A stretch of 64,000 nt of DNA from Gemmatimonadaceae bacterium (GTDB lineage: Bacteria > Gemmatimonadota > Gemmatimonadetes > Gemmatimonadales > Gemmatimonadaceae): NCBI GenBank assembly GCA_011525845.1, contig WYBP01000011.1, positions 124,001 to 188,000 of the forward strand, in the 5' to 3' direction. Below, piece by piece: positions 1-64,000 of the stretch. The first letter of the stretch is position 1. Every line of letters starts with the position of its first letter. The notes under the pieces are model-generated. The model ran no database searches, was not told where the DNA came from, and saw nothing but the letters and a program-made list of their open reading frames with translations. The position numbers were made by a program, and so were the translations under genes.

Positions 1-2237
1 CCGAGCACGAGCCCGATCGCGAGCTGGCGCACGCCGCCGTTCAGGATCAGCCGCAGCACATGCGCGGCGCTGGCGCCGAGCGCCATCCGGATCCCCACCT
101 CGCGCTCCCGGCGGCTCACGGAGAACGACATCACGGCGTAGAGGCCGATCGAGGCGAGGAAGAGCGCGACGAAGCCGAAGGCCATGAACATCGTGCCGAA
201 CACCCGGACGAACCAGAGCGGTTCAGCGATGGCCTGGTCGAGCGTCATCGGCCAGTAGGTCGGAAGGTCGGGGTTGAGGGCGTTCACCTCGCTGCGGATC
301 GGATCCGCCAGCGCCATCGGGGATCCGGTGGCGCGCGCGGCGACGTAGACGAACCGCGACGGCTCCTGCGCGAGCGGCCGGAACACGATCGGTGGCCGTG
401 GGTCCTCCGGGTCGCCGGCGAAGAGGTCGGGCACCACCCCGACCACGGTGGCCCAGGGCGCGGTGCTCCGCGAGTCGCCGAACCGGATGCGGCGGCCCAG
501 CGGGTCCACGCCGGGGAAGTGCTGCCGGGCGAACCGCTCGTTCACCACCGCGACGGGGAGCCCGTCGCCGCGGTCGCTCGCGGCGAGGAAGCGGCCGCTG
601 CGCAGCGGGATGTCGAGCGTCTCGAAGAACCCCGGCGTCACCGCCACCCAGCGCGTGTCGGGGTACTCGCGGTCCTCGGTGTAGGTCGCGCCCTCGAGCG
701 CGAAGCGGGTGCCGTTCAGGCCCTGCTGGGCACCCGGCAGGCCCGAGGCGAGTGCCGCCGCATGCACCCCGGGGAGCGACCCGACGCGCGCGTCCAGCTG
801 CTCGAAGAAGAGGCGCTGCGCCGTGGTGTCGGTGTACGACGACGGGAACCCGATGCGCGTGGTGTAGACGCTGGCCGTCTCGAAGCCGGTGTCCCGCGTG
901 CGCGCGTTCGCGACGCTCTTGATCATGAGACCCGCGGCCACCAGCAGCCCGCAGGAGAGCGCGATCTCGAACACCACGAGCGCCTTGCTGATGCGCCCGA
1001 TCTTGAGGCTCGACGCGCCGCGCGACTCGTCCTTGAGCACCTCGGCGATGTCGGAGCGCGAGGCCTGGTAGGCGGGGATCAGCCCCGAGAGGAGCGTCGC
1101 GAGCAGCGCGACCCCGATCGCGAACACCAGCACCGGCGGGTAGATGCCGATGTCGATGAAGAACGGAGGCTGCGACGACGCGATCGCGCAGTTGAACGCC
1201 CCGACGCTCGCGTAGGCGACGATCACGCCGAGCACGGTGCCCGCCGCCGCGAGCACGAGCGCCTCGGCGAGGAAGATGCGCACGATCGCGCCCCGCGTCG
1301 CGCCGAGCGCGGTCCGCACGCCGACCTCCTTGGTGCGGTGCGCGGCGCGGTCGAGCAGCAGGTTCGCGACGTTGGTGCAGGCGATCAGCAGCACGAAGAA
1401 GACGGCGCCGAGCATGGTGTAGAGGAGCTGGCGCGGTTCGGGCCCGATGGCGGCCTCGGTGAACTCCATCACGATGCCCGAGAAGCCGGCATTCGTCTCG
1501 GGATACTCGGCACCCAGCCGCTGCATGATGGTCGTGACGTCGGCCGCGGCCTGCTCGTGCGTGAGGCCGGGATTGAGCTTGCCCACGGCGGTCACGTAGA
1601 GCCCGTCGCCTCGCGTCCCCACGAGCGGGTCCGTCTGCATCGGGAGCCAGAGCTCGTCCCCCTGCGGGAACCCGAACCCATCGGGCATCACGCCGATCAC
1701 CTCGAAGGGCTCGCCATTCACCCGGATGCTCGTCCCGATCACCGACTCGGCACCGCCGAACCGCGTCTGCCACATGTCGTAGCCGAGCACCGCCACGCGT
1801 GCGCCCTGCGGGGTGTCCTCGCCGGGCCTGAAGTCGCGTCCCAGGAGGGGCTGCACCCCCGTCATCGCGAAGAGCTGCTGCGTGACCCAGGACCCGGAAT
1901 AGCGCTCGGCGCGCAGGTCGCCGCTCACGTTCATCGTGCCACTGGTGTACGCGCCGAACTGGGCGAAGCTCCGCTGCTGCGCCGCGACGTCCACGTAGTC
2001 CTGCAGCGAGAGGTTGCCCCGCTGGATGTTGCGCTCCGGGTTCGTCCGGGAGACCACGGCGATCCGGTCGCCCTCCGGATACGGAAGCCCCTTGAGCAGG
2101 GCCCCGTAGACGATGCTGAACATCATCGTCGTCAGGCCGATCCCGAGCGTGAGCGCGATGACGGAGACCAGCGCGAGTCCGGGGCTCTTGCGGAGGGTGC
2201 GCAGGCCGAGCTTGAGGTCGTTGGCGGCAGAGGACAT
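1..2237 (-). CDS. ABC transporter permease, ADOP (FtsX/MacB) type, 3' end cut by window
   Basis: Reading leftward from ATG at 2237, the frame is open to the window edge, giving 745 residues of an inner-membrane permease whose C-terminus lies outside. Residues about 15-45 form the first membrane helix (PGLALVSVIALTLGIGLTTM). A long extracytoplasmic MacB-type periplasmic core domain follows, then an FtsX domain with FVLLIACTNVANLLL. Near the edge comes the second FtsX block, with the hallmark EREVGIRMALGAS after a copy in the first half (KEVGVRTALGAT). This duplicated layout is the ADOP family, known mainly from Acidobacteria and Gemmatimonadetes and usually about 800 residues long, so only some 60 are missing. 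These permeases pair with a MacB-like ATPase, which is not in view. The substrate is unknown. It starts 65 bp after the HD gene and may share its transcript. Confidence 0.9.
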   Translation of the reverse strand, partial: MSSAANDLKLGLRTLRKSPGLALVSVIALTLGIGLTTMMFSIVYGALLKGLPYPEGDRIAVVSRTNPERNIQRGNLSLQDYVDVAAQQRSFAQFGAYTSGTMNVSGDLRAERYSGSWVTQQLFAMTGVQPLLGRDFRPGEDTPQGARVAVLGYDMWQTRFGGAESVIGTSIRVNGEPFEVIGVMPDGFGFPQGDELWLPMQTDPLVGTRGDGLYVTAVGKLNPGLTHEQAAADVTTIMQRLGAEYPETNAGFSGIVMEFTEAAIGPEPRQLLYTMLGAVFFVLLIACTNVANLLLDRAAHRTKEVGVRTALGATRGAIVRIFLAEALVLAAAGTVLGVIVAYASVGAFNCAIASSQPPFFIDIGIYPPVLVFAIGVALLATLLSGLIPAYQASRSDIAEVLKDESRGASSLKIGRISKALVVFEIALSCGLLVAAGLMIKSVANARTRDTGFETASVYTTRIGFPSSYTDTTAQRLFFEQLDARVGSLPGVHAAALASGLPGAQQGLNGTRFALEGATYTEDREYPDTRWVAVTPGFFETLDIPLRSGRFLAASDRGDGLPVAVVNERFARQHFPGVDPLGRRIRFGDSRSTAPWATVVGVVPDLFAGDPEDPRPPIVFRPLAQEPSRFVYVAARATGSPMALADPIRSEVNALNPDLPTYWPMTLDQAIAEPLWFVRVFGTMFMAFGFVALFLASIGLYAVMSFSVSRREREVGIRMALGASAAHVLRLILNGGVRQLAIGLVL

Positions 2238-2302
2238 CGCGGTCGGGTCTCGGGGGAGGTCGGGCGCTCCTCCCCGCCTACGAGATGGCCGCCGCGCCTG
2301 TT

Positions 2303-2932
2303 TCAGCCGTGCGCGGCCACTGAGCGCGCGAGGTTCGCGCGCGCCTGCGGCTCGAGCGTCCGGCGGAAGTGCTCCGTGGCGTAGAGCCGCGGCCGGGCGA
2401 GGAACGCCTCCAGGACCGCACGGCGCTTGCGGCGGAAGATCGGCATCGGCACCCAGGCGTACTCCTGCCGCACCTCGCGCTCGTACTCGTCGAAGCGCGC
2501 AGGAGGCGCGCCGAGGATGGCGAGGTCGACGTCGGTCAGCAGGGCGGCGTCCCCCTCCAGGGTGCCCTCGGCGTGCCTCGTCGCGAGGATCAGCCCGTGG
2601 ACTCGCGCACGCGCGCCCGGATCGAGTCCCGCGCGCTGCATGGCCTCCGCCGCGAGTGCCGCGCTCCGCTCCTCGTTGTCCCCGCGCCGCGGGTCGTAGA
2701 CCGCGTCGTGGTACCAGAGCGCGAGCTCCACCTCACCCGGCCGCCCGGCATCGGCGCGCACCGCGTCCCAGTGCGCGAAGCACTCGGCGAGGTGACGCCG
2801 GGTGTGGTACGCGCGCTGCGGCTCCGCGTACCGCTGCATCAACTGCCGGAACTCCGCGTCGTCCGCCGCCGCGACGCCGAGCGAGCGCCAGGTCCCGCGC
2901 CATCGCTCGAGCGTCGGAGCGTCGTCCGGCAT
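2303..2932 (-). CDS. HD-domain metal-dependent phosphohydrolase-like protein (COG4339 type)
   Basis: A 209-residue soluble protein with an HD-superfamily metal site: YHTRRH (His43, His47) and WYHDAVYD (His75-Asp76). Arg/Glu-rich helices and a conserved-looking C-terminus (FRRKRRAVLEAFL, LYATEHFR) follow. Length and motifs fit the uncharacterised 'predicted metal-dependent HD phosphohydrolase' family; the substrate is unknown. The start lies 6 bp after the stop of the S41 protease gene, so the two are probably cotranscribed, although no functional link is evident. Family assignment is from motifs, with no experimental function to transfer. Confidence 0.85.
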   Translation of the reverse strand: MPDDAPTLERWRGTWRSLGVAAADDAEFRQLMQRYAEPQRAYHTRRHLAECFAHWDAVRADAGRPGEVELALWYHDAVYDPRRGDNEERSAALAAEAMQRAGLDPGARARVHGLILATRHAEGTLEGDAALLTDVDLAILGAPPARFDEYEREVRQEYAWVPMPIFRRKRRAVLEAFLARPRLYATEHFRRTLEPQARANLARSVAAHG

Positions 2933-2938
2933 CGCGGC

Positions 2939-5900
2939 TCAGCGCACCAGGCGCAGCAGCGCGTTCACCGCGGCGACGAGCTGCTGGTCCTGCCCCTTGC
3001 TCACCTTGTCGTACTCGTTCATCACGAGGATGTCGGGTTCGGTTTGCAGGTTCTCGAGGTAGCGCCCGGTGTTGGCGTCCTTCACGCCGAGCCCCGGTAC
3101 GCCCCACCGGATCCCGCCCTGGAGCGTCTCCCATCCGGCGAAGGTGCAGGTGCCCGGCACCGGCATCCCGACGAGCGGGCCGATCTGCAGGTCCTTATAC
3201 GCGTACGCGTAGCAGTGCCCGTCACTGTAGTTCGCCTCGTTCGCGAGCGAGACGCTCGGCTTGCTCCAGCGGAAGTTCGGCTCGTAGCCGCTGCTCCGCG
3301 TGTCGGTGGTGTAGTCGAAGAAGCGCTTCCCGCTCAGGAACATGGCGAGGTCGGCGACGAGGTCGCCGCCGCCGTTGAAGCGCGTGTCCACCACGATCCC
3401 CTTCTTGAGGGCGTCCTTCCCCATCACCTCCTCGAAGGTGGTGCGGTAGGCACCGTCGTTCATCCCGGGGATGTGCACGTAGCCCAGCTGGCCGTCGCTC
3501 AGGCGCGCGACCTCCTCGCGATTGCGCTTCACGAAGCGCGCGTAGAGGAGCCGCCCCTCCTCGGCCTGGGTGATGGGCTTCACCACGAGTTCGCGCCGCG
3601 CACCGTTCGCCGCGAGGCCGAGCAGCACGTTCTTGCCGTCCTTGCGGTTCAGTTGCTCCGCGATGTCCATCGCCGGCGTGATCGCCACGCCGTCCACCGA
3701 TTCGATGATCGTGCCCGGGGTGACGTTTATCCCCGCCTTGGCGAGCGGACCGTTCTCGAGCACCTCCGTGATCCGCGCGCCCGCCGCGGTGAAGGTCTGG
3801 TCGAGGATCACCCCGAGCGCGGCGGTGGCGTCCGCCATCGGCGCCGTGGAGGTGTAGCGGGCCCCGCTGTGGCTCACGTTCAGCTCGCCGAGCATCTCGG
3901 CGAGCATCTCGGCGAACTCGTACTCGTTGCCGATGTGCGGGAGGTACTTCGCGTAGACCGGGCGGATCGCCTGCCAGTCGACGCCATGGTAGCCGGCCGT
4001 GTAATAGGTGTCGCGCGTCTTGCGCCACACATGGTCGAACATCTCCTCGCGCTCGGCGGCGAGGTCCACGGTCATCTCGCCGCGGAGCGGCACCGCATCG
4101 CGCTTGCCGGACGAGGGGTCGATCCTCGCGATCGAGCCGCCCGTGAGGAGGAAGATGCTCTTCTGCTCCTTGTCCCAGACCATCGTCCCGCCCTGCGCGT
4201 CGAGTGCGACCAGCTGCTTCGTCTCGCGCGTGCGCAGGTTGGTGGTCCAGAGGTTCATCCCGCGCTCGAACCGGGCCAGGTAGTAGAGGTTCTCGCCGTC
4301 CTTGCTCACCAACGCATCGCCGAGCGTGGATGAGTGGATGGTGAGCCGCGCCTTGCGGGCGCCGAGATCGGTGAGGTCGAGGGTGACCGCGGCGGGTCGC
4401 GCGGCGGAATCGGCCTTCCCCTTGGCGGAGTCGGCCTTCGCCTTCGTCGCCTTCGCCTCGGCCTCCGTGACGAGCGCGAGCTCCTCCTTCGTGAGGCGGT
4501 ACCGGTCCCAGGATTCGCGGGTGAGGAAGAGGCCGTAGACGTCCTGCTGCGCGGCGCCACTCTGCGCGACCGACTTGAGGCCGTCGCGATCGCTGAACCA
4601 GAGCATCGCCTGGCCACCGAGGATCCACTTCGCGCGCCCGTCGTTGAAGCCGCTCTCCGTGAGGTTGATGACGCTCCCGCGGCCATCCGCGGCGATCAGG
4701 CCGACCTCGCCCGGCGCGATCCCCGGCACCGAGAGGTCGAAGAGGATCCACTTCCCGTCCGGGCTCCACGAGAACTGGTGGTTCGGGTTGTTCGACCAGA
4801 GCGACCGGTCGTCGAGCAGGGTGCGCGTGGCACCCCCCTGGATCGTCCGCACGCGGAGCGTGTTGCGGTCCTCGATGTACGCCAGCTCCTTCCCGTCCGG
4901 CGAGTACTTCGGCTGGTAGTTCTGCCGGGTGTTCACGACGAGCGGCGACTCGCGCACCACGGTGGAGGCGTAGAAGTAGGGCTCCGCGTCGCGCGTGCGG
5001 CGGACCTCGTAGATCCCCCACTTGGCGTCGCGCTCGGACGCATACGCGATCGCGCTCCCGTCCGGCGAGAACTCGACCCCGACCTCGACGGCCGGCGTGT
5101 TGGTCAGCTGCTTCGTGATCCCGCCCTCCACGGACGCGACGAAGACATCACCGCGGAAGATGAACGCGACCTCCTTGCCGTTCGGCGAGACCGCGAGCTC
5201 GCGCGCGCCGCCGTTCACGGCCACCACCTGGCGGTCGTTCGCCTTGTGGTCCGCGCGGATCGTCACGGCGACGCGCATCGGCCGCTCGCCGGACCGCATG
5301 GTATAGAGCTGCCCGTCGTGGCCGAAGCCGATCGTCCCGTCGTTCGCGGCGCTCAGGAAGCGCACAGGGATTCCGCGGAACTCGGTGAGCTGGCGCGCCT
5401 GTGTGCCATCCAGGTTCCGCCGGTGGACGTTGAAGGTGCCGCTCTCCTCGCTGAGGTAGACCATAGCCCGGTCGCTGTCGACGAGGATCGGGGTGCGGTC
5501 CTCACCGGCGAACGTCGTCACCTTGCGGTGCACCCCGCTGCGGACGTCCATCACCCAGATGTCGCGTGCGATCGCGGAGGTGTGGTGCTTCCGCCAGCTG
5601 TTCTCGCCCCCCTTCTTGTCGTGGTAGATGAGGAACGAGCCGTCCGCGCTGAAGCGCGCGTCCTCGGCGGGCGTGGTGAGGAGCTGGATCGGGCGTCCGC
5701 CGGCGACCGGGACCTGGTAGAGCTCCGGCTGGGATCCCGTCGGATAGAGCCGGTTCTCCGCGGCGTCCATCCGCGCCGCGCCGAACACCACCTGCGCGCC
5801 GCGCGCCGCGAAGCTGTAGGGGAACTCATCGGCGGAGTGGAAGGTGAGGCGCCGCGCCTCGCCACCCACGGCCGGCATCACGAAGAGGTCGAAGTTCCCG

Positions 5901-6172
5901 TTCCGGTCGCTCGCGAAGACGAGCTGCGTGCCGTCCGGACTCCAGACGGGCATCATGTCCTGCGCCGCGTGCTGTGTCAGCTGCGTGGCGACGCCGCCGG
6001 ATGCGGCGACGCGATAGAGATCGCCCTTGTAGGTGAAGGCGATCGACTGGCCGTCGGGGGAGAGCGCCGGGTAGCGCATCCAGCTGGCATCGGATTGCGC
6101 GGCGAGCGGGGTGGCCGCGAGGAACGCGACGAGAGCGGTGGCGGTGGCCGTCAGGGCGGAGCGGAGGAGCAT
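2939..6172 (-). CDS. Tricorn-type S41 protease with PD40 beta-propeller, exported
   Basis: An exported 1077-residue serine protease that probably trims peptides in the periplasm or outside the cell. The open frame reaches 6223, but ATG at 6172 is chosen because it opens directly into a signal peptide (LLRSALTATATALVAFLAAT, then PLAAQ). Residues about 30-560 carry repeated PD40/TolB blades (LSPDGQSIAFTYKGDLY, WSPDGTQLVFASDR). A tricorn C1-like domain, a PDZ domain (ILENGPLAKAGIN region) and the S41 catalytic domain follow. The tricorn tetrad is visible as Ser767-His768 (NVSHSG), Ser983 (NYSDGH) and Glu1040 (ENLQTEPD). The spacings are close to those of archaeal tricorn Ser745/His746/Ser965/Glu1023. 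The Lys/Ala/Asp linker near residue 600 looks unstructured. It leads an operon with the HD gene. Confidence 0.93.
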   Translation of the reverse strand: MLLRSALTATATALVAFLAATPLAAQSDASWMRYPALSPDGQSIAFTYKGDLYRVAASGGVATQLTQHAAQDMMPVWSPDGTQLVFASDRNGNFDLFVMPAVGGEARRLTFHSADEFPYSFAARGAQVVFGAARMDAAENRLYPTGSQPELYQVPVAGGRPIQLLTTPAEDARFSADGSFLIYHDKKGGENSWRKHHTSAIARDIWVMDVRSGVHRKVTTFAGEDRTPILVDSDRAMVYLSEESGTFNVHRRNLDGTQARQLTEFRGIPVRFLSAANDGTIGFGHDGQLYTMRSGERPMRVAVTIRADHKANDRQVVAVNGGARELAVSPNGKEVAFIFRGDVFVASVEGGITKQLTNTPAVEVGVEFSPDGSAIAYASERDAKWGIYEVRRTRDAEPYFYASTVVRESPLVVNTRQNYQPKYSPDGKELAYIEDRNTLRVRTIQGGATRTLLDDRSLWSNNPNHQFSWSPDGKWILFDLSVPGIAPGEVGLIAADGRGSVINLTESGFNDGRAKWILGGQAMLWFSDRDGLKSVAQSGAAQQDVYGLFLTRESWDRYRLTKEELALVTEAEAKATKAKADSAKGKADSAARPAAVTLDLTDLGARKARLTIHSSTLGDALVSKDGENLYYLARFERGMNLWTTNLRTRETKQLVALDAQGGTMVWDKEQKSIFLLTGGSIARIDPSSGKRDAVPLRGEMTVDLAAEREEMFDHVWRKTRDTYYTAGYHGVDWQAIRPVYAKYLPHIGNEYEFAEMLAEMLGELNVSHSGARYTSTAPMADATAALGVILDQTFTAAGARITEVLENGPLAKAGINVTPGTIIESVDGVAITPAMDIAEQLNRKDGKNVLLGLAANGARRELVVKPITQAEEGRLLYARFVKRNREEVARLSDGQLGYVHIPGMNDGAYRTTFEEVMGKDALKKGIVVDTRFNGGGDLVADLAMFLSGKRFFDYTTDTRSSGYEPNFRWSKPSVSLANEANYSDGHCYAYAYKDLQIGPLVGMPVPGTCTFAGWETLQGGIRWGVPGLGVKDANTGRYLENLQTEPDILVMNEYDKVSKGQDQQLVAAVNALLRLVR

Positions 6173-6251
6173 CGGGGTCGGCGGTCCGTGAGAGGGAGAT
6201 GGTGGAACGTACCGCCCTCCCACGGGCGCCGGAACGGGTGACTCCGGCGGC

Positions 6252-6641
6252 TCAGGCTTCCTCTTTCGCTCCGGTGACGATGAAGTAGATGGCCAGCGCG
6301 AGCATCGTCACCTGGAACTCCATCCCGCCCATCGGGTGCGTCTCACTCGGCGTGAACGACCAGCGCGGCCAGTGCACCATGGCGATCGCGCCCATCATCA
6401 CCGGCGCTGCCGCGAGCCCGGAGAGCCGCGTCACGAGGTCGCGCTTGGGCGCCCCCTTGATGCCGCCGACGATCGCCCCGATGCCGGCGAGCGTCTCCGC
6501 GAGGCCGACCAGCACGATCATCATGACCGGGGCGTTCATTCCCGCGGCCATCTCGGCGGGCGCCGCCAGCTTGCCGAGGCCATGGTAGAGGAAGACGGCG
6601 GCGAAGGGGAGGCGCAGCAGCCAGGGGGCGAGTGCCTGCAT
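6252..6641 (-). CDS. DoxX-family membrane protein
   Basis: A 129-residue inner-membrane protein with about four hydrophobic helices and the DoxX-type N-terminus (RLPFAAVFLYHGLGKLAAP). ATG at 6641 is preferred to an upstream in-frame ATG at 6680 because AGGAG lies 7 bases before it and the upstream 13 residues are His/Thr-rich and uncharacteristic. DoxX proteins are linked to thiol or oxidative stress and quinone-associated functions, but roles vary and none can be assigned here. It lies 82 bp downstream of the DDAH gene in the same direction, so cotranscription is possible but not required. Confidence 0.85.
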   Translation of the reverse strand: MQALAPWLLRLPFAAVFLYHGLGKLAAPAEMAAGMNAPVMMIVLVGLAETLAGIGAIVGGIKGAPKRDLVTRLSGLAAAPVMMGAIAMVHWPRWSFTPSETHPMGGMEFQVTMLALAIYFIVTGAKEEA

Positions 6642-6723
6642 CGGAGTGCTCCTGTGTTGGGGATGGGTATGTGTGGCCAATCCCCGCGGGAGCCCCGATG
6701 GTTCCCGCGCCCCGCGACCGCGC

Positions 6724-7497
6724 CTACGCGCGCAGCACCAGCGAGCAGCAGGTCACGGCCCCCTCCGCCTTCGCGATCTCGGTCGCGGGGACGACGTGCA
6801 CCCGGTAGCCTCGGGCCTCGAGCCGTGAGCGCGTCCGCGGGAAGGCATCGGCGAACACCAGCGCGTCGCCGATCCGCAGGACGTTCGCCGCCGACGGCTC
6901 CGCGGGATCCACCGCGATCGTCTCCAGCGGCGCGAACGCCGCCGCGGACACCCAGTCCGGATTGAGCAGGACCGTCCCGTCGTCCACCGCCGTCGCGGCG
7001 GACTTGAGGTGCAGGCACCCCGTCACGTCCACCGCGCGCACCGCGTAGCCGAACGGCGCGAGCTCGGCGCGGAGCTGTGCGATCCCCGCCTCATCCGTGC
7101 GCGAGGTGCGACCGACGAACACCGTGCGCCCCGCGCGGAACACGTCGCCGCCGTCGACGGTCGCCGGCGCGACGATGCGCACCAGCGGACGGAGCGGCGT
7201 GAGGACCTCCTCCACCGCCTTCACCTCGGCGCGACGCGTCGCCGCCCCCGGCCTCGTGATGATCGCCACGTCGTCGAAGACCACGGCGGTGTCCTCGATG
7301 AAGACCGAGTCGGGGAACTCCGGTGCGGGCGCCACCCGGCGGACCTCACAGCCGAGCGCGGTGAGCAGCTGCTCGTACTGATGATGCTGCGCGTGCGCCC
7401 GGCCGACGTCGATGGGGGTGCGCGCGAGGTGCGTGAGCTCGCACTCCGCCAGCCGCGGCGAGACCGCGCGGGTGAAGGCGATCAGGCGCTCCGTCAT
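6724..7497 (-). CDS. Dimethylarginine dimethylaminohydrolase (DDAH)
   Basis: A 257-residue guanidine-modifying enzyme. DDAH hydrolyses N-omega-methylated arginines to citrulline plus methylamine or dimethylamine. Substrate-binding residues seen by motif are Asp63, Glu68-Asp69 in FPDSVFIEDTAVV, Arg88 and Arg130. The catalytic set is Asp115 (VDGGDVF), His163 (GCLHLKS) and Cys250 (AVTCCSLV). The TCCS context matches vertebrate DDAH1 more than plain arginine deiminase. The ATG overlaps the IclR stop (ATGA, 7494-7497), so the pair is translationally coupled. The neighbouring divergent operon has an amine-dehydrogenase-like enzyme, an aminotransferase and a P5C-dehydrogenase-like enzyme that could handle the products. 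A related deiminase with another guanidine substrate cannot be excluded. Confidence 0.88.
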   Translation of the reverse strand: MTERLIAFTRAVSPRLAECELTHLARTPIDVGRAHAQHHQYEQLLTALGCEVRRVAPAPEFPDSVFIEDTAVVFDDVAIITRPGAATRRAEVKAVEEVLTPLRPLVRIVAPATVDGGDVFRAGRTVFVGRTSRTDEAGIAQLRAELAPFGYAVRAVDVTGCLHLKSAATAVDDGTVLLNPDWVSAAAFAPLETIAVDPAEPSAANVLRIGDALVFADAFPRTRSRLEARGYRVHVVPATEIAKAEGAVTCCSLVLRA

Positions 7498-8342
7498 GGG
7501 CGGCGCGCGGGGTGGGCCGCCGCCCAGGACTGCGTGATCGCCGCGGAGGTGACGCGCAGCGCGGGTAGCACCTTCTCCATCATCCAGTCGCGCGCGCCCT
7601 CGCGGAACGGCATCCCCACGTTGAGGGCGGCGATCACGCACCCCGTGCCGTCGCGCACCGGGACCGCGACCGAGCAGAGGCCGAGCTCCATCTCCTGCTC
7701 GGTGCGCGCGAAGCCCTGCTCGCGCACCCGCCGGATCTCGGCGGCGATCGCCGCGGGATCGGTGAGCGTGAACGGCGTGAGCGCCGGGAAGCGCCGGCCC
7801 TTCAGCCAGGCCGCGACCGCGGCGTCGGACTGGCCCGCGAGCAGCACGCGCCCCATCGACGCGCAGTAGGCCGGGAGCCGCGCCCCGACGGTGAGCGTCA
7901 CCGCCATCACCTTCCGCACGGGGATCCGCTGCACGTAGACGATGTCGCGGCCGTCGAGGACGGACATCGAGCACGACTCGTCGACCTCGTCGGCGAGCGC
8001 ACGCATGAGGGGATGCGCGAGCTCGGGGAGTCCGAGCGAGGCGAGGTATCGGTAGCCGAGTTCCAGGGTGCGCGGCGTGAGGAAGAAGAGCCGGTCGCGC
8101 CGCCCGACGAATCCGAGGTACTCGAGCGTCATGAGCAGCCGTCGGACGACGGCCCGGGCGAGTCCCACGCGCTCGGCGATCTCCGAGAGCGACATCTCGG
8201 GGCGGTCGCGATCGAAGGCGCGGATGACGTCGAGCCCCCGCGCGAGGGTCTGGACGTAGTTCGGGGTCTTCTTGAATGGCGGCTCGGCGGCCGGCTCGCG
8301 CAGGGTGCTGGGCACGGGAGATGGTGAAGGTCGGCGAAGCAT
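7494..8342 (-). CDS. IclR-family transcriptional regulator (PcaR/PobR-like)
   Basis: A 282-residue repressor/activator. Residues about 28-90 form the winged helix-turn-helix (YVQTLARGLDVIRAFD, then LSEIAERVGLARAVVRRLL). The rest is the IclR effector-binding domain (SVLDGRDIVYVQRI, GRVLLAG, ELGLCSVAVPVRDGTGCVIAALNV). The YVQTLARGLxVI start resembles the PcaR/PcaU/PobR branch, which senses small carboxylates. ATG 8342 is preferred to ATG 8366 because the palindrome at 8359-8373 would otherwise lie inside the coding region; GTG 8315 is also possible. The stop overlaps the DDAH start by 4 bp. It is divergent from the aldehyde-dehydrogenase operon, the usual IclR layout for autoregulation plus control of the opposite operon. 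Confidence 0.9.
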   Translation of the reverse strand: MLRRPSPSPVPSTLREPAAEPPFKKTPNYVQTLARGLDVIRAFDRDRPEMSLSEIAERVGLARAVVRRLLMTLEYLGFVGRRDRLFFLTPRTLELGYRYLASLGLPELAHPLMRALADEVDESCSMSVLDGRDIVYVQRIPVRKVMAVTLTVGARLPAYCASMGRVLLAGQSDAAVAAWLKGRRFPALTPFTLTDPAAIAAEIRRVREQGFARTEQEMELGLCSVAVPVRDGTGCVIAALNVGMPFREGARDWMMEKVLPALRVTSAAITQSWAAAHPARRP

Positions 8343-8358
8343 AGCGCGGACGCGGAGG

Positions 8359-8373
8359 GTTCGCAATGCGAAC
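8359..8373. promoter_or_regulatory. Perfect 15-bp palindrome, candidate IclR operator 1
   Basis: GTTCGCAATGCGAAC has 7-bp arms around a single central base, 17 bp upstream of the chosen iclR-like ATG in the divergent 125-bp intergenic region. PcaR/PcaU-type IclR regulators bind 15-bp sites of the GTTCG-N5-CGNAC kind (family knowledge). Binding here is inferred, not shown. Confidence 0.6.
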
Positions 8374-8377
8374 AGAC

Positions 8378-8392
8378 GTTCGATGGGTGAAC
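8378..8392. promoter_or_regulatory. Imperfect 15-bp palindrome, candidate IclR operator 2
   Basis: GTTCGATGGGTGAAC repeats the GTTC-N7-GAAC outline of the perfect site, 19 bp further right centre to centre, on nearly the same DNA face. A TATATT stretch at 8402-8407 could be the -10 of the rightward operon, which would put this site across the -35 region. The promoter call is tentative. Confidence 0.5.
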
Positions 8393-8467
8393 CCCATTTC
8401 GTATATTCCGAACCGTGGCCCCCGAGCCCGCGGCGCCGCGAACGGTCCGCCCCAGCCCCACCTGCCG

Positions 8468-10036
8468 ATGTCGTTCAAGCTGACCTACTCCACGATGTTC
8501 GATCCGCCGCCGGAGCTGCACGACCGCTTCGACGCCGCCATGCAGGCGATGCGCGGCAGGCTCGGTGGCACGCACGCCCTCTTCATCGACGGCACCGACC
8601 GCTCCGCGGCGAAGACCCGGCCGAAGCACTCCCCCACCGACCGCAACCTCCTGCTCGGGCACTTCGCGGCCGCGAGCGCCGCGGAGACCGACGCCGCGAT
8701 GCGCACCGCCGCCAACGCCTTCCCGCTCTGGCGCGCCACGCCGCCCGCCGAGCGGGTGCGCCTGCTCCGGCGCGTCGCCGCGCTGATCGAGGAGCGCGTC
8801 TACGAGATCAGCGCCGCACTCACCCTCGAGGTCGGGAAGAACCGGATGGAGGCGCTCGGCGAGACGCAGGAGACCGCGGACTTCTTCACCGCGTACTGCG
8901 ACGAGTGGGAGCGCAACCAGGGGTTCGACCACCGGCTCCCGGACGACCCGCTCAAGGGGTTCGCCTCGCACAACCGCAGCGTGATGAAGCCGTACGGGGT
9001 GTGGGCGGTGATCACGCCCTTCAACTTCCCGCTCGCCCTCGCTGGCGGGCCGGTGGCGGCCGCGCTCGTCACCGGGAACACGGTGGTGCTCAAGTCGGCC
9101 TCCGACACCCCATGGTCGGGACGGCTCCTCGCGGACTGCATCCGCGACGCGGGGCTGCCGCCGGGGGTGTTCAACTATCTCAGCGGTTCGGCGCGCGAGA
9201 TCGGCGACGCCCTCACGGAGCATCCGCAGCTGGCGGGCGTGACCTTCACCGGTTCCGTCGACGTGGGGATGCGCCTGACCCGCGTGATGGCCACGGGCCG
9301 GTACCCGCGCCCCTGCATCGCCGAGATGGGCGGGAAGAACGCCTGCATCGTGACGGCGAAGGCCGACCTCGACCGCGCCGTGACCGGGATCGTCCGGTCG
9401 GCGTACGGGATGGGCGGCCAGAAGTGCTCGGCGCTCTCCCGGCTCTACGTGCACGAGTCGGTGGCGCCGGAGCTCGTGAAGCGCCTCCGCGAGAAGGTCG
9501 CCGGGCTCGTGATCGGCGACCCGGCGCGGAAGGAGACCTACCTCGGTCCCGTCACCTCCGCGAAGGGATTCGACGACTACGCCCGGTACGCACGGCAGCT
9601 GCGCGAGGGCGGGTCCAACGTGCTCTTCGGCGGGGAGCAGCTCACGGCGGGCGTGCTCGGGGCGGGCCAGTTCGTGGCGCCCACGCTGGCCGAGTCGCCG
9701 CTCGACCATGCGCTCTGGCACGAGGAGATGTTCAACCCGATCCTGATGATGCACCGCGTCTCCTCCAACGACGAGGCGATGCAGCTCGCCAACGCGTCGA
9801 CGCTCGGGCTCACGGCGGGGATCTACGGGTCGGCCGATGAGGTGCAGTGGTTCTTCGACCGGATCGAGGCCGGCGTGCTCTACGCCAACCGCCCGCAGGG
9901 CGCGACGACCGGCGCCTGGCCCGGCTACCAGCCCTTCGGCGGGTGGAAGGGATCCGGTTCCACGGGGAAGGCGATCGCCTCGTTCTACTATCTCGCACAG
10001 TACCTGCGGGAGCAGTCGCAGACGCTCGTCGAGTGA
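8468..10036 (+). CDS. Aldehyde dehydrogenase, 1-pyrroline-5-carboxylate dehydrogenase-like
   Basis: A 522-residue NAD(P)-dependent aldehyde dehydrogenase. The catalytic Cys320 sits in MGGQKCSALSR and the general base Glu286 in EMGGKNACIV. The EMGGKN/GGQKCSALSR pair is typical of glutamate-5-semialdehyde (P5C) dehydrogenases of the RocA/PutA type, so glutamate semialdehyde to glutamate is the best guess. A related semialdehyde is possible. ATG 8468 is chosen over the longer frame from 8366 because upstream residues are uncharacteristic and overlap the putative operators. It is the first gene of a six-gene operon; its TGA overlaps the GTG start of the next gene. Confidence 0.87.
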   Translation: MSFKLTYSTMFDPPPELHDRFDAAMQAMRGRLGGTHALFIDGTDRSAAKTRPKHSPTDRNLLLGHFAAASAAETDAAMRTAANAFPLWRATPPAERVRLLRRVAALIEERVYEISAALTLEVGKNRMEALGETQETADFFTAYCDEWERNQGFDHRLPDDPLKGFASHNRSVMKPYGVWAVITPFNFPLALAGGPVAAALVTGNTVVLKSASDTPWSGRLLADCIRDAGLPPGVFNYLSGSAREIGDALTEHPQLAGVTFTGSVDVGMRLTRVMATGRYPRPCIAEMGGKNACIVTAKADLDRAVTGIVRSAYGMGGQKCSALSRLYVHESVAPELVKRLREKVAGLVIGDPARKETYLGPVTSAKGFDDYARYARQLREGGSNVLFGGEQLTAGVLGAGQFVAPTLAESPLDHALWHEEMFNPILMMHRVSSNDEAMQLANASTLGLTAGIYGSADEVQWFFDRIEAGVLYANRPQGATTGAWPGYQPFGGWKGSGSTGKAIASFYYLAQYLREQSQTLVE

Positions 10037-10887
10037 GCACCGCCTTCCTCTCCCTGCGCGACGCCATGGCGCGCCACGTGCGCGACGGGATGTCGGTCGC
10101 GCTCGAGGGGTTCACGCACCTCATCCCCTTCGCGGCCGGACATGAGCTCATCCGGCAGCGCCGCCGGGGCCTCGACCTCGTGCGGCTCACCCCCGACCTG
10201 ATCTACGACCAGATGATCGGGATGGGGTGCGCGACCTCGGTGAGCTTCTCCTGGGGCGGGAACCCCGGCGTGGGGTCGCTGCACCGGCTGCGCGACGCGA
10301 TCGAGAACGCCTGGCCGCATCCGGTCGCCATCGACGAGCACAGCCACGCGGGGATGGCCGCGCGCTTCACCGCCGGCGCCGCCGGGCTCCCCTTCGGGAT
10401 GCTCAAGGGGTACGCGGGCAGCGACCTGCTCGAGGCGAACGCCGCGCGCATCGCCGCGGTGACCTGCCCGTTCACGGGCGAGGAGCTCACCGCGCTCCCC
10501 GCGCTCCGGCCGGACGTGACCGTGCTCCACGCGCAGCAGGCGGACCGCGAGGGGAACGTGCTGCTGCGCGGGATCGTCGGCGTGAGCCGCGATGCCGCGG
10601 CGGCGGCCACCACCCTCGTCGTGACGGTCGAGGAGGTGGTGGACGAGCTCGACGCCTCGATGAACGCCTTCGTGATCCCGGCGTGGCAGGTGGCGGCGGT
10701 CGCGGAGGTGCCCGGCGGTGCGTATCCCTCCTACGCCCTCGGCTACTACCAGCGCGACAACGCGTTCTACCAGGAGTGGGACGCCATCGCGCGCGACCGG
10801 ACGCGGTTCACGGAGTGGATGGAGCGACACGTTCTCAGCACCGCCGACCACGCCGCCTGCCTGCGGAGCCTCGGGGTGGCCGGATGA
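10033..10887 (+). CDS. CoA-transferase subunit A (glutaconate/3-oxoadipate type)
   Basis: A 284-residue alpha subunit of a class I (family I) CoA-transferase, which moves CoA between an acyl-CoA and a free carboxylate. Recognisable family blocks are ALEGFTHLIPFAAGHELIRQ, LTPDLIYDQMIGMG, SWGGNPGVGSLHRLRDA, CPFTGEELTALPALRPDV and GGAYPSYALGYYQRDNAFY. The GTG start at 10033 overlaps the upstream TGA (GTGA) and is preferred to ATG 9847, which would run deep into the aldehyde dehydrogenase gene. The acyl substrate is not determinable. A glutarate/glutaconate-like or 3-oxoadipate-like dicarboxylate would suit family precedents, and would suit a PcaR-like regulator. Confidence 0.88.
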   Translation: MSTAFLSLRDAMARHVRDGMSVALEGFTHLIPFAAGHELIRQRRRGLDLVRLTPDLIYDQMIGMGCATSVSFSWGGNPGVGSLHRLRDAIENAWPHPVAIDEHSHAGMAARFTAGAAGLPFGMLKGYAGSDLLEANAARIAAVTCPFTGEELTALPALRPDVTVLHAQQADREGNVLLRGIVGVSRDAAAAATTLVVTVEEVVDELDASMNAFVIPAWQVAAVAEVPGGAYPSYALGYYQRDNAFYQEWDAIARDRTRFTEWMERHVLSTADHAACLRSLGVAG

Positions 10888-11621
10888 CCTGGACCCCCGA
10901 CGAGATGATGACCATCGCGGCGGCGCGTCGGCTCAGGGACGGCGCCGTCTGCTTCGTCGGCATCGGCCTGCCGAGTGCGGCCTGCAACCTCGCGCGGCTC
11001 ACGCACGCGCCCAACCTCGTGCTGATCTACGAGTCGGGCACGGTCGGCACGCGTCCGACGGTGCTCCCGCTCTCGATCGGCGACGGCGAACTCGCCTCCA
11101 CCGCGCGCACGGTGATCCCGCTCCCGGAGATCTTCACCCACTACCTCCAGCGCGGTCGCGTGGACGTCGGTTTCCTCGGCGCCGCGCAGATCGACCGGAT
11201 GGGCGGACTGAACAGCACCGTGATCGGGCCCTATGCGTCGCCGAAGGTCCGGCTCCCCGGGTCGGGGGGTGCGCCCGAGATCGCCGCGCATGCGAAGGAG
11301 GTCCTGGTCGTGATGAAGCAGTCCCCCCGCAGCTTCGTCGAGCGGCTCGACTTCCGCACGAGTGCCGGGCGGCCGCGGGCGGTGATCACCGACCTCGGGG
11401 TGATGGAACCCGACCCCGCGACGCAGGAGCTCACGCTCCGCGCCATCTTTGAGGGTGTGACCGCCGAAGACGTCCGCGCCGCGTGCGGCTGGCCGCTCCG
11501 CGTCGCCCCTGAACTCACGACCATCGCCCCGCCGACCGCCGAGGAACTCGAAGTGCTGCGCGCCCTGCATGCGCGCACCGCAGAGGCGCACGCACGGCGC
11601 ATCCAGCTGACCCTCACGTAA
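10884..11621 (+). CDS. CoA-transferase subunit B (glutaconate/3-oxoadipate type)
   Basis: A 245-residue beta subunit partner of the preceding gene, coupled by an ATGA overlap at 10884-10887. The catalytic glutamate that forms the glutamyl-CoA intermediate is Glu50, in LIYESGTVG; glutaconate CoA-transferase uses Glu54 of the beta subunit. The enzyme therefore looks active rather than converted to an IpdAB-like hydrolase. Other blocks are CFVGIGLPSAACNLA, DVGFLGAAQIDRMGGLNST and RLPGSGGAPEIA. Together the subunits probably activate or release a dicarboxylic acid made by the upstream dehydrogenase or downstream aminotransferase. That link is inference from operon structure. Confidence 0.88.
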   Translation: MTWTPDEMMTIAAARRLRDGAVCFVGIGLPSAACNLARLTHAPNLVLIYESGTVGTRPTVLPLSIGDGELASTARTVIPLPEIFTHYLQRGRVDVGFLGAAQIDRMGGLNSTVIGPYASPKVRLPGSGGAPEIAAHAKEVLVVMKQSPRSFVERLDFRTSAGRPRAVITDLGVMEPDPATQELTLRAIFEGVTAEDVRAACGWPLRVAPELTTIAPPTAEELEVLRALHARTAEAHARRIQLTLT

Positions 11622-11632
11622 CGGACATCCCG

Positions 11633-12973
11633 ATGACCGCCACACTCCCGATGAAGGCGCAGCACATCAAGACCGAGCTCCCCGGACCCAAGGCCAAGGC
11701 GTTGATCGCCCGCGATGCCGAGGTGGTCTCCCCCTCCTACCCGCGCGACTACCCGTTCGTGATGTCGCACGGGAAGGGCGCGGAGGTGTGGGACGTGGAC
11801 GGCAACCGCTTCCTCGACTTCGCGGCCGGGATCGCCGTCTGCGCCACGGGGCATTCGCATCCCGAGGTGGTGGGCGCGATCACCGAGGCGGCGAAGGAGT
11901 TCCTGCACATCTCCAGCGACTACTGGCACGAGCGGCAGGTGCGGCTCGGCGAGCGCATCCGCGACCTGAAGCCGATGGGGGCGGAGCCCGCGATGAGCTT
12001 CATGTGCCAGAGCGGCACGGAGGCGGTGGAGGGGGCGCTCAAGCTCGCGCGCTACGTGACGGGTCGCTCGCGCTTCATCGGGTTCTTCGGCGGGTTCCAC
12101 GGCCGCACCATGGGCTCCCTCGCCTTCACCTCGAGCAAGTACACGCAGCAGAGCGGCTTCTTCCCCACGATGCCCGGCGTGACGCATGTGCCCTACCCGA
12201 ACAACTTCCGCCCGGTGCTCGCCGGCGCGGACCAGGGGAAGGCGGTGCTCGACTACATCGAGAACGTGCTCTTCCAGCACAACGTGCCGGCCGCCGAGGT
12301 CGCGGGGATCCTGATCGAACCGATCCAGGGTGAGGGCGGGTATGTCGTGCCACCGGACGGATTCCTCGCCGGCCTCCGCGCGCTCTGCGACAGGCACGGC
12401 ATCCTCCTTATCTTCGACGAGGTGCAGTCGGGGATCGGGCGCACGGGGAAGATGTTCGCCGCGCAGCATGTCGGCGTCGCGCCCGACATCATGACGCTCG
12501 CCAAGGGCCTCGGCAGCGGGATGCCGATCGGCCTGGTGGTCGCGAAGCGAAAGCTGATGGAGAAGTGGAAGCGCGGCGCGCACGGCAACACCTACGGCGG
12601 CAATCCGGTCTGCTGCGCGGCAGCGCTCGCCACCATCGACCTCGTGGAGCGCGAGTACGCGGCGAACGCGGCATCGGTGGGCGCCTACTTCATGGAGCGG
12701 CTCCGGGAGTGGCAGAAGAAGCACCCGCAGATCGGCGAGGTCCGGGGCCGGGGCCTCATGATCGGGATGGAGCTCACGATGGGCGCGACGAACCGGGCGC
12801 CCAACAAGGCGCTCTGCGACGCCCTGATCACGCGCGCCTACCACAACGGGCTGCTCCTCCTTCCCTGCGGGATCAGCACGGTCCGCTTCATGCCGCCGCT
12901 GCTCGTCACGAAGGCGCAGGTGGACGAGGCGATGGCGATGCTCGAGACGAGCATGGCCGAAGCGCTGGCGTAG
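11633..12973 (+). CDS. Class III aminotransferase (ornithine/4-aminobutyrate/acetylornithine-like)
   Basis: A 446-residue PLP-dependent omega-aminotransferase. The Schiff-base lysine is Lys291 (TLAKGLGSGMPIG); the cofactor aspartate is in FDEVQSGIGRTGKMF; QSGTEAVEGALKLAR and NTYGGNPVCCAAAL are family blocks. It would move an omega-amino group from ornithine, 4-aminobutyrate or a similar diamine to a 2-oxoacid, yielding a semialdehyde. That product fits the P5C-dehydrogenase-like enzyme at the head of the operon: ornithine to glutamate semialdehyde to glutamate. Substrate choice within class III cannot be read reliably from motifs. It begins 11 bp after the CoA-transferase. Confidence 0.88.
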   Translation: MTATLPMKAQHIKTELPGPKAKALIARDAEVVSPSYPRDYPFVMSHGKGAEVWDVDGNRFLDFAAGIAVCATGHSHPEVVGAITEAAKEFLHISSDYWHERQVRLGERIRDLKPMGAEPAMSFMCQSGTEAVEGALKLARYVTGRSRFIGFFGGFHGRTMGSLAFTSSKYTQQSGFFPTMPGVTHVPYPNNFRPVLAGADQGKAVLDYIENVLFQHNVPAAEVAGILIEPIQGEGGYVVPPDGFLAGLRALCDRHGILLIFDEVQSGIGRTGKMFAAQHVGVAPDIMTLAKGLGSGMPIGLVVAKRKLMEKWKRGAHGNTYGGNPVCCAAALATIDLVEREYAANAASVGAYFMERLREWQKKHPQIGEVRGRGLMIGMELTMGATNRAPNKALCDALITRAYHNGLLLLPCGISTVRFMPPLLVTKAQVDEAMAMLETSMAEALA

Positions 12974-13003
12974 GGGCGGCGTGACGCCGGTGTCGCCGCG
13001 CTG

Positions 13004-15091
13004 ATGGCCCGCGATCCGCGGTACGACATCCTCTTCGAGCCGGTCCGCATCGGGCCGGTGACCGCGCGCAACCGCTTCTTCCAGGTGCCCCACTGCAACG
13101 GGATGGGGCACCAGATGCCCGCCGCGCACGCGGCGATGCGCGAGGTGAAGGCCGAGGGCGGGTGGGCCGTGGTCTCCACCGAGGAGTGCGAGATCCACCC
13201 GAGTGGTGACCTCGCGCCGTACGTCGAGGCCCGCCTCTGGGACGACGCGGACATCCCCGCCCTCGCGCTGATGTGCGACCGGGTGCATGCGCACGGCGCG
13301 CTCGCCGCGCTCGAGCTCGTGCACAACGGGCCCGCTTCGTCGAACCTCTACTCGCGCGAGGTGGCGATCGCCCCGTCGCACCAGGTGCTGAAGAGTCCGC
13401 ATCCGCACCAGGCGCGCGCGATGACCCGGCACGACATCCGCGAGTACCGGCGCTGGCATCGCGAGGCCGCGCTGCGCGGGAAGCGCGCCGGGTTCGACCT
13501 GGTGTACGTGTACGCCGCGCACGACCTGAGCCTCCCGATGCACTTCCTGCAGCGGCGCCGGAACCACCGCACCGACGAGTACGGCGGCTCGCTCGAGAAC
13601 CGCGTCCGCCTCCTGCGCGAGCTGATCGAGGACACGAAGGAGGCTGTCGGGGACACCTGCGCCGTCGCGGTGCGCTTCGCGGTGGACGAGCTGCTCGGCG
13701 AGGACGGCGTGACGGTCACCGAGGCGAAGGAGGTCGTGCAGATGCTGGCCGAGCTCCCGGACCTCTGGGACGTGAACATCGCCGCCTGGTACAACGACTC
13801 CGCGCCATCCCGCTTCGCGAAGGAGGGCGCACAGGAGCCCTTCACGCACTGGGTGAAGCAGTGCACCACCAAGCCGGTCGTCGGCGTCGGGCGCTTCACC
13901 TCGCCGGACACGATGGTGGACCAGGTCCGGCGCGGCATCCTCGACTTCATCGGCGCGGCGCGGCCCAGCATCGCGGACCCCTTCCTCCCACGGAAGATCG
14001 AGGAAGGGCGCGTGGAGGAGATCCGCGAGTGCATCGGCTGCAACATCTGCGTCACCGGGGACATGACGAGCACGCCGATCCGCTGCACGCAGAACCCGTC
14101 GATGGGCGAGGAATGGCGGAAGGGATGGCACCCGGAGCGGATCGCGCCGAAGGCGCGCGCCGCGCGGATCCTCGTGGTCGGCGCGGGGCCCGCGGGCCTC
14201 GAGGCGGCACGCGCGCTGGGTCAACGGGGCTACGAGGTGCACCTCTCGGAGCGCGAGCGTGAGCTTGGCGGCCGCGTCCTGCGCGAGGCACGGCTCCCCG
14301 GGCTCGCCGAGTGGATGCGCGTGCGCGACTGGCGCGTGGGGCGGATCGAGTCGCTCTCCACCGTGTCGGTCTACCGCGAGTCGGAGATCACGGCGGACGA
14401 GGTGCTCGAGTTCGGCGCCGAGCAGGTGGTGCTGGCCACCGGCGCCGAGTGGCGGCGCGACGGGCGTGGCCGGGCGAACGGGCGGGGGGTGAGGGGGCTC
14501 GGGCCCCTGGCGCTCACGCCGGATGACGTGATGGCCGGCCGGGTGCCGACCGGGCATGTCGTGGTCTTCGACGACGACGCCTTCTATATGGGGAGCCTCA
14601 TGGCGGAGGCCGTCGTGCAGGCGGGCGGCACCGCGACGATCGTGACGCCGGACGACGTGGTCGCCTCGTGGAGCGCGAACTCACTCGACTTCCGGCACCT
14701 GCAGAAGCGGCTCTACGCGCTCGGCGTGGCGCAGCTCACCGCGCACAACATCACGGAAGCGATGGCAGGCGGGCTGCGACTCACGCATGGCTGGTCGGGC
14801 GCGGAGCGGGAGTTGGCGTGCGACGCCGTGATCTGCGTGACGTCGCGCACCCCGAACGATGCGCTCGAGCGAGCACTATTGGAGCGCCGGGACGAGTGGC
14901 AGGCCGCCGGCGTGCGCGAGGTGCGCTGCATCGGCGACGCGCTCGCGCCGGGGCTCATCGCGCACGCGGTGTACGCGGGGCACCGGTACGCCCAGGAGTT
15001 CGATGCGGGGCCCGTCCCGTCCGTACCATTCAATCGACACCTTCCCGTCGCGCCGGCGGGAGCGAACCCACTCGACCACCGATCCGCGTGA
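13004..15091 (+). CDS. Trimethylamine/dimethylamine dehydrogenase-like Fe-S flavoprotein
   Basis: A 695-residue protein. Residues 1-340 form an old-yellow-enzyme FMN barrel, followed by a [4Fe-4S] motif at Cys343, Cys346, Cys349, Cys361 (CIGCNIC...CTQNP) and two dinucleotide-binding domains (VVGAGPAGLEAARALG). Layout and local blocks (KAEGGWA, GWHPER, GARPSIADPFLP) match trimethylamine, dimethylamine and histamine dehydrogenases. Cys31 (VPHCNG) aligns with the cysteine that covalently holds FMN in TMADH. Of the TMADH aromatic bowl Tyr60/Trp264/Trp355, only one Trp remains (Trp262); the others align with Glu61 and Asp353, so trimethylamine is unlikely to be the substrate. It oxidatively demethylates or deaminates an amine, passing electrons to an electron-transfer flavoprotein. 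Its TGA overlaps the next ATG. Confidence 0.9.
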   Translation: MARDPRYDILFEPVRIGPVTARNRFFQVPHCNGMGHQMPAAHAAMREVKAEGGWAVVSTEECEIHPSGDLAPYVEARLWDDADIPALALMCDRVHAHGALAALELVHNGPASSNLYSREVAIAPSHQVLKSPHPHQARAMTRHDIREYRRWHREAALRGKRAGFDLVYVYAAHDLSLPMHFLQRRRNHRTDEYGGSLENRVRLLRELIEDTKEAVGDTCAVAVRFAVDELLGEDGVTVTEAKEVVQMLAELPDLWDVNIAAWYNDSAPSRFAKEGAQEPFTHWVKQCTTKPVVGVGRFTSPDTMVDQVRRGILDFIGAARPSIADPFLPRKIEEGRVEEIRECIGCNICVTGDMTSTPIRCTQNPSMGEEWRKGWHPERIAPKARAARILVVGAGPAGLEAARALGQRGYEVHLSERERELGGRVLREARLPGLAEWMRVRDWRVGRIESLSTVSVYRESEITADEVLEFGAEQVVLATGAEWRRDGRGRANGRGVRGLGPLALTPDDVMAGRVPTGHVVVFDDDAFYMGSLMAEAVVQAGGTATIVTPDDVVASWSANSLDFRHLQKRLYALGVAQLTAHNITEAMAGGLRLTHGWSGAERELACDAVICVTSRTPNDALERALLERRDEWQAAGVREVRCIGDALAPGLIAHAVYAGHRYAQEFDAGPVPSVPFNRHLPVAPAGANPLDHRSA

Positions 15092-17580
15092 TGACAGGTA
15101 CCACCGCGTCCGCCCCCTCCCACGCCCGCGTCGTCGTCATCGGCGGTGGGGTGATCGGCTGTTCCGTCGCCTACCACCTCGCGCACATGGGGTGCCGGGA
15201 CGTCGTCCTGCTCGAGCGCCACCAGCTCACCGCCGGCACCACCTGGCACTCGGCGGGCCTCATGGTCACGTTCGGCTCCACCTCCGAGACTTCCACCGAG
15301 TTCCGGAAGTACACGCGAGACCTCTACGCTCGGCTCGAGGCGGAGACCGGGCAGGCCACCGGGTTCAAGCCGGTGGGGTTCATCGAGTGTGCGATCGACA
15401 AGGACCGGCTGGAGGAGTACCGGCGCGTCTCGACGTTCAACCGGTACTGCGGGGTGGACGTGCAGGAGATCTCGGCCAAGGAGGTGCAGGATCTCTTCCC
15501 CGTCGCGCGCACCGACGACATCCTCGCCGGCTTCTATGTGAAGGAGGACGGGCGGGTCGATCCGGTGGACGTGACGATGGCGCTCGCCAAGGGCGCGCGG
15601 ATGCAGGGCGCGACGATCCTCGAGGGCGTCGCGGCCACGGGACTCATCACCGCGAACGGCGCGGTGGCGGGCGTGCGCACCGCACAGGGCGACATCACCT
15701 GCGAGATGGTGATCAACTGCGCCGGCGCGTGGGGGCGCGAGCTCGGCGAGCAGGCGGGCGTCACGATCCCGCTGCAGGCCGCGGAGCATTACTACCTGCT
15801 CACGGAGGAGATCCCCGGCGTCTCCAAGTCGTGGCCCGTGCTCGAGGACCCCGCGTCGTACGGCTACTTCCGCGAGGAGGGGGGCGGGCTGATGATCGGG
15901 CTCTTCGAGCCGATCTGCGCGCCCTGGAACGTCGCGGGGATGCCGACCGACTTCGCCTTCGGCGAGATCCCGCCCGACTGGGACCGTGTGGGGGAGTACA
16001 TCGAGACCGCGATGCGGCGCGTGCCGATCTCGATGCAGACCGGCGTGAAGAAGCTCTTCTGCGGCCCCGAGTCGTTCACGCCCGACCTCAAGCCCTGCCT
16101 CGGCGAGGCGCCCGAGCTCCGGAACTACTTCGTCGCGGCGGGGCTCAACTCGATCGGGATCCTCACCGGCGGCGGCGTGGGGCGCGCGATGGCGCACTGG
16201 ATGCTCAACGGCCGCCCCGACGTCGACATGACCGGCTTCAACCTCGACCGGCTCCACAAGTACCAGGCCAACCCCGAGTATCGCCGCACGCGCACGGTGG
16301 AGTCACTCGGGATGGTCTACCAGACGCACTACCCGAACCGCTCGATGGTCACGGCGCGCGGGGCGAAGCGCGCCGCGATCCACGACCGGCTGGTCGCGAA
16401 GGGCGCCTGGTTCAAGGACGTGAGCGGGTGGGAGGGGGCCGACTGGTACACGCCGGACGGCTCGCCGCCGGAGCCGGAGCCGCTCACCTTCGGCCGCCCG
16501 GCGAGCTGGGAGAACTGGAAGGCGGAGCACGAGGCCTGCCGCACCGGCGTGATCCTGATGGACATGTCGTTCATGTCGAAGTTCATGGTGCAGGGACGCG
16601 ATGCGGGGCGCGTGCTCAACTGGATCTCGGCGAACGACGTGGACGGGAAGAGCGGGCGCACGACGTACACCCAGTGGCTGAACGAGGGGGGCACGCTCGA
16701 GGCCGACCTGACAATCACGAAGCTCGACCCCGCGTTCGGGAGTGGCGACGTGGGGCACCGCTACCTCGTCGTCGCGTCGGACACCGCGCACCGGCACGTC
16801 GAGACCTGGCTGCGGCGGCACACGCCGGCCGACGCGCACTGCTTCACGACCGACGTCACCAGCGCGTACGCGCAGATCAACATCCAGGGGCCGCGCTCCC
16901 GCGAGCTTCTGCAGCAGGTCACCACGGCGGACCTCTCGAACGAGGCGTTCCCCTTCCGCACGGCGCGCGAGGTGGATATCGGCTTCGCTCGCGTCCTGCT
17001 GGTGCGCATCACCTACCTCGGCGAGCTCGGCTACGAGCTCTACATCCCGACCGAGCAGGCGGTGGCCACCTACGACCTCGTGGTGGAGGCGGGTCGCGCG
17101 TGCGGCCTCCGGCATGCGGGGCTCAAGGCACTCGCGAGCCTTCGGATGGAGAAGGCCTACCGCGACTACGGCCATGACATCGACAACACCGACAGCGTGC
17201 TCGAGGTCGGGCTCGGGTTCGCGGTGAGCCTGAAGAAGCCCGGCGGCTTCCTCGGGAAGGACGCGGTGCTCGCGAAGAAGGCGGCCGGGATCAAGAAGGA
17301 GCTCGTGCAGGTCCTCGTGAAGGATCCGGAGCCGCTGATGATGCACGCCGAGGTGGTGCTGCGTGATGGGGTGCCGATGGGGTACATCCGGGCCGCGTCA
17401 TACGGACACACCCTGGGCGGCGCGGTGGGCCTCGCGATGATCGAGCGCGCGCCGGGGCCGATCACGGACGAGTGGCTCGCCAGCGGCCGATGGGAGGTGG
17501 AGATCGCGGGCGCGAGGTATCCGGCGGTCGCGTCGCGCACTCCGCTCTACGATCCGGGAATGATGCGCATCAAGGGGTGA
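15091..17580 (+). CDS. Dimethylglycine/sarcosine dehydrogenase-like FAD enzyme with THF aminomethyltransferase domain
   Basis: An 829-residue protein. Residues 10-400 form a DAO-type FAD domain (VVVIGGGVIGCSVAYHLAH) with His53 in TTWHSAGL, the position of covalent FAD in this family. Residues about 430-820 are GCV_T-like (aminomethyltransferase) domains (GPRSRELLQQV, YTQWLNEGG, YLGELGYELYIP). Such proteins oxidatively N-demethylate dimethylglycine, sarcosine or related N-methyl amino acids and load the one-carbon unit on tetrahydrofolate. ATG 15091 overlaps the previous TGA by one base; the longer frame from 14668 is an artefact inside the upstream gene. As the last gene of the operon it may process N-methyl compounds or capture C1 from the preceding dehydrogenase. 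Confidence 0.88.
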   Translation: MTGTTASAPSHARVVVIGGGVIGCSVAYHLAHMGCRDVVLLERHQLTAGTTWHSAGLMVTFGSTSETSTEFRKYTRDLYARLEAETGQATGFKPVGFIECAIDKDRLEEYRRVSTFNRYCGVDVQEISAKEVQDLFPVARTDDILAGFYVKEDGRVDPVDVTMALAKGARMQGATILEGVAATGLITANGAVAGVRTAQGDITCEMVINCAGAWGRELGEQAGVTIPLQAAEHYYLLTEEIPGVSKSWPVLEDPASYGYFREEGGGLMIGLFEPICAPWNVAGMPTDFAFGEIPPDWDRVGEYIETAMRRVPISMQTGVKKLFCGPESFTPDLKPCLGEAPELRNYFVAAGLNSIGILTGGGVGRAMAHWMLNGRPDVDMTGFNLDRLHKYQANPEYRRTRTVESLGMVYQTHYPNRSMVTARGAKRAAIHDRLVAKGAWFKDVSGWEGADWYTPDGSPPEPEPLTFGRPASWENWKAEHEACRTGVILMDMSFMSKFMVQGRDAGRVLNWISANDVDGKSGRTTYTQWLNEGGTLEADLTITKLDPAFGSGDVGHRYLVVASDTAHRHVETWLRRHTPADAHCFTTDVTSAYAQINIQGPRSRELLQQVTTADLSNEAFPFRTAREVDIGFARVLLVRITYLGELGYELYIPTEQAVATYDLVVEAGRACGLRHAGLKALASLRMEKAYRDYGHDIDNTDSVLEVGLGFAVSLKKPGGFLGKDAVLAKKAAGIKKELVQVLVKDPEPLMMHAEVVLRDGVPMGYIRAASYGHTLGGAVGLAMIERAPGPITDEWLASGRWEVEIAGARYPAVASRTPLYDPGMMRIKG

Positions 17581-17608
17581 CGGGCTGAAACCCGGGCGGT
17601 GGTGAGGC

Positions 17609-17629
17609 GTACGGGCGGGAAAGCCGTAC
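17609..17629 (+). terminator. Possible U-tract-less terminator hairpin
   Basis: GTACGG (17609-17614) and CCGTAC (17624-17629) enclose a 9-nt loop, 29 bp after the operon's last stop and before the DUF5916 gene. A second small stem, CGGG-N6-CCCG, begins at 17581. There is no T-run. It could end the amine-catabolism operon, but the stems are short. Confidence 0.35.
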
Positions 17630-17683
17630 CAACCATCCGCGTGGTCGCATTGTCCAACCAGCGACCCCATCAGAGGAACCCGG

Positions 17684-20305
17684 ATGTCCCACGCCACATC
17701 AGCGCGACCTCCGCGCTCCGTTCGGCGCGTGCTGCCCATCCTTTCCACCTCGCTGCTGGCCCTCGTGATCATTGCCGGAGGCGAGCTCGGCGCCCAGGGA
17801 CCGGTCGCTCGGGGCGATGCCGCCCGCGGCGAGGCCGAACGCGCCAGGGCGACCGCCGTGCGCGCGGCGATGGCGCCGCAGATCGACGGGCGCTCGGACG
17901 ATGCCGTCTGGGCCACTGCGCCCAAGTATCGCGGGTTCCGCACCTTCGAACCAAGGGTGGACACCGACCCCTCCTTCCAGACGGAGTTCCAGGCCGCGTA
18001 CGACGAGCGGAACCTCTACGTGTTCGTGCGGATGTTCGACCCGCACCCGGACAGCATCATGCGCGCCCTCTCCCGGCGCGACGTGCGCGGCCCGTCGGAC
18101 CAGATCAAGCTCCTGATCGACTCCTACAACGACAAGCGCTCCGGGTACGAGCTCGCCGTGAATCCCGACGGCGTGAAGCGCGACTACTCGATGGCGAACG
18201 ACCAGGACGAGGACGAGTCGTGGGACGGCATCTGGGACGTCGCGACCACGGTCGACTCGCTCGGCTGGACCGCGGAGTACCGGATCCCCCTCTCGCAGCT
18301 GCGCTACGCGCCTGCGCCGGAGCACGTGTTCGGGTTCGGGATCTGGCGCGACATCGAGCGGCTCAAGGAGCGCTCGGCGTGGCCGCTCTGGTCGCCGCAC
18401 CGCCAGGGGATCTCGTCGCAGCTGGGGCTCCTGACCGGCCTGCAGGGACTCTCCAGCGCGCGGCGCGTGGAGGTGACGCCCTACTTCGTGACCAAGAACG
18501 TCCAGGTCGCCGGCTCGGGCAGCGGATTCGGGCGCGAGCAGGAGTTCACGGCCGGCGGCGACCTCAAGATCGGCCTCACGCCGAACGTCACGCTCGACGC
18601 CACGGTGAACCCGGACTTCGGGCAGGTGGAGGCGGATCCCTCGGTGGTGAACCTCACGGCGTTCGAGTCGTTCTTCTCGGAGCGCCGTCCGTTCTTCGTG
18701 GAGGGGGGCGGGTTCTACCAGTTCCAGCTCAACTGCTACATCGTCGTCGACTGCGGCACGAACGAGGGGCTGTTCTACTCGCGGCGCATCGGCCGCTCCC
18801 CCGCGCTGCGCGGGCTCTACGGGAACTCCGGCACCGCCACGTCGACCCCGATCGCCGCCGCCACCAAGCTCACGGGGCGCACGAGTGGCGGGCTCTCCTT
18901 CGGCATCCTCGACGCGATCACGCCGCGCGTCACCGGCACCGGCGACCGCACGGTCGAGCCGCAGACGAACTACGCCGTGGTGCGCGCGAACCAGGACCTG
19001 CGCGGCGGCGAGACGGGGATCTCCCTGATCGGCACCGCCGTGAACCGGTCGCTCGACGCTCTGAGCGAACCCTACCTGCATGAGAGCGCCTACGCCGTCG
19101 GCGCCACGTTCCGCAACCGGTTCGGAGGCAAGAACTACGAGTTCTCCGGGCAGTTCGCGCTCTCGCACGTGCAGGGGAGCGCCGCGGTGATCGAGCGGAC
19201 GCAGCGGAGCCCGGTGCACTACTACCAGCGGCCGGGGGACGACTACGACGTGGACCCCACGCGGACCTCGCTCACGGGGCACGCCGAGCAGCTGAAGTTC
19301 GGCAAGTACGGCGGCGGGATCACCCGCTTCGAGACGAGCATCGTCCGGCAGTCGGCCGGGTTCGACGTCAACGACCTGGGGTTCCTCCGGCGCGCGGACC
19401 TGCTCAACTGGAGCACCTGGAGCGCACTCTCGTGGCGCGAGTCGAGGTGGATCTACCGCTGGGCGCAGCTGAACGCGAACCATTGGATCGGCGCGAACAC
19501 CTCGGGGGACCGGTACGAGCACGGGATGAACGTCAACGGCCACATGGGCCTGCTCAACAACTGGGACATCCACCTGGGCGGGACGCTCACCGGACTCTCG
19601 GCGCAGGCCTGTGACCGGTGCACGCGGGGCGGCCCCATCGTACGCGAGTCGCGCGGCTTCTTCCCGTGGGGAGGCGTCAACACCGACAGCCGGAAGCCCG
19701 TCTCGGGCGGAGCGTGGTTCAACTTCGGCTTCGCGGACGAGGGGAACACCCGCTCCTCCTCGTACAGCCCGTACGTGAACTTCCGCCCCTCCACGCGCTC
19801 GAGGATCTCCCTCAGCCTCGACTACTCGGAACGCACCGACGACGCCCAGTGGTTCGGCAACTTCATCGACGGCGGGGGTGCGACGCACTACACCTTCGCG
19901 CGCCTCGAGCAGACCACGGTGGGGATGAGCACCCGGGTGAACTACACCGCGACCCCGAACCTCTCGTTCGAGTTCTACGGCCAGCCGTTCGTGTCGCACG
20001 GCACGTACTCGGATTTCCGCGAGCTCAGCGCGACCCCGGAGGCGGCCCGGTACGACGACCGGTATCAGCCCTACGCGCCGCCCGGCGGAGCGACGGCGTT
20101 CAAGGTCGCCGAGCTCCGCGGCAACGCCGTCGTGCGCTGGGAGTACCGTCCGGGGTCCACGCTCTTCGTGGTCTGGCAGCATGGCAAGGAGAGCTTCGCC
20201 AGCTCGTTCCCCGACCAGTCGTGGACGAAGGACTACGGCGACCTCTTCGACCTGCAGCCGAACAACACCTTCCTCGTGAAGTTCGCGTACTGGTTCAGTC
20301 GTTAA
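17684..20305 (+). CDS. DUF5916 outer-membrane beta-barrel protein with CBM9-like N-domain
   Basis: An 873-residue exported protein. An N-terminal hydrophobic signal (LPILSTSLLALVIIAGGELGAQ) is followed at about 60-240 by a CBM9-like beta-sandwich (APQIDGRSDDAVWATAPK, EFQAAYDERNLYVFVRMFDPHPD, WTAEYRIPLSQLRYA). From about 280 there is the DUF5916 region (LDATVNPDFGQVEADPSVVN, SERRPFFVEGGGFYQF), rich in alternating beta-strands and ending in an aromatic C-terminal strand (VKFAYWFSR), as outer-membrane barrels do. Members are frequent in Bacteroidetes and Gemmatimonadetes; a carbohydrate or glycoconjugate ligand is suspected from CBM9 but unproven. AGAGGA lies 7 bp before the ATG. Confidence 0.88.
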   Translation: MSHATSARPPRSVRRVLPILSTSLLALVIIAGGELGAQGPVARGDAARGEAERARATAVRAAMAPQIDGRSDDAVWATAPKYRGFRTFEPRVDTDPSFQTEFQAAYDERNLYVFVRMFDPHPDSIMRALSRRDVRGPSDQIKLLIDSYNDKRSGYELAVNPDGVKRDYSMANDQDEDESWDGIWDVATTVDSLGWTAEYRIPLSQLRYAPAPEHVFGFGIWRDIERLKERSAWPLWSPHRQGISSQLGLLTGLQGLSSARRVEVTPYFVTKNVQVAGSGSGFGREQEFTAGGDLKIGLTPNVTLDATVNPDFGQVEADPSVVNLTAFESFFSERRPFFVEGGGFYQFQLNCYIVVDCGTNEGLFYSRRIGRSPALRGLYGNSGTATSTPIAAATKLTGRTSGGLSFGILDAITPRVTGTGDRTVEPQTNYAVVRANQDLRGGETGISLIGTAVNRSLDALSEPYLHESAYAVGATFRNRFGGKNYEFSGQFALSHVQGSAAVIERTQRSPVHYYQRPGDDYDVDPTRTSLTGHAEQLKFGKYGGGITRFETSIVRQSAGFDVNDLGFLRRADLLNWSTWSALSWRESRWIYRWAQLNANHWIGANTSGDRYEHGMNVNGHMGLLNNWDIHLGGTLTGLSAQACDRCTRGGPIVRESRGFFPWGGVNTDSRKPVSGGAWFNFGFADEGNTRSSSYSPYVNFRPSTRSRISLSLDYSERTDDAQWFGNFIDGGGATHYTFARLEQTTVGMSTRVNYTATPNLSFEFYGQPFVSHGTYSDFRELSATPEAARYDDRYQPYAPPGGATAFKVAELRGNAVVRWEYRPGSTLFVVWQHGKESFASSFPDQSWTKDYGDLFDLQPNNTFLVKFAYWFSR

Positions 20306-20308
20306 GGG

Positions 20309-20971
20309 ATGCGTAGTGCTAACATGAGAGGGATGCCCAGCGTGGAGAGACCGCAATCCCTCGGCGAGGAGATCGCCAACAGCGTGAGCCATGGCGCAGG
20401 CGCCCTGGCCGTGCTGGCGGCGTTCCCGGTGCTCGTGATCGCCGCGTCCCGGAACGGCGCCTCCGCCATCGTCGGCGCGACGGTGTTCGGGGCGACGGCA
20501 CTGGCGGTCTACCTCACCTCGACGCTCTACCACGCGCTGGCGCCGAGTCGCGCGAAGCGCGTGCTGCGCATCTTCGACCACTGCGCGATCTACCTGCTGA
20601 TCGCCGGCACCTACACCCCGTTCACGCTCGGCGTGCTGCGGGGCCCGTGGGGGTGGACGATGTTCGGCATCGTCTGGGGGCTCGCGATCCTCGGGATCCT
20701 GCTGCGGATCAACGCCGGATTCCAGCGGCCGCGCGCCGTGACGGCGCTCTACGTGGCGATGGGGTGGCTCGGCGTCATCGCGGCGAAGCCGCTCATCGAT
20801 GCGATGCCGGGCTGGGGGCTCTTCTGGCTCGTCGCCGGCGGTGTGGCGTACACGGCGGGGGTCGCGTTCTACGCGGCACCGCGGCTCCGGTACGGGCACT
20901 TCGTCTGGCACCTGATGGTGCTGGCCGGTACGGCGTGCCACTTCGTGGCGGTGATCGGCTACTCCGCGTGA
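20309..20971 (+). CDS. TrhA/hemolysin III family (PAQR-like) membrane protein
   Basis: A 220-residue integral membrane protein with seven predicted helices. It carries the PAQR/hemolysin III residues: Ser-His in NSVSHGAGA, IFDHCAIYLLIAGTYTP, and the C-terminal paired histidines in VWHLMVLAGTACHF, which together bind zinc in this superfamily. Bacterial members influence membrane lipid homeostasis and fluidity; haemolysis is not the native role. In-frame ATGs at 20309, 20324 and 20333 compete, and none has a well-spaced ribosome-binding site. The conserved part begins with RPQSLGEEIANS, so the shorter starts are equally plausible. It starts 3 bp after the DUF5916 stop and is probably cotranscribed with it. 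Confidence 0.88.
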   Translation: MRSANMRGMPSVERPQSLGEEIANSVSHGAGALAVLAAFPVLVIAASRNGASAIVGATVFGATALAVYLTSTLYHALAPSRAKRVLRIFDHCAIYLLIAGTYTPFTLGVLRGPWGWTMFGIVWGLAILGILLRINAGFQRPRAVTALYVAMGWLGVIAAKPLIDAMPGWGLFWLVAGGVAYTAGVAFYAAPRLRYGHFVWHLMVLAGTACHFVAVIGYSA

Positions 20972-21026
20972 GCGGCTCGGGGGGCGCGGCGGCGGCGAGC
21001 GTCACTGGGAACGGAGGACGCGCCCG

Positions 21027-21191
21027 CTAACCGCCGCGGCGGCCCGACTTCGCCGAGGTCGCCTGCGGCTTCACGCGCGGCGCCGGCACCGGCGGAGGTG
21101 TCGGGGCCGTCGCTCCGGCGGCCGGGACCGGACCCTTCTTCGGCTTCTTGCTGCTGAAATCGGGGACCACGGTACGTCGCTTCTTCGACAT
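21027..21191 (-). CDS. Small basic Pro/Lys-rich protein, 54 residues, unknown function
   Basis: A short frame beginning MSKKRRTVVPDFSSKKPKKG, followed by an Ala/Pro-rich middle and a basic end (SAKSGRRGG). A strong Shine-Dalgarno GAGGAGG lies 6 bp before the ATG, and the gene starts 16 bp after the stop of the upstream M24 peptidase gene in the same direction. Both support real translation. No domain is recognised; the composition suggests a disordered, nucleic-acid- or anion-binding peptide. Its 3' end faces the TrhA gene. The Pro/Lys tail resembles that of the TfoX-like protein at 32507-32887, which may be composition only. Confidence 0.65.
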   Translation of the reverse strand: MSKKRRTVVPDFSSKKPKKGPVPAAGATAPTPPPVPAPRVKPQATSAKSGRRGG

Positions 21192-21207
21192 GGAAGGCCT
21201 CCTCGGC

Positions 21208-22527
21208 TCAACGGATGAGCTGGATGCGATGGTTGATCGGTGACAGCCACTCCACGCCGCGCGCCGTGACCACCGCGTCGTCCTCGAGCGGGATGCGCAG
21301 CTTCTTCCCGCCCCACTCGGGCATCGGCGTGTACGCGAAGAGCTCGATCGAGAAGAGGTTGGAGGGCCGGATCTCGAACTTCAGGCGGCCCGGGTTGAAG
21401 AAGGCCATCGAGGGTCCGATGCCGTGTCCCCAGTCGCCGACCGAGTGGCTGCCGATGATGAACTCCGTCGACGCGTCGTCGCGCACCTGGTTGAAGCCGC
21501 GCATCGGCGTGAAGCCCGCAGCGGTGATCGCCGCGATCACCTCGTCCATCATCGCCTGTGCGGTCTTCCCGGCCTTCGCGGTCTTCCGGATCACCTCACG
21601 CACCTTCACTGCCTGGTCGAACGCGTGCTTGATGCTCGCCGGCAGTGCGGTCTCCCCCGGCTTGAGCACGTAGGCGATGCGCTTCTGGTCGGTCCACATG
21701 TTCAGGTACCCGACACCGAAGTCGATCATGAGGATGTCGCCACGCTGGATGATCCGGTCGTTCGAGGTCGCCTCGATCCCGTTGGGACCGGTGATGTAGA
21801 TGCTCGGCACTTCGAACGAGGAACCGAGCCCGCGCTGCAGCTGCTGCTCCTGGATCCACCACGCGACGTCGGCGAGGGTGGTCACGCCCGGCGTGATGAC
21901 CTCGTTCGAGAGCGCCCGCTCGGCGATCTGCCGCCCGATCTCGGTCGCGTCGCCGAAGGCCACGAGTTCGCTCGCCACGCGGCGCGAGCTGAAGTCGGAG
22001 ATGAGCTTCTCGGCCGAGACGATGCGCGAGGCGAGCGCGGGGCCGAGCGCGGCGACGATCTGCGTGTGGAGCGTGTGCGAGAGCCCGTCCGCCATCCCCA
22101 TCTCGGTGGAGAGGTTGAGGCCGATGCGCTTCGGGTCGCGCTCACGCACGAAGGTCGCGAGGTCGGTGAAGGCCGGTGTGGGGTCGTACGCGCCGCATGC
22201 GGCGCGGTTGTGGTCGGTGACGTCGATCGCGACGCGCTCGATGCGGTCGCCGCCACGGTCGGTGAAGATGAAGTAGCCCGTGGTGCCGACGTACCCGCGG
22301 CCGAGCAGTTCCCAGAGCGGATCGTGGTGCCCCTCGCGCATGGCGACGATCCACATGTCGATGCCGTTCTCGCGCATCGCCTCGGGGAGGATGCGGTCGA
22401 ACTTCTCGCGGCGCATCTCGCAGAGCCGGGCCCAGCGGTTGCGGGCCTCGAGATGGGACTGTGCCGCCGCGGGCAGGGCCGGCAGCACCAGGGCGAGGAC
22501 GGCGAGGATGAGGAGGGGTCGGCGCAT
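21208..22527 (-). CDS. Exported M24-family (Xaa-Pro peptidase-like) metallopeptidase
   Basis: A 439-residue protein with a clear signal peptide (RRPLLILAVLALVLPALPAAAQ), so it acts outside the cytoplasm. A creatinase-N-like domain (about 25-190) precedes the pita-bread M24 domain (about 195-439). Candidate metal ligands are the Asp in LMIDFGVGY, Asp in MWTDQKR, His in SVGDWGHGIGPSMAF, Glu in LFSIELFAY and Glu in PLEDDAVVT. It probably removes residues before proline, or cleaves a related imidic bond. It is followed by the 54-residue gene and faces the exported FAH-fold gene across a 155-bp divergent region with a palindrome. Confidence 0.87.
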   Translation of the reverse strand: MRRPLLILAVLALVLPALPAAAQSHLEARNRWARLCEMRREKFDRILPEAMRENGIDMWIVAMREGHHDPLWELLGRGYVGTTGYFIFTDRGGDRIERVAIDVTDHNRAACGAYDPTPAFTDLATFVRERDPKRIGLNLSTEMGMADGLSHTLHTQIVAALGPALASRIVSAEKLISDFSSRRVASELVAFGDATEIGRQIAERALSNEVITPGVTTLADVAWWIQEQQLQRGLGSSFEVPSIYITGPNGIEATSNDRIIQRGDILMIDFGVGYLNMWTDQKRIAYVLKPGETALPASIKHAFDQAVKVREVIRKTAKAGKTAQAMMDEVIAAITAAGFTPMRGFNQVRDDASTEFIIGSHSVGDWGHGIGPSMAFFNPGRLKFEIRPSNLFSIELFAYTPMPEWGGKKLRIPLEDDAVVTARGVEWLSPINHRIQLIR

Positions 22528-22549
22528 GGGGCGGGGGAAGGCAAGCGTG

Positions 22550-22572
22550 GGAGCATGATCGATCGATGCTCC
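22550..22572. promoter_or_regulatory. 23-bp inverted repeat in divergent M24/FAH intergenic region
   Basis: GGAGCAT (22550-22556) and ATGCTCC (22566-22572) are perfect 7-bp arms separated by GATCGATCG. It sits 23 bp from the M24 start and 111 bp from the FAH-fold start. It could be an operator for one or both genes; the regulator is unknown. Confidence 0.4.
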
Positions 22573-22682
22573 AAGGTACGGCGAAGTCCGCGCGGCGGCT
22601 GGCGGATTCCCACTGGCACTCCCGGGCCCGCCAGCGGCAGAATCAGGGAGGTCCGCAAGCCCTCCCGACCACCGAGGCCCCG

Positions 22683-23540
22683 ATGCACACTCACCGCCCT
22701 CGCTCCCGCACCACCCTGCTGCGGCTCATCGCGGCGCTCCTGGCCGTTGCCCTGCTGCACCTCCCAGCGGGCGCGCAGTCGACCACGCGCTACGTACGCT
22801 TCGCCGCCGCCGGTGATACCAGCTACGGGATCCTCGACGCGGGCACGGTCCGCGAACTCCGCGGTGACCTCTTCGGCACGCGCGAACCTACCGGCCGGAC
22901 CTTCCGCCTCGACGCGGTGCGCCTCCTCGCGCCCGTCGTGCCCGGCAAGGTCATCGCCGTGGGGCTCAACTTCCGCTCCCACCTCGGCACGCGGCCGGTG
23001 GCGGCGGAGCCGGGGCTCTTCGCCAAGTACCCGAGCTCCGTCGTGGGGCCGGAGGCCGCGATCGTGCAGCCCCGCGGCTCGAAGAACCTGCACTATGAGG
23101 GCGAGATGGTGCTGGTCATCGGCAAGCGCGCCTCGCACGTGCGCCCGGAGGACGCGCTCGCGCATGTGTTCGGCGTGACCGCGGGCAACGACGTGAGCGA
23201 ACGCGACTGGCAGGCGAGCGACCTGCAGTGGTTCCGCGCGAAGGCGTCGGACACCTTCGGCCCGCTCGGCCCGGCGATCGTCACCGGACTCGACCCCGAC
23301 GACCTGCTCGTCCAGACGCGGTTGAACGGCGAGGTGGTGCAGTCGGAGCGGACGAGGGATCTGATCTTCGACGTGCGGACGATCGTGAGCTACGTGAGCC
23401 GGTACGTCACGCTCGAGCCGGGGGACGTGATCTACACGGGCACGCCGCAGACCACGCGGGCGATGAAGCCCGGCGACATCGTGGAGATCGAGGTCGAGGG
23501 GGTCGGCGTGCTGCGGAACCGGGTGGTCGCGGCGCCTTAG
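22683..23540 (+). CDS. Exported fumarylacetoacetate hydrolase (FAH) fold protein
   Basis: A 285-residue protein. The first about 32 residues are a signal peptide (TLLRLIAALLAVALLHLPAGAQ), followed by a FAH-superfamily domain with KVIAVGLNFRSHL, metal-ligand motif YEGEMVLVIGK, GNDVSERDWQ and GDVIYTGTPQTT. FAH enzymes hydrolyse or decarboxylate acylpyruvate-type or diketo acids using Mg2+/Ca2+ and are normally cytosolic, so an exported copy is unusual. ATG 22683 is chosen because it opens straight into the signal sequence; the frame upstream to 22566 overlaps the divergent control region. The substrate is unknown. Confidence 0.85.
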   Translation: MHTHRPRSRTTLLRLIAALLAVALLHLPAGAQSTTRYVRFAAAGDTSYGILDAGTVRELRGDLFGTREPTGRTFRLDAVRLLAPVVPGKVIAVGLNFRSHLGTRPVAAEPGLFAKYPSSVVGPEAAIVQPRGSKNLHYEGEMVLVIGKRASHVRPEDALAHVFGVTAGNDVSERDWQASDLQWFRAKASDTFGPLGPAIVTGLDPDDLLVQTRLNGEVVQSERTRDLIFDVRTIVSYVSRYVTLEPGDVIYTGTPQTTRAMKPGDIVEIEVEGVGVLRNRVVAAP

Positions 23541-23599
23541 TGCGCGCTGTCGGGCGCTAGCGGTTCGTCGACGAGACTCCCGGGCCGGTCAGCGAGGAT

Positions 23600-25057
23600 T
23601 CACTCCGGGGGACCGTTCGACGGCGCGACCGGCTTGTGCATCTGCACCATCCCCGGCTCGGCGATGGTCCGCTGCACATCGGCGACGCGTGCCGGCACGA
23701 AGCCGCTCAGGTTCTCCACGCCGTCGGCGGTGACCAGCGCCACGTCCTCGATCCGGATGTAGAGCCGTGCCTCGGGGATCCAGATCATCGGGTCGATCGT
23801 GAAGACCATGCCCGGCTGGAGCGGTACGCCGCGCACGCGTCCCACGTCGTGCACCGCCATCCCCACCGGGTGCTGGAAGTGCCCGCGGAAAGCGAGCCCT
23901 TCCTGCACCGCCTTCAGGTGCGCAGGGGAGGCAAAGGTCCTGCCCACGAGCCACTGCTTCATCTCCGCCGCGGCGCGGTCGAGCACCTCGTCGGAGGTGA
24001 CGCCCGGCTTGATGTGGCGGAAGAAGGCGTCGCGATACTCGACGATGAACTCGTAGAGCGCCCGCTGTGCTGGCGTGAAGGTGCCGTTCACCGGCCAGAT
24101 GCGCGTGACGTCGCTCGTGTAGTAGCGGTAGTCGGGGGCGTAGTCCATCAGGACGAGGTCGCCGTCGCGCAGCGGGTCCGACTTCCGGAAGTAGTGCCCC
24201 ATGAAGGCGTTCGTCCCACCGCCGATGATCGAGGCGTAGCCGTCGCCGCGCGCGCCGTTCAGGTAGTGCACGTACTTGGCGGCCGCGTCGAGCTGGTACT
24301 CGTACACGCCGGGGCTCGTGGACCGCATCGCCTCCATGATCCCGAGTCCCGCGAGCTGCGTGGCGCGGCGGATGAGGGCGATCTCCGCGGGGCTCTTGAT
24401 CGTGCGCATCGCGTCGAGCACCGGGGAGAGGTCGCGGACCTCGAACTGCGGGAAACGCTCCTTGAGGAGCCGGACGAAGTGCGCCTCGCGCGCCGGCCGG
24501 CCGTCCCACGGATCGGCGGCCACGCGGGCCTGCGCCGCCAGCAGCTCGTCGCGGCTGTCGTTGCCGGTCTCCATCGGTGCGAGCGGCGTGTGGAGCACCA
24601 TCGCCGGCGGGCGGATGAGGTCGGCGCCCACGAGATCCGCCGAGAGGCGTTCGAGGCCGCGCACCTGCTCGATGCCGGTGCGCTGGACGAGCAGGAGACT
24701 GTCCTCGACGGAGAAGACCTTCCCTTCCCCGCGCTCGCGGTCCGCGTCGCGGCGCGGCAGGTAGAGCGTGGAGCGGCGGGTGCGACCATTGAGAAGGAGG
24801 TAGGCGTGCGCGGACTCGACGCCGGTCAGGTAGTAGAAGTCGTTGGACTGGCGGAAGACGCTGAAGCCGGGGAGGCCGGAGGCACCCTGGACGATCGCGA
24901 TCGACTGCGGGCCGATGGCGTCGAGGATGCGGGTGCGGCGCGCCGCCAGTTCCTCGCGCGTGAAATCGGTTTGGAACCCGTCCGATCCCTGCGCCTCGCC
25001 GGGGGCTGGGGCGATCAGGAGGAGGAGGACAAGGAACCCTGCGGTACGGAGTCGCAT
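23600..25057 (-). CDS. Exported Xaa-Pro aminopeptidase (M24B, PepP-like)
   Basis: A 485-residue enzyme that releases N-terminal residues before proline. A signal peptide (LRTAGFLVLLLLIAPAPGEAQ) is followed by an aminopeptidase-P N-domain (FTREELAARRTRILDAIG, FYYLTGVESAHAYLLLNG) and a C-terminal M24 domain. Candidate metal ligands are Asp in LVLMDYAPDYRYY, Asp in TSDVTRIWPV, His in GHFQHPVGMAVHDVG, Glu in IDPMIWIPEARLY and Glu in IRIEDVALVT. ATG 25057 is chosen for the signal peptide; the frame continues upstream without coding character. It converges on the FAH gene and is one of two M24 enzymes within 4 kb. Confidence 0.9.
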   Translation of the reverse strand: MRLRTAGFLVLLLLIAPAPGEAQGSDGFQTDFTREELAARRTRILDAIGPQSIAIVQGASGLPGFSVFRQSNDFYYLTGVESAHAYLLLNGRTRRSTLYLPRRDADRERGEGKVFSVEDSLLLVQRTGIEQVRGLERLSADLVGADLIRPPAMVLHTPLAPMETGNDSRDELLAAQARVAADPWDGRPAREAHFVRLLKERFPQFEVRDLSPVLDAMRTIKSPAEIALIRRATQLAGLGIMEAMRSTSPGVYEYQLDAAAKYVHYLNGARGDGYASIIGGGTNAFMGHYFRKSDPLRDGDLVLMDYAPDYRYYTSDVTRIWPVNGTFTPAQRALYEFIVEYRDAFFRHIKPGVTSDEVLDRAAAEMKQWLVGRTFASPAHLKAVQEGLAFRGHFQHPVGMAVHDVGRVRGVPLQPGMVFTIDPMIWIPEARLYIRIEDVALVTADGVENLSGFVPARVADVQRTIAEPGMVQMHKPVAPSNGPPE

Positions 25058-25194
25058 CGGCGAGTTGTCGTGGGGAGCGAGCGAGGATCGCGGCAGCCTG
25101 CGACCGCAACGCGAATGTATGGCCGCCGTCGAGCGACGGCCATCGACGCTCGGCCGCGCACGCGAGACCTCAGTGATTCCCTGCCTCGCCCGAC

Positions 25195-26721
25195 CTACTG
25201 CTTCCGCGCGGCGGCTCGCTGAACACGGACCGTCGTGAGCGACTCCACCGGGGCCGTCAGCGGATCCCCCGAGAGCACCACTCCACCCCCCGCGGCCCCT
25301 GGCGCTCCCCAGATGGAGTCGAACACCCCGCCCGCCCCGAGCCATCGGCTGTTCAACCGCATCAGCTCACGCCGCACCTCGGGCGAATCCCCGCGCTCGC
25401 CGATCGCGTTCACCCCGACGATCCCATAGTAGAGCCCGAGCAACGCAGCCCCCGGCGCCCCGAAGTAGTCCGACCCCTCCACCAGCACCGCGCCCATCCG
25501 CGCCAGCCGGTCCCACGCGTACACGCGCGGAGCACCCTCCGCACCCACCCGCTGCTCGGCGAAGGTCGGCGACACGCCCCTGGGCGTGTTGAAGTTCGAC
25601 TGCACCGAGAGCGCGACCCCGAGCCGCACGGCGCGCTCCATGTCCGCATCGCTCGCATACGAGAAGTGCTCGATCCGGAGCCGCGTGGGCACCAGCCCGG
25701 GCCGCTCCTTCAGCACCGCCTCGTACGCATCGAGCGCCTCACGCACCGCCACATCCCCGATCGCATGCGTCGCCACGTCGAGCCCGGCGTCGAGCGCGCG
25801 GCGCGTCCAGTCGGCGATCTCCTGCGCCTTCATCCGCAGCACACCGGTCGTGTGCGGATCATCGGCGTACGGATGCGAGAGCGCCGCCCCGCGACTCCCG
25901 AGCGCGCCGTCGGCGAAGAGCTTGAGGTGCGTCACCCGCACGTTCGGCGAGAGCTGCCGCTCCGCCAGCGACATCGCCAGCACCTGCTCGGCATAGGGCG
26001 AGGGCGCCGGGATCATCAGGAAGAGCTGCATCGGCAGCGGCTCCGCACGGTCCGCCTCGCCGAGCAGCCGCGCGAAACGCGCGAAGTCCGTGTTGAGCGC
26101 CGCGATCCCCGGCAGCGCGAGCACGCCGGCATCGTACGCGCGCATCACCCCACGCTCGGCCAGCGCCTCCGCTCCGAGTCGCCAGGCGCGCACGATGTCG
26201 CTGTCCGCCGGCGCGGGGATCTGTGCGAGCACGGGCTCGGCGGCGCGCTCGAGGAGCACGCCACTCCGCACGCCACTCCGCACCTCACGCAGCCCGGCAC
26301 GCAGCCCGGCACGCACGAGCGCCGCGCGATTCACCCAGAGCGCATGCCCATCGGTGCGGGCCATCGCCGCAGGTGTGTCCGGCAACGCCGCCGAGAGCGC
26401 GTCGGTGGTCGGGAGGACGGGAGTGCCCCAACCGTCCTGGCTCCAGCCGAACCCGGTCACCCAGGCCGCCTCACTTCCCTGCCCGGCCTGCGACACCGCG
26501 GCCGCAGCCGACGCCGCGCGCGCCACCACCTCGGCCTCGCTCTTCGCTCCACCCGCGTTCACGTAGCCCGCCGGCTTCCGCTCGTCCTGCAGCAGCCACC
26601 ACCCGACATTGAACGCATGCACGTGATGGTCCGCGAACGCCGCCACGCGCACGCCATCCCCGGCGGGGGGAGAGGCGCAGGAGGCGAGTGCGACGCCGAG
26701 CAGCATCACGCAGTGCAGCAT
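25195..26721 (-). CDS. Lipoprotein amidohydrolase (YtcJ-like)
   Basis: A 508-residue TIM-barrel metal-dependent hydrolase. ATG 26721 opens a lipoprotein signal (LHCVMLLGVALASC), so the enzyme is probably anchored in the outer or inner membrane. The metal site is visible: His-x-His in DHHVHAF, Lys in THLKLFADGALGS, His in VATHAIGD, His in RIEHFSY and Asp in EGSDYFG. YtcJ-like amidohydrolases have mostly unknown substrates, often N-acyl amino acids or amides. Two adjacent 12-bp tandem duplications alter its sequence (residues about 140-160). It lies 58 bp downstream of the M28 peptidase in the same direction, so a shared transcript is likely. Confidence 0.85.
   Translation of the reverse strand: MLHCVMLLGVALASCASPPAGDGVRVAAFADHHVHAFNVGWWLLQDERKPAGYVNAGGAKSEAEVVARAASAAAAVSQAGQGSEAAWVTGFGWSQDGWGTPVLPTTDALSAALPDTPAAMARTDGHALWVNRAALVRAGLRAGLREVRSGVRSGVLLERAAEPVLAQIPAPADSDIVRAWRLGAEALAERGVMRAYDAGVLALPGIAALNTDFARFARLLGEADRAEPLPMQLFLMIPAPSPYAEQVLAMSLAERQLSPNVRVTHLKLFADGALGSRGAALSHPYADDPHTTGVLRMKAQEIADWTRRALDAGLDVATHAIGDVAVREALDAYEAVLKERPGLVPTRLRIEHFSYASDADMERAVRLGVALSVQSNFNTPRGVSPTFAEQRVGAEGAPRVYAWDRLARMGAVLVEGSDYFGAPGAALLGLYYGIVGVNAIGERGDSPEVRRELMRLNSRWLGAGGVFDSIWGAPGAAGGGVVLSGDPLTAPVESLTTVRVQRAAARKQ
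26259..26282. repeat. Tandem 12-bp duplication inside amidohydrolase gene (first of two)
   Basis: CGCCACTCCGCA occurs twice head to tail (26259-26270 and 26271-26282), encoding a repeated Arg-Ser-Gly-Val step on the minus strand. The unit is a multiple of three, so the frame is kept. Confidence 0.85.
26286..26315. repeat. Tandem 12-bp duplication inside amidohydrolase gene (second, 2.5 copies)
   Basis: CACGCAGCCCGG occurs at 26286-26297 and 26298-26309, followed by a half copy to 26315. It encodes repeated Arg-Ala-Gly-Leu on the minus strand. It sits 3 bp from the other duplication. Confidence 0.85.
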
Positions 26722-26779
26722 TCGGCCGGCGCGGTGCGGCGTGACGCATGGGCCGCTCACGACGGCATCCGCCACCCGC

Positions 26780-28999
26780 CTACCTCCGCACGGCGTCGGC
26801 CGCGCGCCGCGTCTCATCCGCCGCCGCCGCGATCTTCGCCGTCACCACCGCGAGCTGCGCGCGCGCACGCGCCCAGTCCCCAGCGTCCACGGCTTCCTGC
26901 ACCCCCGGCAGCGTCATCGCGGCATACGTGTACCGCGGCGCGTAGAGCACGTGCTTGAACCAGGGCCGCCCCGGGATCCCTTCGTCGGCGAGAAGCCGCT
27001 GCTCCACCACGCGCATCGCCTCGTTCGCGGCGCGGAGCCGCGCGGTCCTGGCGTCGCTCGACGGTGACGCGAGCGCCGCCGCGAGCGCACGCTCGAGCGC
27101 GCCCGCCTCGGTCGCCCAGCGCGTCGTGGCCGCGCGGAGCGCTCCCAGGTCGAGCTGCGCGCCGACCCCATCCTGCGCCGCAAGGGCGTCGATGAACCCC
27201 TTCATCCGGTCCGCGTACAATCCGAAGTCGTGCGGGTAGTGGTCCGCGTTCGCGAGGCGCATCGCCATCCGCCCCCAGACCTCGCCCATCGCGGTCATGT
27301 ACCGGAAGCCCGGGTCCCCGAACTGCGTCATCCAGTAGTAGTTGTCGTACATCGAGTGGTAGACGCCGTACGGACCGCCGAACGCCATCTCCACCACGGG
27401 GATGCCGAGGAAGTTGAGGAAGACGGTGTAGTCGGAACCGGAGCCGAGCGCGTTCCCGGGGTAGTCGATCGGACGCTTCACGGACTCCTGTCGAGTCGCG
27501 CCCCCGCCGATCATCGCTTCGCGCGTCTCCTTCTCGAGTGCGCGACCCCAGGCGTCGAGCACCGATCCCTCGGCGCCCGGATCGTTCACGTCGCGCACGG
27601 TCTGGCTCACGAGCGCGTTGAGCGAGGCGATGGCACCCGCGTCGAAGTTGGGGCCGCTCGTCGAGCCATCGACGTTCAGGTAGGCGATCGCGTTCCGCTT
27701 GAGGTCGTCCGCGAAGTGCTCGCCCCACTCGGTGCTCCCGGTGAGGTGCCACTCCTCGGCGTCCCAGCTCGCGAAGACGATCGAGCGCTTGGGCCGCTTC
27801 CCTTCCTTCGCCATCGCGCCGAGCACGCGTGCGAGCTCGAGCTGAGTCGCTGTGCCGGAAGAGGGATCGACCGCGCCGAAGACCCAGGCGTCGCGGTGAT
27901 TGCCGAGCACCACGTACTTGTCCGGCTCCTCGGTGCCGCGGATGCGGCCTTCCACCACCCAGATCGGGCGGGTCGCGCCGTCCATGTCGACCTTCACGCG
28001 CACCGTGGCGGGCCCGGCGCCCACACGGTAGCGGAACGGGAGCGCGCCCTGCCAGGACTCCGGCGCGTCCGGTCCGCCGAGCGCGCGGAGCAACGGCTCC
28101 GCGTCCCGGTAGGAGAGGGGCATCGCGATGATCTTCGGCACCGCAGGTGAGTCGCTCGCGTTGATGCGGGGTGCGCCCGGCAGCGACGCGTACCCCGGCG
28201 TGAGCGGGTCGCCCGCGATCATGAAGTCGTAGGTGATCGCACCGCGCTGGATGTGGCCGGCGGGGCCCCACGGGCCCGTCGGGAAGGTGTCTCCCTTCAC
28301 CCAGCCGTCCTGCGCGGGATCGGAGTAGACGAGCATCGCCTTCAATCCGCGCTGCTCCGCCGTGAGCGCCTTGAAGCCGCGGTAGCTGTAGGGCACCGAA
28401 TAGCGCACGAGCGCGATCTTCCCCTTGAGGTCGATCCCCTGCGCTTCGAGCCAGTCATAGTCCGACGGGTTGCCGCTGGACGCGTAGACCAGCTCCCCCG
28501 TGACGTCGCCCGAGCCCGACATCCCGAGGTAGGTGGGGCCCGCGTCCATCGCGCTCTGCGGGTCCTGCGGGTACGCGTCCTCCCGGAGCGTCGCCTCGTA
28601 GGGCGTGGGCGCGATCATCGCGACCTTCACCTCGCGCGGCCAGGGGAGGAGCACGTCGTAGCGATGCAGGCGCACCTCGTCGAGCCCGTACTCCTTGAAC
28701 CGGGCGACGAGGAAGTCGGCGAGCTCCTTGTTCCGCGCGGATCCCGCGGGATGCGGTTCGGCGGTGAAGTACTTGAAGAAGGCAGCGGTGGAATCGCGGC
28801 TGAGCCGACGGGCGAGCTCGGCCTCGAGCGCGCGCTCACGGGCGGCGGACGCGGCGGTGAAACCACGGATCGAGTCGCCGGCCTGCGCGCGTTCCTCCTG
28901 TGTTCCGGCGTGCGGCGGACTCCAGGCCATGATGCCGGCCGCGGATGCAGCGATCGCGAGCAGGGCGAGGATTCGGCGACGACGGGTGGGTCGGGTCAT
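26780..28999 (-). CDS. Exported M28-family peptidase (glutamate carboxypeptidase II-like)
   Basis: A 739-residue zinc peptidase with the GCPII/transferrin-receptor layout: N-terminal signal/anchor (ILALLAIAASAAGIMAW), protease-associated (PA) domain inserted at about 160-340, M28 catalytic domain at about 350-590 and a helical dimerisation domain. The dizinc ligands match human GCPII: His368 (GNHRDAW), Asp378 (AVDPSSGT), Glu415/Glu416 (DAEEW), Asp444 (NVDGST) and His548 (VYHSMYDN). It probably removes C-terminal acidic residues or acts as a broad carboxy/dipeptidase on extracellular peptides. ATG 28999 is chosen for the signal; the extension to 29296 overlaps the divergent CocE gene. Confidence 0.92.
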   Translation of the reverse strand: MTRPTRRRRILALLAIAASAAGIMAWSPPHAGTQEERAQAGDSIRGFTAASAARERALEAELARRLSRDSTAAFFKYFTAEPHPAGSARNKELADFLVARFKEYGLDEVRLHRYDVLLPWPREVKVAMIAPTPYEATLREDAYPQDPQSAMDAGPTYLGMSGSGDVTGELVYASSGNPSDYDWLEAQGIDLKGKIALVRYSVPYSYRGFKALTAEQRGLKAMLVYSDPAQDGWVKGDTFPTGPWGPAGHIQRGAITYDFMIAGDPLTPGYASLPGAPRINASDSPAVPKIIAMPLSYRDAEPLLRALGGPDAPESWQGALPFRYRVGAGPATVRVKVDMDGATRPIWVVEGRIRGTEEPDKYVVLGNHRDAWVFGAVDPSSGTATQLELARVLGAMAKEGKRPKRSIVFASWDAEEWHLTGSTEWGEHFADDLKRNAIAYLNVDGSTSGPNFDAGAIASLNALVSQTVRDVNDPGAEGSVLDAWGRALEKETREAMIGGGATRQESVKRPIDYPGNALGSGSDYTVFLNFLGIPVVEMAFGGPYGVYHSMYDNYYWMTQFGDPGFRYMTAMGEVWGRMAMRLANADHYPHDFGLYADRMKGFIDALAAQDGVGAQLDLGALRAATTRWATEAGALERALAAALASPSSDARTARLRAANEAMRVVEQRLLADEGIPGRPWFKHVLYAPRYTYAAMTLPGVQEAVDAGDWARARAQLAVVTAKIAAAADETRRAADAVRR

Positions 29000-29029
29000 C
29001 GGGCTTCGCGAGTTCGAGGGAGGATCGAT

Positions 29030-29066
29030 CGCAATTGCGGTGCTGCGTCTCAGAGTGAAATTGCGG
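29030..29066. promoter_or_regulatory. AT-richer repeat pair in divergent M28/CocE intergenic region
   Basis: The 10-bp palindrome CGCAATTGCG (29030-29039) overlaps AATTGCGG (29033-29040), which is repeated directly at 29059-29066. Such AT-rich octamers stand out in this GC-rich sequence. Possibly promoter or operator elements; no -35/-10 pair is convincing. Confidence 0.3.
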
Positions 29067-29090
29067 GAGGATCCGCTTCTTCGCGTTCGC

Positions 29091-30863
29091 ATGCCGAACG
29101 ACTCGTCCCACTCACACGGGAGCCTCTGCGTGTTCGTCCTCATCGCCGCGGGACTCCTGCAGGTCGCCGCGCCTGCCGACACCGCGTGGCTGCGCGACCG
29201 GAACGTGCCGGTCCCCATGCGCGACGGGGTCACGCTGCACGCCGATGTCATGCGCCCCGTGCGCGGCGGCCCCTTCCCGGTGCTCGTGTATCGCACGCCC
29301 TACGACAAGACCGAGGCGGTCGCCGACGACGGACTCGTACGGCAGGCCATCGCGCGCGGCTACGCGGTGGTCCTGCAGGACGTGCGCGGCCGCTACGCGT
29401 CGGACGGGAGCTTCGAGGCGTACCGCCAGGAAGGGAAGGACGGGTACGACACGATCGAGTGGGCGGCGGCGCAGCCCTGGTCGAACGGCGCCGTGGGCAC
29501 GTACGGGCTCTCGTATCCGGGCGCGGTGCAGTGGCTGGCTGCGATCGAGTCGCCGCCGCACCTCCGCGCGATGGTGCCGGCCATGACCTTCGCGTCGCCG
29601 CGGCAGTTCTTCTACTCGGGCGGCGTCTGGGACCTGAGCTGGGTGCCCTGGGTCTGGTACAACATCGCGCCCGACCTGCGCGTGCGGACGGGCGCACCGG
29701 GCGCGCTGAGCTACGCGGCCGCGCGCGAGTCGTGGCCGCGCGAGGCGGCGCGCGTGCAGGCGCAGCGCCCCCTGCTCGACCTGCCGGACTTCAAGGGCAT
29801 CGCGCCCTGGTTCTACGAGTGGATCAGGCGCGGTCCCGCGGACCCCTGGTGGGACTTCGCCGAGCTCCGCGGACGCTACGACCGCGTGGGTGCCGCCGTG
29901 CTCAACCTCTCGGGGTGGTATGACGAGTCGTACGGACCGGTCGGTGCGGTGACGAACTTCAGCGGTCTCGTGGCCGCCCGCAGCGCTGCGGCGCCACGCA
30001 CGAAGCTGATCGTCGGCCCCTGGGTGCATGGCTCGGATGCGACACGGCGGCCGGTCGCTGGACACCGGAGCTTCGGCGCGAACTCGGCGATCGACTACAC
30101 CGGCACCGTGCTCGACTGGATGGACCGCTGGCTCAAGGGCGCGGAGAACGGCGTCATGCGCGAACCCGCGGTGCGCGTGTACGTGATGGGCGCCGACGAG
30201 TGGCGCACGGGTGACCGCTGGCCGCTCCCGGGGATCGTGGCCGAGACGCTGCACTTCGGCGCGGGACGTGCGCTGACGCGCGCGCGACCGACCGCTGCGC
30301 GTGCCGCGAGCGAGTACACCTCCGACCCCGACCGTCCCGTGATGGACATCTACAACGCGGACTATGGCGCGCACGACTACCGCGCGCTCCAGGACCGCCC
30401 GGACGTCCTGACCTTCGAGACGGCACCACTCGAGGAGGACGTCGAGGTGATCGGTGCGATGCGCGCGGAACTCCATCTCGAGACCGACGCGCGCGACGTG
30501 GACCTCTTCGTGAAGGTGCTCGACGTCGCGCCGGACGGCACGGCGTTCAACCTGATGGCGCCGGGGCGCGAAGTCCTGCGCGCCTCCTACCGGAACCCGA
30601 CGCGCCGGGAGCTGCTCACCCCTGGCCAGACCTACCTGCTCCGCTGGGACGACCTGTACACCGCGAACCGGTTCAAGAAGGGGCACCGGATCCGCGTGCA
30701 CGTGATGAGCAGCTTCATGCCGCACTACGCGGTGAACCTGCAGACCGGCGAGTCCGAGGCCACGAGCGCGGCCACGCGCACGGCGCGCGTGACGATCCGG
30801 CATGACGCGGCGCATCTGTCGCGGATCGTGCTGCCGGTGATGAAGGCGGGCCGGACGCCCTAG
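29091..30863 (+). CDS. CocE/NonD family alpha/beta hydrolase (S15 peptidase-like), exported
   Basis: A 590-residue serine hydrolase with an N-terminal signal (CVFVLIAAGLLQVAAPA). Residues about 35-340 form the alpha/beta-hydrolase domain with the nucleophile Ser141 in GTYGLSYPG and the catalytic His in IVGPWVHG. An inserted helical cap and a C-terminal jelly-roll domain (about 380-590: FETAPLEEDVEVIGAMRAELHL) follow, as in X-Pro dipeptidyl peptidase and cocaine esterase. Members cleave proline-containing dipeptides, glutaryl-beta-lactams or esters; the substrate here is open. ATG 29091 is chosen for the signal peptide. It is divergent from the M28 peptidase, suggesting joint control. Confidence 0.87.
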   Translation: MPNDSSHSHGSLCVFVLIAAGLLQVAAPADTAWLRDRNVPVPMRDGVTLHADVMRPVRGGPFPVLVYRTPYDKTEAVADDGLVRQAIARGYAVVLQDVRGRYASDGSFEAYRQEGKDGYDTIEWAAAQPWSNGAVGTYGLSYPGAVQWLAAIESPPHLRAMVPAMTFASPRQFFYSGGVWDLSWVPWVWYNIAPDLRVRTGAPGALSYAAARESWPREAARVQAQRPLLDLPDFKGIAPWFYEWIRRGPADPWWDFAELRGRYDRVGAAVLNLSGWYDESYGPVGAVTNFSGLVAARSAAAPRTKLIVGPWVHGSDATRRPVAGHRSFGANSAIDYTGTVLDWMDRWLKGAENGVMREPAVRVYVMGADEWRTGDRWPLPGIVAETLHFGAGRALTRARPTAARAASEYTSDPDRPVMDIYNADYGAHDYRALQDRPDVLTFETAPLEEDVEVIGAMRAELHLETDARDVDLFVKVLDVAPDGTAFNLMAPGREVLRASYRNPTRRELLTPGQTYLLRWDDLYTANRFKKGHRIRVHVMSSFMPHYAVNLQTGESEATSAATRTARVTIRHDAAHLSRIVLPVMKAGRTP

Positions 30864-30881
30864 CCGCAGCTCCGCGCTCGG
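30864..30881. terminator. Hairpin between convergent genes
   Basis: CCG(C)AGC at 30864-30870 pairs with GCTCGG at 30876-30881, with a one-base bulge and loop TCCGC. It lies directly between the stops of the CocE gene (30863) and the YdeI-like gene (30886). There is no T-run on either strand; it could serve both directions. Confidence 0.4.
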
Positions 30882-30885
30882 GTTC

Positions 30886-31458
30886 CTAGATGATCCGCTT
30901 GCCGACCTCGCAGGCCGTGATCAGCCGCGCGAGCCGCCGCTCGCGCGTGGACTCCTGTTTCGCCGTGGTCACCCAGTGCGAGCAGCGCTGGCGGTACGAG
31001 GGCGGCTGCGCCTCCCAGAAGGTCCACGCCTGCCGCGAGCGCTTGAGGAGGCGCCGTTGCGCCGGCGTGAGCGTGGCGCGCTTCACGCTCTCGTACGCGT
31101 AGATGGCGGACCTCTTCTCGTCGCGCCGCTCATAGGCCGCGAGACCCGCAGGTCGAATCCGACCCTCGCGCGTGAGCACCTTCACACGCGCGATGTTGAC
31201 CGCGCTCCAGATGCTCTTCGCACGGCGCGGCGTGAAGCGGATCGAGTAGCGCGCCTCGTCCACCCGCCGGCGCACGCCGTCGATCCATCCGTAACAGAGG
31301 GCCTCGTCCACCGACTCGGGCCAGGTCATGCTCGACACGCCGGTTCCCTTCTTGTGGTAACCGACGAGCAGCTCGGTGGCCGTCGCGTGGTGCTTGGCGA
31401 GCCAGCGGCGGAACGCCGCGGCCGACCGGAAGTAGGTCGCATCGCCCGACGCCTTCAC
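30886..31458 (-). CDS. YdeI/OmpD-associated family protein
   Basis: A 190-residue cytoplasmic protein with the YdeI/OmdA pattern: FRSAAAFRRWLAKHHATATELLVGYHKKGTG, then MTWPESVDEALCYGWIDGVRR, FTPRRAKSIWSAVN, and a C-terminal YRQRCSHWVTTAKQESTRERRL block. Relatives are linked to protection from antimicrobial peptides or bacteriocins, but the biochemistry is unknown. The start is GTG at 31458, overlapping the amidohydrolase TGA (GTGA). That choice gives a normal-length family member; the longer frame to 31761 runs through the upstream gene. Last gene of a three-gene overlapping operon. Confidence 0.87.
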   Translation of the reverse strand: MKASGDATYFRSAAAFRRWLAKHHATATELLVGYHKKGTGVSSMTWPESVDEALCYGWIDGVRRRVDEARYSIRFTPRRAKSIWSAVNIARVKVLTREGRIRPAGLAAYERRDEKRSAIYAYESVKRATLTPAQRRLLKRSRQAWTFWEAQPPSYRQRCSHWVTTAKQESTRERRLARLITACEVGKRII

Positions 31459-32510
31459 GGCTCGCGGCCGGCGGGATCGAGGAGCGCCAGCCGGTTCGCA
31501 CGCAACTCCTGCCACTCGTCCGCGCCAATGCCAGCTCCCGCGCGCAGCGCCGCCGAGGCGCGCGCCAACTCGAATACCGGGTAGTCGCTGCCGGGCAGCA
31601 GCCGAGCCGTGCCGAACTCGCGGATGTCCTCGGCGAGCGCCCTCCCTTCCGCCGCGGTGCTCGCGGGTACGCCCTCCGACTCCCGCTCGAGCCAGACGGC
31701 CGAGAGGTCGAAGTGGATGCCCGCGCGCGGCCGCCCACCAGCCTCCTCCGCGCGAAGCCACGCGGCGAAGGTCCGATAGACGCTCCGGGACCAGGCGCCG
31801 TACCCTCCGCTCCCGCCGAGGTGCGCGATGACGAGCGTGAGCCCCGGGTGCGGCGCGATCACCCGGTCGATGAACCGTTGCACGTCCTCGAGTTCGACGC
31901 CGCGGCGCTGCGGATCGAAGTGCACCAGGAGAGCGACGCCGGCGGAGTCGGCCCAGGCGGCGACGCGCGCCACCCGTTCGAGGTGCGACTCCTCGCGCGG
32001 GTCGATGCCGGCGCTGGCCAGGTGGAGCTTCAGCCCGCGCACGCCGAGCGCGTTGCGGCAGCGGCGGATCTCGTCCCAGGCGTACGGCCGGGAGATGTCG
32101 ACGCTGCAGAGCGCGACCGCGGTCCCGGGAAAGCCGCTCGCCGATGCCGCCACGTAGTCGTTCTCCCGCCGGACGGCGGCGTGCTCCTGCTCCAGCGAGA
32201 GGCCGAGTGCTCCCCGGAACTCCTCGTTGCCGTAGAGGTGCGACATCGGCACCAGGAGTGCCGCACCGACGCCGAGCCCAGCCGGGGAGGTGTAGACCGA
32301 GTCAGGTCGGGAGAACGGGACGCCGAGTGATTTCCAGTCGGCGACGAGTGCGGGGCTGAGGAGGTGCACGTGGTGGTCGGCCAGGCCGGAGACGTCCTCG
32401 GGCGGCGGGCTCGGGCGCTCGCCGCACGCCGGCGCGGCGAGCAGGAGGAACGCAGCGAGAGCGCGGAGGCTGAGCGTGGGACGGCCGGAGTGATCGCGCC
32501 TCCGCGTCAT
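31455..32510 (-). CDS. Lipoprotein amidohydrolase-related TIM-barrel protein
   Basis: A 351-residue protein. ATG 32510 leads into a lipoprotein-type signal (LSLRALAAFLLLAAPAC). The barrel carries metal-type residues in the expected order: DHHVHLLSP, KLHLASAG, LLVHFDPQ, VIAHLGGSGG and LLPGSDYPVFE. This resembles the amidohydrolase-2/TatD-like group; the substrate is unknown. It is coupled at both ends: ATG overlaps the TfoX-like TGA (ATGA, 32507-32510) and its TGA overlaps the YdeI-like GTG. An exported hydrolase between two cytoplasmic proteins is an odd operon. Confidence 0.82.
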   Translation of the reverse strand: MTRRRDHSGRPTLSLRALAAFLLLAAPACGERPSPPPEDVSGLADHHVHLLSPALVADWKSLGVPFSRPDSVYTSPAGLGVGAALLVPMSHLYGNEEFRGALGLSLEQEHAAVRRENDYVAASASGFPGTAVALCSVDISRPYAWDEIRRCRNALGVRGLKLHLASAGIDPREESHLERVARVAAWADSAGVALLVHFDPQRRGVELEDVQRFIDRVIAPHPGLTLVIAHLGGSGGYGAWSRSVYRTFAAWLRAEEAGGRPRAGIHFDLSAVWLERESEGVPASTAAEGRALAEDIREFGTARLLPGSDYPVFELARASAALRAGAGIGADEWQELRANRLALLDPAGREP

Positions 32511-32887
32511 CCTCGCCCCGGCTTCTTCGGCTTCTGCACCGTCTTCGGCTTCTTCGGCTTCTTCGGCGGCAACGACTCCGCGTGCGCGACCGCACGCGCC
32601 ACCCACTTCCGTACGCCCGCCGTGGTCTGCACACCCGCCGCTTCGACGTAGACGAACCCCTTCAGCGGCCGGCCGGTGAAGTCCATCGGACGCACGTGCG
32701 CCTCCTCGAGGCAGGCCTCCGCACGCTCGGGCGAGAGCCGCACCATCAGCCGCTCCTTCTCCACCCCGACGGCCATGTGCGACGCCACCATGAACGCGAG
32801 GCCGCCGAACATCCGCTTCTCCTCGACGTCGCGGCGGGGCGAAAGCGCCTGCCGCACGCGCTCGGCCAGTGCCTCATCGTATGCCAT
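32507..32887 (-). CDS. TfoX/Sxy N-terminal domain protein with Lys/Pro tail
   Basis: A 126-residue protein. Residues 1-95 match the TfoX N-terminal domain (ALAERVRQAL, EKRMFGGLAFMVASHMAVGVEKERLMVRLSPE split over two strands, PMDFTGRPLKGFVYV). The last 20 residues are a Lys/Pro-rich tail (PPKKPKKPKTV and onward). TfoX/Sxy proteins coactivate competence genes in gamma-proteobacteria, but stand-alone N-domain proteins are widespread and mostly uncharacterised. ATG 32887 is preceded by GGAG at 5 bp; a longer frame to 33067 is not supported. First gene of the operon. Confidence 0.85.
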   Translation of the reverse strand: MAYDEALAERVRQALSPRRDVEEKRMFGGLAFMVASHMAVGVEKERLMVRLSPERAEACLEEAHVRPMDFTGRPLKGFVYVEAAGVQTTAGVRKWVARAVAHAESLPPKKPKKPKTVQKPKKPGRG

Positions 32888-32955
32888 CCTCTCTCCATCT
32901 GACGGGTCTCTCCCCATAGTGGTGCGACTCCGCGGCCGGCGCCATCTTCTCCGGC

Positions 32956-35900
32956 ATGACACCTGCCCCCCGCCGGTCCCATGCCTCGCGCGCGTTGCTC
33001 TGCGCGCTCCTCTCGCTCCCCCTCGCCGCGGGTGCACAGCGGCCGCGGACGATGCCCCCCGTGGCACTCCCCGCCGCGTACGACCCGACCCTCTACTCCT
33101 CGCCGGCCGCGACGGACAAGGCGCTCAAGGCGCTCCGCTGGCGCCTCGTGGGCCCCTTCCGCGGCGGGCGCGCCGTCGCGGTCGCGGGCGACCTCGCCAA
33201 GCCCTTCCTCTTCTACATGGGCTCCGTGAACGGCGGCGTCTGGCGCACCACCAACGGGGGCCAGACCTGGGAGAACCTCACCGACGGCAAGACCGACATC
33301 TCGTCCGTCGGGGCGATCGCGGTGGCGCCGAGCGACGCGAACGTCATCTACGTCGGCACGGGGGAGTCGTACCTGCGCGAGGACCTCACCTTCGGGACGG
33401 GCGTCTACCGCTCCACCGACGCGGGCCAGACCTGGCAGCACCTCGGCCTCACCGAGACGCACCAGATCACCGACGTGGTGATCGACCCGCGCGACCCGGA
33501 CCGCGTCTTCATCTCCGCGATCGGCCACGCCTTCGGCCCGAACCCGGAGCGCGGCGTCTTCCGCACCACGGACGGCGGGAGGAACTGGAAGAAGGTGCTC
33601 TTCATCGACGACTCCACGGGCGCCAACGACATCGCGATGGACCCGTCGAACCCGCGGATCCTCTACGCGTCGATGTACAAGTTCCAGCGCACCCCGTGGT
33701 CGATGCTCGCGGGCGGCGGCCGCAGCGGGATCTGGAAGTCCGTCGATGGCGGCGACACCTGGACCGAGCTCTCCAAGGCGCCAGGCGTGCCGCGCGGCCC
33801 GCTCGGCAAGATCGGGCTCGACGTCTCCCCAGCCGACCCGCAACGCATCTACGCCTCGATCGAGGCGCCGGACTCCACCGGCGGTTTCTTCCGCTCGGAC
33901 GACGCGGGGGCGAGTTGGACCCGCATGAACGACGACGCCCGGATGTGGGTGCGCAGCTGGTACTACTCGAGCGTCACCGCGGACCCGAAGAACGCCGATG
34001 TCGTGTACGTGATGAACCTGACGATCCTCAAGTCGATCGACGGCGGGAAGACGTTCAAGGAGATCGACGTGCTGCACGGCGACACGCACCGCCTCTGGAT
34101 CGATCCCGCGAATCCGGACCGGATGATCCTCGGCGACGACGGCGGTGCGACCGTGACCTTCGACGGCGCGAAGACCTGGTCCGACCAGCACAACCAGCCC
34201 ACGGCGCAGTTCTACCACGTCAACACCGACGACCAGTTCCCCTACCGCATCTACGGCGGCCAGCAGGACAACTCGGCGATCTCCATCGCCTCGCGCTCCG
34301 ACGAGGGCGGGATCGGCGTGCGCAACTACTTCAGCGTGGCGGGCTGCGAGAACGCGACCATCGCCTACGACCCGCGCAACCCGAACATCACCTACGGCGG
34401 CTGCTACCTCGGGATGTTCTCGCGCTACGACCACGACCGCCGGCAGGAACGGGACATCTCGGTGACGGACATCAACTGGGACGGCTACGCGGCGAAGGAC
34501 GTGCCCGAACGCTTCCAGTGGACCTTCCCCGTGCTCGTCTCGCGCCACGACCCGCGCACGCTCTACGTCACGTCGCAGCACGTCTGGCGCACCCGCGACG
34601 AGGGGCAGACCTGGCAACGGATCAGCCCGGACCTCACGCACGCCGACCCCGCGACACTCGGGCACACGGGCGGCCCGGTGCACGGCGAGATGACCGGCGC
34701 CGAGTGGTACGGCACGATCTACGCGTTCGCCGAGTCACCGCGCGTGGCGGGTGTGCTCTGGGCGGGGTCGGACGACGGTCGCATCCACCTCTCGCGCGAC
34801 GCGGGCGCCACCTGGACGGACGTCACGCCTCCCGGCTACGGCAAGTTCACGCGCACGGCGCACATCGATGCGTCCCCGCACGATCCGGCGGTGGTGTACG
34901 TGGCCGCGAACCGGTACCAGCAGGACGACTTCGCGCCCTACCTCTGGAAGAGCGCGGACTATGGCCGCACCTGGACGGCGATCACGCGCGGCATCCCGCG
35001 CAGCGCCTACACGCGCGTGGTGCGCGAGGACCCCGCGCGCCGCGGCCTGCTCTACGCGGGCACCGAGTACGGCGTCTGGGTCTCGATGGACGACGGCGCG
35101 AACTGGCAGCCGCTGCAGCTGAACCTGCCGCGGTCGAGCGTGCGCGACCTCAAGGTGCAGGGGAACGACCTCGTCGCCGCGACGCACGGACGCTCCTTCT
35201 GGGTGATCGACGACCTGTCGCCGATCCGGCAGCTGGCCGACAGCGTGATGCGCAAGGCCGCGCACCTCTTCCAGCCGGCCACGGCGCTGCTCTGGAGCGG
35301 CGCGCGCGGCGGGAACGGCACCGGGGAGAACCCGCCGAGCGGCGTGCTGGTGGACTACTGGCTGCGCGAGGCGGCGCCGGGGAAGGTGCGGCTGGAGTTC
35401 ACGGACGCGCAGGGCACCGTCCTGCGGTCGTTCGCGAGCGCAGACTCCGCGGCCACCGCGGACAGCATCTCGTACACGCCGGCGGACTCGATGCCGCGGA
35501 CGCGCGCCGGGACCAACCGCTTCGTCTGGAACCTGCGCACGAAGTCGGCGAGCAAGCTCCCCAACACCGTGCTCGACTTCGGGACGCTGCGCGGCGCCTG
35601 GGTGCCCCCGGGCGACTACGGCGTCCGGCTCATCGTCGGTGCGGACACGATGACGCGGCGGTTCAAGGTGGCCGCCGACCCGCGCGTCGCGACGAGCACG
35701 GCCGACCTCGCGGCACAGTACGCCGCCGCGCGCCGCACGATCGACCGCATCGACGAGATCGTGGAGAACGTGAAGCGCGTGGAGGACCTGCAGTCCCAGA
35801 TCGACGACCGCACGAAACGTCCCGCGGACAGCGCGGCGACCGCCCGGCTCGCTGCCGACGCCAAGGCGACGCGCGCGCAGCTGGAGGCGGTGCGCGCCGA

Positions 35901-36177
35901 GCTCTACGAGGTGGGCTGCCACGTGGACCAGTGCACGCTCGACATGCCGGTGAAGCTCTACAACAAGTTCATCACGCTGAACATGCAGCTGCAGACCGGC
36001 GCGTACCCACCGACGCAGGCGCACGGGCAGGTGTACGACGGGCTCAAGGCGCAGCTCGATGCGCGGCTGCAGGAGCTGGAGCGGATCGAGGCGGAGGACA
36101 TCCCGCGGCTCAACCGGGTGCTCGAGGCGCTCGGGCTGCCGGCGCTCTACGTCAAGCCGAGGAAGCCGATCGCGTGA
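32956..36177 (+). CDS. Exported sortilin/BNR-type beta-propeller protein, 1073 residues
   Basis: A very large secreted protein: signal peptide (RALLCALLSLPLAAGAQ), then about 700 residues of beta-propeller blades with Asp-box motifs (GVWRTTNGGQTWENL, GVYRSTDAGQTWQHL, GVFRTTDGGRNWKKV, GIWKSVDGGDTWTEL). A beta-rich domain (about 790-900) and a helical, probably coiled-coil region (about 915-1060: IDRIDEIVENVKRVEDLQSQ) follow. It resembles VPS10/sortilin-like 'glycosyl hydrolase' proteins, abundant in Gemmatimonadetes and Bacteroidetes, for which no enzymatic activity is proven. A paralogue is encoded at 54854-58141. It ends at a strong bidirectional hairpin. Confidence 0.87.
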   Translation: MTPAPRRSHASRALLCALLSLPLAAGAQRPRTMPPVALPAAYDPTLYSSPAATDKALKALRWRLVGPFRGGRAVAVAGDLAKPFLFYMGSVNGGVWRTTNGGQTWENLTDGKTDISSVGAIAVAPSDANVIYVGTGESYLREDLTFGTGVYRSTDAGQTWQHLGLTETHQITDVVIDPRDPDRVFISAIGHAFGPNPERGVFRTTDGGRNWKKVLFIDDSTGANDIAMDPSNPRILYASMYKFQRTPWSMLAGGGRSGIWKSVDGGDTWTELSKAPGVPRGPLGKIGLDVSPADPQRIYASIEAPDSTGGFFRSDDAGASWTRMNDDARMWVRSWYYSSVTADPKNADVVYVMNLTILKSIDGGKTFKEIDVLHGDTHRLWIDPANPDRMILGDDGGATVTFDGAKTWSDQHNQPTAQFYHVNTDDQFPYRIYGGQQDNSAISIASRSDEGGIGVRNYFSVAGCENATIAYDPRNPNITYGGCYLGMFSRYDHDRRQERDISVTDINWDGYAAKDVPERFQWTFPVLVSRHDPRTLYVTSQHVWRTRDEGQTWQRISPDLTHADPATLGHTGGPVHGEMTGAEWYGTIYAFAESPRVAGVLWAGSDDGRIHLSRDAGATWTDVTPPGYGKFTRTAHIDASPHDPAVVYVAANRYQQDDFAPYLWKSADYGRTWTAITRGIPRSAYTRVVREDPARRGLLYAGTEYGVWVSMDDGANWQPLQLNLPRSSVRDLKVQGNDLVAATHGRSFWVIDDLSPIRQLADSVMRKAAHLFQPATALLWSGARGGNGTGENPPSGVLVDYWLREAAPGKVRLEFTDAQGTVLRSFASADSAATADSISYTPADSMPRTRAGTNRFVWNLRTKSASKLPNTVLDFGTLRGAWVPPGDYGVRLIVGADTMTRRFKVAADPRVATSTADLAAQYAAARRTIDRIDEIVENVKRVEDLQSQIDDRTKRPADSAATARLAADAKATRAQLEAVRAELYEVGCHVDQCTLDMPVKLYNKFITLNMQLQTGAYPPTQAHGQVYDGLKAQLDARLQELERIEAEDIPRLNRVLEALGLPALYVKPRKPIA

Positions 36178-36188
36178 ACTGACACGCG

Positions 36189-36226
36189 GCGCTGACCGGT
36201 GCGCGCGAGTGCGCGCCGGTCAGCGC
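36189..36226. terminator. Strong bidirectional hairpin between convergent genes
   Basis: GCGCTGACCG (36189-36198) pairs perfectly with CGGTCAGCGC (36217-36226). Inside, GCGCGC (36201-36206) pairs with GCGCGC (36211-36216) across a GAGT loop, leaving a 2-nt bulge. It fills the 49-bp gap between the BNR-protein stop and the arylsulfotransferase-like stop. No U-tract follows on either strand. Confidence 0.7.
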
Positions 36227-37630
36227 TCAGGGCGAGCGGAAGGTCCCCGGCTGCTCGCCGAGGAGCGACGCGACCGGCGTGACCCGGTAGAGGCGCGTGA
36301 GCTCCGGGCCGACGTTCAGCCGCCACACCACCCCGCCTGCCGGATCGACCTCGACGGCCGTGATCGGGCCCGTGGAGGAGTTCTGGCCAGCGAGCATGCC
36401 GAAGAGCACGGTGGTGTTCCCGTTCGCGTGCCGTCGCGCCGAGCCGACGAGCGAGGCGTAGATGTCGGGGGAGTGCCGATACTGCCAGGCGCGGGTCGCG
36501 GTGCCGGCGGGCACGTCGATCGCGTACTCGATCGCGCGCGTGTACGCCCCGCCCGGGCGCTCCCAGCCGTTGTCATAGACGAGGACGCGGTTCAGCGTGG
36601 GCTCCGATACGTAGTGCTGCCCGAGCGCGCGGTCCGAGTCGGCGACGGCGAGCGTGCCCGTGGGACCGCCGAGCCGCCACTCGACGCTGCCGAAGTCGGG
36701 CGCGATAGAGATGATGTGGTCCGCGTTGCGCAGCGACATCAGCACGTTCCCGCGCGGGCCGTAGCTGATCCCGTTCCCGTGCAGCCAGTTCCCCGGCACC
36801 GAGCGGGAGCCGCGCAGGGTGTTCCAGTCGAGGAAGTCGAAGGCGCTCCACCGCTTCGCCACGGCGCCCGTCTCCGGCGTCCACTCCCAGAGCGCCTCCC
36901 CCACCACGGAGTCCGCGCCGATGAGGCGCGTCTCGTTGGCGATGAAGAGCAGGTGGTCGTTGGGCATCGCGATCACGTCGTGATGGATCCGCCCGTACGC
37001 GGTCGCGGCGGTGGCCTGTGGCAGCTGGTGCGCGATGGACCCGTCGATGCGGTACGACACCAGCCCGAGGGCGGCATCGTTGAGCACGAACTCCCCGTTC
37101 GCGCGCCGCGTGGCGCCGAAGAGCGAGCCCGTCATCGGGAGCCATCCCGCGATCTCCCCCTGCTCCACCATCAGCAGGCCGCCGAAGCCGGTGGCGGCGA
37201 CCACCTCCACGAGCGCCACGGGGAGCGTGGGCGTGCCGCTCGCCACCAGACCCGCCTGGATCGCCGCCAGCGCCTGCGGCAACAGGCCGGTCTGGAAGGC
37301 GATCCGGAAGGGCGCGGCGGTCGTGCCGGGCACGTACGCCTCGAGCGCGTACGCCCGATTGGCCCGCAGCCGCGGCAGCAGGAGCCGGTGCACGAGTGCG
37401 ATCGAATCGGCACGGACGGTCAGCACCGGTGTCCCCGTGCCGCCGTACGTCACCGCGACGGCGTCCGCCCGGCGCAGCTCGACCGTCACGGCCCGCACGG
37501 AGGAGCCGTCGATCGAGTCGACGCGCACGGCGCGCACGTCGCCGGTGTCGCTCGTGGGCGCGCTGGGATCTGCGCACGCGGCCAGGAAGAGCGCGAGCGC
37601 GAGGAGTCCGGGGAACGGCGGGCATCTCAC
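36227..37630 (-). CDS. Arylsulfotransferase (ASST)-like lipoprotein
   Basis: A 467-residue exported protein. The start is taken as GTG 37630, which opens a short lipoprotein signal (VRCPPFPGLLALALFLAAC); no ATG suits this frame. An Ig-like N-domain (about 35-120) precedes a beta-propeller with ASST features: GRIHHDVIAMPNDHLLFIANE (with the candidate catalytic His), NWLHGNGISYGPRGNVLMSLRN and HYVSEPTLNRVLVYDNG. ASST transfers sulfate between phenolic compounds in the periplasm; many related propellers have unknown chemistry. It converges on the BNR-protein gene with a shared hairpin. The start and substrate are the uncertain points. Confidence 0.83.
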   Translation of the reverse strand: MRCPPFPGLLALALFLAACADPSAPTSDTGDVRAVRVDSIDGSSVRAVTVELRRADAVAVTYGGTGTPVLTVRADSIALVHRLLLPRLRANRAYALEAYVPGTTAAPFRIAFQTGLLPQALAAIQAGLVASGTPTLPVALVEVVAATGFGGLLMVEQGEIAGWLPMTGSLFGATRRANGEFVLNDAALGLVSYRIDGSIAHQLPQATAATAYGRIHHDVIAMPNDHLLFIANETRLIGADSVVGEALWEWTPETGAVAKRWSAFDFLDWNTLRGSRSVPGNWLHGNGISYGPRGNVLMSLRNADHIISIAPDFGSVEWRLGGPTGTLAVADSDRALGQHYVSEPTLNRVLVYDNGWERPGGAYTRAIEYAIDVPAGTATRAWQYRHSPDIYASLVGSARRHANGNTTVLFGMLAGQNSSTGPITAVEVDPAGGVVWRLNVGPELTRLYRVTPVASLLGEQPGTFRSP

Positions 37631-37675
37631 GTCCGGGAATCTGGAGGCCGGCGTCACCCCGGCAACTCCCGGGCT

Positions 37676-37708
37676 CCGTGGGATCCGCGGCACCCGCGCA
37701 CCCCACGG
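37676..37708. repeat. Inverted repeat in divergent ASST/DUF1304 intergenic region
   Basis: CCGTGGG (37676-37682) and CCCACGG (37702-37708) are perfect 7-bp arms, 19 nt apart, with additional GC-rich complementarity inside. It lies 46 bp upstream of both the ASST-like GTG and the DUF1304 ATG. Operator or transcript hairpin; no evidence favours either. Confidence 0.35.
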
Positions 37709-37753
37709 GGCGCCACGCGGCCGTATCTTCGGGAGTCCCCCGCCCACCCCGCC

Positions 37754-38113
37754 ATGGCCTTCCGCATCCTCGCCGACATCCTCGTCACCCTCGTCGCGCT
37801 CCTGCACGTGGGGTTCCTCGTGCTCGAGATGTTCCTCTGGAACCATCCCGTGGGCCGCAACGTCTTCCGGCTGGATCCCGAGTTCGCCGCTCGCTCGGCG
37901 ACGCTGGCGGCGAACCAGGGACTGTACAACGGCTTCCTGGCCGCCGGCCTCATCTGGGGCCTCGTGGCGGCGCGGCCGGACGTCATGCTCTTCTTCCTGG
38001 GGTGCGTGATCGTGGCGGGCGTCTACGGAGGCCTCACCGTGAAGCCGACGATCTTCGTCACGCAGGGCGTGCCTGCCATCGTCGCGCTCGTGGCCGTCCT
38101 CGTCGGCTGGTGA
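37754..38113 (+). CDS. DUF1304 family membrane protein
   Basis: A 119-residue inner-membrane protein with four predicted helices. The family pattern is plain: ALLHVGFLVLEMFLWNHPVGRNVFRL near the N-terminus (here split by one helix), LAANQGLYNGFLAAGLIWGL in the middle and GGLTVKPTIFVTQGVPAIVAL at the end. Function is unknown for the family. It stands alone, divergent from the ASST-like gene and converging on the SDR gene. Confidence 0.88.
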   Translation: MAFRILADILVTLVALLHVGFLVLEMFLWNHPVGRNVFRLDPEFAARSATLAANQGLYNGFLAAGLIWGLVAARPDVMLFFLGCVIVAGVYGGLTVKPTIFVTQGVPAIVALVAVLVGW

Positions 38114-38154
38114 GGTGGGGCGCGGCGCGCGGCCGTGCGGCGGCGGCGCGCGCG

Positions 38155-38901
38155 TCAGGGTCCTTGCCCGATCCCCTCGAAGTAGGCGACGACACGGTCG
38201 TGCGACTCCGGCCGCGTGTACACGTCGGTCGCTCGCGTCTCCATCACCCGCAGGATCACGTCGGCGACCTGCTCCGCGTCCTGCCCCTGCGGGAAGCTGC
38301 GTGAGGGCGGGCCCCCATGGTGCGCGTTCGTGCCGAACTCCGTGTACACCAGGCCGGGGGAGACCAGGGAGACGGTGATCCCCGGGTGCTCCGCGGCGAG
38401 CTCGTCCCGGAAGTTCGCGGTGAGCGCGTTCAGGAAGTGCTTCGCCCCGCTGTAGGCGGCGCGGTGCACCGCGTACGGGACGCGCGCGAGCATCGAGGAG
38501 ACGTTGATCACCTGCCCCCCACCCCGGGCGCGGAAGTGCGGGAGCACCTCCTGCATCCCGTACAGCGCGCTCAGCACGTTCACGCGCATCATCAGGTCGA
38601 TGTCCTCGTCCGTGAGCTGCGAGGGTGGCCGCGTGATCCCGCGCCCGACGTTGTTCACCCAGACGTCGATCCGCCCGAAGTGCGCGACGCCGGCGGCGAC
38701 GGCGCGGCGCACCTCGGGCCGCGAGGTGACGTCCGCCACGTGCACGAACGCGCGCGGGCCGCAGCGCGCCGCGACCTCGCGGAGCCGCTCCTCGGTGCGT
38801 GCCACCAGCATGACGGCGTGGCCGGCCGCCGCCGCCCGCTCCGCGAGCGCCGCGCCGATCCCGCTGCTCGCACCGGTGACCACCACGACGCGCTCGGTCA
38901 T
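38155..38901 (-). CDS. Short-chain dehydrogenase/reductase (SDR)
   Basis: A 248-residue classical SDR. Cofactor motif TGASSGIG at 10-17, NNVG at 83-86, catalytic Ser135/136 in INVSS, and Tyr150-x3-Lys154 in AAYSGAKHF. Arg35-Thr36 after the second strand (LVAR) suggests NADP preference. The C-terminal part (SLVSPGLVYTEFGT, RSFPQGQDAEQVADVIL) resembles the YqjQ/DltE-like group with unknown alcohol or ketone substrates. ATG 38901 has GAGAGGG 5 bp upstream; the longer frame to 39162 overlaps the divergent ABC gene. Only 49 bp separate the two divergent starts. Confidence 0.9.
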   Translation of the reverse strand: MTERVVVVTGASSGIGAALAERAAAAGHAVMLVARTEERLREVAARCGPRAFVHVADVTSRPEVRRAVAAGVAHFGRIDVWVNNVGRGITRPPSQLTDEDIDLMMRVNVLSALYGMQEVLPHFRARGGGQVINVSSMLARVPYAVHRAAYSGAKHFLNALTANFRDELAAEHPGITVSLVSPGLVYTEFGTNAHHGGPPSRSFPQGQDAEQVADVILRVMETRATDVYTRPESHDRVVAYFEGIGQGP

Positions 38902-38950
38902 CCCGCCCTCTCGATGGAAGTGGACCCGTCCGGAGGATACATTCGGCGCC

Positions 38951-40765
38951 ATGGAGACGACACCCACCGGAGGCGTGAGCCGCGCGCAGCGCGTCAGCCG
39001 CAACCTCCGGAAGGGACTCGACCTCGCGTGGGCGGCGTCGCCGGGGTCGCTCGTCCGCTTCACCGTCCTCGGGATGGTCAACGCGGCGATGCCGCCGCTG
39101 GCCGTCTGGCTCGGCGCGACGCTCGTCAACCGGATCGCCCAGGCCCGGCTGCTCGAGCTCACCTTCGCGGACCTCTTCCCCCTGGTCGCCGGGCTCTGGC
39201 TCGTGACCGCGGTGCAGCGCGCGATCGGCGCCTACATGGGGTACGGGCGCGAGCTCTTCGTGCGGCGCGTGCAGCTCGAGGCCGAGCACCGCCTGCTCAC
39301 GCAGGCGGCGAAGGTGGACATCGGCCACTTCGACAACTCCAACTGGCACGACCGCCTGGCGCGCGCGAAGCGCGACGTCTCGTGGCGGCCCGGCGACCTG
39401 ACCTGGTCCCTCCTCGGCCTCACGGGGAACGTGGCGACCATCGTCCTCATGGCCTCGCTGCTCGCGAGCCTCCACTGGATCCTCGTGGTGCTCGCGCTCG
39501 CGGCCTCCTTCCTCGCGCTCCTGCTCGACCGCCGTGTGACGACGAAGATGTACGAGTACTACTACCAGGAGACGCCCGAGGAGCGCGAGCGCGAGTACCT
39601 GGGGGACCTCCTGGTGCAGCCCCGCACCACGAAGGAGATCCGCGCGTTCGTGCTGGCCGACTACCTGCTCGACCGGCACCAGCGGATCTCCGAGTACCTG
39701 TTCGAGCAGCGCAGGAAGATGTACCGCACCGGCGCACGGACCTCGCTCCTGACGGGGCTCGTGACGGGCACGAGCCTCGCGCTCGCGTACGCGTTCGTCG
39801 CCTGGCGTGGCGTGGTCGGCACGATCGATCCGGGCGGCGTGGTGCTGGTGATCGGTGCCTTCGCCTCGGTCTCGAGCACGCTCGGGACCGTGTCGAGCAC
39901 CTTCGTCGCCGTGGACCAGCACACGACCTTCCTCGACGACTACTTCTCCTTCCTCGCCATCGAGCCGCTCGTCACCGTGCCCGCCGAGCCGGTGACGCTC
40001 CCCGAGCGCCTCGCGGGCGGGATCGTGTTCGACGACGTGACCTTCAGCTATCCCGGGGGCCACGCCCCGGCGGTGGACCATCTCTCGCTCGAGATCCGGC
40101 CGGGCGAGCTGATCGCGCTGGTCGGAGAGAATGGCGCGGGGAAGAGCAGCCTCGTGAAGCTCCTGCTCCGCTTCTACGACCCCACGCAGGGGAGCATCCG
40201 GCTCGGCGGCCTCGACCTTCGGCAGATCCGCCCGGAGGAGCTGCGCGAGCGGGTCGGCGTGCTCTTCCAGGACTTCGCCACCTACGAGCTCACGGTGCGT
40301 GAGAACGTGCTGATGGGGCGTGCGAACCGGTCACCGGACGACGACCGGGTGCTCAAGGCGCTGCGCGACGCCCGCGCCGACCGGCTGGTCCAGCAGCTCC
40401 CCAGGGGCCTCGATTCGCGCACGGGCCGCCTCTTCGAGGGGGGACACGACCTCTCGGGCGGCGAATGGCAGCGTCTCGCGCTGGCGCGGATCATGTACCG
40501 CGACGCGGACGTCTGGATCCTCGACGAGCCGACCTCCTCGCTCGACCCCGAGGCGGAGGCGGCGGTGTTCGCCGAGCTCAAGGCGAACCTGCGCGGTCGG
40601 ATCGGGATCGTCATCTCGCACCGCTTCTCCACGGTGCGCGTCGCCGACCGCATCGCGGTGATCGACGACGGCCGCGTCACCGAGCTCGGCACGCACGCGG
40701 AACTGCTCGCCGCGAGGGGGCGGTACGCGCGACTCTTCGAGCTGCAGGCCTCGGGCTACCGGTAG
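38951..40765 (+). CDS. ABC transporter, fused membrane and ATPase domains (exporter type)
   Basis: A 604-residue half-transporter that probably works as a homodimer. Residues about 20-330 form the membrane domain with six hydrophobic segments. Residues about 355-604 form the nucleotide-binding domain with Walker A GENGAGKSS (Lys398), Q-loop LFQDFATYELTV, signature LSGGEWQR, Walker B VWILDEPTSSLD and switch His in VISHRFSTV. The membrane domain resembles exporters near peptide or lantibiotic genes (KVDIGHFDNSNWHDRLARA), but no precursor peptide is seen nearby. Substrate unknown. Confidence 0.9.
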   Translation: METTPTGGVSRAQRVSRNLRKGLDLAWAASPGSLVRFTVLGMVNAAMPPLAVWLGATLVNRIAQARLLELTFADLFPLVAGLWLVTAVQRAIGAYMGYGRELFVRRVQLEAEHRLLTQAAKVDIGHFDNSNWHDRLARAKRDVSWRPGDLTWSLLGLTGNVATIVLMASLLASLHWILVVLALAASFLALLLDRRVTTKMYEYYYQETPEEREREYLGDLLVQPRTTKEIRAFVLADYLLDRHQRISEYLFEQRRKMYRTGARTSLLTGLVTGTSLALAYAFVAWRGVVGTIDPGGVVLVIGAFASVSSTLGTVSSTFVAVDQHTTFLDDYFSFLAIEPLVTVPAEPVTLPERLAGGIVFDDVTFSYPGGHAPAVDHLSLEIRPGELIALVGENGAGKSSLVKLLLRFYDPTQGSIRLGGLDLRQIRPEELRERVGVLFQDFATYELTVRENVLMGRANRSPDDDRVLKALRDARADRLVQQLPRGLDSRTGRLFEGGHDLSGGEWQRLALARIMYRDADVWILDEPTSSLDPEAEAAVFAELKANLRGRIGIVISHRFSTVRVADRIAVIDDGRVTELGTHAELLAARGRYARLFELQASGYR

Positions 40766-40785
40766 CGCCGGGCCGGCCCCGCGCT
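40764..40785. terminator. Hairpin between convergent genes
   Basis: A near-perfect 22-bp inverted repeat begins AGCGCCGGGCC and ends GGCCCCGCGCT, with one mismatch and a tight centre. It spans the gap between the ABC exporter stop (40763-40765) and the TonB-receptor stop (40785-40787), overlapping both. No U-tract. Confidence 0.55.
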
Positions 40786-42917
40786 CAGCGCGACCGGCGG
40801 AAGGAGAGACTCACGAGCAGCGCCCGCGGCAGCCCTGCCTCGTAGGCGAGCGGCGCCCCGCCCACATAGTCGGGATTGATGAACGCGCTCCCGACGTACC
40901 GGCGGTCGAGCAGGTTCTCGCCGCTCACCACGAACCGGGTGGTGAGACCGCGCACCGAGGTGCGCTCGGCCGCGACCGACGCACGCCACACGGTGTTCCC
41001 CGGCACGCGCACCGCGTTCCGGTCGTCCGCCCAGTAGCTGTCGTTCCCCTGCGCGCCGACCTCGAGACTCAGCCACTGGGCCGCCGGCGGCCGCCAGCCG
41101 ATCGAACCGTTCATGACCAGCCCCGGAAGTCCGACGACTGCGTTGCCGTCGAGGACGGCACTCGCGCCGGGCGCGCCGAGGTAGGTGGAGTCGATCCGGT
41201 ACCGCTCGTAGGTGTTGTCCGAGAAGGTCCCGGTGAGGCGCGCTGAGAATCCCCCGGCGAGCGCACTCGACACGCCGAGCTCGAGTCCCATCCGCTCCAC
41301 CTCTCCTGCCGTGAGGTAGAAGCGGCCGCTGCTGTACGGCACCGGCTCGCCGTTGACGATCGTCCGGTAGACCGCGGCGTCTAGGGAGAGCGTCCGCAGG
41401 AGCCCCCCGCTGAACACCGAGTGGCGACGCACCCCGCCCTCGATCGTGCTGGATCGGATCGGGTCGATGAGCGGGCTGATCGCGGTCGCGGGCCCCGGGA
41501 GTCCGGTCGTCGGCGGGTCCGTCTCGTTCCCCGCGGGGATCTCCACGCCCCCGCCGTAGCTCGCGTAGAGGCTGGTGCCGCGCCCCACGCGCCAGCTCAC
41601 GCCGCCGCGCGGCGTGACGCGCTGGAAGCGACGGCTCGCGTCGATCGACGGCGTGATGAAGTCGCGATAGAAGTAGGCGAGGTCGTCGTAGCGCGCGCCG
41701 AGCACGAGCGTGAGGCGGTCCGAGAGCGCGATCTCATCCTGCACGAAAGCCCCGGCGTTCTGCGCCCCCTCGCCCTTGTTCGTGCGCAGCGTCGTGCCAC
41801 GCGTCCCCTCGGGGGTGAGGTCGTAGAACTGGATGCTGCCGTCCTGGAACGCGAAGTCCCCTCCCGCCCTCAGCCGGTGCTCGGCGCCCGCCGCGGTGAA
41901 CCGCACGCCCCACGAGCCACTGCCACCGACGTGATACCGCGTGAAGTCGCGGAAGGTGTTCCGCTCCGACCGCTGCAGGTACTTGGGATTGATGAAGAGC
42001 ATCGCCGAGACGTCCTGCGAGGCCCCGATCGGCCGCTCGAGCGTGACGCCGAGCCGCATCAACCGGTTGAAGCGTCGCTCGTCACGCGCGAGGTAGGTCG
42101 GGTTGGCCTCCTGCGGATCGGCGGCGTACTGCGCGGGCGTGAGCGGGCCCGGGATCCGGAAGAGGTTGCTCGCGGCCGCGAGCTGGACGCCGAGGCGGCC
42201 CCGCTCGCCGACCGGTGCGACCGCGCCCCCCACGAGCTGCGTGCGCGAGGCATCGGAATGCTCGCGCCACCCATCGAAGGTGGTGCGCGTCATCGAGAGC
42301 CAGGTCTTGGCGTTCCCGATGCCGAAGCCCACGCGCGCGATCGTCCGCCGGAGCCCGAAGCTCCCGCTCTGCTGCGCCACCTCGCTGAAGTCGCGCGCGA
42401 AGTCGGGCATCGTGCTGAGGCTCACGATCCCTCCCGCCGCGTTCCCCCACGCCGCGCTGCCGTTGGACCGCAGCACCTCCACGCGCTCGATCGTCGCGAG
42501 GTCCACGTGGTCGAAGGCCGTGCGGCCATCGGGCTCCGTCTCCGGGATGCCGTCGAGGAGGATGCGCACGCCGCGCGAGGTGCCGGCGTTGGAGCGATCG
42601 CCCGCACCGCGTGCCCCGTAGCCGCGGATGGTGAGGCGGATGTCACTGCTCCCGTAGCGGCTCTGCACGAACACGCCGGGCACCTGCCCCAAGGCCTGGT
42701 CGAGGCCGAACCCCGACCTGCTCCCCCACTGCGACGGCGCCACGACCGAGACGGCGAATGGCGTCTCTGACAGCGAGCGGGACTCGCGCGTCGCCGTCAC
42801 CACGACCGAATCGAGGCGCTGGCGCGCGGAGTCGGCGGCGGTGGTCTGCGCGTTCAGTGCCGAGGCGAGGCAGAACAGCACGCTGGGCGCCAACGCGGCG
42901 CGGAGCGACGGGTGCAT
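40785..42917 (-). CDS. TonB-dependent outer-membrane receptor
   Basis: A 710-residue siderophore/metal/organic-ligand receptor. A signal peptide (SLRAALAPSVLFCLASALNAQ) is followed by a TonB-box-like DSVVVTATR, the plug domain (about 50-170: LDQALGQVPGVFVQSRYG, IRGYGARGAGDRS, RGVRILLDGIPETEPDG) and a 22-strand-type barrel (about 190-710) with a C-terminal aromatic/hydrophobic strand (LLVSLSFRRSR). The YGARGAG...RGVRILLDGIP plug resembles FecA/PfeA-like iron-complex receptors, but the ligand is not readable. It has two stable hairpins in its leader. No other transport gene is adjacent. Confidence 0.9.
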   Translation of the reverse strand: MHPSLRAALAPSVLFCLASALNAQTTAADSARQRLDSVVVTATRESRSLSETPFAVSVVAPSQWGSRSGFGLDQALGQVPGVFVQSRYGSSDIRLTIRGYGARGAGDRSNAGTSRGVRILLDGIPETEPDGRTAFDHVDLATIERVEVLRSNGSAAWGNAAGGIVSLSTMPDFARDFSEVAQQSGSFGLRRTIARVGFGIGNAKTWLSMTRTTFDGWREHSDASRTQLVGGAVAPVGERGRLGVQLAAASNLFRIPGPLTPAQYAADPQEANPTYLARDERRFNRLMRLGVTLERPIGASQDVSAMLFINPKYLQRSERNTFRDFTRYHVGGSGSWGVRFTAAGAEHRLRAGGDFAFQDGSIQFYDLTPEGTRGTTLRTNKGEGAQNAGAFVQDEIALSDRLTLVLGARYDDLAYFYRDFITPSIDASRRFQRVTPRGGVSWRVGRGTSLYASYGGGVEIPAGNETDPPTTGLPGPATAISPLIDPIRSSTIEGGVRRHSVFSGGLLRTLSLDAAVYRTIVNGEPVPYSSGRFYLTAGEVERMGLELGVSSALAGGFSARLTGTFSDNTYERYRIDSTYLGAPGASAVLDGNAVVGLPGLVMNGSIGWRPPAAQWLSLEVGAQGNDSYWADDRNAVRVPGNTVWRASVAAERTSVRGLTTRFVVSGENLLDRRYVGSAFINPDYVGGAPLAYEAGLPRALLVSLSFRRSR

Positions 42918-42947
42918 GAGCCGGGTTCGGGATCGAGGACGGAGTGC

Positions 42948-42968
42948 GCGAGGCGAGCACCGCCTCGC
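42948..42968 (-). promoter_or_regulatory. Leader hairpin near the start of the TonB-receptor gene
   Basis: GCGAGGCG and CGCCTCGC are perfect 8-bp arms with a 5-nt loop, ending 31 nt before the receptor ATG. If transcribed, it lies in the 5' untranslated region and could slow translation or affect mRNA stability. Confidence 0.4.
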
Positions 42969-42980
42969 CCTAAGAACGTA

Positions 42981-43016
42981 GGGGAGGGGGCTCGCGTTGA
43001 CCACGGCCCCCTCCCC
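42981..43016 (-). terminator. Long G/C hairpin upstream of the TonB-receptor gene
   Basis: GGGGAGGGGGC (42981-42991) and GCCCCCTCCCC (43006-43016) are perfect 11-bp arms around a 14-nt loop. Depending on the promoter position, it either terminates the upstream lipoprotein/barrel transcript or forms an attenuator-like element in the receptor leader. The G-run could also form a quadruplex. Confidence 0.45.
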
Positions 43017-43035
43017 CATCGTCCGACTTTCGTGT

Positions 43036-43056
43036 CGCCGCGCCCGTGTCGCGGCG
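43036..43056 (-). terminator. Hairpin after the lipoprotein/beta-barrel operon
   Basis: CGCCGCG (43036-43042) and CGCGGCG (43050-43056) pair around a 7-nt loop, 17 bp beyond the beta-barrel gene stop on the minus strand. No U-tract; probable operon end. Confidence 0.45.
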
Positions 43057-43072
43057 CCCGCGTGATGCCCGG

Positions 43073-44362
43073 TCAGCGCCCGCCGAAGCTCAGCGTGAAC
43101 CCGGCCGCGGTGTCGTTGCGCCCCTCGGCGCTCAGGAGCGAGGCACTGGCCTGCAGGTTCACGACCCCGAACTCGAACCCGATCCCGCCGCTGTAGCGCA
43201 TCCCGCCGCTGAGCGCGGTCACGCCGCCCCGCAGGGGGACGAACGGGATCAGCTTGAGCTCCGCCCCGACGCCCACCTGGGTCTGCGGTCCGAGCTCGAG
43301 CCCATCGCCGAAGCGCGTGCGGAGGTCCGCCGCGAGCGTCAGCCGGCCGAACCCGGTGTAGGCACCGCCGAGCACCAGCGTCGGCTGCGGCGTGGCCGCC
43401 TTGATGCGAGCCTCGAGCTCGGCCCGCAGTCCCGCGGGCGCCGAGGCGATCGGCAGGATCGTGTCGATCTCGGAGCTGCTGCTCGACTGGTCGAACGTCG
43501 CCGTGATCGGCATGTAGTAGAGCTGGTCCGTCTTCCAGGCGAAGGTGTTGAAGACGTTCTTCACGACGCCCGCCGCGCGGAAGTTGCCCACCTTCCAGGA
43601 CGCGCCGATGTCGAGCCCGATGCCCGAACCGTTGTTCATGTAGCTCGAGGACGCCGTGTCGGTCATGACCAGGGGCGCGTCGAGGTTCACCTCGATCGGG
43701 TTGGACGTGATGGTGGAGCCGTTGTCGCGGAGCGAGGCCATCCCATGGCCGATCATGTACTTGCCCGTGACGCCGACGGCGAACTCGCCCACGGGGAAGA
43801 GCCCGAGCCGCCGGCCGTAGGCCAGGGCGAAGGTGGAGGTCGCGTTCGCATCGAGCGCGAGGTCGTCCGCCACGTAATCCTGCGCCGTCCCGGTGCGACC
43901 CGCGTTCCCGAAGAGGAGCAGCTCGGCCACGGCGGCCGGGATCGCACCGTCGGTGCGCACGGTGGTGGTCGCGCTCAGGCCGAAGCTCCCGATCGAGATC
44001 GCGAGCGGGGTGAGCTCGACGTCGCCGCCGATTCCCTGCCCCTTGTTGTCGATCACCTTCTGCAGCCACGCCTCGCGCACGGCGGCGGGGACGACGACGC
44101 CCTCGTACTCCTTGATGTCCGCGAGCGTGATCGGCCCCGTGCCGATGCCCAGCTGCGGCGAGAGGGCGAGCGAGAAGCGCGAGTTCCCCGTCATGCCGAG
44201 GTTCGCCGGGTTCCAGGCCACGGCGTTGAAGTTCCTCGCGAGGGCCGTGTAGTTGCCCCCCATGGCCGAGGCGGCCGCGGAAGCGTTCCCCTGCGCGCCG
44301 GCGAGCGAGGCGCCTGCGACGAGTGCGAGACCGGCCAGGACCTGCTGATGGATGCGGGTCAT
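43073..44362 (-). CDS. Outer-membrane beta-barrel protein (DUF5723-like)
   Basis: A 429-residue exported protein with a signal peptide (QQVLAGLALVAGASLAGAQ) and an N-terminal GGNYTALARNFNAVAWNPANLGM. That stretch resembles the start of DUF5723/PorV-like barrels (x-A-x-NPAxL). The rest alternates hydrophobic beta-strands with Gly/Asp turns and closes with FTLSFGGR. A function in transport, adhesion or secretion cannot be chosen. It begins 3 bp after the stop of the lipoprotein gene, so the pair is one operon and may form a surface complex. Confidence 0.75.
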   Translation of the reverse strand: MTRIHQQVLAGLALVAGASLAGAQGNASAAASAMGGNYTALARNFNAVAWNPANLGMTGNSRFSLALSPQLGIGTGPITLADIKEYEGVVVPAAVREAWLQKVIDNKGQGIGGDVELTPLAISIGSFGLSATTTVRTDGAIPAAVAELLLFGNAGRTGTAQDYVADDLALDANATSTFALAYGRRLGLFPVGEFAVGVTGKYMIGHGMASLRDNGSTITSNPIEVNLDAPLVMTDTASSSYMNNGSGIGLDIGASWKVGNFRAAGVVKNVFNTFAWKTDQLYYMPITATFDQSSSSSEIDTILPIASAPAGLRAELEARIKAATPQPTLVLGGAYTGFGRLTLAADLRTRFGDGLELGPQTQVGVGAELKLIPFVPLRGGVTALSGGMRYSGGIGFEFGVVNLQASASLLSAEGRNDTAAGFTLSFGGR

Positions 44363-44365
44363 GGC

Positions 44366-45472
44366 TCAGGCCCCCACGTTGAGGACGAGGCGCAGCCGCG
44401 TCTGGATCGTGATCTGCGACGTGGGCGTGACGATCACCGAGTTGCCGGCGCCCGTGCCGTTCACCGTGCCGCGGACGCGCACGGTCACTCCCGACTTGCC
44501 GAGCAGCGACCGCAACTCCGACTGCGAGAGCGCGATGGAGGTGCTGGAGGTGGGCTGCGCGGGGATCGAGAGGGGCTTGCTGACCGTCACCGCCGGTCCG
44601 CCGCCCTGCGCGGGCGCGCTGAACTCGACGTTGAGGTTCGCCGTCGCGGTGAACGGGTTCACGACGTCGAGCTCGACACCCCCCGATTCCACCTGGTCGC
44701 CGAGGTCCACGTCACTCAGGCTGAAGGTGGTCGGGTTCGTCGTCACGGAGTCGTTGCTCACCACCACCGTGGCCTGCGAGGCGGCGAAGCCCTGCAGGCT
44801 CGATGTGAGCGCGAAGGAGTTGTTCCGGTTCAGGTTCGCGTTGCCGCCCGCCGGGACCACGAGCGTGATCGCGACCGAGATTGAGGAGGCGTAGACGCCG
44901 GTCGGGAGGACGGCCGAGAGCGTGGTGGTCGCGCCGTTCGGGAGACCGACGGTCGACGAACCACGGATGGTGTCGGTGCGCGCCACGGTCCCGCTCGAGA
45001 TGCTGAAGATGATCTGGCCGAAGGGCGCCGTCGCGGTGCCGTTCGGGCGGAGCGGGTCGAAGCCGAGGTTGTTCACGATCACGACGTTGAGCGTGCCCCC
45101 GGTGACGGTCACCGAGTTCACGTCGGCCGGCAGGTTGACGGTGCTGCCGAGCAGGCCCGCCGGCGACGTGAACGCAGGCGTCGGCGCGTTCACCGTCGCG
45201 GCGGACTGGCAGGCGGGCTGGGCACAGATCGCGCCGAGCGTGGTGTTCACCACGGTGGCCGACGTGTTCACGGCGAAGGAGGCGGGCGGTCCCGCGGTGA
45301 CCGTCACTCCCGTGGGGAGGAAGCTCGAGGCGCGCACGCTGACCGAATCGGTCGGGACGACCCAGGTCTGCTGCAGGATCGGCGCCTCCGACGGGATGTC
45401 GCACGCGGCGACGCCCAACAGGGCACCAAGGATGGCGACGGCGCCGAGGCGCCGCGCGGGAAGTCGGGTCAT
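44366..45472 (-). CDS. Lipoprotein of unknown function, beta-rich, low-complexity
   Basis: A 368-residue protein. ATG 45472 opens a lipoprotein signal (RLGAVAILGALLGVAAC), so Cys24 is the likely lipidation site. The mature part is unusually rich in Thr, Val, Ser, Asn and Ala with beta-sandwich-like repeats (GSTVNLPADVNSVTVTGG, FSISSGTVARTDTIRG, SSISVAITLVVPAGG). No catalytic motif is evident. The long frame start at 45511 is rejected because it lacks a signal pattern. Cotranscribed with the downstream barrel gene (3-bp gap). A CRP/FNR-like site and a -10-like box lie upstream. Possibly a surface-exposed partner of the barrel. Confidence 0.72.
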   Translation of the reverse strand: MTRLPARRLGAVAILGALLGVAACDIPSEAPILQQTWVVPTDSVSVRASSFLPTGVTVTAGPPASFAVNTSATVVNTTLGAICAQPACQSAATVNAPTPAFTSPAGLLGSTVNLPADVNSVTVTGGTLNVVIVNNLGFDPLRPNGTATAPFGQIIFSISSGTVARTDTIRGSSTVGLPNGATTTLSAVLPTGVYASSISVAITLVVPAGGNANLNRNNSFALTSSLQGFAASQATVVVSNDSVTTNPTTFSLSDVDLGDQVESGGVELDVVNPFTATANLNVEFSAPAQGGGPAVTVSKPLSIPAQPTSSTSIALSQSELRSLLGKSGVTVRVRGTVNGTGAGNSVIVTPTSQITIQTRLRLVLNVGA

Positions 45473-45540
45473 GATGGGTCCGGGGAGGAGACGTGCGCAG
45501 GAGCGGTGCATCGAAGGAGTATCGGCACCGGGAGCCGGGA

Positions 45541-45560
45541 CTGCACCACCTCCGGTGCAG
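45541..45560 (-). promoter_or_regulatory. Leader hairpin of the lipoprotein operon
   Basis: CTGCACC (45541-45547) and GGTGCAG (45554-45560) pair around ACCTCC. If transcription starts near 45565, as the -10-like box suggests, this hairpin forms about 5 nt from the mRNA 5' end and could protect it. Confidence 0.4.
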
Positions 45561-45571
45561 CGCTTCCCTTC

Positions 45572-45577
45572 ATTATG
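45572..45577 (-). promoter_or_regulatory. -10-like box CATAAT for the lipoprotein operon
   Basis: On the minus strand CATAAT matches the bacterial -10 consensus at five of six positions, within one of the few AT-rich patches here. No good -35 is seen at 17 bp, as expected for an activator-dependent promoter. Start would be near 45565. Confidence 0.4.
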
Positions 45578-45600
45578 TAGACGGCCCTACCCCACCGTTC

Positions 45601-45614
45601 GTGACGGATGTCAC
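45601..45614. promoter_or_regulatory. CRP/FNR-family-like operator (GTGA-N6-TCAC)
   Basis: GTGACGGATGTCAC keeps the core GTGA-N6-TCAC of the CRP consensus. Its centre (45607.5) is about 42 bp upstream of the start predicted from the -10-like box at 45572-45577, the class II activator position. A third half-site, GTGAC at 45618-45622, makes a second overlapping inverted repeat. No CRP/FNR gene is in the window. Confidence 0.45.
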
Positions 45615-45639
45615 GCCGTGACGGTGCGATCCCCCGGTA

Positions 45640-46335
45640 CTACCGCCACACCGAGATCGCGCCGAGCGGCTTGCGGGCGATGTCGGGGACGCGGGCGTGC
45701 GGCGCCGGATAACCCACCGGCATCACCAGCATCGCCTTCTCGTTCGGCGGCCGCTCGAGCAGCTCCGAGAGGAATGCCATCGGGTTCGGCGTGTGCGTGA
45801 GGGTCACCAACCCCATCTGGTGCACCGCGGCGATGAAGAACCCCGCCGCGATGCCGCACGACTCCTGGGTGTAGTAGAAGGTGCGCTTGCTCCCGTCCGC
45901 CTCGAGCCCGTGCGACTGCCGGAAGAGCACCACCACCCAGGGTGCGTCCGTGAGGTGCGGCTTGTGCTCGTCCGTCCCGAGCGGGGCGAGCGCCGCGATC
46001 CAGTCCTCCGGCGCGCGCCCGCTGTAGAACGCCTTCTCCTCCTCCTCGGCCGCGCGCCGGATCTCGGCCTTGAGCGCCGGGTCCGAGACGGCGACGAAGG
46101 TCCAGGGCTGCTGGTGGGCACCACTCGGCGCCGTGCCGGCCGTCCGGATGGCGAGCTCGATCAGCTCCCGGGGCACGGGCTCCGTGGAGAAGTGCCGCGT
46201 CGTCCGACGGCGGTCCATCTCACGGTAGAAGTCCCGAGCGCGCTGCAGCGACTCGGCTGGCGGACGTCGCTCGAAGGCGAGCGGGACGAAGGGGTGCTTG
46301 CCCGTCCGGGGGGGGCCTGAGGTCGGCTCGGTCAT
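45640..46335 (-). CDS. Iodotyrosine deiodinase-like nitroreductase
   Basis: A 231-residue FMN flavoprotein of the nitroreductase fold, closest by pattern to iodotyrosine deiodinase (IYD): RRRTTRHFSTEPVPRELIE, RTAGTAPSGAHQQPWTFVAV, TDAPWVVVLF, KRTFYYTQESCGIAAGF, THTPNP and NEKAMLVMPVGYPAP. The active-site lid residues that clamp the zwitterion of halotyrosine in human IYD (Glu157, Tyr161, Lys182) are matched by Glu100, Tyr104 and Lys125 with identical spacing (4 and 21). It should reductively remove iodide or bromide from halotyrosines; other nitroreductase uses are possible. ATG 46335 excludes an unsupported N-terminal extension. Divergent from the fusion gene at 46481. Confidence 0.88.
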   Translation of the reverse strand: MTEPTSGPPRTGKHPFVPLAFERRPPAESLQRARDFYREMDRRRTTRHFSTEPVPRELIELAIRTAGTAPSGAHQQPWTFVAVSDPALKAEIRRAAEEEEKAFYSGRAPEDWIAALAPLGTDEHKPHLTDAPWVVVLFRQSHGLEADGSKRTFYYTQESCGIAAGFFIAAVHQMGLVTLTHTPNPMAFLSELLERPPNEKAMLVMPVGYPAPHARVPDIARKPLGAISVWR

Positions 46336-46480
46336 GGGAGTTTCTGACGGTGAGTCGCGGATGCGGGGACGCGGGAATCTACGCCCGGGGCCGCGCACGC
46401 CGACACGGGCGGCCGGCGCATCGGCGATATTGGAGGTGGTCCCCGGCTGACTCCTCCGCCCCTTCCACCACCCTGACGCG

Positions 46481-49400
46481 ATGGCCGACCGCAACTCGCA
46501 TTGGCAGCAGATCGTGCGCGAGGCGTGGGGCCTGGAGGGCGAGCTCACGCCCCTCCCGGGGGAGTTCGACCTGAACTTCCGGCTGCGCGCGTCGGACGGG
46601 CGCCACCTCGTGCTGAAGGTGATGCGGGCGTCCTGCGAGGCCGGTCTCGTGGACCTCCTCTGCGCCGCCCACACCCATGTGCTCGCGCGCGGCGCACACC
46701 CGGTGCCGGCGATCGTGCCGACGCTCAAGGGCGCACAGTGGTGCTCGCGCCCCGACGAGCGCGGCGACGACCGCCTGCTCTGGATGCTCACCGGCCTCGA
46801 CGGCATGGATTACGCGCGTTTCCGGCCGCACACCCTCGCGCTCGCGCGGGAGCTGGGCGGTCGGATCGCGCGCCTGGACGCCGCCCTCGAGGGGTTCGAG
46901 CACCCGCAGCTCGCGCGCGAGCTCAAGTGGGACTTGAGCAGGGCGGAGTGGATCGCGGGGCACCTCACGCGCATCACGGATCCCGGGCGTCGTGCGCTGC
47001 TGGATGCGGTCGTGGCCCGGTACCGCGCCGTCCAGCCGAGGCTCGCCGCCGAGCGCCGCACGCCGATCCACAACGACCTGAACGACCACAACATCCTCGT
47101 CGTGGCCGACGAGCGCGGCACGCCGCGGATCTCCGGGCTCCTCGACTTCGGCGACATCACCACGGGGCCGCTCGTCGCGGAGCTCGCGATCGCCGCGGCG
47201 TACCTGGTGCTCGACCGCGACGATCCCGTGCGCGCGCTCGAGGCCATCGTCTCCGGCTTCCACGAGGTCACGCCCCTCGCCGAGCAGCAGCTCGCGCTGC
47301 TCTGGCCGCTGCTCCGCATGCGGCTCGCCGTGAGCGTCGTGAATTCGGCGCTGATGCGCGCCGAGCGGCCGGATGACGCGTACGTCGTGGTCTCCGAGGC
47401 ACCCGCCTGGCGTTTCCTCGAACACTCGGCGCGCCTCGACGAGCGGGAGGTGGAGGCGCGGCTCCGCGTGGCGTGCGGCATGGGACCCAACCCCGCGGCA
47501 GCGCGGGCGATGCGCTGGATCGCGGGGGCGCGCGGCACCTTCGCGCCCGTGGTCCGCGCGGACCTCTCGAAGGCGCTGGTCGGGTCGCTGGCGGCGCACG
47601 ACTCGGGGGTGCCGCGCGACCCCTTCCATCTCACCGCGGAGGAGGCCGCGGCGATGGGGGGCGAGTTCGGCCCCGAGAGCGCCTGGATCGCGCGCTACGG
47701 GGAGCCCCGTCTCGTGTATTCCGCGCCGGCCTTCCGCCGCACGGAGTACAAGGGCTCCGACCGCCGGAGCGTGCACCTCGGCATCGACCTCTTCCTCCCC
47801 GCCGGGAGCTCCGTGCATGCGCCCTACGATGCGCTGGTGGAGCGGGTGGAGTATCGGGGAGGCCACCTCGACTACGGTGGCATGGTGGTCCTCAAGCACC
47901 TCACGCCGGAGGGCGACTGGTTCTCGACGCTCTACGGCCACCTCTCGCGCGAGACGGTCACGCACCTGGAGCGTGGCCAGCGCGTCGCGCGCGGCGCGCC
48001 CTTCGCCGCACTGGGGACGCCGGAGGAGAACGGGGGCTGGGCGCCGCACCTGCACCTCCAGCTCTTCCTCGACTCCTCCCTCGCCGGCGAGCAGTGGCCG
48101 GGCGTGGCGGAGGCGGACGACCTCGCGTTCTGGTCGGCGCTCTGCCCGAACCCGGCGGCGCTGCTCGACATGCCGGACGAGCGCCTCGCCTACCGGCCGC
48201 TCGACGCCGACGCGATCCGGGACGCGCGCCGCGACCACTTCGCCGCGAACCTGCGCCTGAGCTACGCGGAGCCCTGCCTCTTCGTGCGCGGCTGGCGCAC
48301 GCACCTGTTCGACGAGTGGGGACGCCCGTACCTCGACGCGTACAACAACGTGCCGCACGTGGGGCACGCGCACCCGCGCATCCGGGCGGTGGCGGCGGAC
48401 CAGCTCTCCCGCCTCAACACCAACACCCGCTACCTCCATCCCGCGCAGGTGGAGTTCGCCGAGACGCTGCTGGCCACGCTCCCGTCCGCCTTCACCCACG
48501 TGTTCCTCGTGAACTCCGGGAGCGAGGCGAACGAGCTCGCGCTGCGGCTCGCGCGCGCCCGCACGGGAGCGCGCGACATGGTCGTCGCCGACCACGGGTA
48601 CCACGGGAACACCACCGGCGCGATCGACATCTCGCCGTACAAGTTCAACAAGCCCGGAGGCGGCGGGGCCCCGGACTGGGTGCAGGTGGTGCCGGTGGCG
48701 GACACCTACCGCGGCCCACATCGCGGCGCCGATGCCGCAGCGCGCTACGCGGCGGAGGTGGACGCCGCCATCGCGCGCATCACCGCGAGGGGCGCTCGCG
48801 TCGCGGGGTTCATCGCCGAGACCTTCCCGAGCGTCGCGGGGCAGATCATCCCGCCCGCGGGATACCTGCGCGCCGTGTACGAGCAGGTGCGCGCGGCGGG
48901 GGGCGTCTGCATCGCCGACGAGGTGCAGACGGGCCTCGGACGGCTCGGCCAGCACTACTGGGGGTTCGAGCAGCAGCAGGTCGTGCCGGATGTCGTCGTG
49001 ATCGGCAAGCCGCTCGGGAACGGCCACCCCATCGGTGCCGTCGCGACGACGGCGGAGATCGCCGGCTCCTTCGACAACGGCATCGAGTTCTTCTCGACCT
49101 TCGGCGGGAGCACGCTCTCGTGCCGCGTGGGCACCGAGGTGCTGCGGATCGTGCAGGAGGAGGGACTCCAGGCGCACGCCGCGCAGGTGGGTGCGCACCT
49201 GCTCGCCGGGCTCCGCGAACTGCAGGCGCGCCACGCCACCATCGGCGACGTGCGGGGCATGGGGCTCTTCGTGGGCGTGGACCTCGTGACGGACCCGGAC
49301 TCCCGCGCGCCCGCCACGCGCGCCGCGGACTACGTGAAGAACCGGCTCCGCGCGGCGCGGATCCTCATCGGCACCGAGGGGCCGGCCGACAACGTGCTCA

Positions 49401-49495
49401 AGATCCGCCCGCCCCTCACCGTCGAGCGCGACGACATCGACCACCTGCTCGCCGCCCTCGACCGCGTGCTCGGCGAGACACCCGCGCGCGCCTAG
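46481..49495 (+). CDS. Trifunctional fusion: APH-like kinase, M23 peptidase domain, class III PLP enzyme
   Basis: A 1004-residue cytoplasmic-looking protein (no signal). Residues 1-330 form an APH/choline-kinase-like kinase with His197-Asn-Asp199 (IHNDLNDHNILV) and LLDFGDI. Residues about 420-560 form an M23 peptidase fold with His432-x3-Asp436 (HLGID) and His523-x-His525 (HLHLQ). Residues about 585-1004 form a class III PLP enzyme with Lys843 (VIGKPLGNGHPIG) and ADEVQTGLGRLG. In vertebrates hydroxylysine kinase and 5-phosphohydroxylysine phospholyase (or ethanolamine-phosphate phospholyase) are the separate counterparts of the two ends. Bacterial fusions like this suggest phosphorylate-then-eliminate catabolism of an amino alcohol. 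The M23 domain's role is unclear. Divergent from the deiodinase-like gene. Confidence 0.88.
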   Translation: MADRNSHWQQIVREAWGLEGELTPLPGEFDLNFRLRASDGRHLVLKVMRASCEAGLVDLLCAAHTHVLARGAHPVPAIVPTLKGAQWCSRPDERGDDRLLWMLTGLDGMDYARFRPHTLALARELGGRIARLDAALEGFEHPQLARELKWDLSRAEWIAGHLTRITDPGRRALLDAVVARYRAVQPRLAAERRTPIHNDLNDHNILVVADERGTPRISGLLDFGDITTGPLVAELAIAAAYLVLDRDDPVRALEAIVSGFHEVTPLAEQQLALLWPLLRMRLAVSVVNSALMRAERPDDAYVVVSEAPAWRFLEHSARLDEREVEARLRVACGMGPNPAAARAMRWIAGARGTFAPVVRADLSKALVGSLAAHDSGVPRDPFHLTAEEAAAMGGEFGPESAWIARYGEPRLVYSAPAFRRTEYKGSDRRSVHLGIDLFLPAGSSVHAPYDALVERVEYRGGHLDYGGMVVLKHLTPEGDWFSTLYGHLSRETVTHLERGQRVARGAPFAALGTPEENGGWAPHLHLQLFLDSSLAGEQWPGVAEADDLAFWSALCPNPAALLDMPDERLAYRPLDADAIRDARRDHFAANLRLSYAEPCLFVRGWRTHLFDEWGRPYLDAYNNVPHVGHAHPRIRAVAADQLSRLNTNTRYLHPAQVEFAETLLATLPSAFTHVFLVNSGSEANELALRLARARTGARDMVVADHGYHGNTTGAIDISPYKFNKPGGGGAPDWVQVVPVADTYRGPHRGADAAARYAAEVDAAIARITARGARVAGFIAETFPSVAGQIIPPAGYLRAVYEQVRAAGGVCIADEVQTGLGRLGQHYWGFEQQQVVPDVVVIGKPLGNGHPIGAVATTAEIAGSFDNGIEFFSTFGGSTLSCRVGTEVLRIVQEEGLQAHAAQVGAHLLAGLRELQARHATIGDVRGMGLFVGVDLVTDPDSRAPATRAADYVKNRLRAARILIGTEGPADNVLKIRPPLTVERDDIDHLLAALDRVLGETPARA

Positions 49496-49504
49496 GCGCG
49501 GGGC

Positions 49505-51220
49505 TCACGGCGCGGGCGGCGCGCTCGCCTTCGAATCCGGGCTGCGGTGATCGTTCGCGCCGCGTGCGGTGCGCGTGGCGGCCTCGTACAGGATCGAGTG
49601 CGCGTCCCCCTGGGTCCGCGCCGGCACCTCGCGCACCGCGTGCCCCATCGCGCGCAGCGACGCGACGACCTCCGGGGAGGCGACGCCCGCCTCGAAGTAC
49701 GCGGTGTCCGGCATCCACTGGTGGTGCACGCGAGGCGCATCGACCGCGGTGCGGACCCCTTCGTTGAAGGCGGTCACCCCGAGCACGACGTCGAGGACGG
49801 TGTTCGGGATCGTGCGCCCGCCCGGCGAACCGGTCACCAGCCGCAGGGCGCCGTCCTTCGTCACGATCACGGGTGACATCGAGCTCAGCATCCGCTTCCC
49901 CGGCGCGATCACGTTGGCAGGCGTACCGATCGCCCAGCCGGTGTCGGTGTAGCCCGGCTTCTTGTTGAAGTCCCCCATCTCGTTGTTGAGCAGGAAGCCC
50001 GCCACCACCACGCCGGAGCCATAGCCGGACTCGAGCGTGTAGGTGTTCGCCACCGCGTTCCCCTCGGCGTCCACCACGCTGAAGTGGGTCGTCTGCATCG
50101 ACTCGCCGCGGTCGGTGACGATGTCCGCACCGAGCTCCACGCTGCGGCTCGCGCGCAGCGTGTCGACGGTGCCGGCGAGCGAGTCGGCGTACGCTTGCGA
50201 GGTGAGTCGCTCGGTCGGCACGGGGGTGAAGTCGGCGTCCCCCATCCAACGCGCGCGCTCGAGGTACGCGCGCCGCGCCGCCTCGATGCGCCGGTGCAGG
50301 TAGCGGTCGGAGGTGCGCGACATCCCCTGCACGCCGAGCTTCTCGAGCTGGCGGAGGACCAGCACCATCACGGTCCCGCCGGAGCTCGGCGGACCCATCC
50401 CGATGATCTCGTGGCCGAGGAAGGTGCCGCGCACCGGTGCGCGCTCCACCGACTGGTACGCCGCGAGGTCCGCCTTGGTGATCAGGCCGCGGTGCGCGCG
50501 CATCTGTGCCGCGATCGAGTCCGCGATCCAGCCGGTGTAGAAGGCATCGGCCCCACCGTCCGCGATCGCGTGGAGCGCACGGGCGAGCTGCGGCAGCTTG
50601 AGCGTGTCTCCCGCGGCCCAGGCGCCCCCGCCCGGCTTGCCATACGTGGCGACGGACGAGGGGAAGGGCGCGAGGACGCCGGTGAGCTGCGCGTTGATCT
50701 CCTCCGCGAGCGGGCCCGAGAGCGCGAACCCTCGCTCGGCCAGCTCGGCCGCCGGGCGCACCAGGTCCGCCCAGGGGAGCTTGCCGAACCGCGCGTGCGC
50801 CATCGCGAGCCCGCGCACGGTGCCGGGTACGCCGGGGGCGCGCCAGCCGGAGTCGGTGGCGGCGTAGTTCAGCGTCCCGTCCTTGTTCAGGTACATCGTC
50901 GCGGTCGAGGCGAGCGGCGCCTTCTCGCGGTAGTCGATGGTGGTGGCCGTGCCGTCGGCGAGCCGGATCACCATGAAACCGCCCCCGCCGATGTTCCCCG
51001 CGCTCGGGTGCGTCACCGCGAGCGAGAACGCGGTCGCGACGGCGGCGTCGACCGCGTTGCCGCCCTGCGCGAGCGCAGCGGCGCCCGCGTCGGAGGAGAG
51101 GTGGTGCGCCGAGACGACCATCCCGCGCGTCGAGGCGACCTCGTCGGCGGGTGCGGCGTCGGGGGAGGTGCACGCGAGACCCGCGGCGAGGACGAGGGCG
51201 AGCGAGCAGCGGACGTTCAT
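49505..51220 (-). CDS. ggt: Gamma-glutamyltransferase (lipoprotein)
   Basis: A 571-residue Ntn-hydrolase precursor. The lipoprotein-type signal (LALVLAAGLAC) indicates export and anchoring. The self-cleavage site and nucleophile is Thr377 in ESMQTTHFSVVD, dividing a large subunit (to 376) from a small subunit of about 195 residues. GGNAVDAAVATAFSLAVTHPSAGNIGGGGF and MSPVIVTKDGALRLVTGSPGG are standard blocks. It hydrolyses or transfers gamma-glutamyl groups of glutathione and gamma-glutamyl peptides. ATG overlaps the stop of the upstream SAM-adenosyltransferase-like gene (ATGA, 51217-51220), so the two are translationally coupled. Confidence 0.92.
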   Translation of the reverse strand: MNVRCSLALVLAAGLACTSPDAAPADEVASTRGMVVSAHHLSSDAGAAALAQGGNAVDAAVATAFSLAVTHPSAGNIGGGGFMVIRLADGTATTIDYREKAPLASTATMYLNKDGTLNYAATDSGWRAPGVPGTVRGLAMAHARFGKLPWADLVRPAAELAERGFALSGPLAEEINAQLTGVLAPFPSSVATYGKPGGGAWAAGDTLKLPQLARALHAIADGGADAFYTGWIADSIAAQMRAHRGLITKADLAAYQSVERAPVRGTFLGHEIIGMGPPSSGGTVMVLVLRQLEKLGVQGMSRTSDRYLHRRIEAARRAYLERARWMGDADFTPVPTERLTSQAYADSLAGTVDTLRASRSVELGADIVTDRGESMQTTHFSVVDAEGNAVANTYTLESGYGSGVVVAGFLLNNEMGDFNKKPGYTDTGWAIGTPANVIAPGKRMLSSMSPVIVTKDGALRLVTGSPGGRTIPNTVLDVVLGVTAFNEGVRTAVDAPRVHHQWMPDTAYFEAGVASPEVVASLRAMGHAVREVPARTQGDAHSILYEAATRTARGANDHRSPDSKASAPPAP

Positions 51221-52134
51221 CGGGATCCCGTTCGGCGGGTGGCGCGCTCGACACTCACGGACCAGGCTGGCCCGGCACTCACGCGGTACTGTTCGGCGAA
51301 GCTCCCCTGGTTGAGCGCGATCGCCAGGTCCAGCAGGCTGTTGAGGTAGGCCACGGGCGCGCGCAGCGGCACATGCCCGAAGCTCTCGACGAAGGGCACG
51401 CGCCCCGAGAAGACCGTGCGCCCGCCGTTCGTCACGCGCACGATGAGCGTGTCGCCGATCACGACCTCCGCGCTGTCGATCATCCGCGACGGGATGTTCG
51501 TCCAGAGGTTGCCGTATGGGCGGTCGATCATCGCGACCATGCCGCGCAGCACGGCGCCATCGCGCACGGGCTCCGCGACCTCCAGCCGCACGATGCGGCG
51601 GGCACGGGAGGGCCCCACGTCCTCGAACTGCACCTGCCCGGAGGCGAGGCGCGCGCCGAGGTACGCGAAGACGTCGCGGCCGTGGAAGGTGTGCGAGCGC
51701 TCGGAGCCGGGGAGCCGCTGGCGCGCGACGTCGATCGCGCGGACCTCGTCGATCTCGGACGCGATGAGCGAGAGCGTGCCGTTGTCCGGCGTGACGATCA
51801 GGTGCCCGAGCCGCGTGCGGGCGACGACACCGAGGCGGTCCGTGCCGACCCCAGGGTCGACGATGGAGACGAAGACCGTGCCGCGCGGCCAGTAGGGCGT
51901 GACCTGGCGGAGGCGGTACGCGGCCTCCCAGATGTCGAAGGGCGCGATCTCGTGCGAGAGGTCGAGGATGCGGAGCCGCGGGTCCACGGAGATCGCGACG
52001 CCCTTCATGGCGGCGACCGCGCCGTCACGCGTGCCGAAGTCCGACTGGAAGACGAGCGGCGCCTGGGCCCCTGCGGCGGGACCCACCGCGCCGAGGGCGA
52101 GGAGGAGGAGCGCGACCTTGAGCGAGCGGATCAT
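51217..52134 (-). CDS. SAM hydroxide adenosyltransferase-like protein (DUF62), exported
   Basis: A 305-residue DUF62/SAM_adeno_trans family protein; characterised members cleave S-adenosylmethionine to adenosine and methionine using hydroxide. Family blocks are VFQSDFGTRDGAVAAMKG, ILDLSHEIAPFDIWEAA, SIVDPGVGTDR, TPDNGTLSLIA, FHGRDVFAYLGARLA and IDRPYGNLWTNIP. The N-terminus is a convincing signal peptide (KVALLLLALGAVGPAAGAQ), odd for an enzyme whose substrate is intracellular. ATG 52134 is chosen because it opens the signal; the longer frame overlaps the nitrilase gene. Cotranscribed with ggt, divergent from the nitrilase. Confidence 0.88.
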   Translation of the reverse strand: MIRSLKVALLLLALGAVGPAAGAQAPLVFQSDFGTRDGAVAAMKGVAISVDPRLRILDLSHEIAPFDIWEAAYRLRQVTPYWPRGTVFVSIVDPGVGTDRLGVVARTRLGHLIVTPDNGTLSLIASEIDEVRAIDVARQRLPGSERSHTFHGRDVFAYLGARLASGQVQFEDVGPSRARRIVRLEVAEPVRDGAVLRGMVAMIDRPYGNLWTNIPSRMIDSAEVVIGDTLIVRVTNGGRTVFSGRVPFVESFGHVPLRAPVAYLNSLLDLAIALNQGSFAEQYRVSAGPAWSVSVERATRRTGSR

Positions 52135-52191
52135 GGCGGGAGCGGGGGAAGCGGACGGTGGGCCGGCGGAGGAACGTAGCAGTGCGCGGAG

Positions 52192-52210
52192 GCCGCCGAC
52201 AGTCGGCGGC
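52192..52210. promoter_or_regulatory. Perfect 19-bp palindrome in divergent SAM-adenosyltransferase/nitrilase region
   Basis: GCCGCCGACAGTCGGCGGC has perfect 9-bp arms around one central base, 42 bp upstream of the nitrilase ATG and 58 bp from the opposite ATG. The lack of a loop argues for a protein-binding operator rather than an RNA hairpin. Confidence 0.55.
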
Positions 52211-52251
52211 GCGCGCCACGGGGCTCGCGTGAACGCTACCTTATTGGTCGC

Positions 52252-53223
52252 ATGCCGACCTCCGCACAGGACCAGCTCGTCGTCGCCGCCGCGCAGATCG
52301 CGCCCGTCTGGCTCGACCGCTCCCGCACCACCGACAAGATCCTCGCGGCGATGCACGACGCGTCGCGCGCGGGGGCACGGCTCGTGACCTTCGGCGAGGC
52401 ACTCCTCCCCGGCTATCCGTTCTGGCTCGAGCGCACGGACGGCGCGCGCTTCGAGTCGCCGGTGCAGAAGGTCCTCCACTCGCACTACCTCGACCAGGCG
52501 GTGCAGATCGAGGCGGGACACCTCGACCGGGTGTGCCATGCCGCGAAGCAGCTCTCCCTCGCCACCATCCTCGGCGTCATCGAGCGCCCCGCGGACCGGG
52601 GCGGGCACAGCGTCTACGCGAGTCTCGTCCACATCGGCGACGACGGCACCATCCGCTCCGTGCACCGCAAGCTGATGCCCACCCACGAGGAGCGGCTCAC
52701 CTGGTCCCCCGGCGACGGGCATGGCCTGCGCACGCACCGGGTCGGCCCCTTCACGGTGGGCGGGCTCAACTGCTGGGAGAACTGGATGCCCCTCCCCCGC
52801 GCCGCGCTCTATGCCGAGGGGGAGGACCTGCACGTCGCGATCTGGCCGGGTGGGCTGCACAACACGCACGACCTCACCCGCTTCCTCGCGAAGGAGGGAC
52901 GGTCGTACGTGATCTCGGTGAGCGGGCTGATGCGGAAGGGGGACATCCCCGATGGACTGCCGGCCGGCGACCTGCTGCGCGAGACCGCGAGCCCGGTGAT
53001 GGCGAATGGCGGGAGTTGCATCGCCGCGCCCGACGGCTCGTGGGTGGTCGAGCCCGTGGTGGACGAGGAGCGGGTGATCGTCGCGACGCTCGACCACGCG
53101 CGCGTGCGCGAGGAGCGGCAGAACTTCGACCCCGCGGGACACTACTCCCGGCCCGACGTCGCCCGCCTCATCGTGAACCGTGCGCGCCAGCGCACGGTCA
53201 CGATGGAGGATCAGGACTCGTAG
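52252..53223 (+). CDS. Nitrilase-family carbon-nitrogen hydrolase
   Basis: A 323-residue enzyme with the nitrilase triad Glu49 (FGEALLPGYPFW), Lys140 (HRKLMPTHEERLTW) and Cys174 (GLNCWENWMPL). The Cys-Trp-Glu-Asn signature and length place it with true nitrilases, cyanide hydratases and arylacetonitrilases rather than amidases, so conversion of a nitrile to a carboxylic acid (or amide) plus ammonia is likely. It is cytoplasmic. The last 13 bp overlap the tail of the convergent amidohydrolase gene. A palindrome lies just upstream. Confidence 0.9.
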   Translation: MPTSAQDQLVVAAAQIAPVWLDRSRTTDKILAAMHDASRAGARLVTFGEALLPGYPFWLERTDGARFESPVQKVLHSHYLDQAVQIEAGHLDRVCHAAKQLSLATILGVIERPADRGGHSVYASLVHIGDDGTIRSVHRKLMPTHEERLTWSPGDGHGLRTHRVGPFTVGGLNCWENWMPLPRAALYAEGEDLHVAIWPGGLHNTHDLTRFLAKEGRSYVISVSGLMRKGDIPDGLPAGDLLRETASPVMANGGSCIAAPDGSWVVEPVVDEERVIVATLDHARVREERQNFDPAGHYSRPDVARLIVNRARQRTVTMEDQDS

Positions 53224-54857
53224 ACCCAGCGCCCGCCGGCCATCGTCCGCTCGACCGGCACGTTGACGATCTCGATCGGCGGCACGCTGCGCGGGTCGCG
53301 CCCCAGCACCACGAGGTCGGCCCACTTGCCGGCGGTGAGCGAGCCCTTCTGGTGCTCCTCGAACGAGGCGTACGCGCCGTTCACGGTGAGCACCTTGAGC
53401 GCCTCGTCGAAGGTGACGCGCTGGTTCGCGCCCCAGACGGTGCCGCGGAGGTCGGTGCGGGTGATCATCGAGGTGAGCGCCATCATCGGCTCGAAGGGGC
53501 CCGGCGGGTAGTCGCTCCCCATCGCCACGGGGATCCCGGCATCGATGAACCAGCGCACGGGGAACATCCGCTCGGTCCGCTTCGCCCCGTACTCTCCCAT
53601 CTTCTCGCCGTGGAAGAAGACGTACGCCGAGAAGGGCGTGGGGATGGCGCCGAGCGCCTTGATGCGACGGATCAGCTCGGGGGTGAGCACGGTGCAGTGC
53701 TCGAACCGGAAGCGCGGGTCGCGGCGCGGGTACTCGCGCTGAAGCCGCTCGTAGAGCGTCGCGGTGAGGTCGATCCCCGCTTCGCCGTTCGCGTGCGTGC
53801 CGATCTGCCATCCGGCACGATGCGCCTTCTCGAAGATCGGCCAGAGCACCTCGGCGTCGTTCACCATGATGCCATAGTCGTTCGGGCGGCCGATGTAGGG
53901 CTCGGCGAGGCGCGCGGTGCGTTCGGAGATGGAGCCGTCGGAGACGCACTTCACCGCGCCGACCTTCACCCACTCATCGCCGAGCCCGGTGCGGACGCCG
54001 GCGGCGATCATCCGGTCGAGATAGGCCGCGCCGAGGTGACAGTAGACGCGCGTGTGGAGCTCTCCCGCGTCGCGGGCGTCCTGGTAGGCCTGGAGCTCGG
54101 CGGGCGAGGCGCCGGCGTCGGTGACGGAGGTGATGCCGGCGGCGGCGAGCCGCTTCGAGATCTCCGCGACGCCGGCCTGCCGGTCCGCGCGGGAGTAGGG
54201 ACGCGCGGCCACGGACTCGATGACCTCCGCCGCCGACTCCGCCGCACGGCCACTGAGCTTCCCGGCGGCGTCGCGCTCGAACCGCCCACCGACCGGATCG
54301 GGCGTGGACTCCGTGACGCCCGCGCGCGTGAACGCCAGCGAGTTCACGTACGCGGTGTGTCCGCCGCGATGCACCACGAGGATCGGGTGCGTCGTGGAGA
54401 CCTCGTCGAGGTCCGCTCGGGTGAGGAACCGGCCCTCGGCGGTCTTGGTGTCGTCGTACTTGAAGCCGAGCACCCACTCCCCCGCCGGCGTCTTCGAGGC
54501 GCGCTCGCGGAGTGCCGCCTGGATCGCGCCGATGGAGCGGAGGTCGCAGTCCACCTCGCGGAGGTGCCGGAGGCCGGCGTAGGCGGGATGGTTGTGGCCG
54601 TCGATCACGCCGGGGATCACGACCTTGCCGCCCAGGTCGATGGTGCGGGTGCCGGGGCGCGAGAGCGCGCGGATGTCCGCGTTGGTGCCCACGGCGAGGA
54701 GTCGGCCGTTCGCGATCGCGACGGCCTGCGCGCGTGGGGCGAGCGGGTCCATCGTGATGATGTCGCCGTTCACGAGGATCAGTTCGGGGGGCTCGCGCCA
54801 GTCGGGGATGGCGGCGAGCGCCGCGAGGCTCGCGACGAAGTCACGGCGTGTGGTCAT
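53211..54857 (-). CDS. Amidohydrolase family protein with Tat-like signal
   Basis: A 548-residue TIM-barrel amidohydrolase of the YtcJ-like group. ATG 54857 begins MTTRRDFVASLAALAA, a twin-arginine-type signal, suggesting folded export with bound metal. Metal residues visible in order are His-x-His in DGHNHPAYAG, Lys in VGAVKCVSDGSIS, His in IGTHANGEAG, His in FEHCTVL and Asp in AMGSDYPPG. Substrate unknown; N-acyl amino acid or amide hydrolysis is typical. ATG overlaps the stop of the upstream BNR-protein gene (ATGA, 54854-54857). It is the last gene of the kinase-led operon. Confidence 0.87.
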   Translation of the reverse strand: MTTRRDFVASLAALAAIPDWREPPELILVNGDIITMDPLAPRAQAVAIANGRLLAVGTNADIRALSRPGTRTIDLGGKVVIPGVIDGHNHPAYAGLRHLREVDCDLRSIGAIQAALRERASKTPAGEWVLGFKYDDTKTAEGRFLTRADLDEVSTTHPILVVHRGGHTAYVNSLAFTRAGVTESTPDPVGGRFERDAAGKLSGRAAESAAEVIESVAARPYSRADRQAGVAEISKRLAAAGITSVTDAGASPAELQAYQDARDAGELHTRVYCHLGAAYLDRMIAAGVRTGLGDEWVKVGAVKCVSDGSISERTARLAEPYIGRPNDYGIMVNDAEVLWPIFEKAHRAGWQIGTHANGEAGIDLTATLYERLQREYPRRDPRFRFEHCTVLTPELIRRIKALGAIPTPFSAYVFFHGEKMGEYGAKRTERMFPVRWFIDAGIPVAMGSDYPPGPFEPMMALTSMITRTDLRGTVWGANQRVTFDEALKVLTVNGAYASFEEHQKGSLTAGKWADLVVLGRDPRSVPPIEIVNVPVERTMAGGRWVYES

Positions 54858-57800
54858 GGCTGCCTCATGGGTACGGGTCGGCCGGGAGTCCACGGTGCGC
54901 CTGCGGCTTCGAGCGCCGCCTCGATGCGCGCGAGCTCCCCGGAGATGAGTGCGGCGAGCTGCGTCGCGACATCGTCCAGCCCGGCGCGCGCGATGGCGAT
55001 GTTCTCACGGTGCGTCGCGGTCGGCGCCTGCCGGGTGTCCCAGTGGCCGCCGATCACCTCACCCACGCGGCTCGCGAGGCCGGGACTGCTCGACTCGTCG
55101 AGCTGCTGGCGCGCGGGATCGGAGAAGAGGCGCATCGAGAGTTCGGCGACGCGCGCGGTGAGCGAGTCCATCGCCAACTGGAGCGCGGCGTCCGCGCGCG
55201 GCGCCTGCGCGAGTGCGGCGCGCATGTGCCGCACGCGATCCCGCACGCGTCCCATCTCCGCCGAGAGGCCGTTGATGCGCCGCATCAGCTCGGCGGTCTC
55301 CTGCTGGAACGCGGCGACCGCGACGTAGTCGGTGCCCGGGAGTGCGTTCGGCACCGGCTTCACCGTGAACGCCTGTGGCGTGCCCACGCGGCGCACGCCG
55401 CTGGAGGAGACGAGGAGGAGCTCGACCGTGTAGCGCCCGGGTGCCACGAGCGGCCCGCGCGGGTCACCCGCCCAAGGCGGACGGAAACCCGGCGTGCTCA
55501 GGTCCACCGCATCGGGCACGGGACCGCGCAGGTCCCACGCGATGCGGTGCACGCCCGCGCGCGCCGGTGCTTCGAGCCGGCGGACGGGGCGCCCGGCGGC
55601 GTCGATGACTTGCAGGAAGACGCGCGGCCCGCTCTCGAGCGCCTCCGCACGCAATGCATCGAAGCCCGGGAACGGGACGTCCCTCCCCGCGTCGCGCATC
55701 GCCTTCTCCGCGGCTTGGCGCGCCTCGCGCGCCGTGGTCGGCGCTTCCTTGAGGTGGTAGGTGATGAGTGCACCGTGTGGCGGATTCGGCGCGGTGTAGT
55801 CGTCACTCCCCGCGGTGGGACGTCCCGGCGCCTGCGCGACGGCCGAGGGGACGAACCACCACGCATCGCGCACCGGGAGTACGCCCCCCTCGGCGGCGAG
55901 CGCTCCGGCGGCGATCGCGCGCAGCGGCGAGATGTCGTCGAGCACGTAGAACCCGCGCCCGAAGGTCGCACCGACGAGGTCGTCGTCGCGGCGGTGGATC
56001 CTGATGTCGCGGAAGGCGATGGTCGGCACGCCTCCGCCCAGCTTGTGCCAGTTCCGCCCGCCGTTGGGAGTCCAGAAGATCCCGTGCTCCGCACCGACGA
56101 AGAGGAGGTCCGGTCGCACGTGGTCCTGCTGGAACGCCCAGAGGATCTCACCCTTCGGCAGGTCGCCCGCGATGGAGCGCCAGGTGCGGCCGCGGTCCGT
56201 GGTGACGAACACGTAGGGCGTGAAGTCGCCGATCTTGTGCGCGTCGGCGACGACGTAGAAGGTGCTGCCGTCCACCAGCGACGCCTCGATCCGGTTGATG
56301 AACGAGCGGGGCGGGAGTCCGGGGAGCGCGGCGGCGCGCACCCAGTTCGCCCCGCCGTCGCCCGAGAACTGCACGAGCCCGTCGTCGGTGCCCACGGCGA
56401 GCACGCCGGCCGTCACCGGCGACTCCGCCATGGTGGTGATGGTCGCGTACTTCGACATCGCGCCGTTGTCGTGCAGCGCGTCCACGCTCCAGACGCGTCC
56501 CATGTAGGCGAGCTCGTACCGGTTCGTGCCGAGCGTGAGGTCGGGGCTGATCGCCGTCCAGGCGTTCCCGCGGTCGTCGCTCCGCCAGAGGCGCTGCGAG
56601 GCGAAGTAGATGCGGTCCGGGTCGTGCGGGCTGATGACGATCGGGGAGTCCCAGTTCCAGCGTTCGGGCGCCTCGCCCTCCTTCGGCATCGGCCGGATTC
56701 CGAGTGCCTCGTCGCTCCGGCGGTCGGTGCGGTAGAGGTCGCCCTGCTGGGTCATCAGGTAGGTGATGTTCTCGTCGCGCGGGTCGAACGCGACGCCGTA
56801 TCCGTCGGCGCCCATGGGCACGTACCAGTCCTGGTTCCGGATGCCGTCGCGGTTGAGCGTGCGCGAGGGGCCGTGCAGCGTGCCGAGGTCCTGTGCGCCG
56901 CCGAGGATGTCGTAGAAGGGGAGCCGGTTGCTCAGCGCGACCTTGTAGAACTGGGAGACCGGGAGGTTCGGGAAGTGCCGGAACTCCAGGCCGTCATCGA
57001 AGCTCTCGTAGAGTCCCGCGTCGGTGCCGACCAGGAGGTGCCGCGCGTTCGACGGATCGATCCACATCGCGTGGTTGTCGCTGTGCTTCGTGTGGCCGGT
57101 CTCGAGGATGCTGAAGGTCGCACCGCCGTCGCGCGTGACATTGATGAACACGTCCATCTGGTAGACGACATCCGCGTCCACCGGCGAGGCCTCGATCTCC
57201 TGGTAGTAATGCGGACCCGTGCCGCCGGAGATGTAGCTGTTCCGCTTCTCCCAGCTCTCGCCGCGGTCGTGCGAGCGGTAGAAGCCACGCTCGGCGTTGC
57301 TGGCCTCGATCGTGGCGTAGACGATGGAAGGATCCGCGGGCGTGACCGCGAGCCCGATCTTCCCCATGTCGCCCCTGGGGAGCCCGGTCGCGACCTTGCG
57401 CCAGGTCTTCCCTCCGTCGGTGGACTTGTGGATGCCGGAGCCGGGACCGCCCGAGAGGAAGCCGGCCACGTGGCGGCGGCGCTGGTACGCGGCGGCGTAG
57501 ACCGTGTTCGGGTCGCCGGGCGCGAACTCGAGGTCCGTGACCCCGGTGTTCTCGTCGATGGTCAGCGTGGCCGTCCAGGTCCGGCCGCCGTCCTCGGTGC
57601 GGTAGACGCCGCGCTCCCCGCCCGCGGACCAGAGGGGTCCCTCGGCGGCGACGAGCACCACGTCGCTGTTGCGCGGATCGATGAGGATCCTGCCGACGTG
57701 CTGCGAGTTGGGGAGGCCCATCCGCTGCCAGGTGCGTCCCGCGTCGCGGCTGCGGTAGACGCCGTCCCCCCATCCGACGTGCCGCCCGCTCACGTTCTCG

Positions 57801-58141
57801 CCGGTGCCCACCCAGACCGTGGACGGGTCCTTCGGGTCGATGGTGACGACGCCGATCGAGTACGATGGCTGGTCGTCGAAGACCGGCGAGAAGGTTGTGC
57901 CGGCGTTCGTCGTCCTCCAGAGGCCGCCCGAGCCCGCGGCGACATACCAGGTGCTGCGGTCCGTCGGGTGCACCGCGATGTCCGCGATGCGGCCGCCCAT
58001 CAGCGCGGGGCCGATGCTGCGGAGGGTGAGCGCGTTGGCCGCCTTGGCGAGATCCGGTGTCCCTTGGGCGTGAAGCGAGGCGCCGAGAACTACGGTGAGC
58101 GTCGGCAGGATGGCGAGTCGGACGAGTCCGTGGAATCGCAT
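54854..58141 (-). CDS. Exported sortilin/BNR-type beta-propeller protein, 1095 residues
   Basis: A paralogue of the 32956-36177 protein. Signal peptide (LVRLAILPTLTVVLGASLHAQ), then Asp-box propeller blades (GVYRSRDAGRTWQRM, GVYRTEDGGRTWTAT, GIHKSTDGGKTWRKV, GFYRSHDRGESWEKR), a beta-rich domain from about 770 and a helical C-terminal region (about 970-1080: QETAELMRRINGLSAEM). ATG 58141 is preferred to the open frame up to 58333, which overlaps the kinase gene. No catalytic residues can be named; it may bind secreted proteins or glycans. It lies between a propeller-kinase (31 bp upstream) and an exported amidohydrolase (4-bp overlap). Confidence 0.87.
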   Translation of the reverse strand: MRFHGLVRLAILPTLTVVLGASLHAQGTPDLAKAANALTLRSIGPALMGGRIADIAVHPTDRSTWYVAAGSGGLWRTTNAGTTFSPVFDDQPSYSIGVVTIDPKDPSTVWVGTGENVSGRHVGWGDGVYRSRDAGRTWQRMGLPNSQHVGRILIDPRNSDVVLVAAEGPLWSAGGERGVYRTEDGGRTWTATLTIDENTGVTDLEFAPGDPNTVYAAAYQRRRHVAGFLSGGPGSGIHKSTDGGKTWRKVATGLPRGDMGKIGLAVTPADPSIVYATIEASNAERGFYRSHDRGESWEKRNSYISGGTGPHYYQEIEASPVDADVVYQMDVFINVTRDGGATFSILETGHTKHSDNHAMWIDPSNARHLLVGTDAGLYESFDDGLEFRHFPNLPVSQFYKVALSNRLPFYDILGGAQDLGTLHGPSRTLNRDGIRNQDWYVPMGADGYGVAFDPRDENITYLMTQQGDLYRTDRRSDEALGIRPMPKEGEAPERWNWDSPIVISPHDPDRIYFASQRLWRSDDRGNAWTAISPDLTLGTNRYELAYMGRVWSVDALHDNGAMSKYATITTMAESPVTAGVLAVGTDDGLVQFSGDGGANWVRAAALPGLPPRSFINRIEASLVDGSTFYVVADAHKIGDFTPYVFVTTDRGRTWRSIAGDLPKGEILWAFQQDHVRPDLLFVGAEHGIFWTPNGGRNWHKLGGGVPTIAFRDIRIHRRDDDLVGATFGRGFYVLDDISPLRAIAAGALAAEGGVLPVRDAWWFVPSAVAQAPGRPTAGSDDYTAPNPPHGALITYHLKEAPTTAREARQAAEKAMRDAGRDVPFPGFDALRAEALESGPRVFLQVIDAAGRPVRRLEAPARAGVHRIAWDLRGPVPDAVDLSTPGFRPPWAGDPRGPLVAPGRYTVELLLVSSSGVRRVGTPQAFTVKPVPNALPGTDYVAVAAFQQETAELMRRINGLSAEMGRVRDRVRHMRAALAQAPRADAALQLAMDSLTARVAELSMRLFSDPARQQLDESSSPGLASRVGEVIGGHWDTRQAPTATHRENIAIARAGLDDVATQLAALISGELARIEAALEAAGAPWTPGRPVPMRQP

Positions 58142-58172
58142 GGTGGCTTCGCGGTTGGAGATGATTGGGCGC

Positions 58173-60839
58173 TCAGCGCTTCCCTCCGCGCTCCAACTGC
58201 CGGAAGAGTGCCGGCATGTTCTGGAGCACGATGATCCGCGTGGCGGGGTTCTGCCGTACCATCGCGAAGGTACGGCCATCGGGCGAGACGTCATAGTTGC
58301 TGTGCGGCGCGGACGACAGGATCTCCGACGCATCGAAGAGCCGGCGGCGGTCCGTCACCGTCGCCGCCGCACCGAGCTGGAGGGTGGCCACCGTGAGCTC
58401 GACGCCGTTCTTCGTCGGCGAACGGTAGAAGAGCTCGAGACCGTTCCGCGCCCAGACCGGCTCCGTGCCTCCCGCGAGCGAAACCTTCACCTGGTCGCCG
58501 TCCCCGCTGAGCGGCCGGACGTAGACCTCGATGATCCCGGACTGGTCGGAGGTGTAGGCGATCCACTTCCCGTCGGCCGAGAGCGCGGGGAAGGATTCGT
58601 CGAAACGGGTCGCGACGACGGGCTCGACCGGTCCCTTGCCTGCGCTGCGGATGATCGCGATGTCGCCACGGCTCCCCGGCTGCAGGCTGTTCCCACCGGT
58701 GAGGATCGCGCTCCGATCCGGCAGCCAGACGCCCGTGTACGAGATGGCCGGCGAGGAGATCAGCGAGTCGACTTCGCCGGCACGGCCGGCGCGCGTGCGG
58801 TAGAGCGTGAGCGCGCCCCCCGACCGGAGCGCCGACGAGTAGGTGACGTTCCGCCCATCCGGCTCCCAAGTCGCGTCGTGCCCGTCGCGGTCGAAGGTGA
58901 TGCGCGTCATCGCGCCACCGTCGAGGTCGACCTGCCAGACGTCCCGGCCATCGGTCGCCGTGAAGTCCACGAGGAGGCGACGCCCATCCGGTGAGAAGCG
59001 TGGGATGTGGAAGTTGTGCCGTTCCGCGACCGCGGTGCGCACGTTCCCGCTGCGGTCCACGAGCACGAGCGACCGCGGTTCGTCCGGCACGTACGCGACC
59101 GTCCCATTCGCAGCGACAGCCACCTGCGCCTGGCCGGCCCCCGTCAGGGCGACACCCGTGGCCAGGACGATCGGCGAGCCGCTCACCTGCTGCTTCCGCA
59201 GGTCGAAGCGCACCGCCTCGAGCGTCCCATTGTTCAGGAGGTAGACCAGCAGTCCCGAGGTGTATCGAATCTCGACCACGTCGAAGCTGAAGAGGGGCAC
59301 GAGGTCGCCGCTCCCGAGGTCCATCAGGAAGGGTGGGCCGAACGCCGTGCCGATCGGAGCGCGGACCGCGAGCCCGAACCGGTCACCGGGGAGTACCTGC
59401 TGGAGGATCAGGTCGCCGGAACTCCCGCCGAACGGGTGGGTGACCTCGCCCGCGGGACTGACGCGGGCGATCCCGCGGGTCCGGTCCGTCTGGGGCGAGA
59501 GCCAGAGCGTGCCATCGCTCCCCCACGCGAAGTTGTTCGCCCAGGCCAGGTCGCGCGGCAGGGGCTTCCCCGTCCCGCCATCCATCGGGTAGCGGAACAT
59601 CTGCGCGTTCTGCACGTCCGTGGCGACGAACTCCCGCGCGTCCGGCGAGACGAGGGGACCGGCGAAGGTCCGCGGTACGCCGTTGATCACCGTCGCGTCC
59701 GCGTCCTCCAGTGCGCGACGCACGATGCGCGTCATGCCGTCCTCCTGATCGACGTACACGAGCGTGCGGCCGTCGGAGGTGATGTCGATCACGCGCTGCA
59801 GGAATGCGGCACCTCCGAGCCCGGGAGTGAGCACGGCGAGCCGTGAGGGCTGGAGCTCGGCCGCTGGACCGGGTCGGAACCAGCCCCAGAGTGCCACCAG
59901 CGTCGCCACCGCGAACGCAGCGGGCCAGAGCACACGACGCCAGCTCGACTGCCCTGCGACGCGCGACACTCGAGTCGCGCGAGCTCCGCGCGACGCTCCA
60001 GAAGCATCCGCGCCGATCGCGGCCGCGAACTCGGCCGCGCTCGCGAAGCGGTCCGCAGGGAGCTTGGAGAGCGCCGTGAGGATCGCGTCGGCCACATGGT
60101 CCGGCACCGACTTCCGGAGGACGGTCACGGACTCCGGCTCGCCACTCATCACGCGCGCGACGATCGCCTGCGCGGTCGGCCCGTCGAAGGGCGGCTCCCC
60201 GGCGAGCATCTCGTGCAGCACGCAGCCGAGCGCGTACACGTCGGTGCGGGCGTCGAGGTTGCGTTCGCCGAGCGCCTGCTCGGGGCTCATGTAGTGCGGT
60301 GTGCCGAGGGACATCCCCGTCTCGGTCATCCGCGACCCACCCTCGGTGCGGCTCGCCGCGAGCGCGATCCCGAAGTCCGCGACCAGCGCGCGGCCGTCGT
60401 GCAGGAGGATGTTGGCGGGCTTGATGTCGCGGTGGATCACGCCATGTCGGTGCGCGTAGTCGAGCGCGCCGGCGACCTCGGTGGCGATCCGGACCGCATC
60501 CCCGACCGGCAACTGCTTCTCGCGGTCGAGCCGGTCGCGGAGGGACTCGCCTTCCACGAACGGCATCACGTAGAACACCGTGCCGTCCACCTGTCCCGAG
60601 TCGTAGAGCGCGAGGATGTGCGGATGCTGGAGGTTCGCGGTGGTCTTGATCTCCACCAGGAATCGGTCCGCGCCGATGACGGCGGAGAGCTCGGGTCGCA
60701 GCACCTTGAGCGCGACCTTCCGGTCGTGCTTCACGTCGTGCGCGAGATACACGGTGGCCATCCCGCCCTGACCGAGCTCGCGCTCGATCTCGTAGCGCCC
60801 GCGAAGGGCGTTCCGAAGGGAGTCGGGGGGTGGAGTCAA
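58173..60839 (-). CDS. Ser/Thr protein kinase with C-terminal PD40/TolB-like propeller
   Basis: An 888-residue membrane receptor-like kinase. Residues about 15-270 form the Hanks kinase domain: glycine loop GQGGMATVYLA, Lys45, Glu63, HRD at 136-138 (VIHRDIKPANILL), DFG at 155-157 and APE-like MSPEQAL. A single membrane helix at about 305-325 (VLWPAAFAVATLVALWGWF) precedes an extracytoplasmic propeller with PD40 blades (RFSPDGRRLLVDF, TWEPDGRNVTYS, ALSADGKWIAYTSDQ, YDVSPDGRTFAMV). The start is TTG at 60839, the only start upstream of the kinase domain in this frame. It leads the operon with the BNR protein and amidohydrolase and may report on the periplasm. Confidence 0.9.
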   Translation of the reverse strand: MTPPPDSLRNALRGRYEIERELGQGGMATVYLAHDVKHDRKVALKVLRPELSAVIGADRFLVEIKTTANLQHPHILALYDSGQVDGTVFYVMPFVEGESLRDRLDREKQLPVGDAVRIATEVAGALDYAHRHGVIHRDIKPANILLHDGRALVADFGIALAASRTEGGSRMTETGMSLGTPHYMSPEQALGERNLDARTDVYALGCVLHEMLAGEPPFDGPTAQAIVARVMSGEPESVTVLRKSVPDHVADAILTALSKLPADRFASAAEFAAAIGADASGASRGARATRVSRVAGQSSWRRVLWPAAFAVATLVALWGWFRPGPAAELQPSRLAVLTPGLGGAAFLQRVIDITSDGRTLVYVDQEDGMTRIVRRALEDADATVINGVPRTFAGPLVSPDAREFVATDVQNAQMFRYPMDGGTGKPLPRDLAWANNFAWGSDGTLWLSPQTDRTRGIARVSPAGEVTHPFGGSSGDLILQQVLPGDRFGLAVRAPIGTAFGPPFLMDLGSGDLVPLFSFDVVEIRYTSGLLVYLLNNGTLEAVRFDLRKQQVSGSPIVLATGVALTGAGQAQVAVAANGTVAYVPDEPRSLVLVDRSGNVRTAVAERHNFHIPRFSPDGRRLLVDFTATDGRDVWQVDLDGGAMTRITFDRDGHDATWEPDGRNVTYSSALRSGGALTLYRTRAGRAGEVDSLISSPAISYTGVWLPDRSAILTGGNSLQPGSRGDIAIIRSAGKGPVEPVVATRFDESFPALSADGKWIAYTSDQSGIIEVYVRPLSGDGDQVKVSLAGGTEPVWARNGLELFYRSPTKNGVELTVATLQLGAAATVTDRRRLFDASEILSSAPHSNYDVSPDGRTFAMVRQNPATRIIVLQNMPALFRQLERGGKR

Positions 60840-61019
60840 CGGGTGGGGTCGGAGGGGGAGGGAACCTGGGGAAGGTACGGCGCCGGGCGCTCCCTCAACA
60901 GGTTGCGCGGGCGGGGCGCCCTCGTGAGCCCAGTGCAGGATGAGGCGTGCACACGGGCCGCTCGCCGCGGCGCTTCGTCGGGGCTACTGTACGCGGACAC
61001 CACCCCGCACCCAGCGCCA

Positions 61020-62087
61020 ATGCTCCGTCGCTCCTTCGTCGCCGCCCTCGCCACTGCCGCGCTCGCCTCGCGGGCCCGCGCCCTCCCGTCGCTCGGGTCG
61101 GGGCAACCCGGCCGCGACCGCCTCATCATGGACGCGATGGGCGAGCTCCGGCTGGAGTACCCACACGAACTGATCCGCGAGATGCTCGCGAGCGGGATGG
61201 ACGCGATCACCATCACGCTGAGCGACCCCAAGCTCGAGGGGGCCGCCGCACTCGAACTCGCCGTGGACGAGCTGCTCGCGTACGACCGCTTCATCGCGGC
61301 GCGCCCGGAACTCCTCGTGAAGGCGACCTCGGTCGCGGACCTCGACCGCGCGCGGCGGGAAGGGAGGCTCGCGGTCTTCTACCTGTTCCAGAACACGGTG
61401 CAGTTCGGTGCGGACCTCGACCGCGTGGACCTCTTCCGCTCGATGGGCCTTCGGACCTGCCAACTCACCTACAACACGCGGAACCTCTCGGGCGTGGGGT
61501 GCTACGAGTCGGGCGGCCTCACCCCGTTCGGGCGCGAGATGATCGCCCGGATGAACGCGCGCGGGATGCTGCTCGACCTCTCGCACGCGAACATGGAGAC
61601 GATGGCCGAGGCGGTGGCGGCGTCACGCGCGCCGGTGGTGGTCTCGCACACGACCTGTGCCTCGGTGCACGAGCACCAGCGCGCCACGACGGACGCGAAC
61701 ATCCGCGCGGTGGCGGAACGCGGCGGCGTGGTGGGCATCTGCCAGCTCCGGCCGTTCCTCACCACGAAGAAGGCGGACAACCTGCACGCCTACTTCGACC
61801 ACCTCCTCCACGCCGTGAACGTCGGCGGCGCGGAGCATGTCTGCATCGGGAGCGACCGCGACCATCGCCGGATCGAGCTCACGCCGGAGTACATCGCGGA
61901 GCTCAAGCGGGAGGCCGGCGGGCGGGCGATCGAGGACGAGCTCCCCTGGTTCATCCACGAGCTGAACGGCCCGCGGCGCATGGAGGTGGTGTGGGACGGG
62001 CTCGTGAAGCGCGGACTCCCCGCGCGCGACGTGGAGCGCGTGATGGGCACGAACCTCCGGCGGCTCTACCGCGACGTGATCGGCTGA
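61020..62087 (+). CDS. M19 membrane-dipeptidase-like protein with altered metal site
   Basis: A 355-residue TIM-barrel protein with an N-terminal RRSFVAALATAALASRARA signal, possibly Tat-type. Metal ligands equivalent to renal dipeptidase His198, His219 and Asp288 are present as His189 (DLSHANM), His210 (VVSHTTC) and Asp279 (IGSDRDH) with identical spacing. The beta-strand-1 His-x-Asp (His20, Asp22) aligns with Met40 and Glu42, and the bridging Glu125 with Gln124. A binuclear zinc site is therefore unlikely, and activity on dipeptides is doubtful. ATG 61020 is chosen for the signal. Divergent from the propeller-kinase operon, convergent with the partial propeller gene. Confidence 0.83.
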   Translation: MLRRSFVAALATAALASRARALPSLGSGQPGRDRLIMDAMGELRLEYPHELIREMLASGMDAITITLSDPKLEGAAALELAVDELLAYDRFIAARPELLVKATSVADLDRARREGRLAVFYLFQNTVQFGADLDRVDLFRSMGLRTCQLTYNTRNLSGVGCYESGGLTPFGREMIARMNARGMLLDLSHANMETMAEAVAASRAPVVVSHTTCASVHEHQRATTDANIRAVAERGGVVGICQLRPFLTTKKADNLHAYFDHLLHAVNVGGAEHVCIGSDRDHRRIELTPEYIAELKREAGGRAIEDELPWFIHELNGPRRMEVVWDGLVKRGLPARDVERVMGTNLRRLYRDVIG

Positions 62088-62110
62088 CCGCACCGGCCGG
62101 CGGCGTCAGC
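62083..62110. terminator. Hairpin between convergent M19 and propeller genes
   Basis: GCTGAC (62083-62088) pairs with GTCAGC (62105-62110), with an inner CCGG/CCGG pairing and a small internal loop. The M19 stop codon is inside the left arm. No U-tract. Likely stops transcription in both directions. Confidence 0.45.
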
Positions 62111-62116
62111 GCCCCG

Positions 62117-64000
62117 CTACCGCGGCGTTCCCGCCGTCAGCTTGCCGAGGTCCGCCTGGAACAACCGCTGGAAGACCGTCGCGCGGTTGAAGACCACGGT
62201 CTTGCCGTCCCGCGTGATCTCCGAACCCCCTTCGTTCTCCGGTGTCGTGGTCAAGCGGCGTTTCGTCCCCGTCGCGACATCCACGATCCCGATGTCCTGT
62301 GCACCGTTCACGAACTGTGAGTAGGTCAGGGTCCTTCCGTCCTGCGACCAGAGGCCCGGGATGTCACCGGGCGAGAGGATCATCCGTCCCCCGCCGCCGT
62401 TGGCAGCGAGGATCATCGTCCGCCGCGATCCATCGGGCTGCTCCACCAGCGCTGACAGCGAGTCGCCCGACGGCGCCACCGACCACCCGATCACATTGGT
62501 GCGGTCCCAGATGCGCTGCACGGTGCCGTCCGGGCGCAGTCGGGCGATGGCGAACTGGCCGTCCCGCTGGGCGAAGAGCTGGAAGAAGATGTCTGGACTG
62601 CCGGGTGCGGTCTCGGGGGCCTGCGCGGTACCGACCCTCGTCAGGCGAGTGGCTTCCCCACCGGCAGCGGGCACCCGCCAGAGGTCGGAGAGCGTACTCT
62701 CCCGCTCGGAAGTGAAGATGACCGCGGAACCGTCCCTGCTGAAGACCGGGAGGAACTCCTGCGAGTCGCCCCAGTCGAGCAGCCGGCGGGGCGGACCGCC
62801 CGCCACGTCCACGATCCAGAGGTCATTGGTGCCCGCGCGATCGGAGGTGTAGACCACGCGCGAGCCGTCAGGGGACCATCTCGGATTGAGGATGTTCCCG
62901 CCCCCCGGCACGACGACGCGTCCGGCGCCCCCGGCGATCGGCGCCACGACGAGTTCATGGATGTTCCCGCCGCGATCGATCCGATGGAAGAACTGCGTGC
63001 CATCGGGCGAGACCCAGAACCCCAACGTGCGCAGCGAGTCCGGCGTCAGTCTCCGCTCCGCACTCGTCGCCAGGTCGAGCGCGAAGACGCCGGCCGCGAC
63101 GTCGTTCTCGCCATAGATGAGGCGCGCCTGTCCGGGGTGCCAAAGCAGCGGAGCGGTCTCCTCGATGGCGCTGTCCGTCACCCGGCGCTCCTCTCCTCCC
63201 GCGGCCGGGACGATCCACACGTCGGTCTGCCGGCCGCGATCGGAGAGGAACGCCACCCATCTGCCGTCCGGCGACCAGGATTCCCCGTAGTCGTTCCGCA
63301 CATCGCGCGTCAGCTGGCGCGGCGCTCCCCCGTCGATCGGGGCGATCCAGAGATCGTTCGTCCCCGTCCGGCGCGACAGGTAGAGCACCTCCTTCCCGTC
63401 CGGCGACCAGGTGAGCGTGTTGGTGCTCGGACTCTCGAAACCCTCGGTCGTCAGCTGCCGGGGATTCCGGCCGAGACTATCCGCGATCCAGATCGTGCTG
63501 CGCGACCCCTCGATGACGATGTAGCCGATGTGCGACCCGTCCGGTGAAGGTCCGCCCACATGCGGCCGACTCTCTCCCCCGACGAGCGGCACTGATTGGC
63601 CACTGCTGATCGAGATCACGAAGGATCGGACGCTGCCCTCGAGCGTCGCGAAGTACGCCAGGCGGTCGCCGTCCGGGTACCAGGCGAGCGGGGCTTCGAT
63701 CCCGGGGGCCGTCGTGATGCGACGCACCGTCCAGTCTTCGGTGGAGATCGTCACCACGTCCCCGATCCCGAGGTCGCTCGACGCGACGGCGAGCAGCGAC
63801 CCGTCGGGAGACCAGAGCGGCTGGAACCCGAAGAGCGTGGTCACAGGGACCGGCCTTGGATCGCTGAGGTCCGCATTCGCCACCCAGAGCTGGTTCCCCA
63901 CCTTGTCGTCGGCCGGGCTCCAGTACGCGATCCTCGACCCATCGGGCGAATAGCTGGGCTGTTGATGACGCACGCGATCGCCGGACAGTGCCGTCGTGGC
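62117..64000 (-). CDS. PD40/TolB-like propeller protein, probably C-terminal part of a Ser/Thr kinase (5' end outside window)
   Basis: The minus-strand frame is open from the right window edge to the stop at 62117, 627 residues in view. It holds at least twelve propeller repeats of the (W)SPDG type (PLWSPDGSLLAVASSD, SWSPDGRWVAFLSDR, RWSPDGSRVVYTSDR, VFSRDGSAVIFTSER). An internal GTG at 63973 could start a shorter form, but the residues upstream of it (ALSGDRVRHQQPSYSPDG) continue a normal first blade, so the gene almost certainly begins outside. The repeats resemble the extracytoplasmic half of the kinase at 58173-60839; a kinase domain is expected just right of the window but not seen. Confidence 0.82.
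   Translation of the reverse strand, partial: ATTALSGDRVRHQQPSYSPDGSRIAYWSPADDKVGNQLWVANADLSDPRPVPVTTLFGFQPLWSPDGSLLAVASSDLGIGDVVTISTEDWTVRRITTAPGIEAPLAWYPDGDRLAYFATLEGSVRSFVISISSGQSVPLVGGESRPHVGGPSPDGSHIGYIVIEGSRSTIWIADSLGRNPRQLTTEGFESPSTNTLTWSPDGKEVLYLSRRTGTNDLWIAPIDGGAPRQLTRDVRNDYGESWSPDGRWVAFLSDRGRQTDVWIVPAAGGEERRVTDSAIEETAPLLWHPGQARLIYGENDVAAGVFALDLATSAERRLTPDSLRTLGFWVSPDGTQFFHRIDRGGNIHELVVAPIAGGAGRVVVPGGGNILNPRWSPDGSRVVYTSDRAGTNDLWIVDVAGGPPRRLLDWGDSQEFLPVFSRDGSAVIFTSERESTLSDLWRVPAAGGEATRLTRVGTAQAPETAPGSPDIFFQLFAQRDGQFAIARLRPDGTVQRIWDRTNVIGWSVAPSGDSLSALVEQPDGSRRTMILAANGGGGRMILSPGDIPGLWSQDGRTLTYSQFVNGAQDIGIVDVATGTKRRLTTTPENEGGSEITRDGKTVVFNRATVFQRLFQADLGKLTAGTPR

Follow-up and report, generated by a model that had tools for sequence, protein, structure and literature searches.

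The window, a 64,000-nucleotide stretch of DNA from a Gemmatimonadaceae genome assembly (3.58 Mb in 25 contigs), carries on its reverse strand an ATG-to-stop frame that translates cleanly into 231 residues and encodes a protein of the iodotyrosine deiodinase (IYD) type (Table 1). The GC contents at the three codon positions (0.69/0.52/0.94) are typical of real genes in a window of 71% GC. The mechanical open reading frame stays open further upstream of position 46335, to a length of 388 amino acids, but the start consistent with the homologues is the ATG at this position. No clear ribosome-binding site was seen at this ATG, and scanning the surroundings of the gene for promoters and terminators gave nothing. 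The gene is the sole PF00881 nitroreductase detected in the host genome. Its divergent neighbor (46481–49495, plus strand) encodes a 1004-residue protein that joins an APH-type phosphotransferase to an M23 peptidase domain and a class-III aminotransferase and matches NCBIfam PRK06148 with 1427 bits, a known architecture that has no functional name. Just downstream on the IYD strand (44366–45511, minus strand) lies a gene for a lipoprotein-like product of 381 residues with no Pfam or NCBIfam match.

Table 1 Features of the IYD gene in the window.
Feature	Position	Strand	Basis
IYD gene, 231 aa, FMN-dependent nitroreductase fold	45640..46335	-	translation, PDB sequence search, profile, tree, model
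Glu100 codon (human IYD Glu157), substrate clamp	46036..46038	-	computed from start 46335; alignment; 63/63 in clade
Tyr104 codon (human IYD Tyr161), substrate clamp	46024..46026	-	alignment; 63/63 in clade
Lys125 codon (human IYD Lys182), substrate clamp	45961..45963	-	alignment; 63/63 in clade
R43-R44-T45-T46-R47, FMN-binding motif (mouse R96 R97 S98 V99 R100)	46195..46209	-	alignment; PMC3930498
P70-S71, FMN contacts (mouse P123 S124)	46123..46128	-	alignment; PMC3930498
Thr182 codon (human Thr239, mouse Thr235), FMN contact	45790..45792	-	alignment; PMC3930498; invariant 63/63
Arg221 codon (human Arg279, mouse Arg275), FMN contact	45673..45675	-	alignment; PMC3930498

The protein matches the Pfam Nitroreductase family PF00881 with 84.5 bits (cut-off 23.5). 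Within the nitroreductase superfamily, Iyd is listed as a subgroup in its own right (PMC6017928). No IYD family model in NCBIfam release 20.0 matched the sequence; the best matches were BluB (TIGR02476, 54.6 bits) and the FbiB C-terminal domain (40.3 bits), which share the FMN-containing nitroreductase-superfamily fold but are weaker fold matches, and both scores fall far under the curated cut-offs of 150 and 249.55 bits, respectively. A general nitroreductase, a flavin reductase or a BluB-like enzyme that merely resembles IYD would account for curated libraries naming only PF00881 and for BluB being the top NCBIfam match. However, in addition to the low BluB score, a profile built from 42 IYD family members scored 322–361 bits on the IYD-type loci of the phylum and no more than 60 bits on its other nitroreductases, which lack the substrate clamp described below, and these results together with the structure ranking make such an identity highly improbable.

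A sequence search of the PDB returned first the IYD of Haliscomenobacter hydrossis (HhIYD, 5KO7, E 3e-75), followed by the human and mouse enzymes (2e-56 to 2e-54) and, after a gap, by a 192-residue IYD (6PZ0, 1e-22); no other nitroreductase does better than 7e-12. In a quick tree of 76 sequences, of which only the main split was used because branch support within the IYDs was mixed and often weak, the protein falls in a clade with HhIYD and human IYD that is separated with an SH-aLRT value of 99 from 13 other nitroreductases, all from Gemmatimonadota. The predicted structure, computed as a monomer, has a mean pLDDT of 91.1 and a pTM of 0.87. Comparison with Foldseek and VIA-align placed iodotyrosine-bound HhIYD first, with an RMSD of 1.0 Å over 217 residues and a Z score of 28.6; human and mouse IYD follow with Z scores of about 28 and 6PZ0 with 23.9. 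Chains of non-IYD nitroreductases score 18.8 or less, such that all listed IYD entries stand above the rest, some 5 Z units apart from them. The assignment could have failed, as had been pointed out, if the protein belonged to a different nitroreductase subgroup; by profile score, tree, PDB sequence search and fold comparison alike the protein stays with the IYDs.

HhIYD is the closest solved relative, with 52–53% identity and a similar length (PDB accession numbers 5KO7, 5KO8 and 5KRD), although it comes from another phylum, Bacteroidota, and the nearest relatives in the tree are other Gemmatimonadaceae. Human and mouse IYD (IYD/DEHAL1; 4TTB/4TTC and 3GFD) share 45% identity with the window protein over 214 alignment columns and correspond to it position for position at the clamp and the FMN contacts. 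Mammalian IYDs carry an N-terminal membrane segment, whereas the window protein begins close to the catalytic domain. The mammalian IYDs and the window protein also differ around Thr239 (TTTP vs THTP), THTP occurring in HhIYD as well. The short IYD 6PZ0, from Thermotoga, has the same fold and enzyme name but only about 30% identity, and lacks the counterpart of the first ~30 residues.

The earlier note had proposed that Glu100, Tyr104 and Lys125 reproduce the human residues Glu157, Tyr161 and Lys182 that clamp the substrate, together with FMN motifs of the IYD type, and both proposals are borne out. The clamp residues align free of gaps with the human ones and also with Glu91, Tyr95 and Lys116 of HhIYD. 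The FMN contacts described for mouse IYD are R96, R97, S98, R100, P123, S124, T235 and R275 (PMC3930498), and all eight have aligned counterparts in R43, R44, T45, R47, P70, S71, T182 and R221. The only substitution among them, Thr45 for human Ser102 (mouse S98), is found identically in HhIYD, which shares the FMN contacts of the window protein, Thr173 among them. Glu, Tyr and Lys occupy the clamp columns in 63/63 sequences of the IYD clade, a sample that was gathered by similarity and by peptide patterns excluding these columns and that favors close relatives of the window protein, vs 0/13 other nitroreductases of the same phylum. Given this count and the separation of the profile scores, the clamp match goes beyond chance. 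Apparent breaks of the clamp in pairwise alignments of four loci (L014, L038, L041 and L063) were local gap misplacements, and multiple alignments restore the clamp.

In the scheme established for IYD, residues of the active-site lid hold the substrate, and the lid shuts above the FMN, whose reduced form strips off the halogen (PMC5499721). By alignment, the window protein has the residues for all three: substrate holding, lid closure and flavin-dependent dehalogenation. It would form a homodimeric FMN protein with the nitroreductase fold, as characterised IYDs do. Glu100, Tyr104 and Lys125 would grip a free 3-halotyrosine (iodo-, bromo- or chloro-) by its zwitterion, and by analogy with the characterised enzymes this grip would close the lid over the flavin. 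Reduced FMN, with Thr182 beside it, would then remove the halogen, one electron at a time, to give halide and tyrosine. We therefore read the gene product as a standalone, soluble bacterial iodotyrosine deiodinase that removes the halogen from free 3-halotyrosine to give tyrosine that can then be degraded, with a probability of about 0.9. The halotyrosine reading put forward in the earlier note is thus strongly supported, as sequence, clade and predicted fold all point to IYD. Its surprise at finding the enzyme in a bacterium without thyroid hormone is unwarranted, because a crystal structure of a bacterial IYD with iodotyrosine already exists (5KO8) and both bacteria and marine archaea widely carry members of the family.

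A contig scan identified at least 563 relatives, 80 of which were retained. These span Gemmatimonadota, Acidobacteriota, Bacteroidota, Chloroflexota, Actinomycetota, Pseudomonadota, Verrucomicrobiota, Planctomycetota, marine group II archaea and others, and the closest named relatives among the matches listed are encoded in metagenome-assembled genomes of Gemmatimonadaceae. Nine loci of marine group II/Poseidoniales archaea (L025, L027, L029, L030, L031, L039, L040, L064 and L078) encode IYDs with 57–63% identity to the window protein, and their neighboring genes are conserved only among themselves. At an E value of 1e-30 or better, 16/59 genomes of the family contain an IYD match, including the window's own genome; two of the matches are broken or partial. 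In one relative (L114, G027:C331:5524-6169) the IYD is spread across two frames whose ends overlap, due to a frameshift in the gene itself or to a mistake in the assembly. Two loci from the genus of the window (L013 and L119) encode a second IYD type, about 58% identical to the first and located in another clade of the tree; the presence of two types in one genus is suggestive of transfer, or of paralogues having been lost differentially. One family member (G054) has two IYD copies, 74% and 64% identical to that of the window.

The gene neighborhood was analysed by clustering the genes up to five positions away from each of 89 IYD loci, a set from which the window's own gene is missing because the simple gene caller preferred a longer overlapping neighbor. 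No IYD neighbor is conserved across phyla in these 89 loci; conservation is confined to close lineages such as marine group II archaea and Streptomyces. The few neighbor clusters that span several phyla are large generic families at varying places (PAS-domain histidine kinases, ABC transporter ATPases and short-chain dehydrogenases), so that the context identifies neither a partner nor a pathway. In this set, IYD is not accompanied by any reductase gene from phylum to phylum, and no gene neighbor hints at halogenated substrates.

The lack of neighbors conserved across phyla and the patchy occurrence of the gene within the family would both fit an enzyme that keeps the IYD active site and could deiodinate in vitro but for which deiodination is incidental, its natural substrate being a different compound with a tyrosine-like zwitterion or phenol, for example another ortho-substituted tyrosine or a halophenol. 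HhIYD has been crystallised with 2-iodophenol bound as well (5KRD), and for the IYD orthologue of C. elegans the substrate is unidentified (PMC3930498). However, the residues that grip the amino acid are invariant in 63 sequences from many phyla, which suggests that selection has steadily favored a free amino acid bearing a phenol. We regard an incidental deiodination as less likely, and dehalogenation of free halotyrosine as the preferred reading.

The gene content of the host genome bears on the fate of the tyrosine released. A gene for 4-hydroxyphenylpyruvate dioxygenase (hpd) scores 455 bits, over the cut-off, and is adjoined by a distantly hmgA-like gene whose HgmA_N domain is above the Pfam cut-off but which reaches only 53/511 bits for TIGR01015, leaving the homogentisate step uncertain. 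Tyrosine may thus be degraded through 4-hydroxyphenylpyruvate and homogentisate, and its use as food is plausible from these two genes. They stand together with a gene containing a flavin-reductase domain (L126:646-3689, contig C18), and this gene, beside the hmgA-like one, is a candidate source of reduced flavin. A search limited to the Trp_halogenase family found no member in the host genome, so the substrate would more likely come from outside.

The window protein is a genuine but ordinary IYD. Its novelty is low, given that a bacterial IYD has been solved with iodotyrosine and that at least 563 relatives exist. A literature search, weak because subscription papers lie mostly outside its coverage, found no paper on the in vivo role of a bacterial IYD. 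Tentatively, the prokaryotic IYDs might share a widespread task that has not been described, such as salvaging or detoxifying the halotyrosines of soil and sea and thereby supplying tyrosine catabolism. With this locus, Gemmatimonadaceae gain a clear representative of a family that is familiar chiefly from the thyroid and that retains its clamp throughout bacteria and marine archaea. Automated annotation would probably label the product a nitroreductase family protein, as no NCBIfam model names it; the clamp together with the IYD profile would name such genes correctly.
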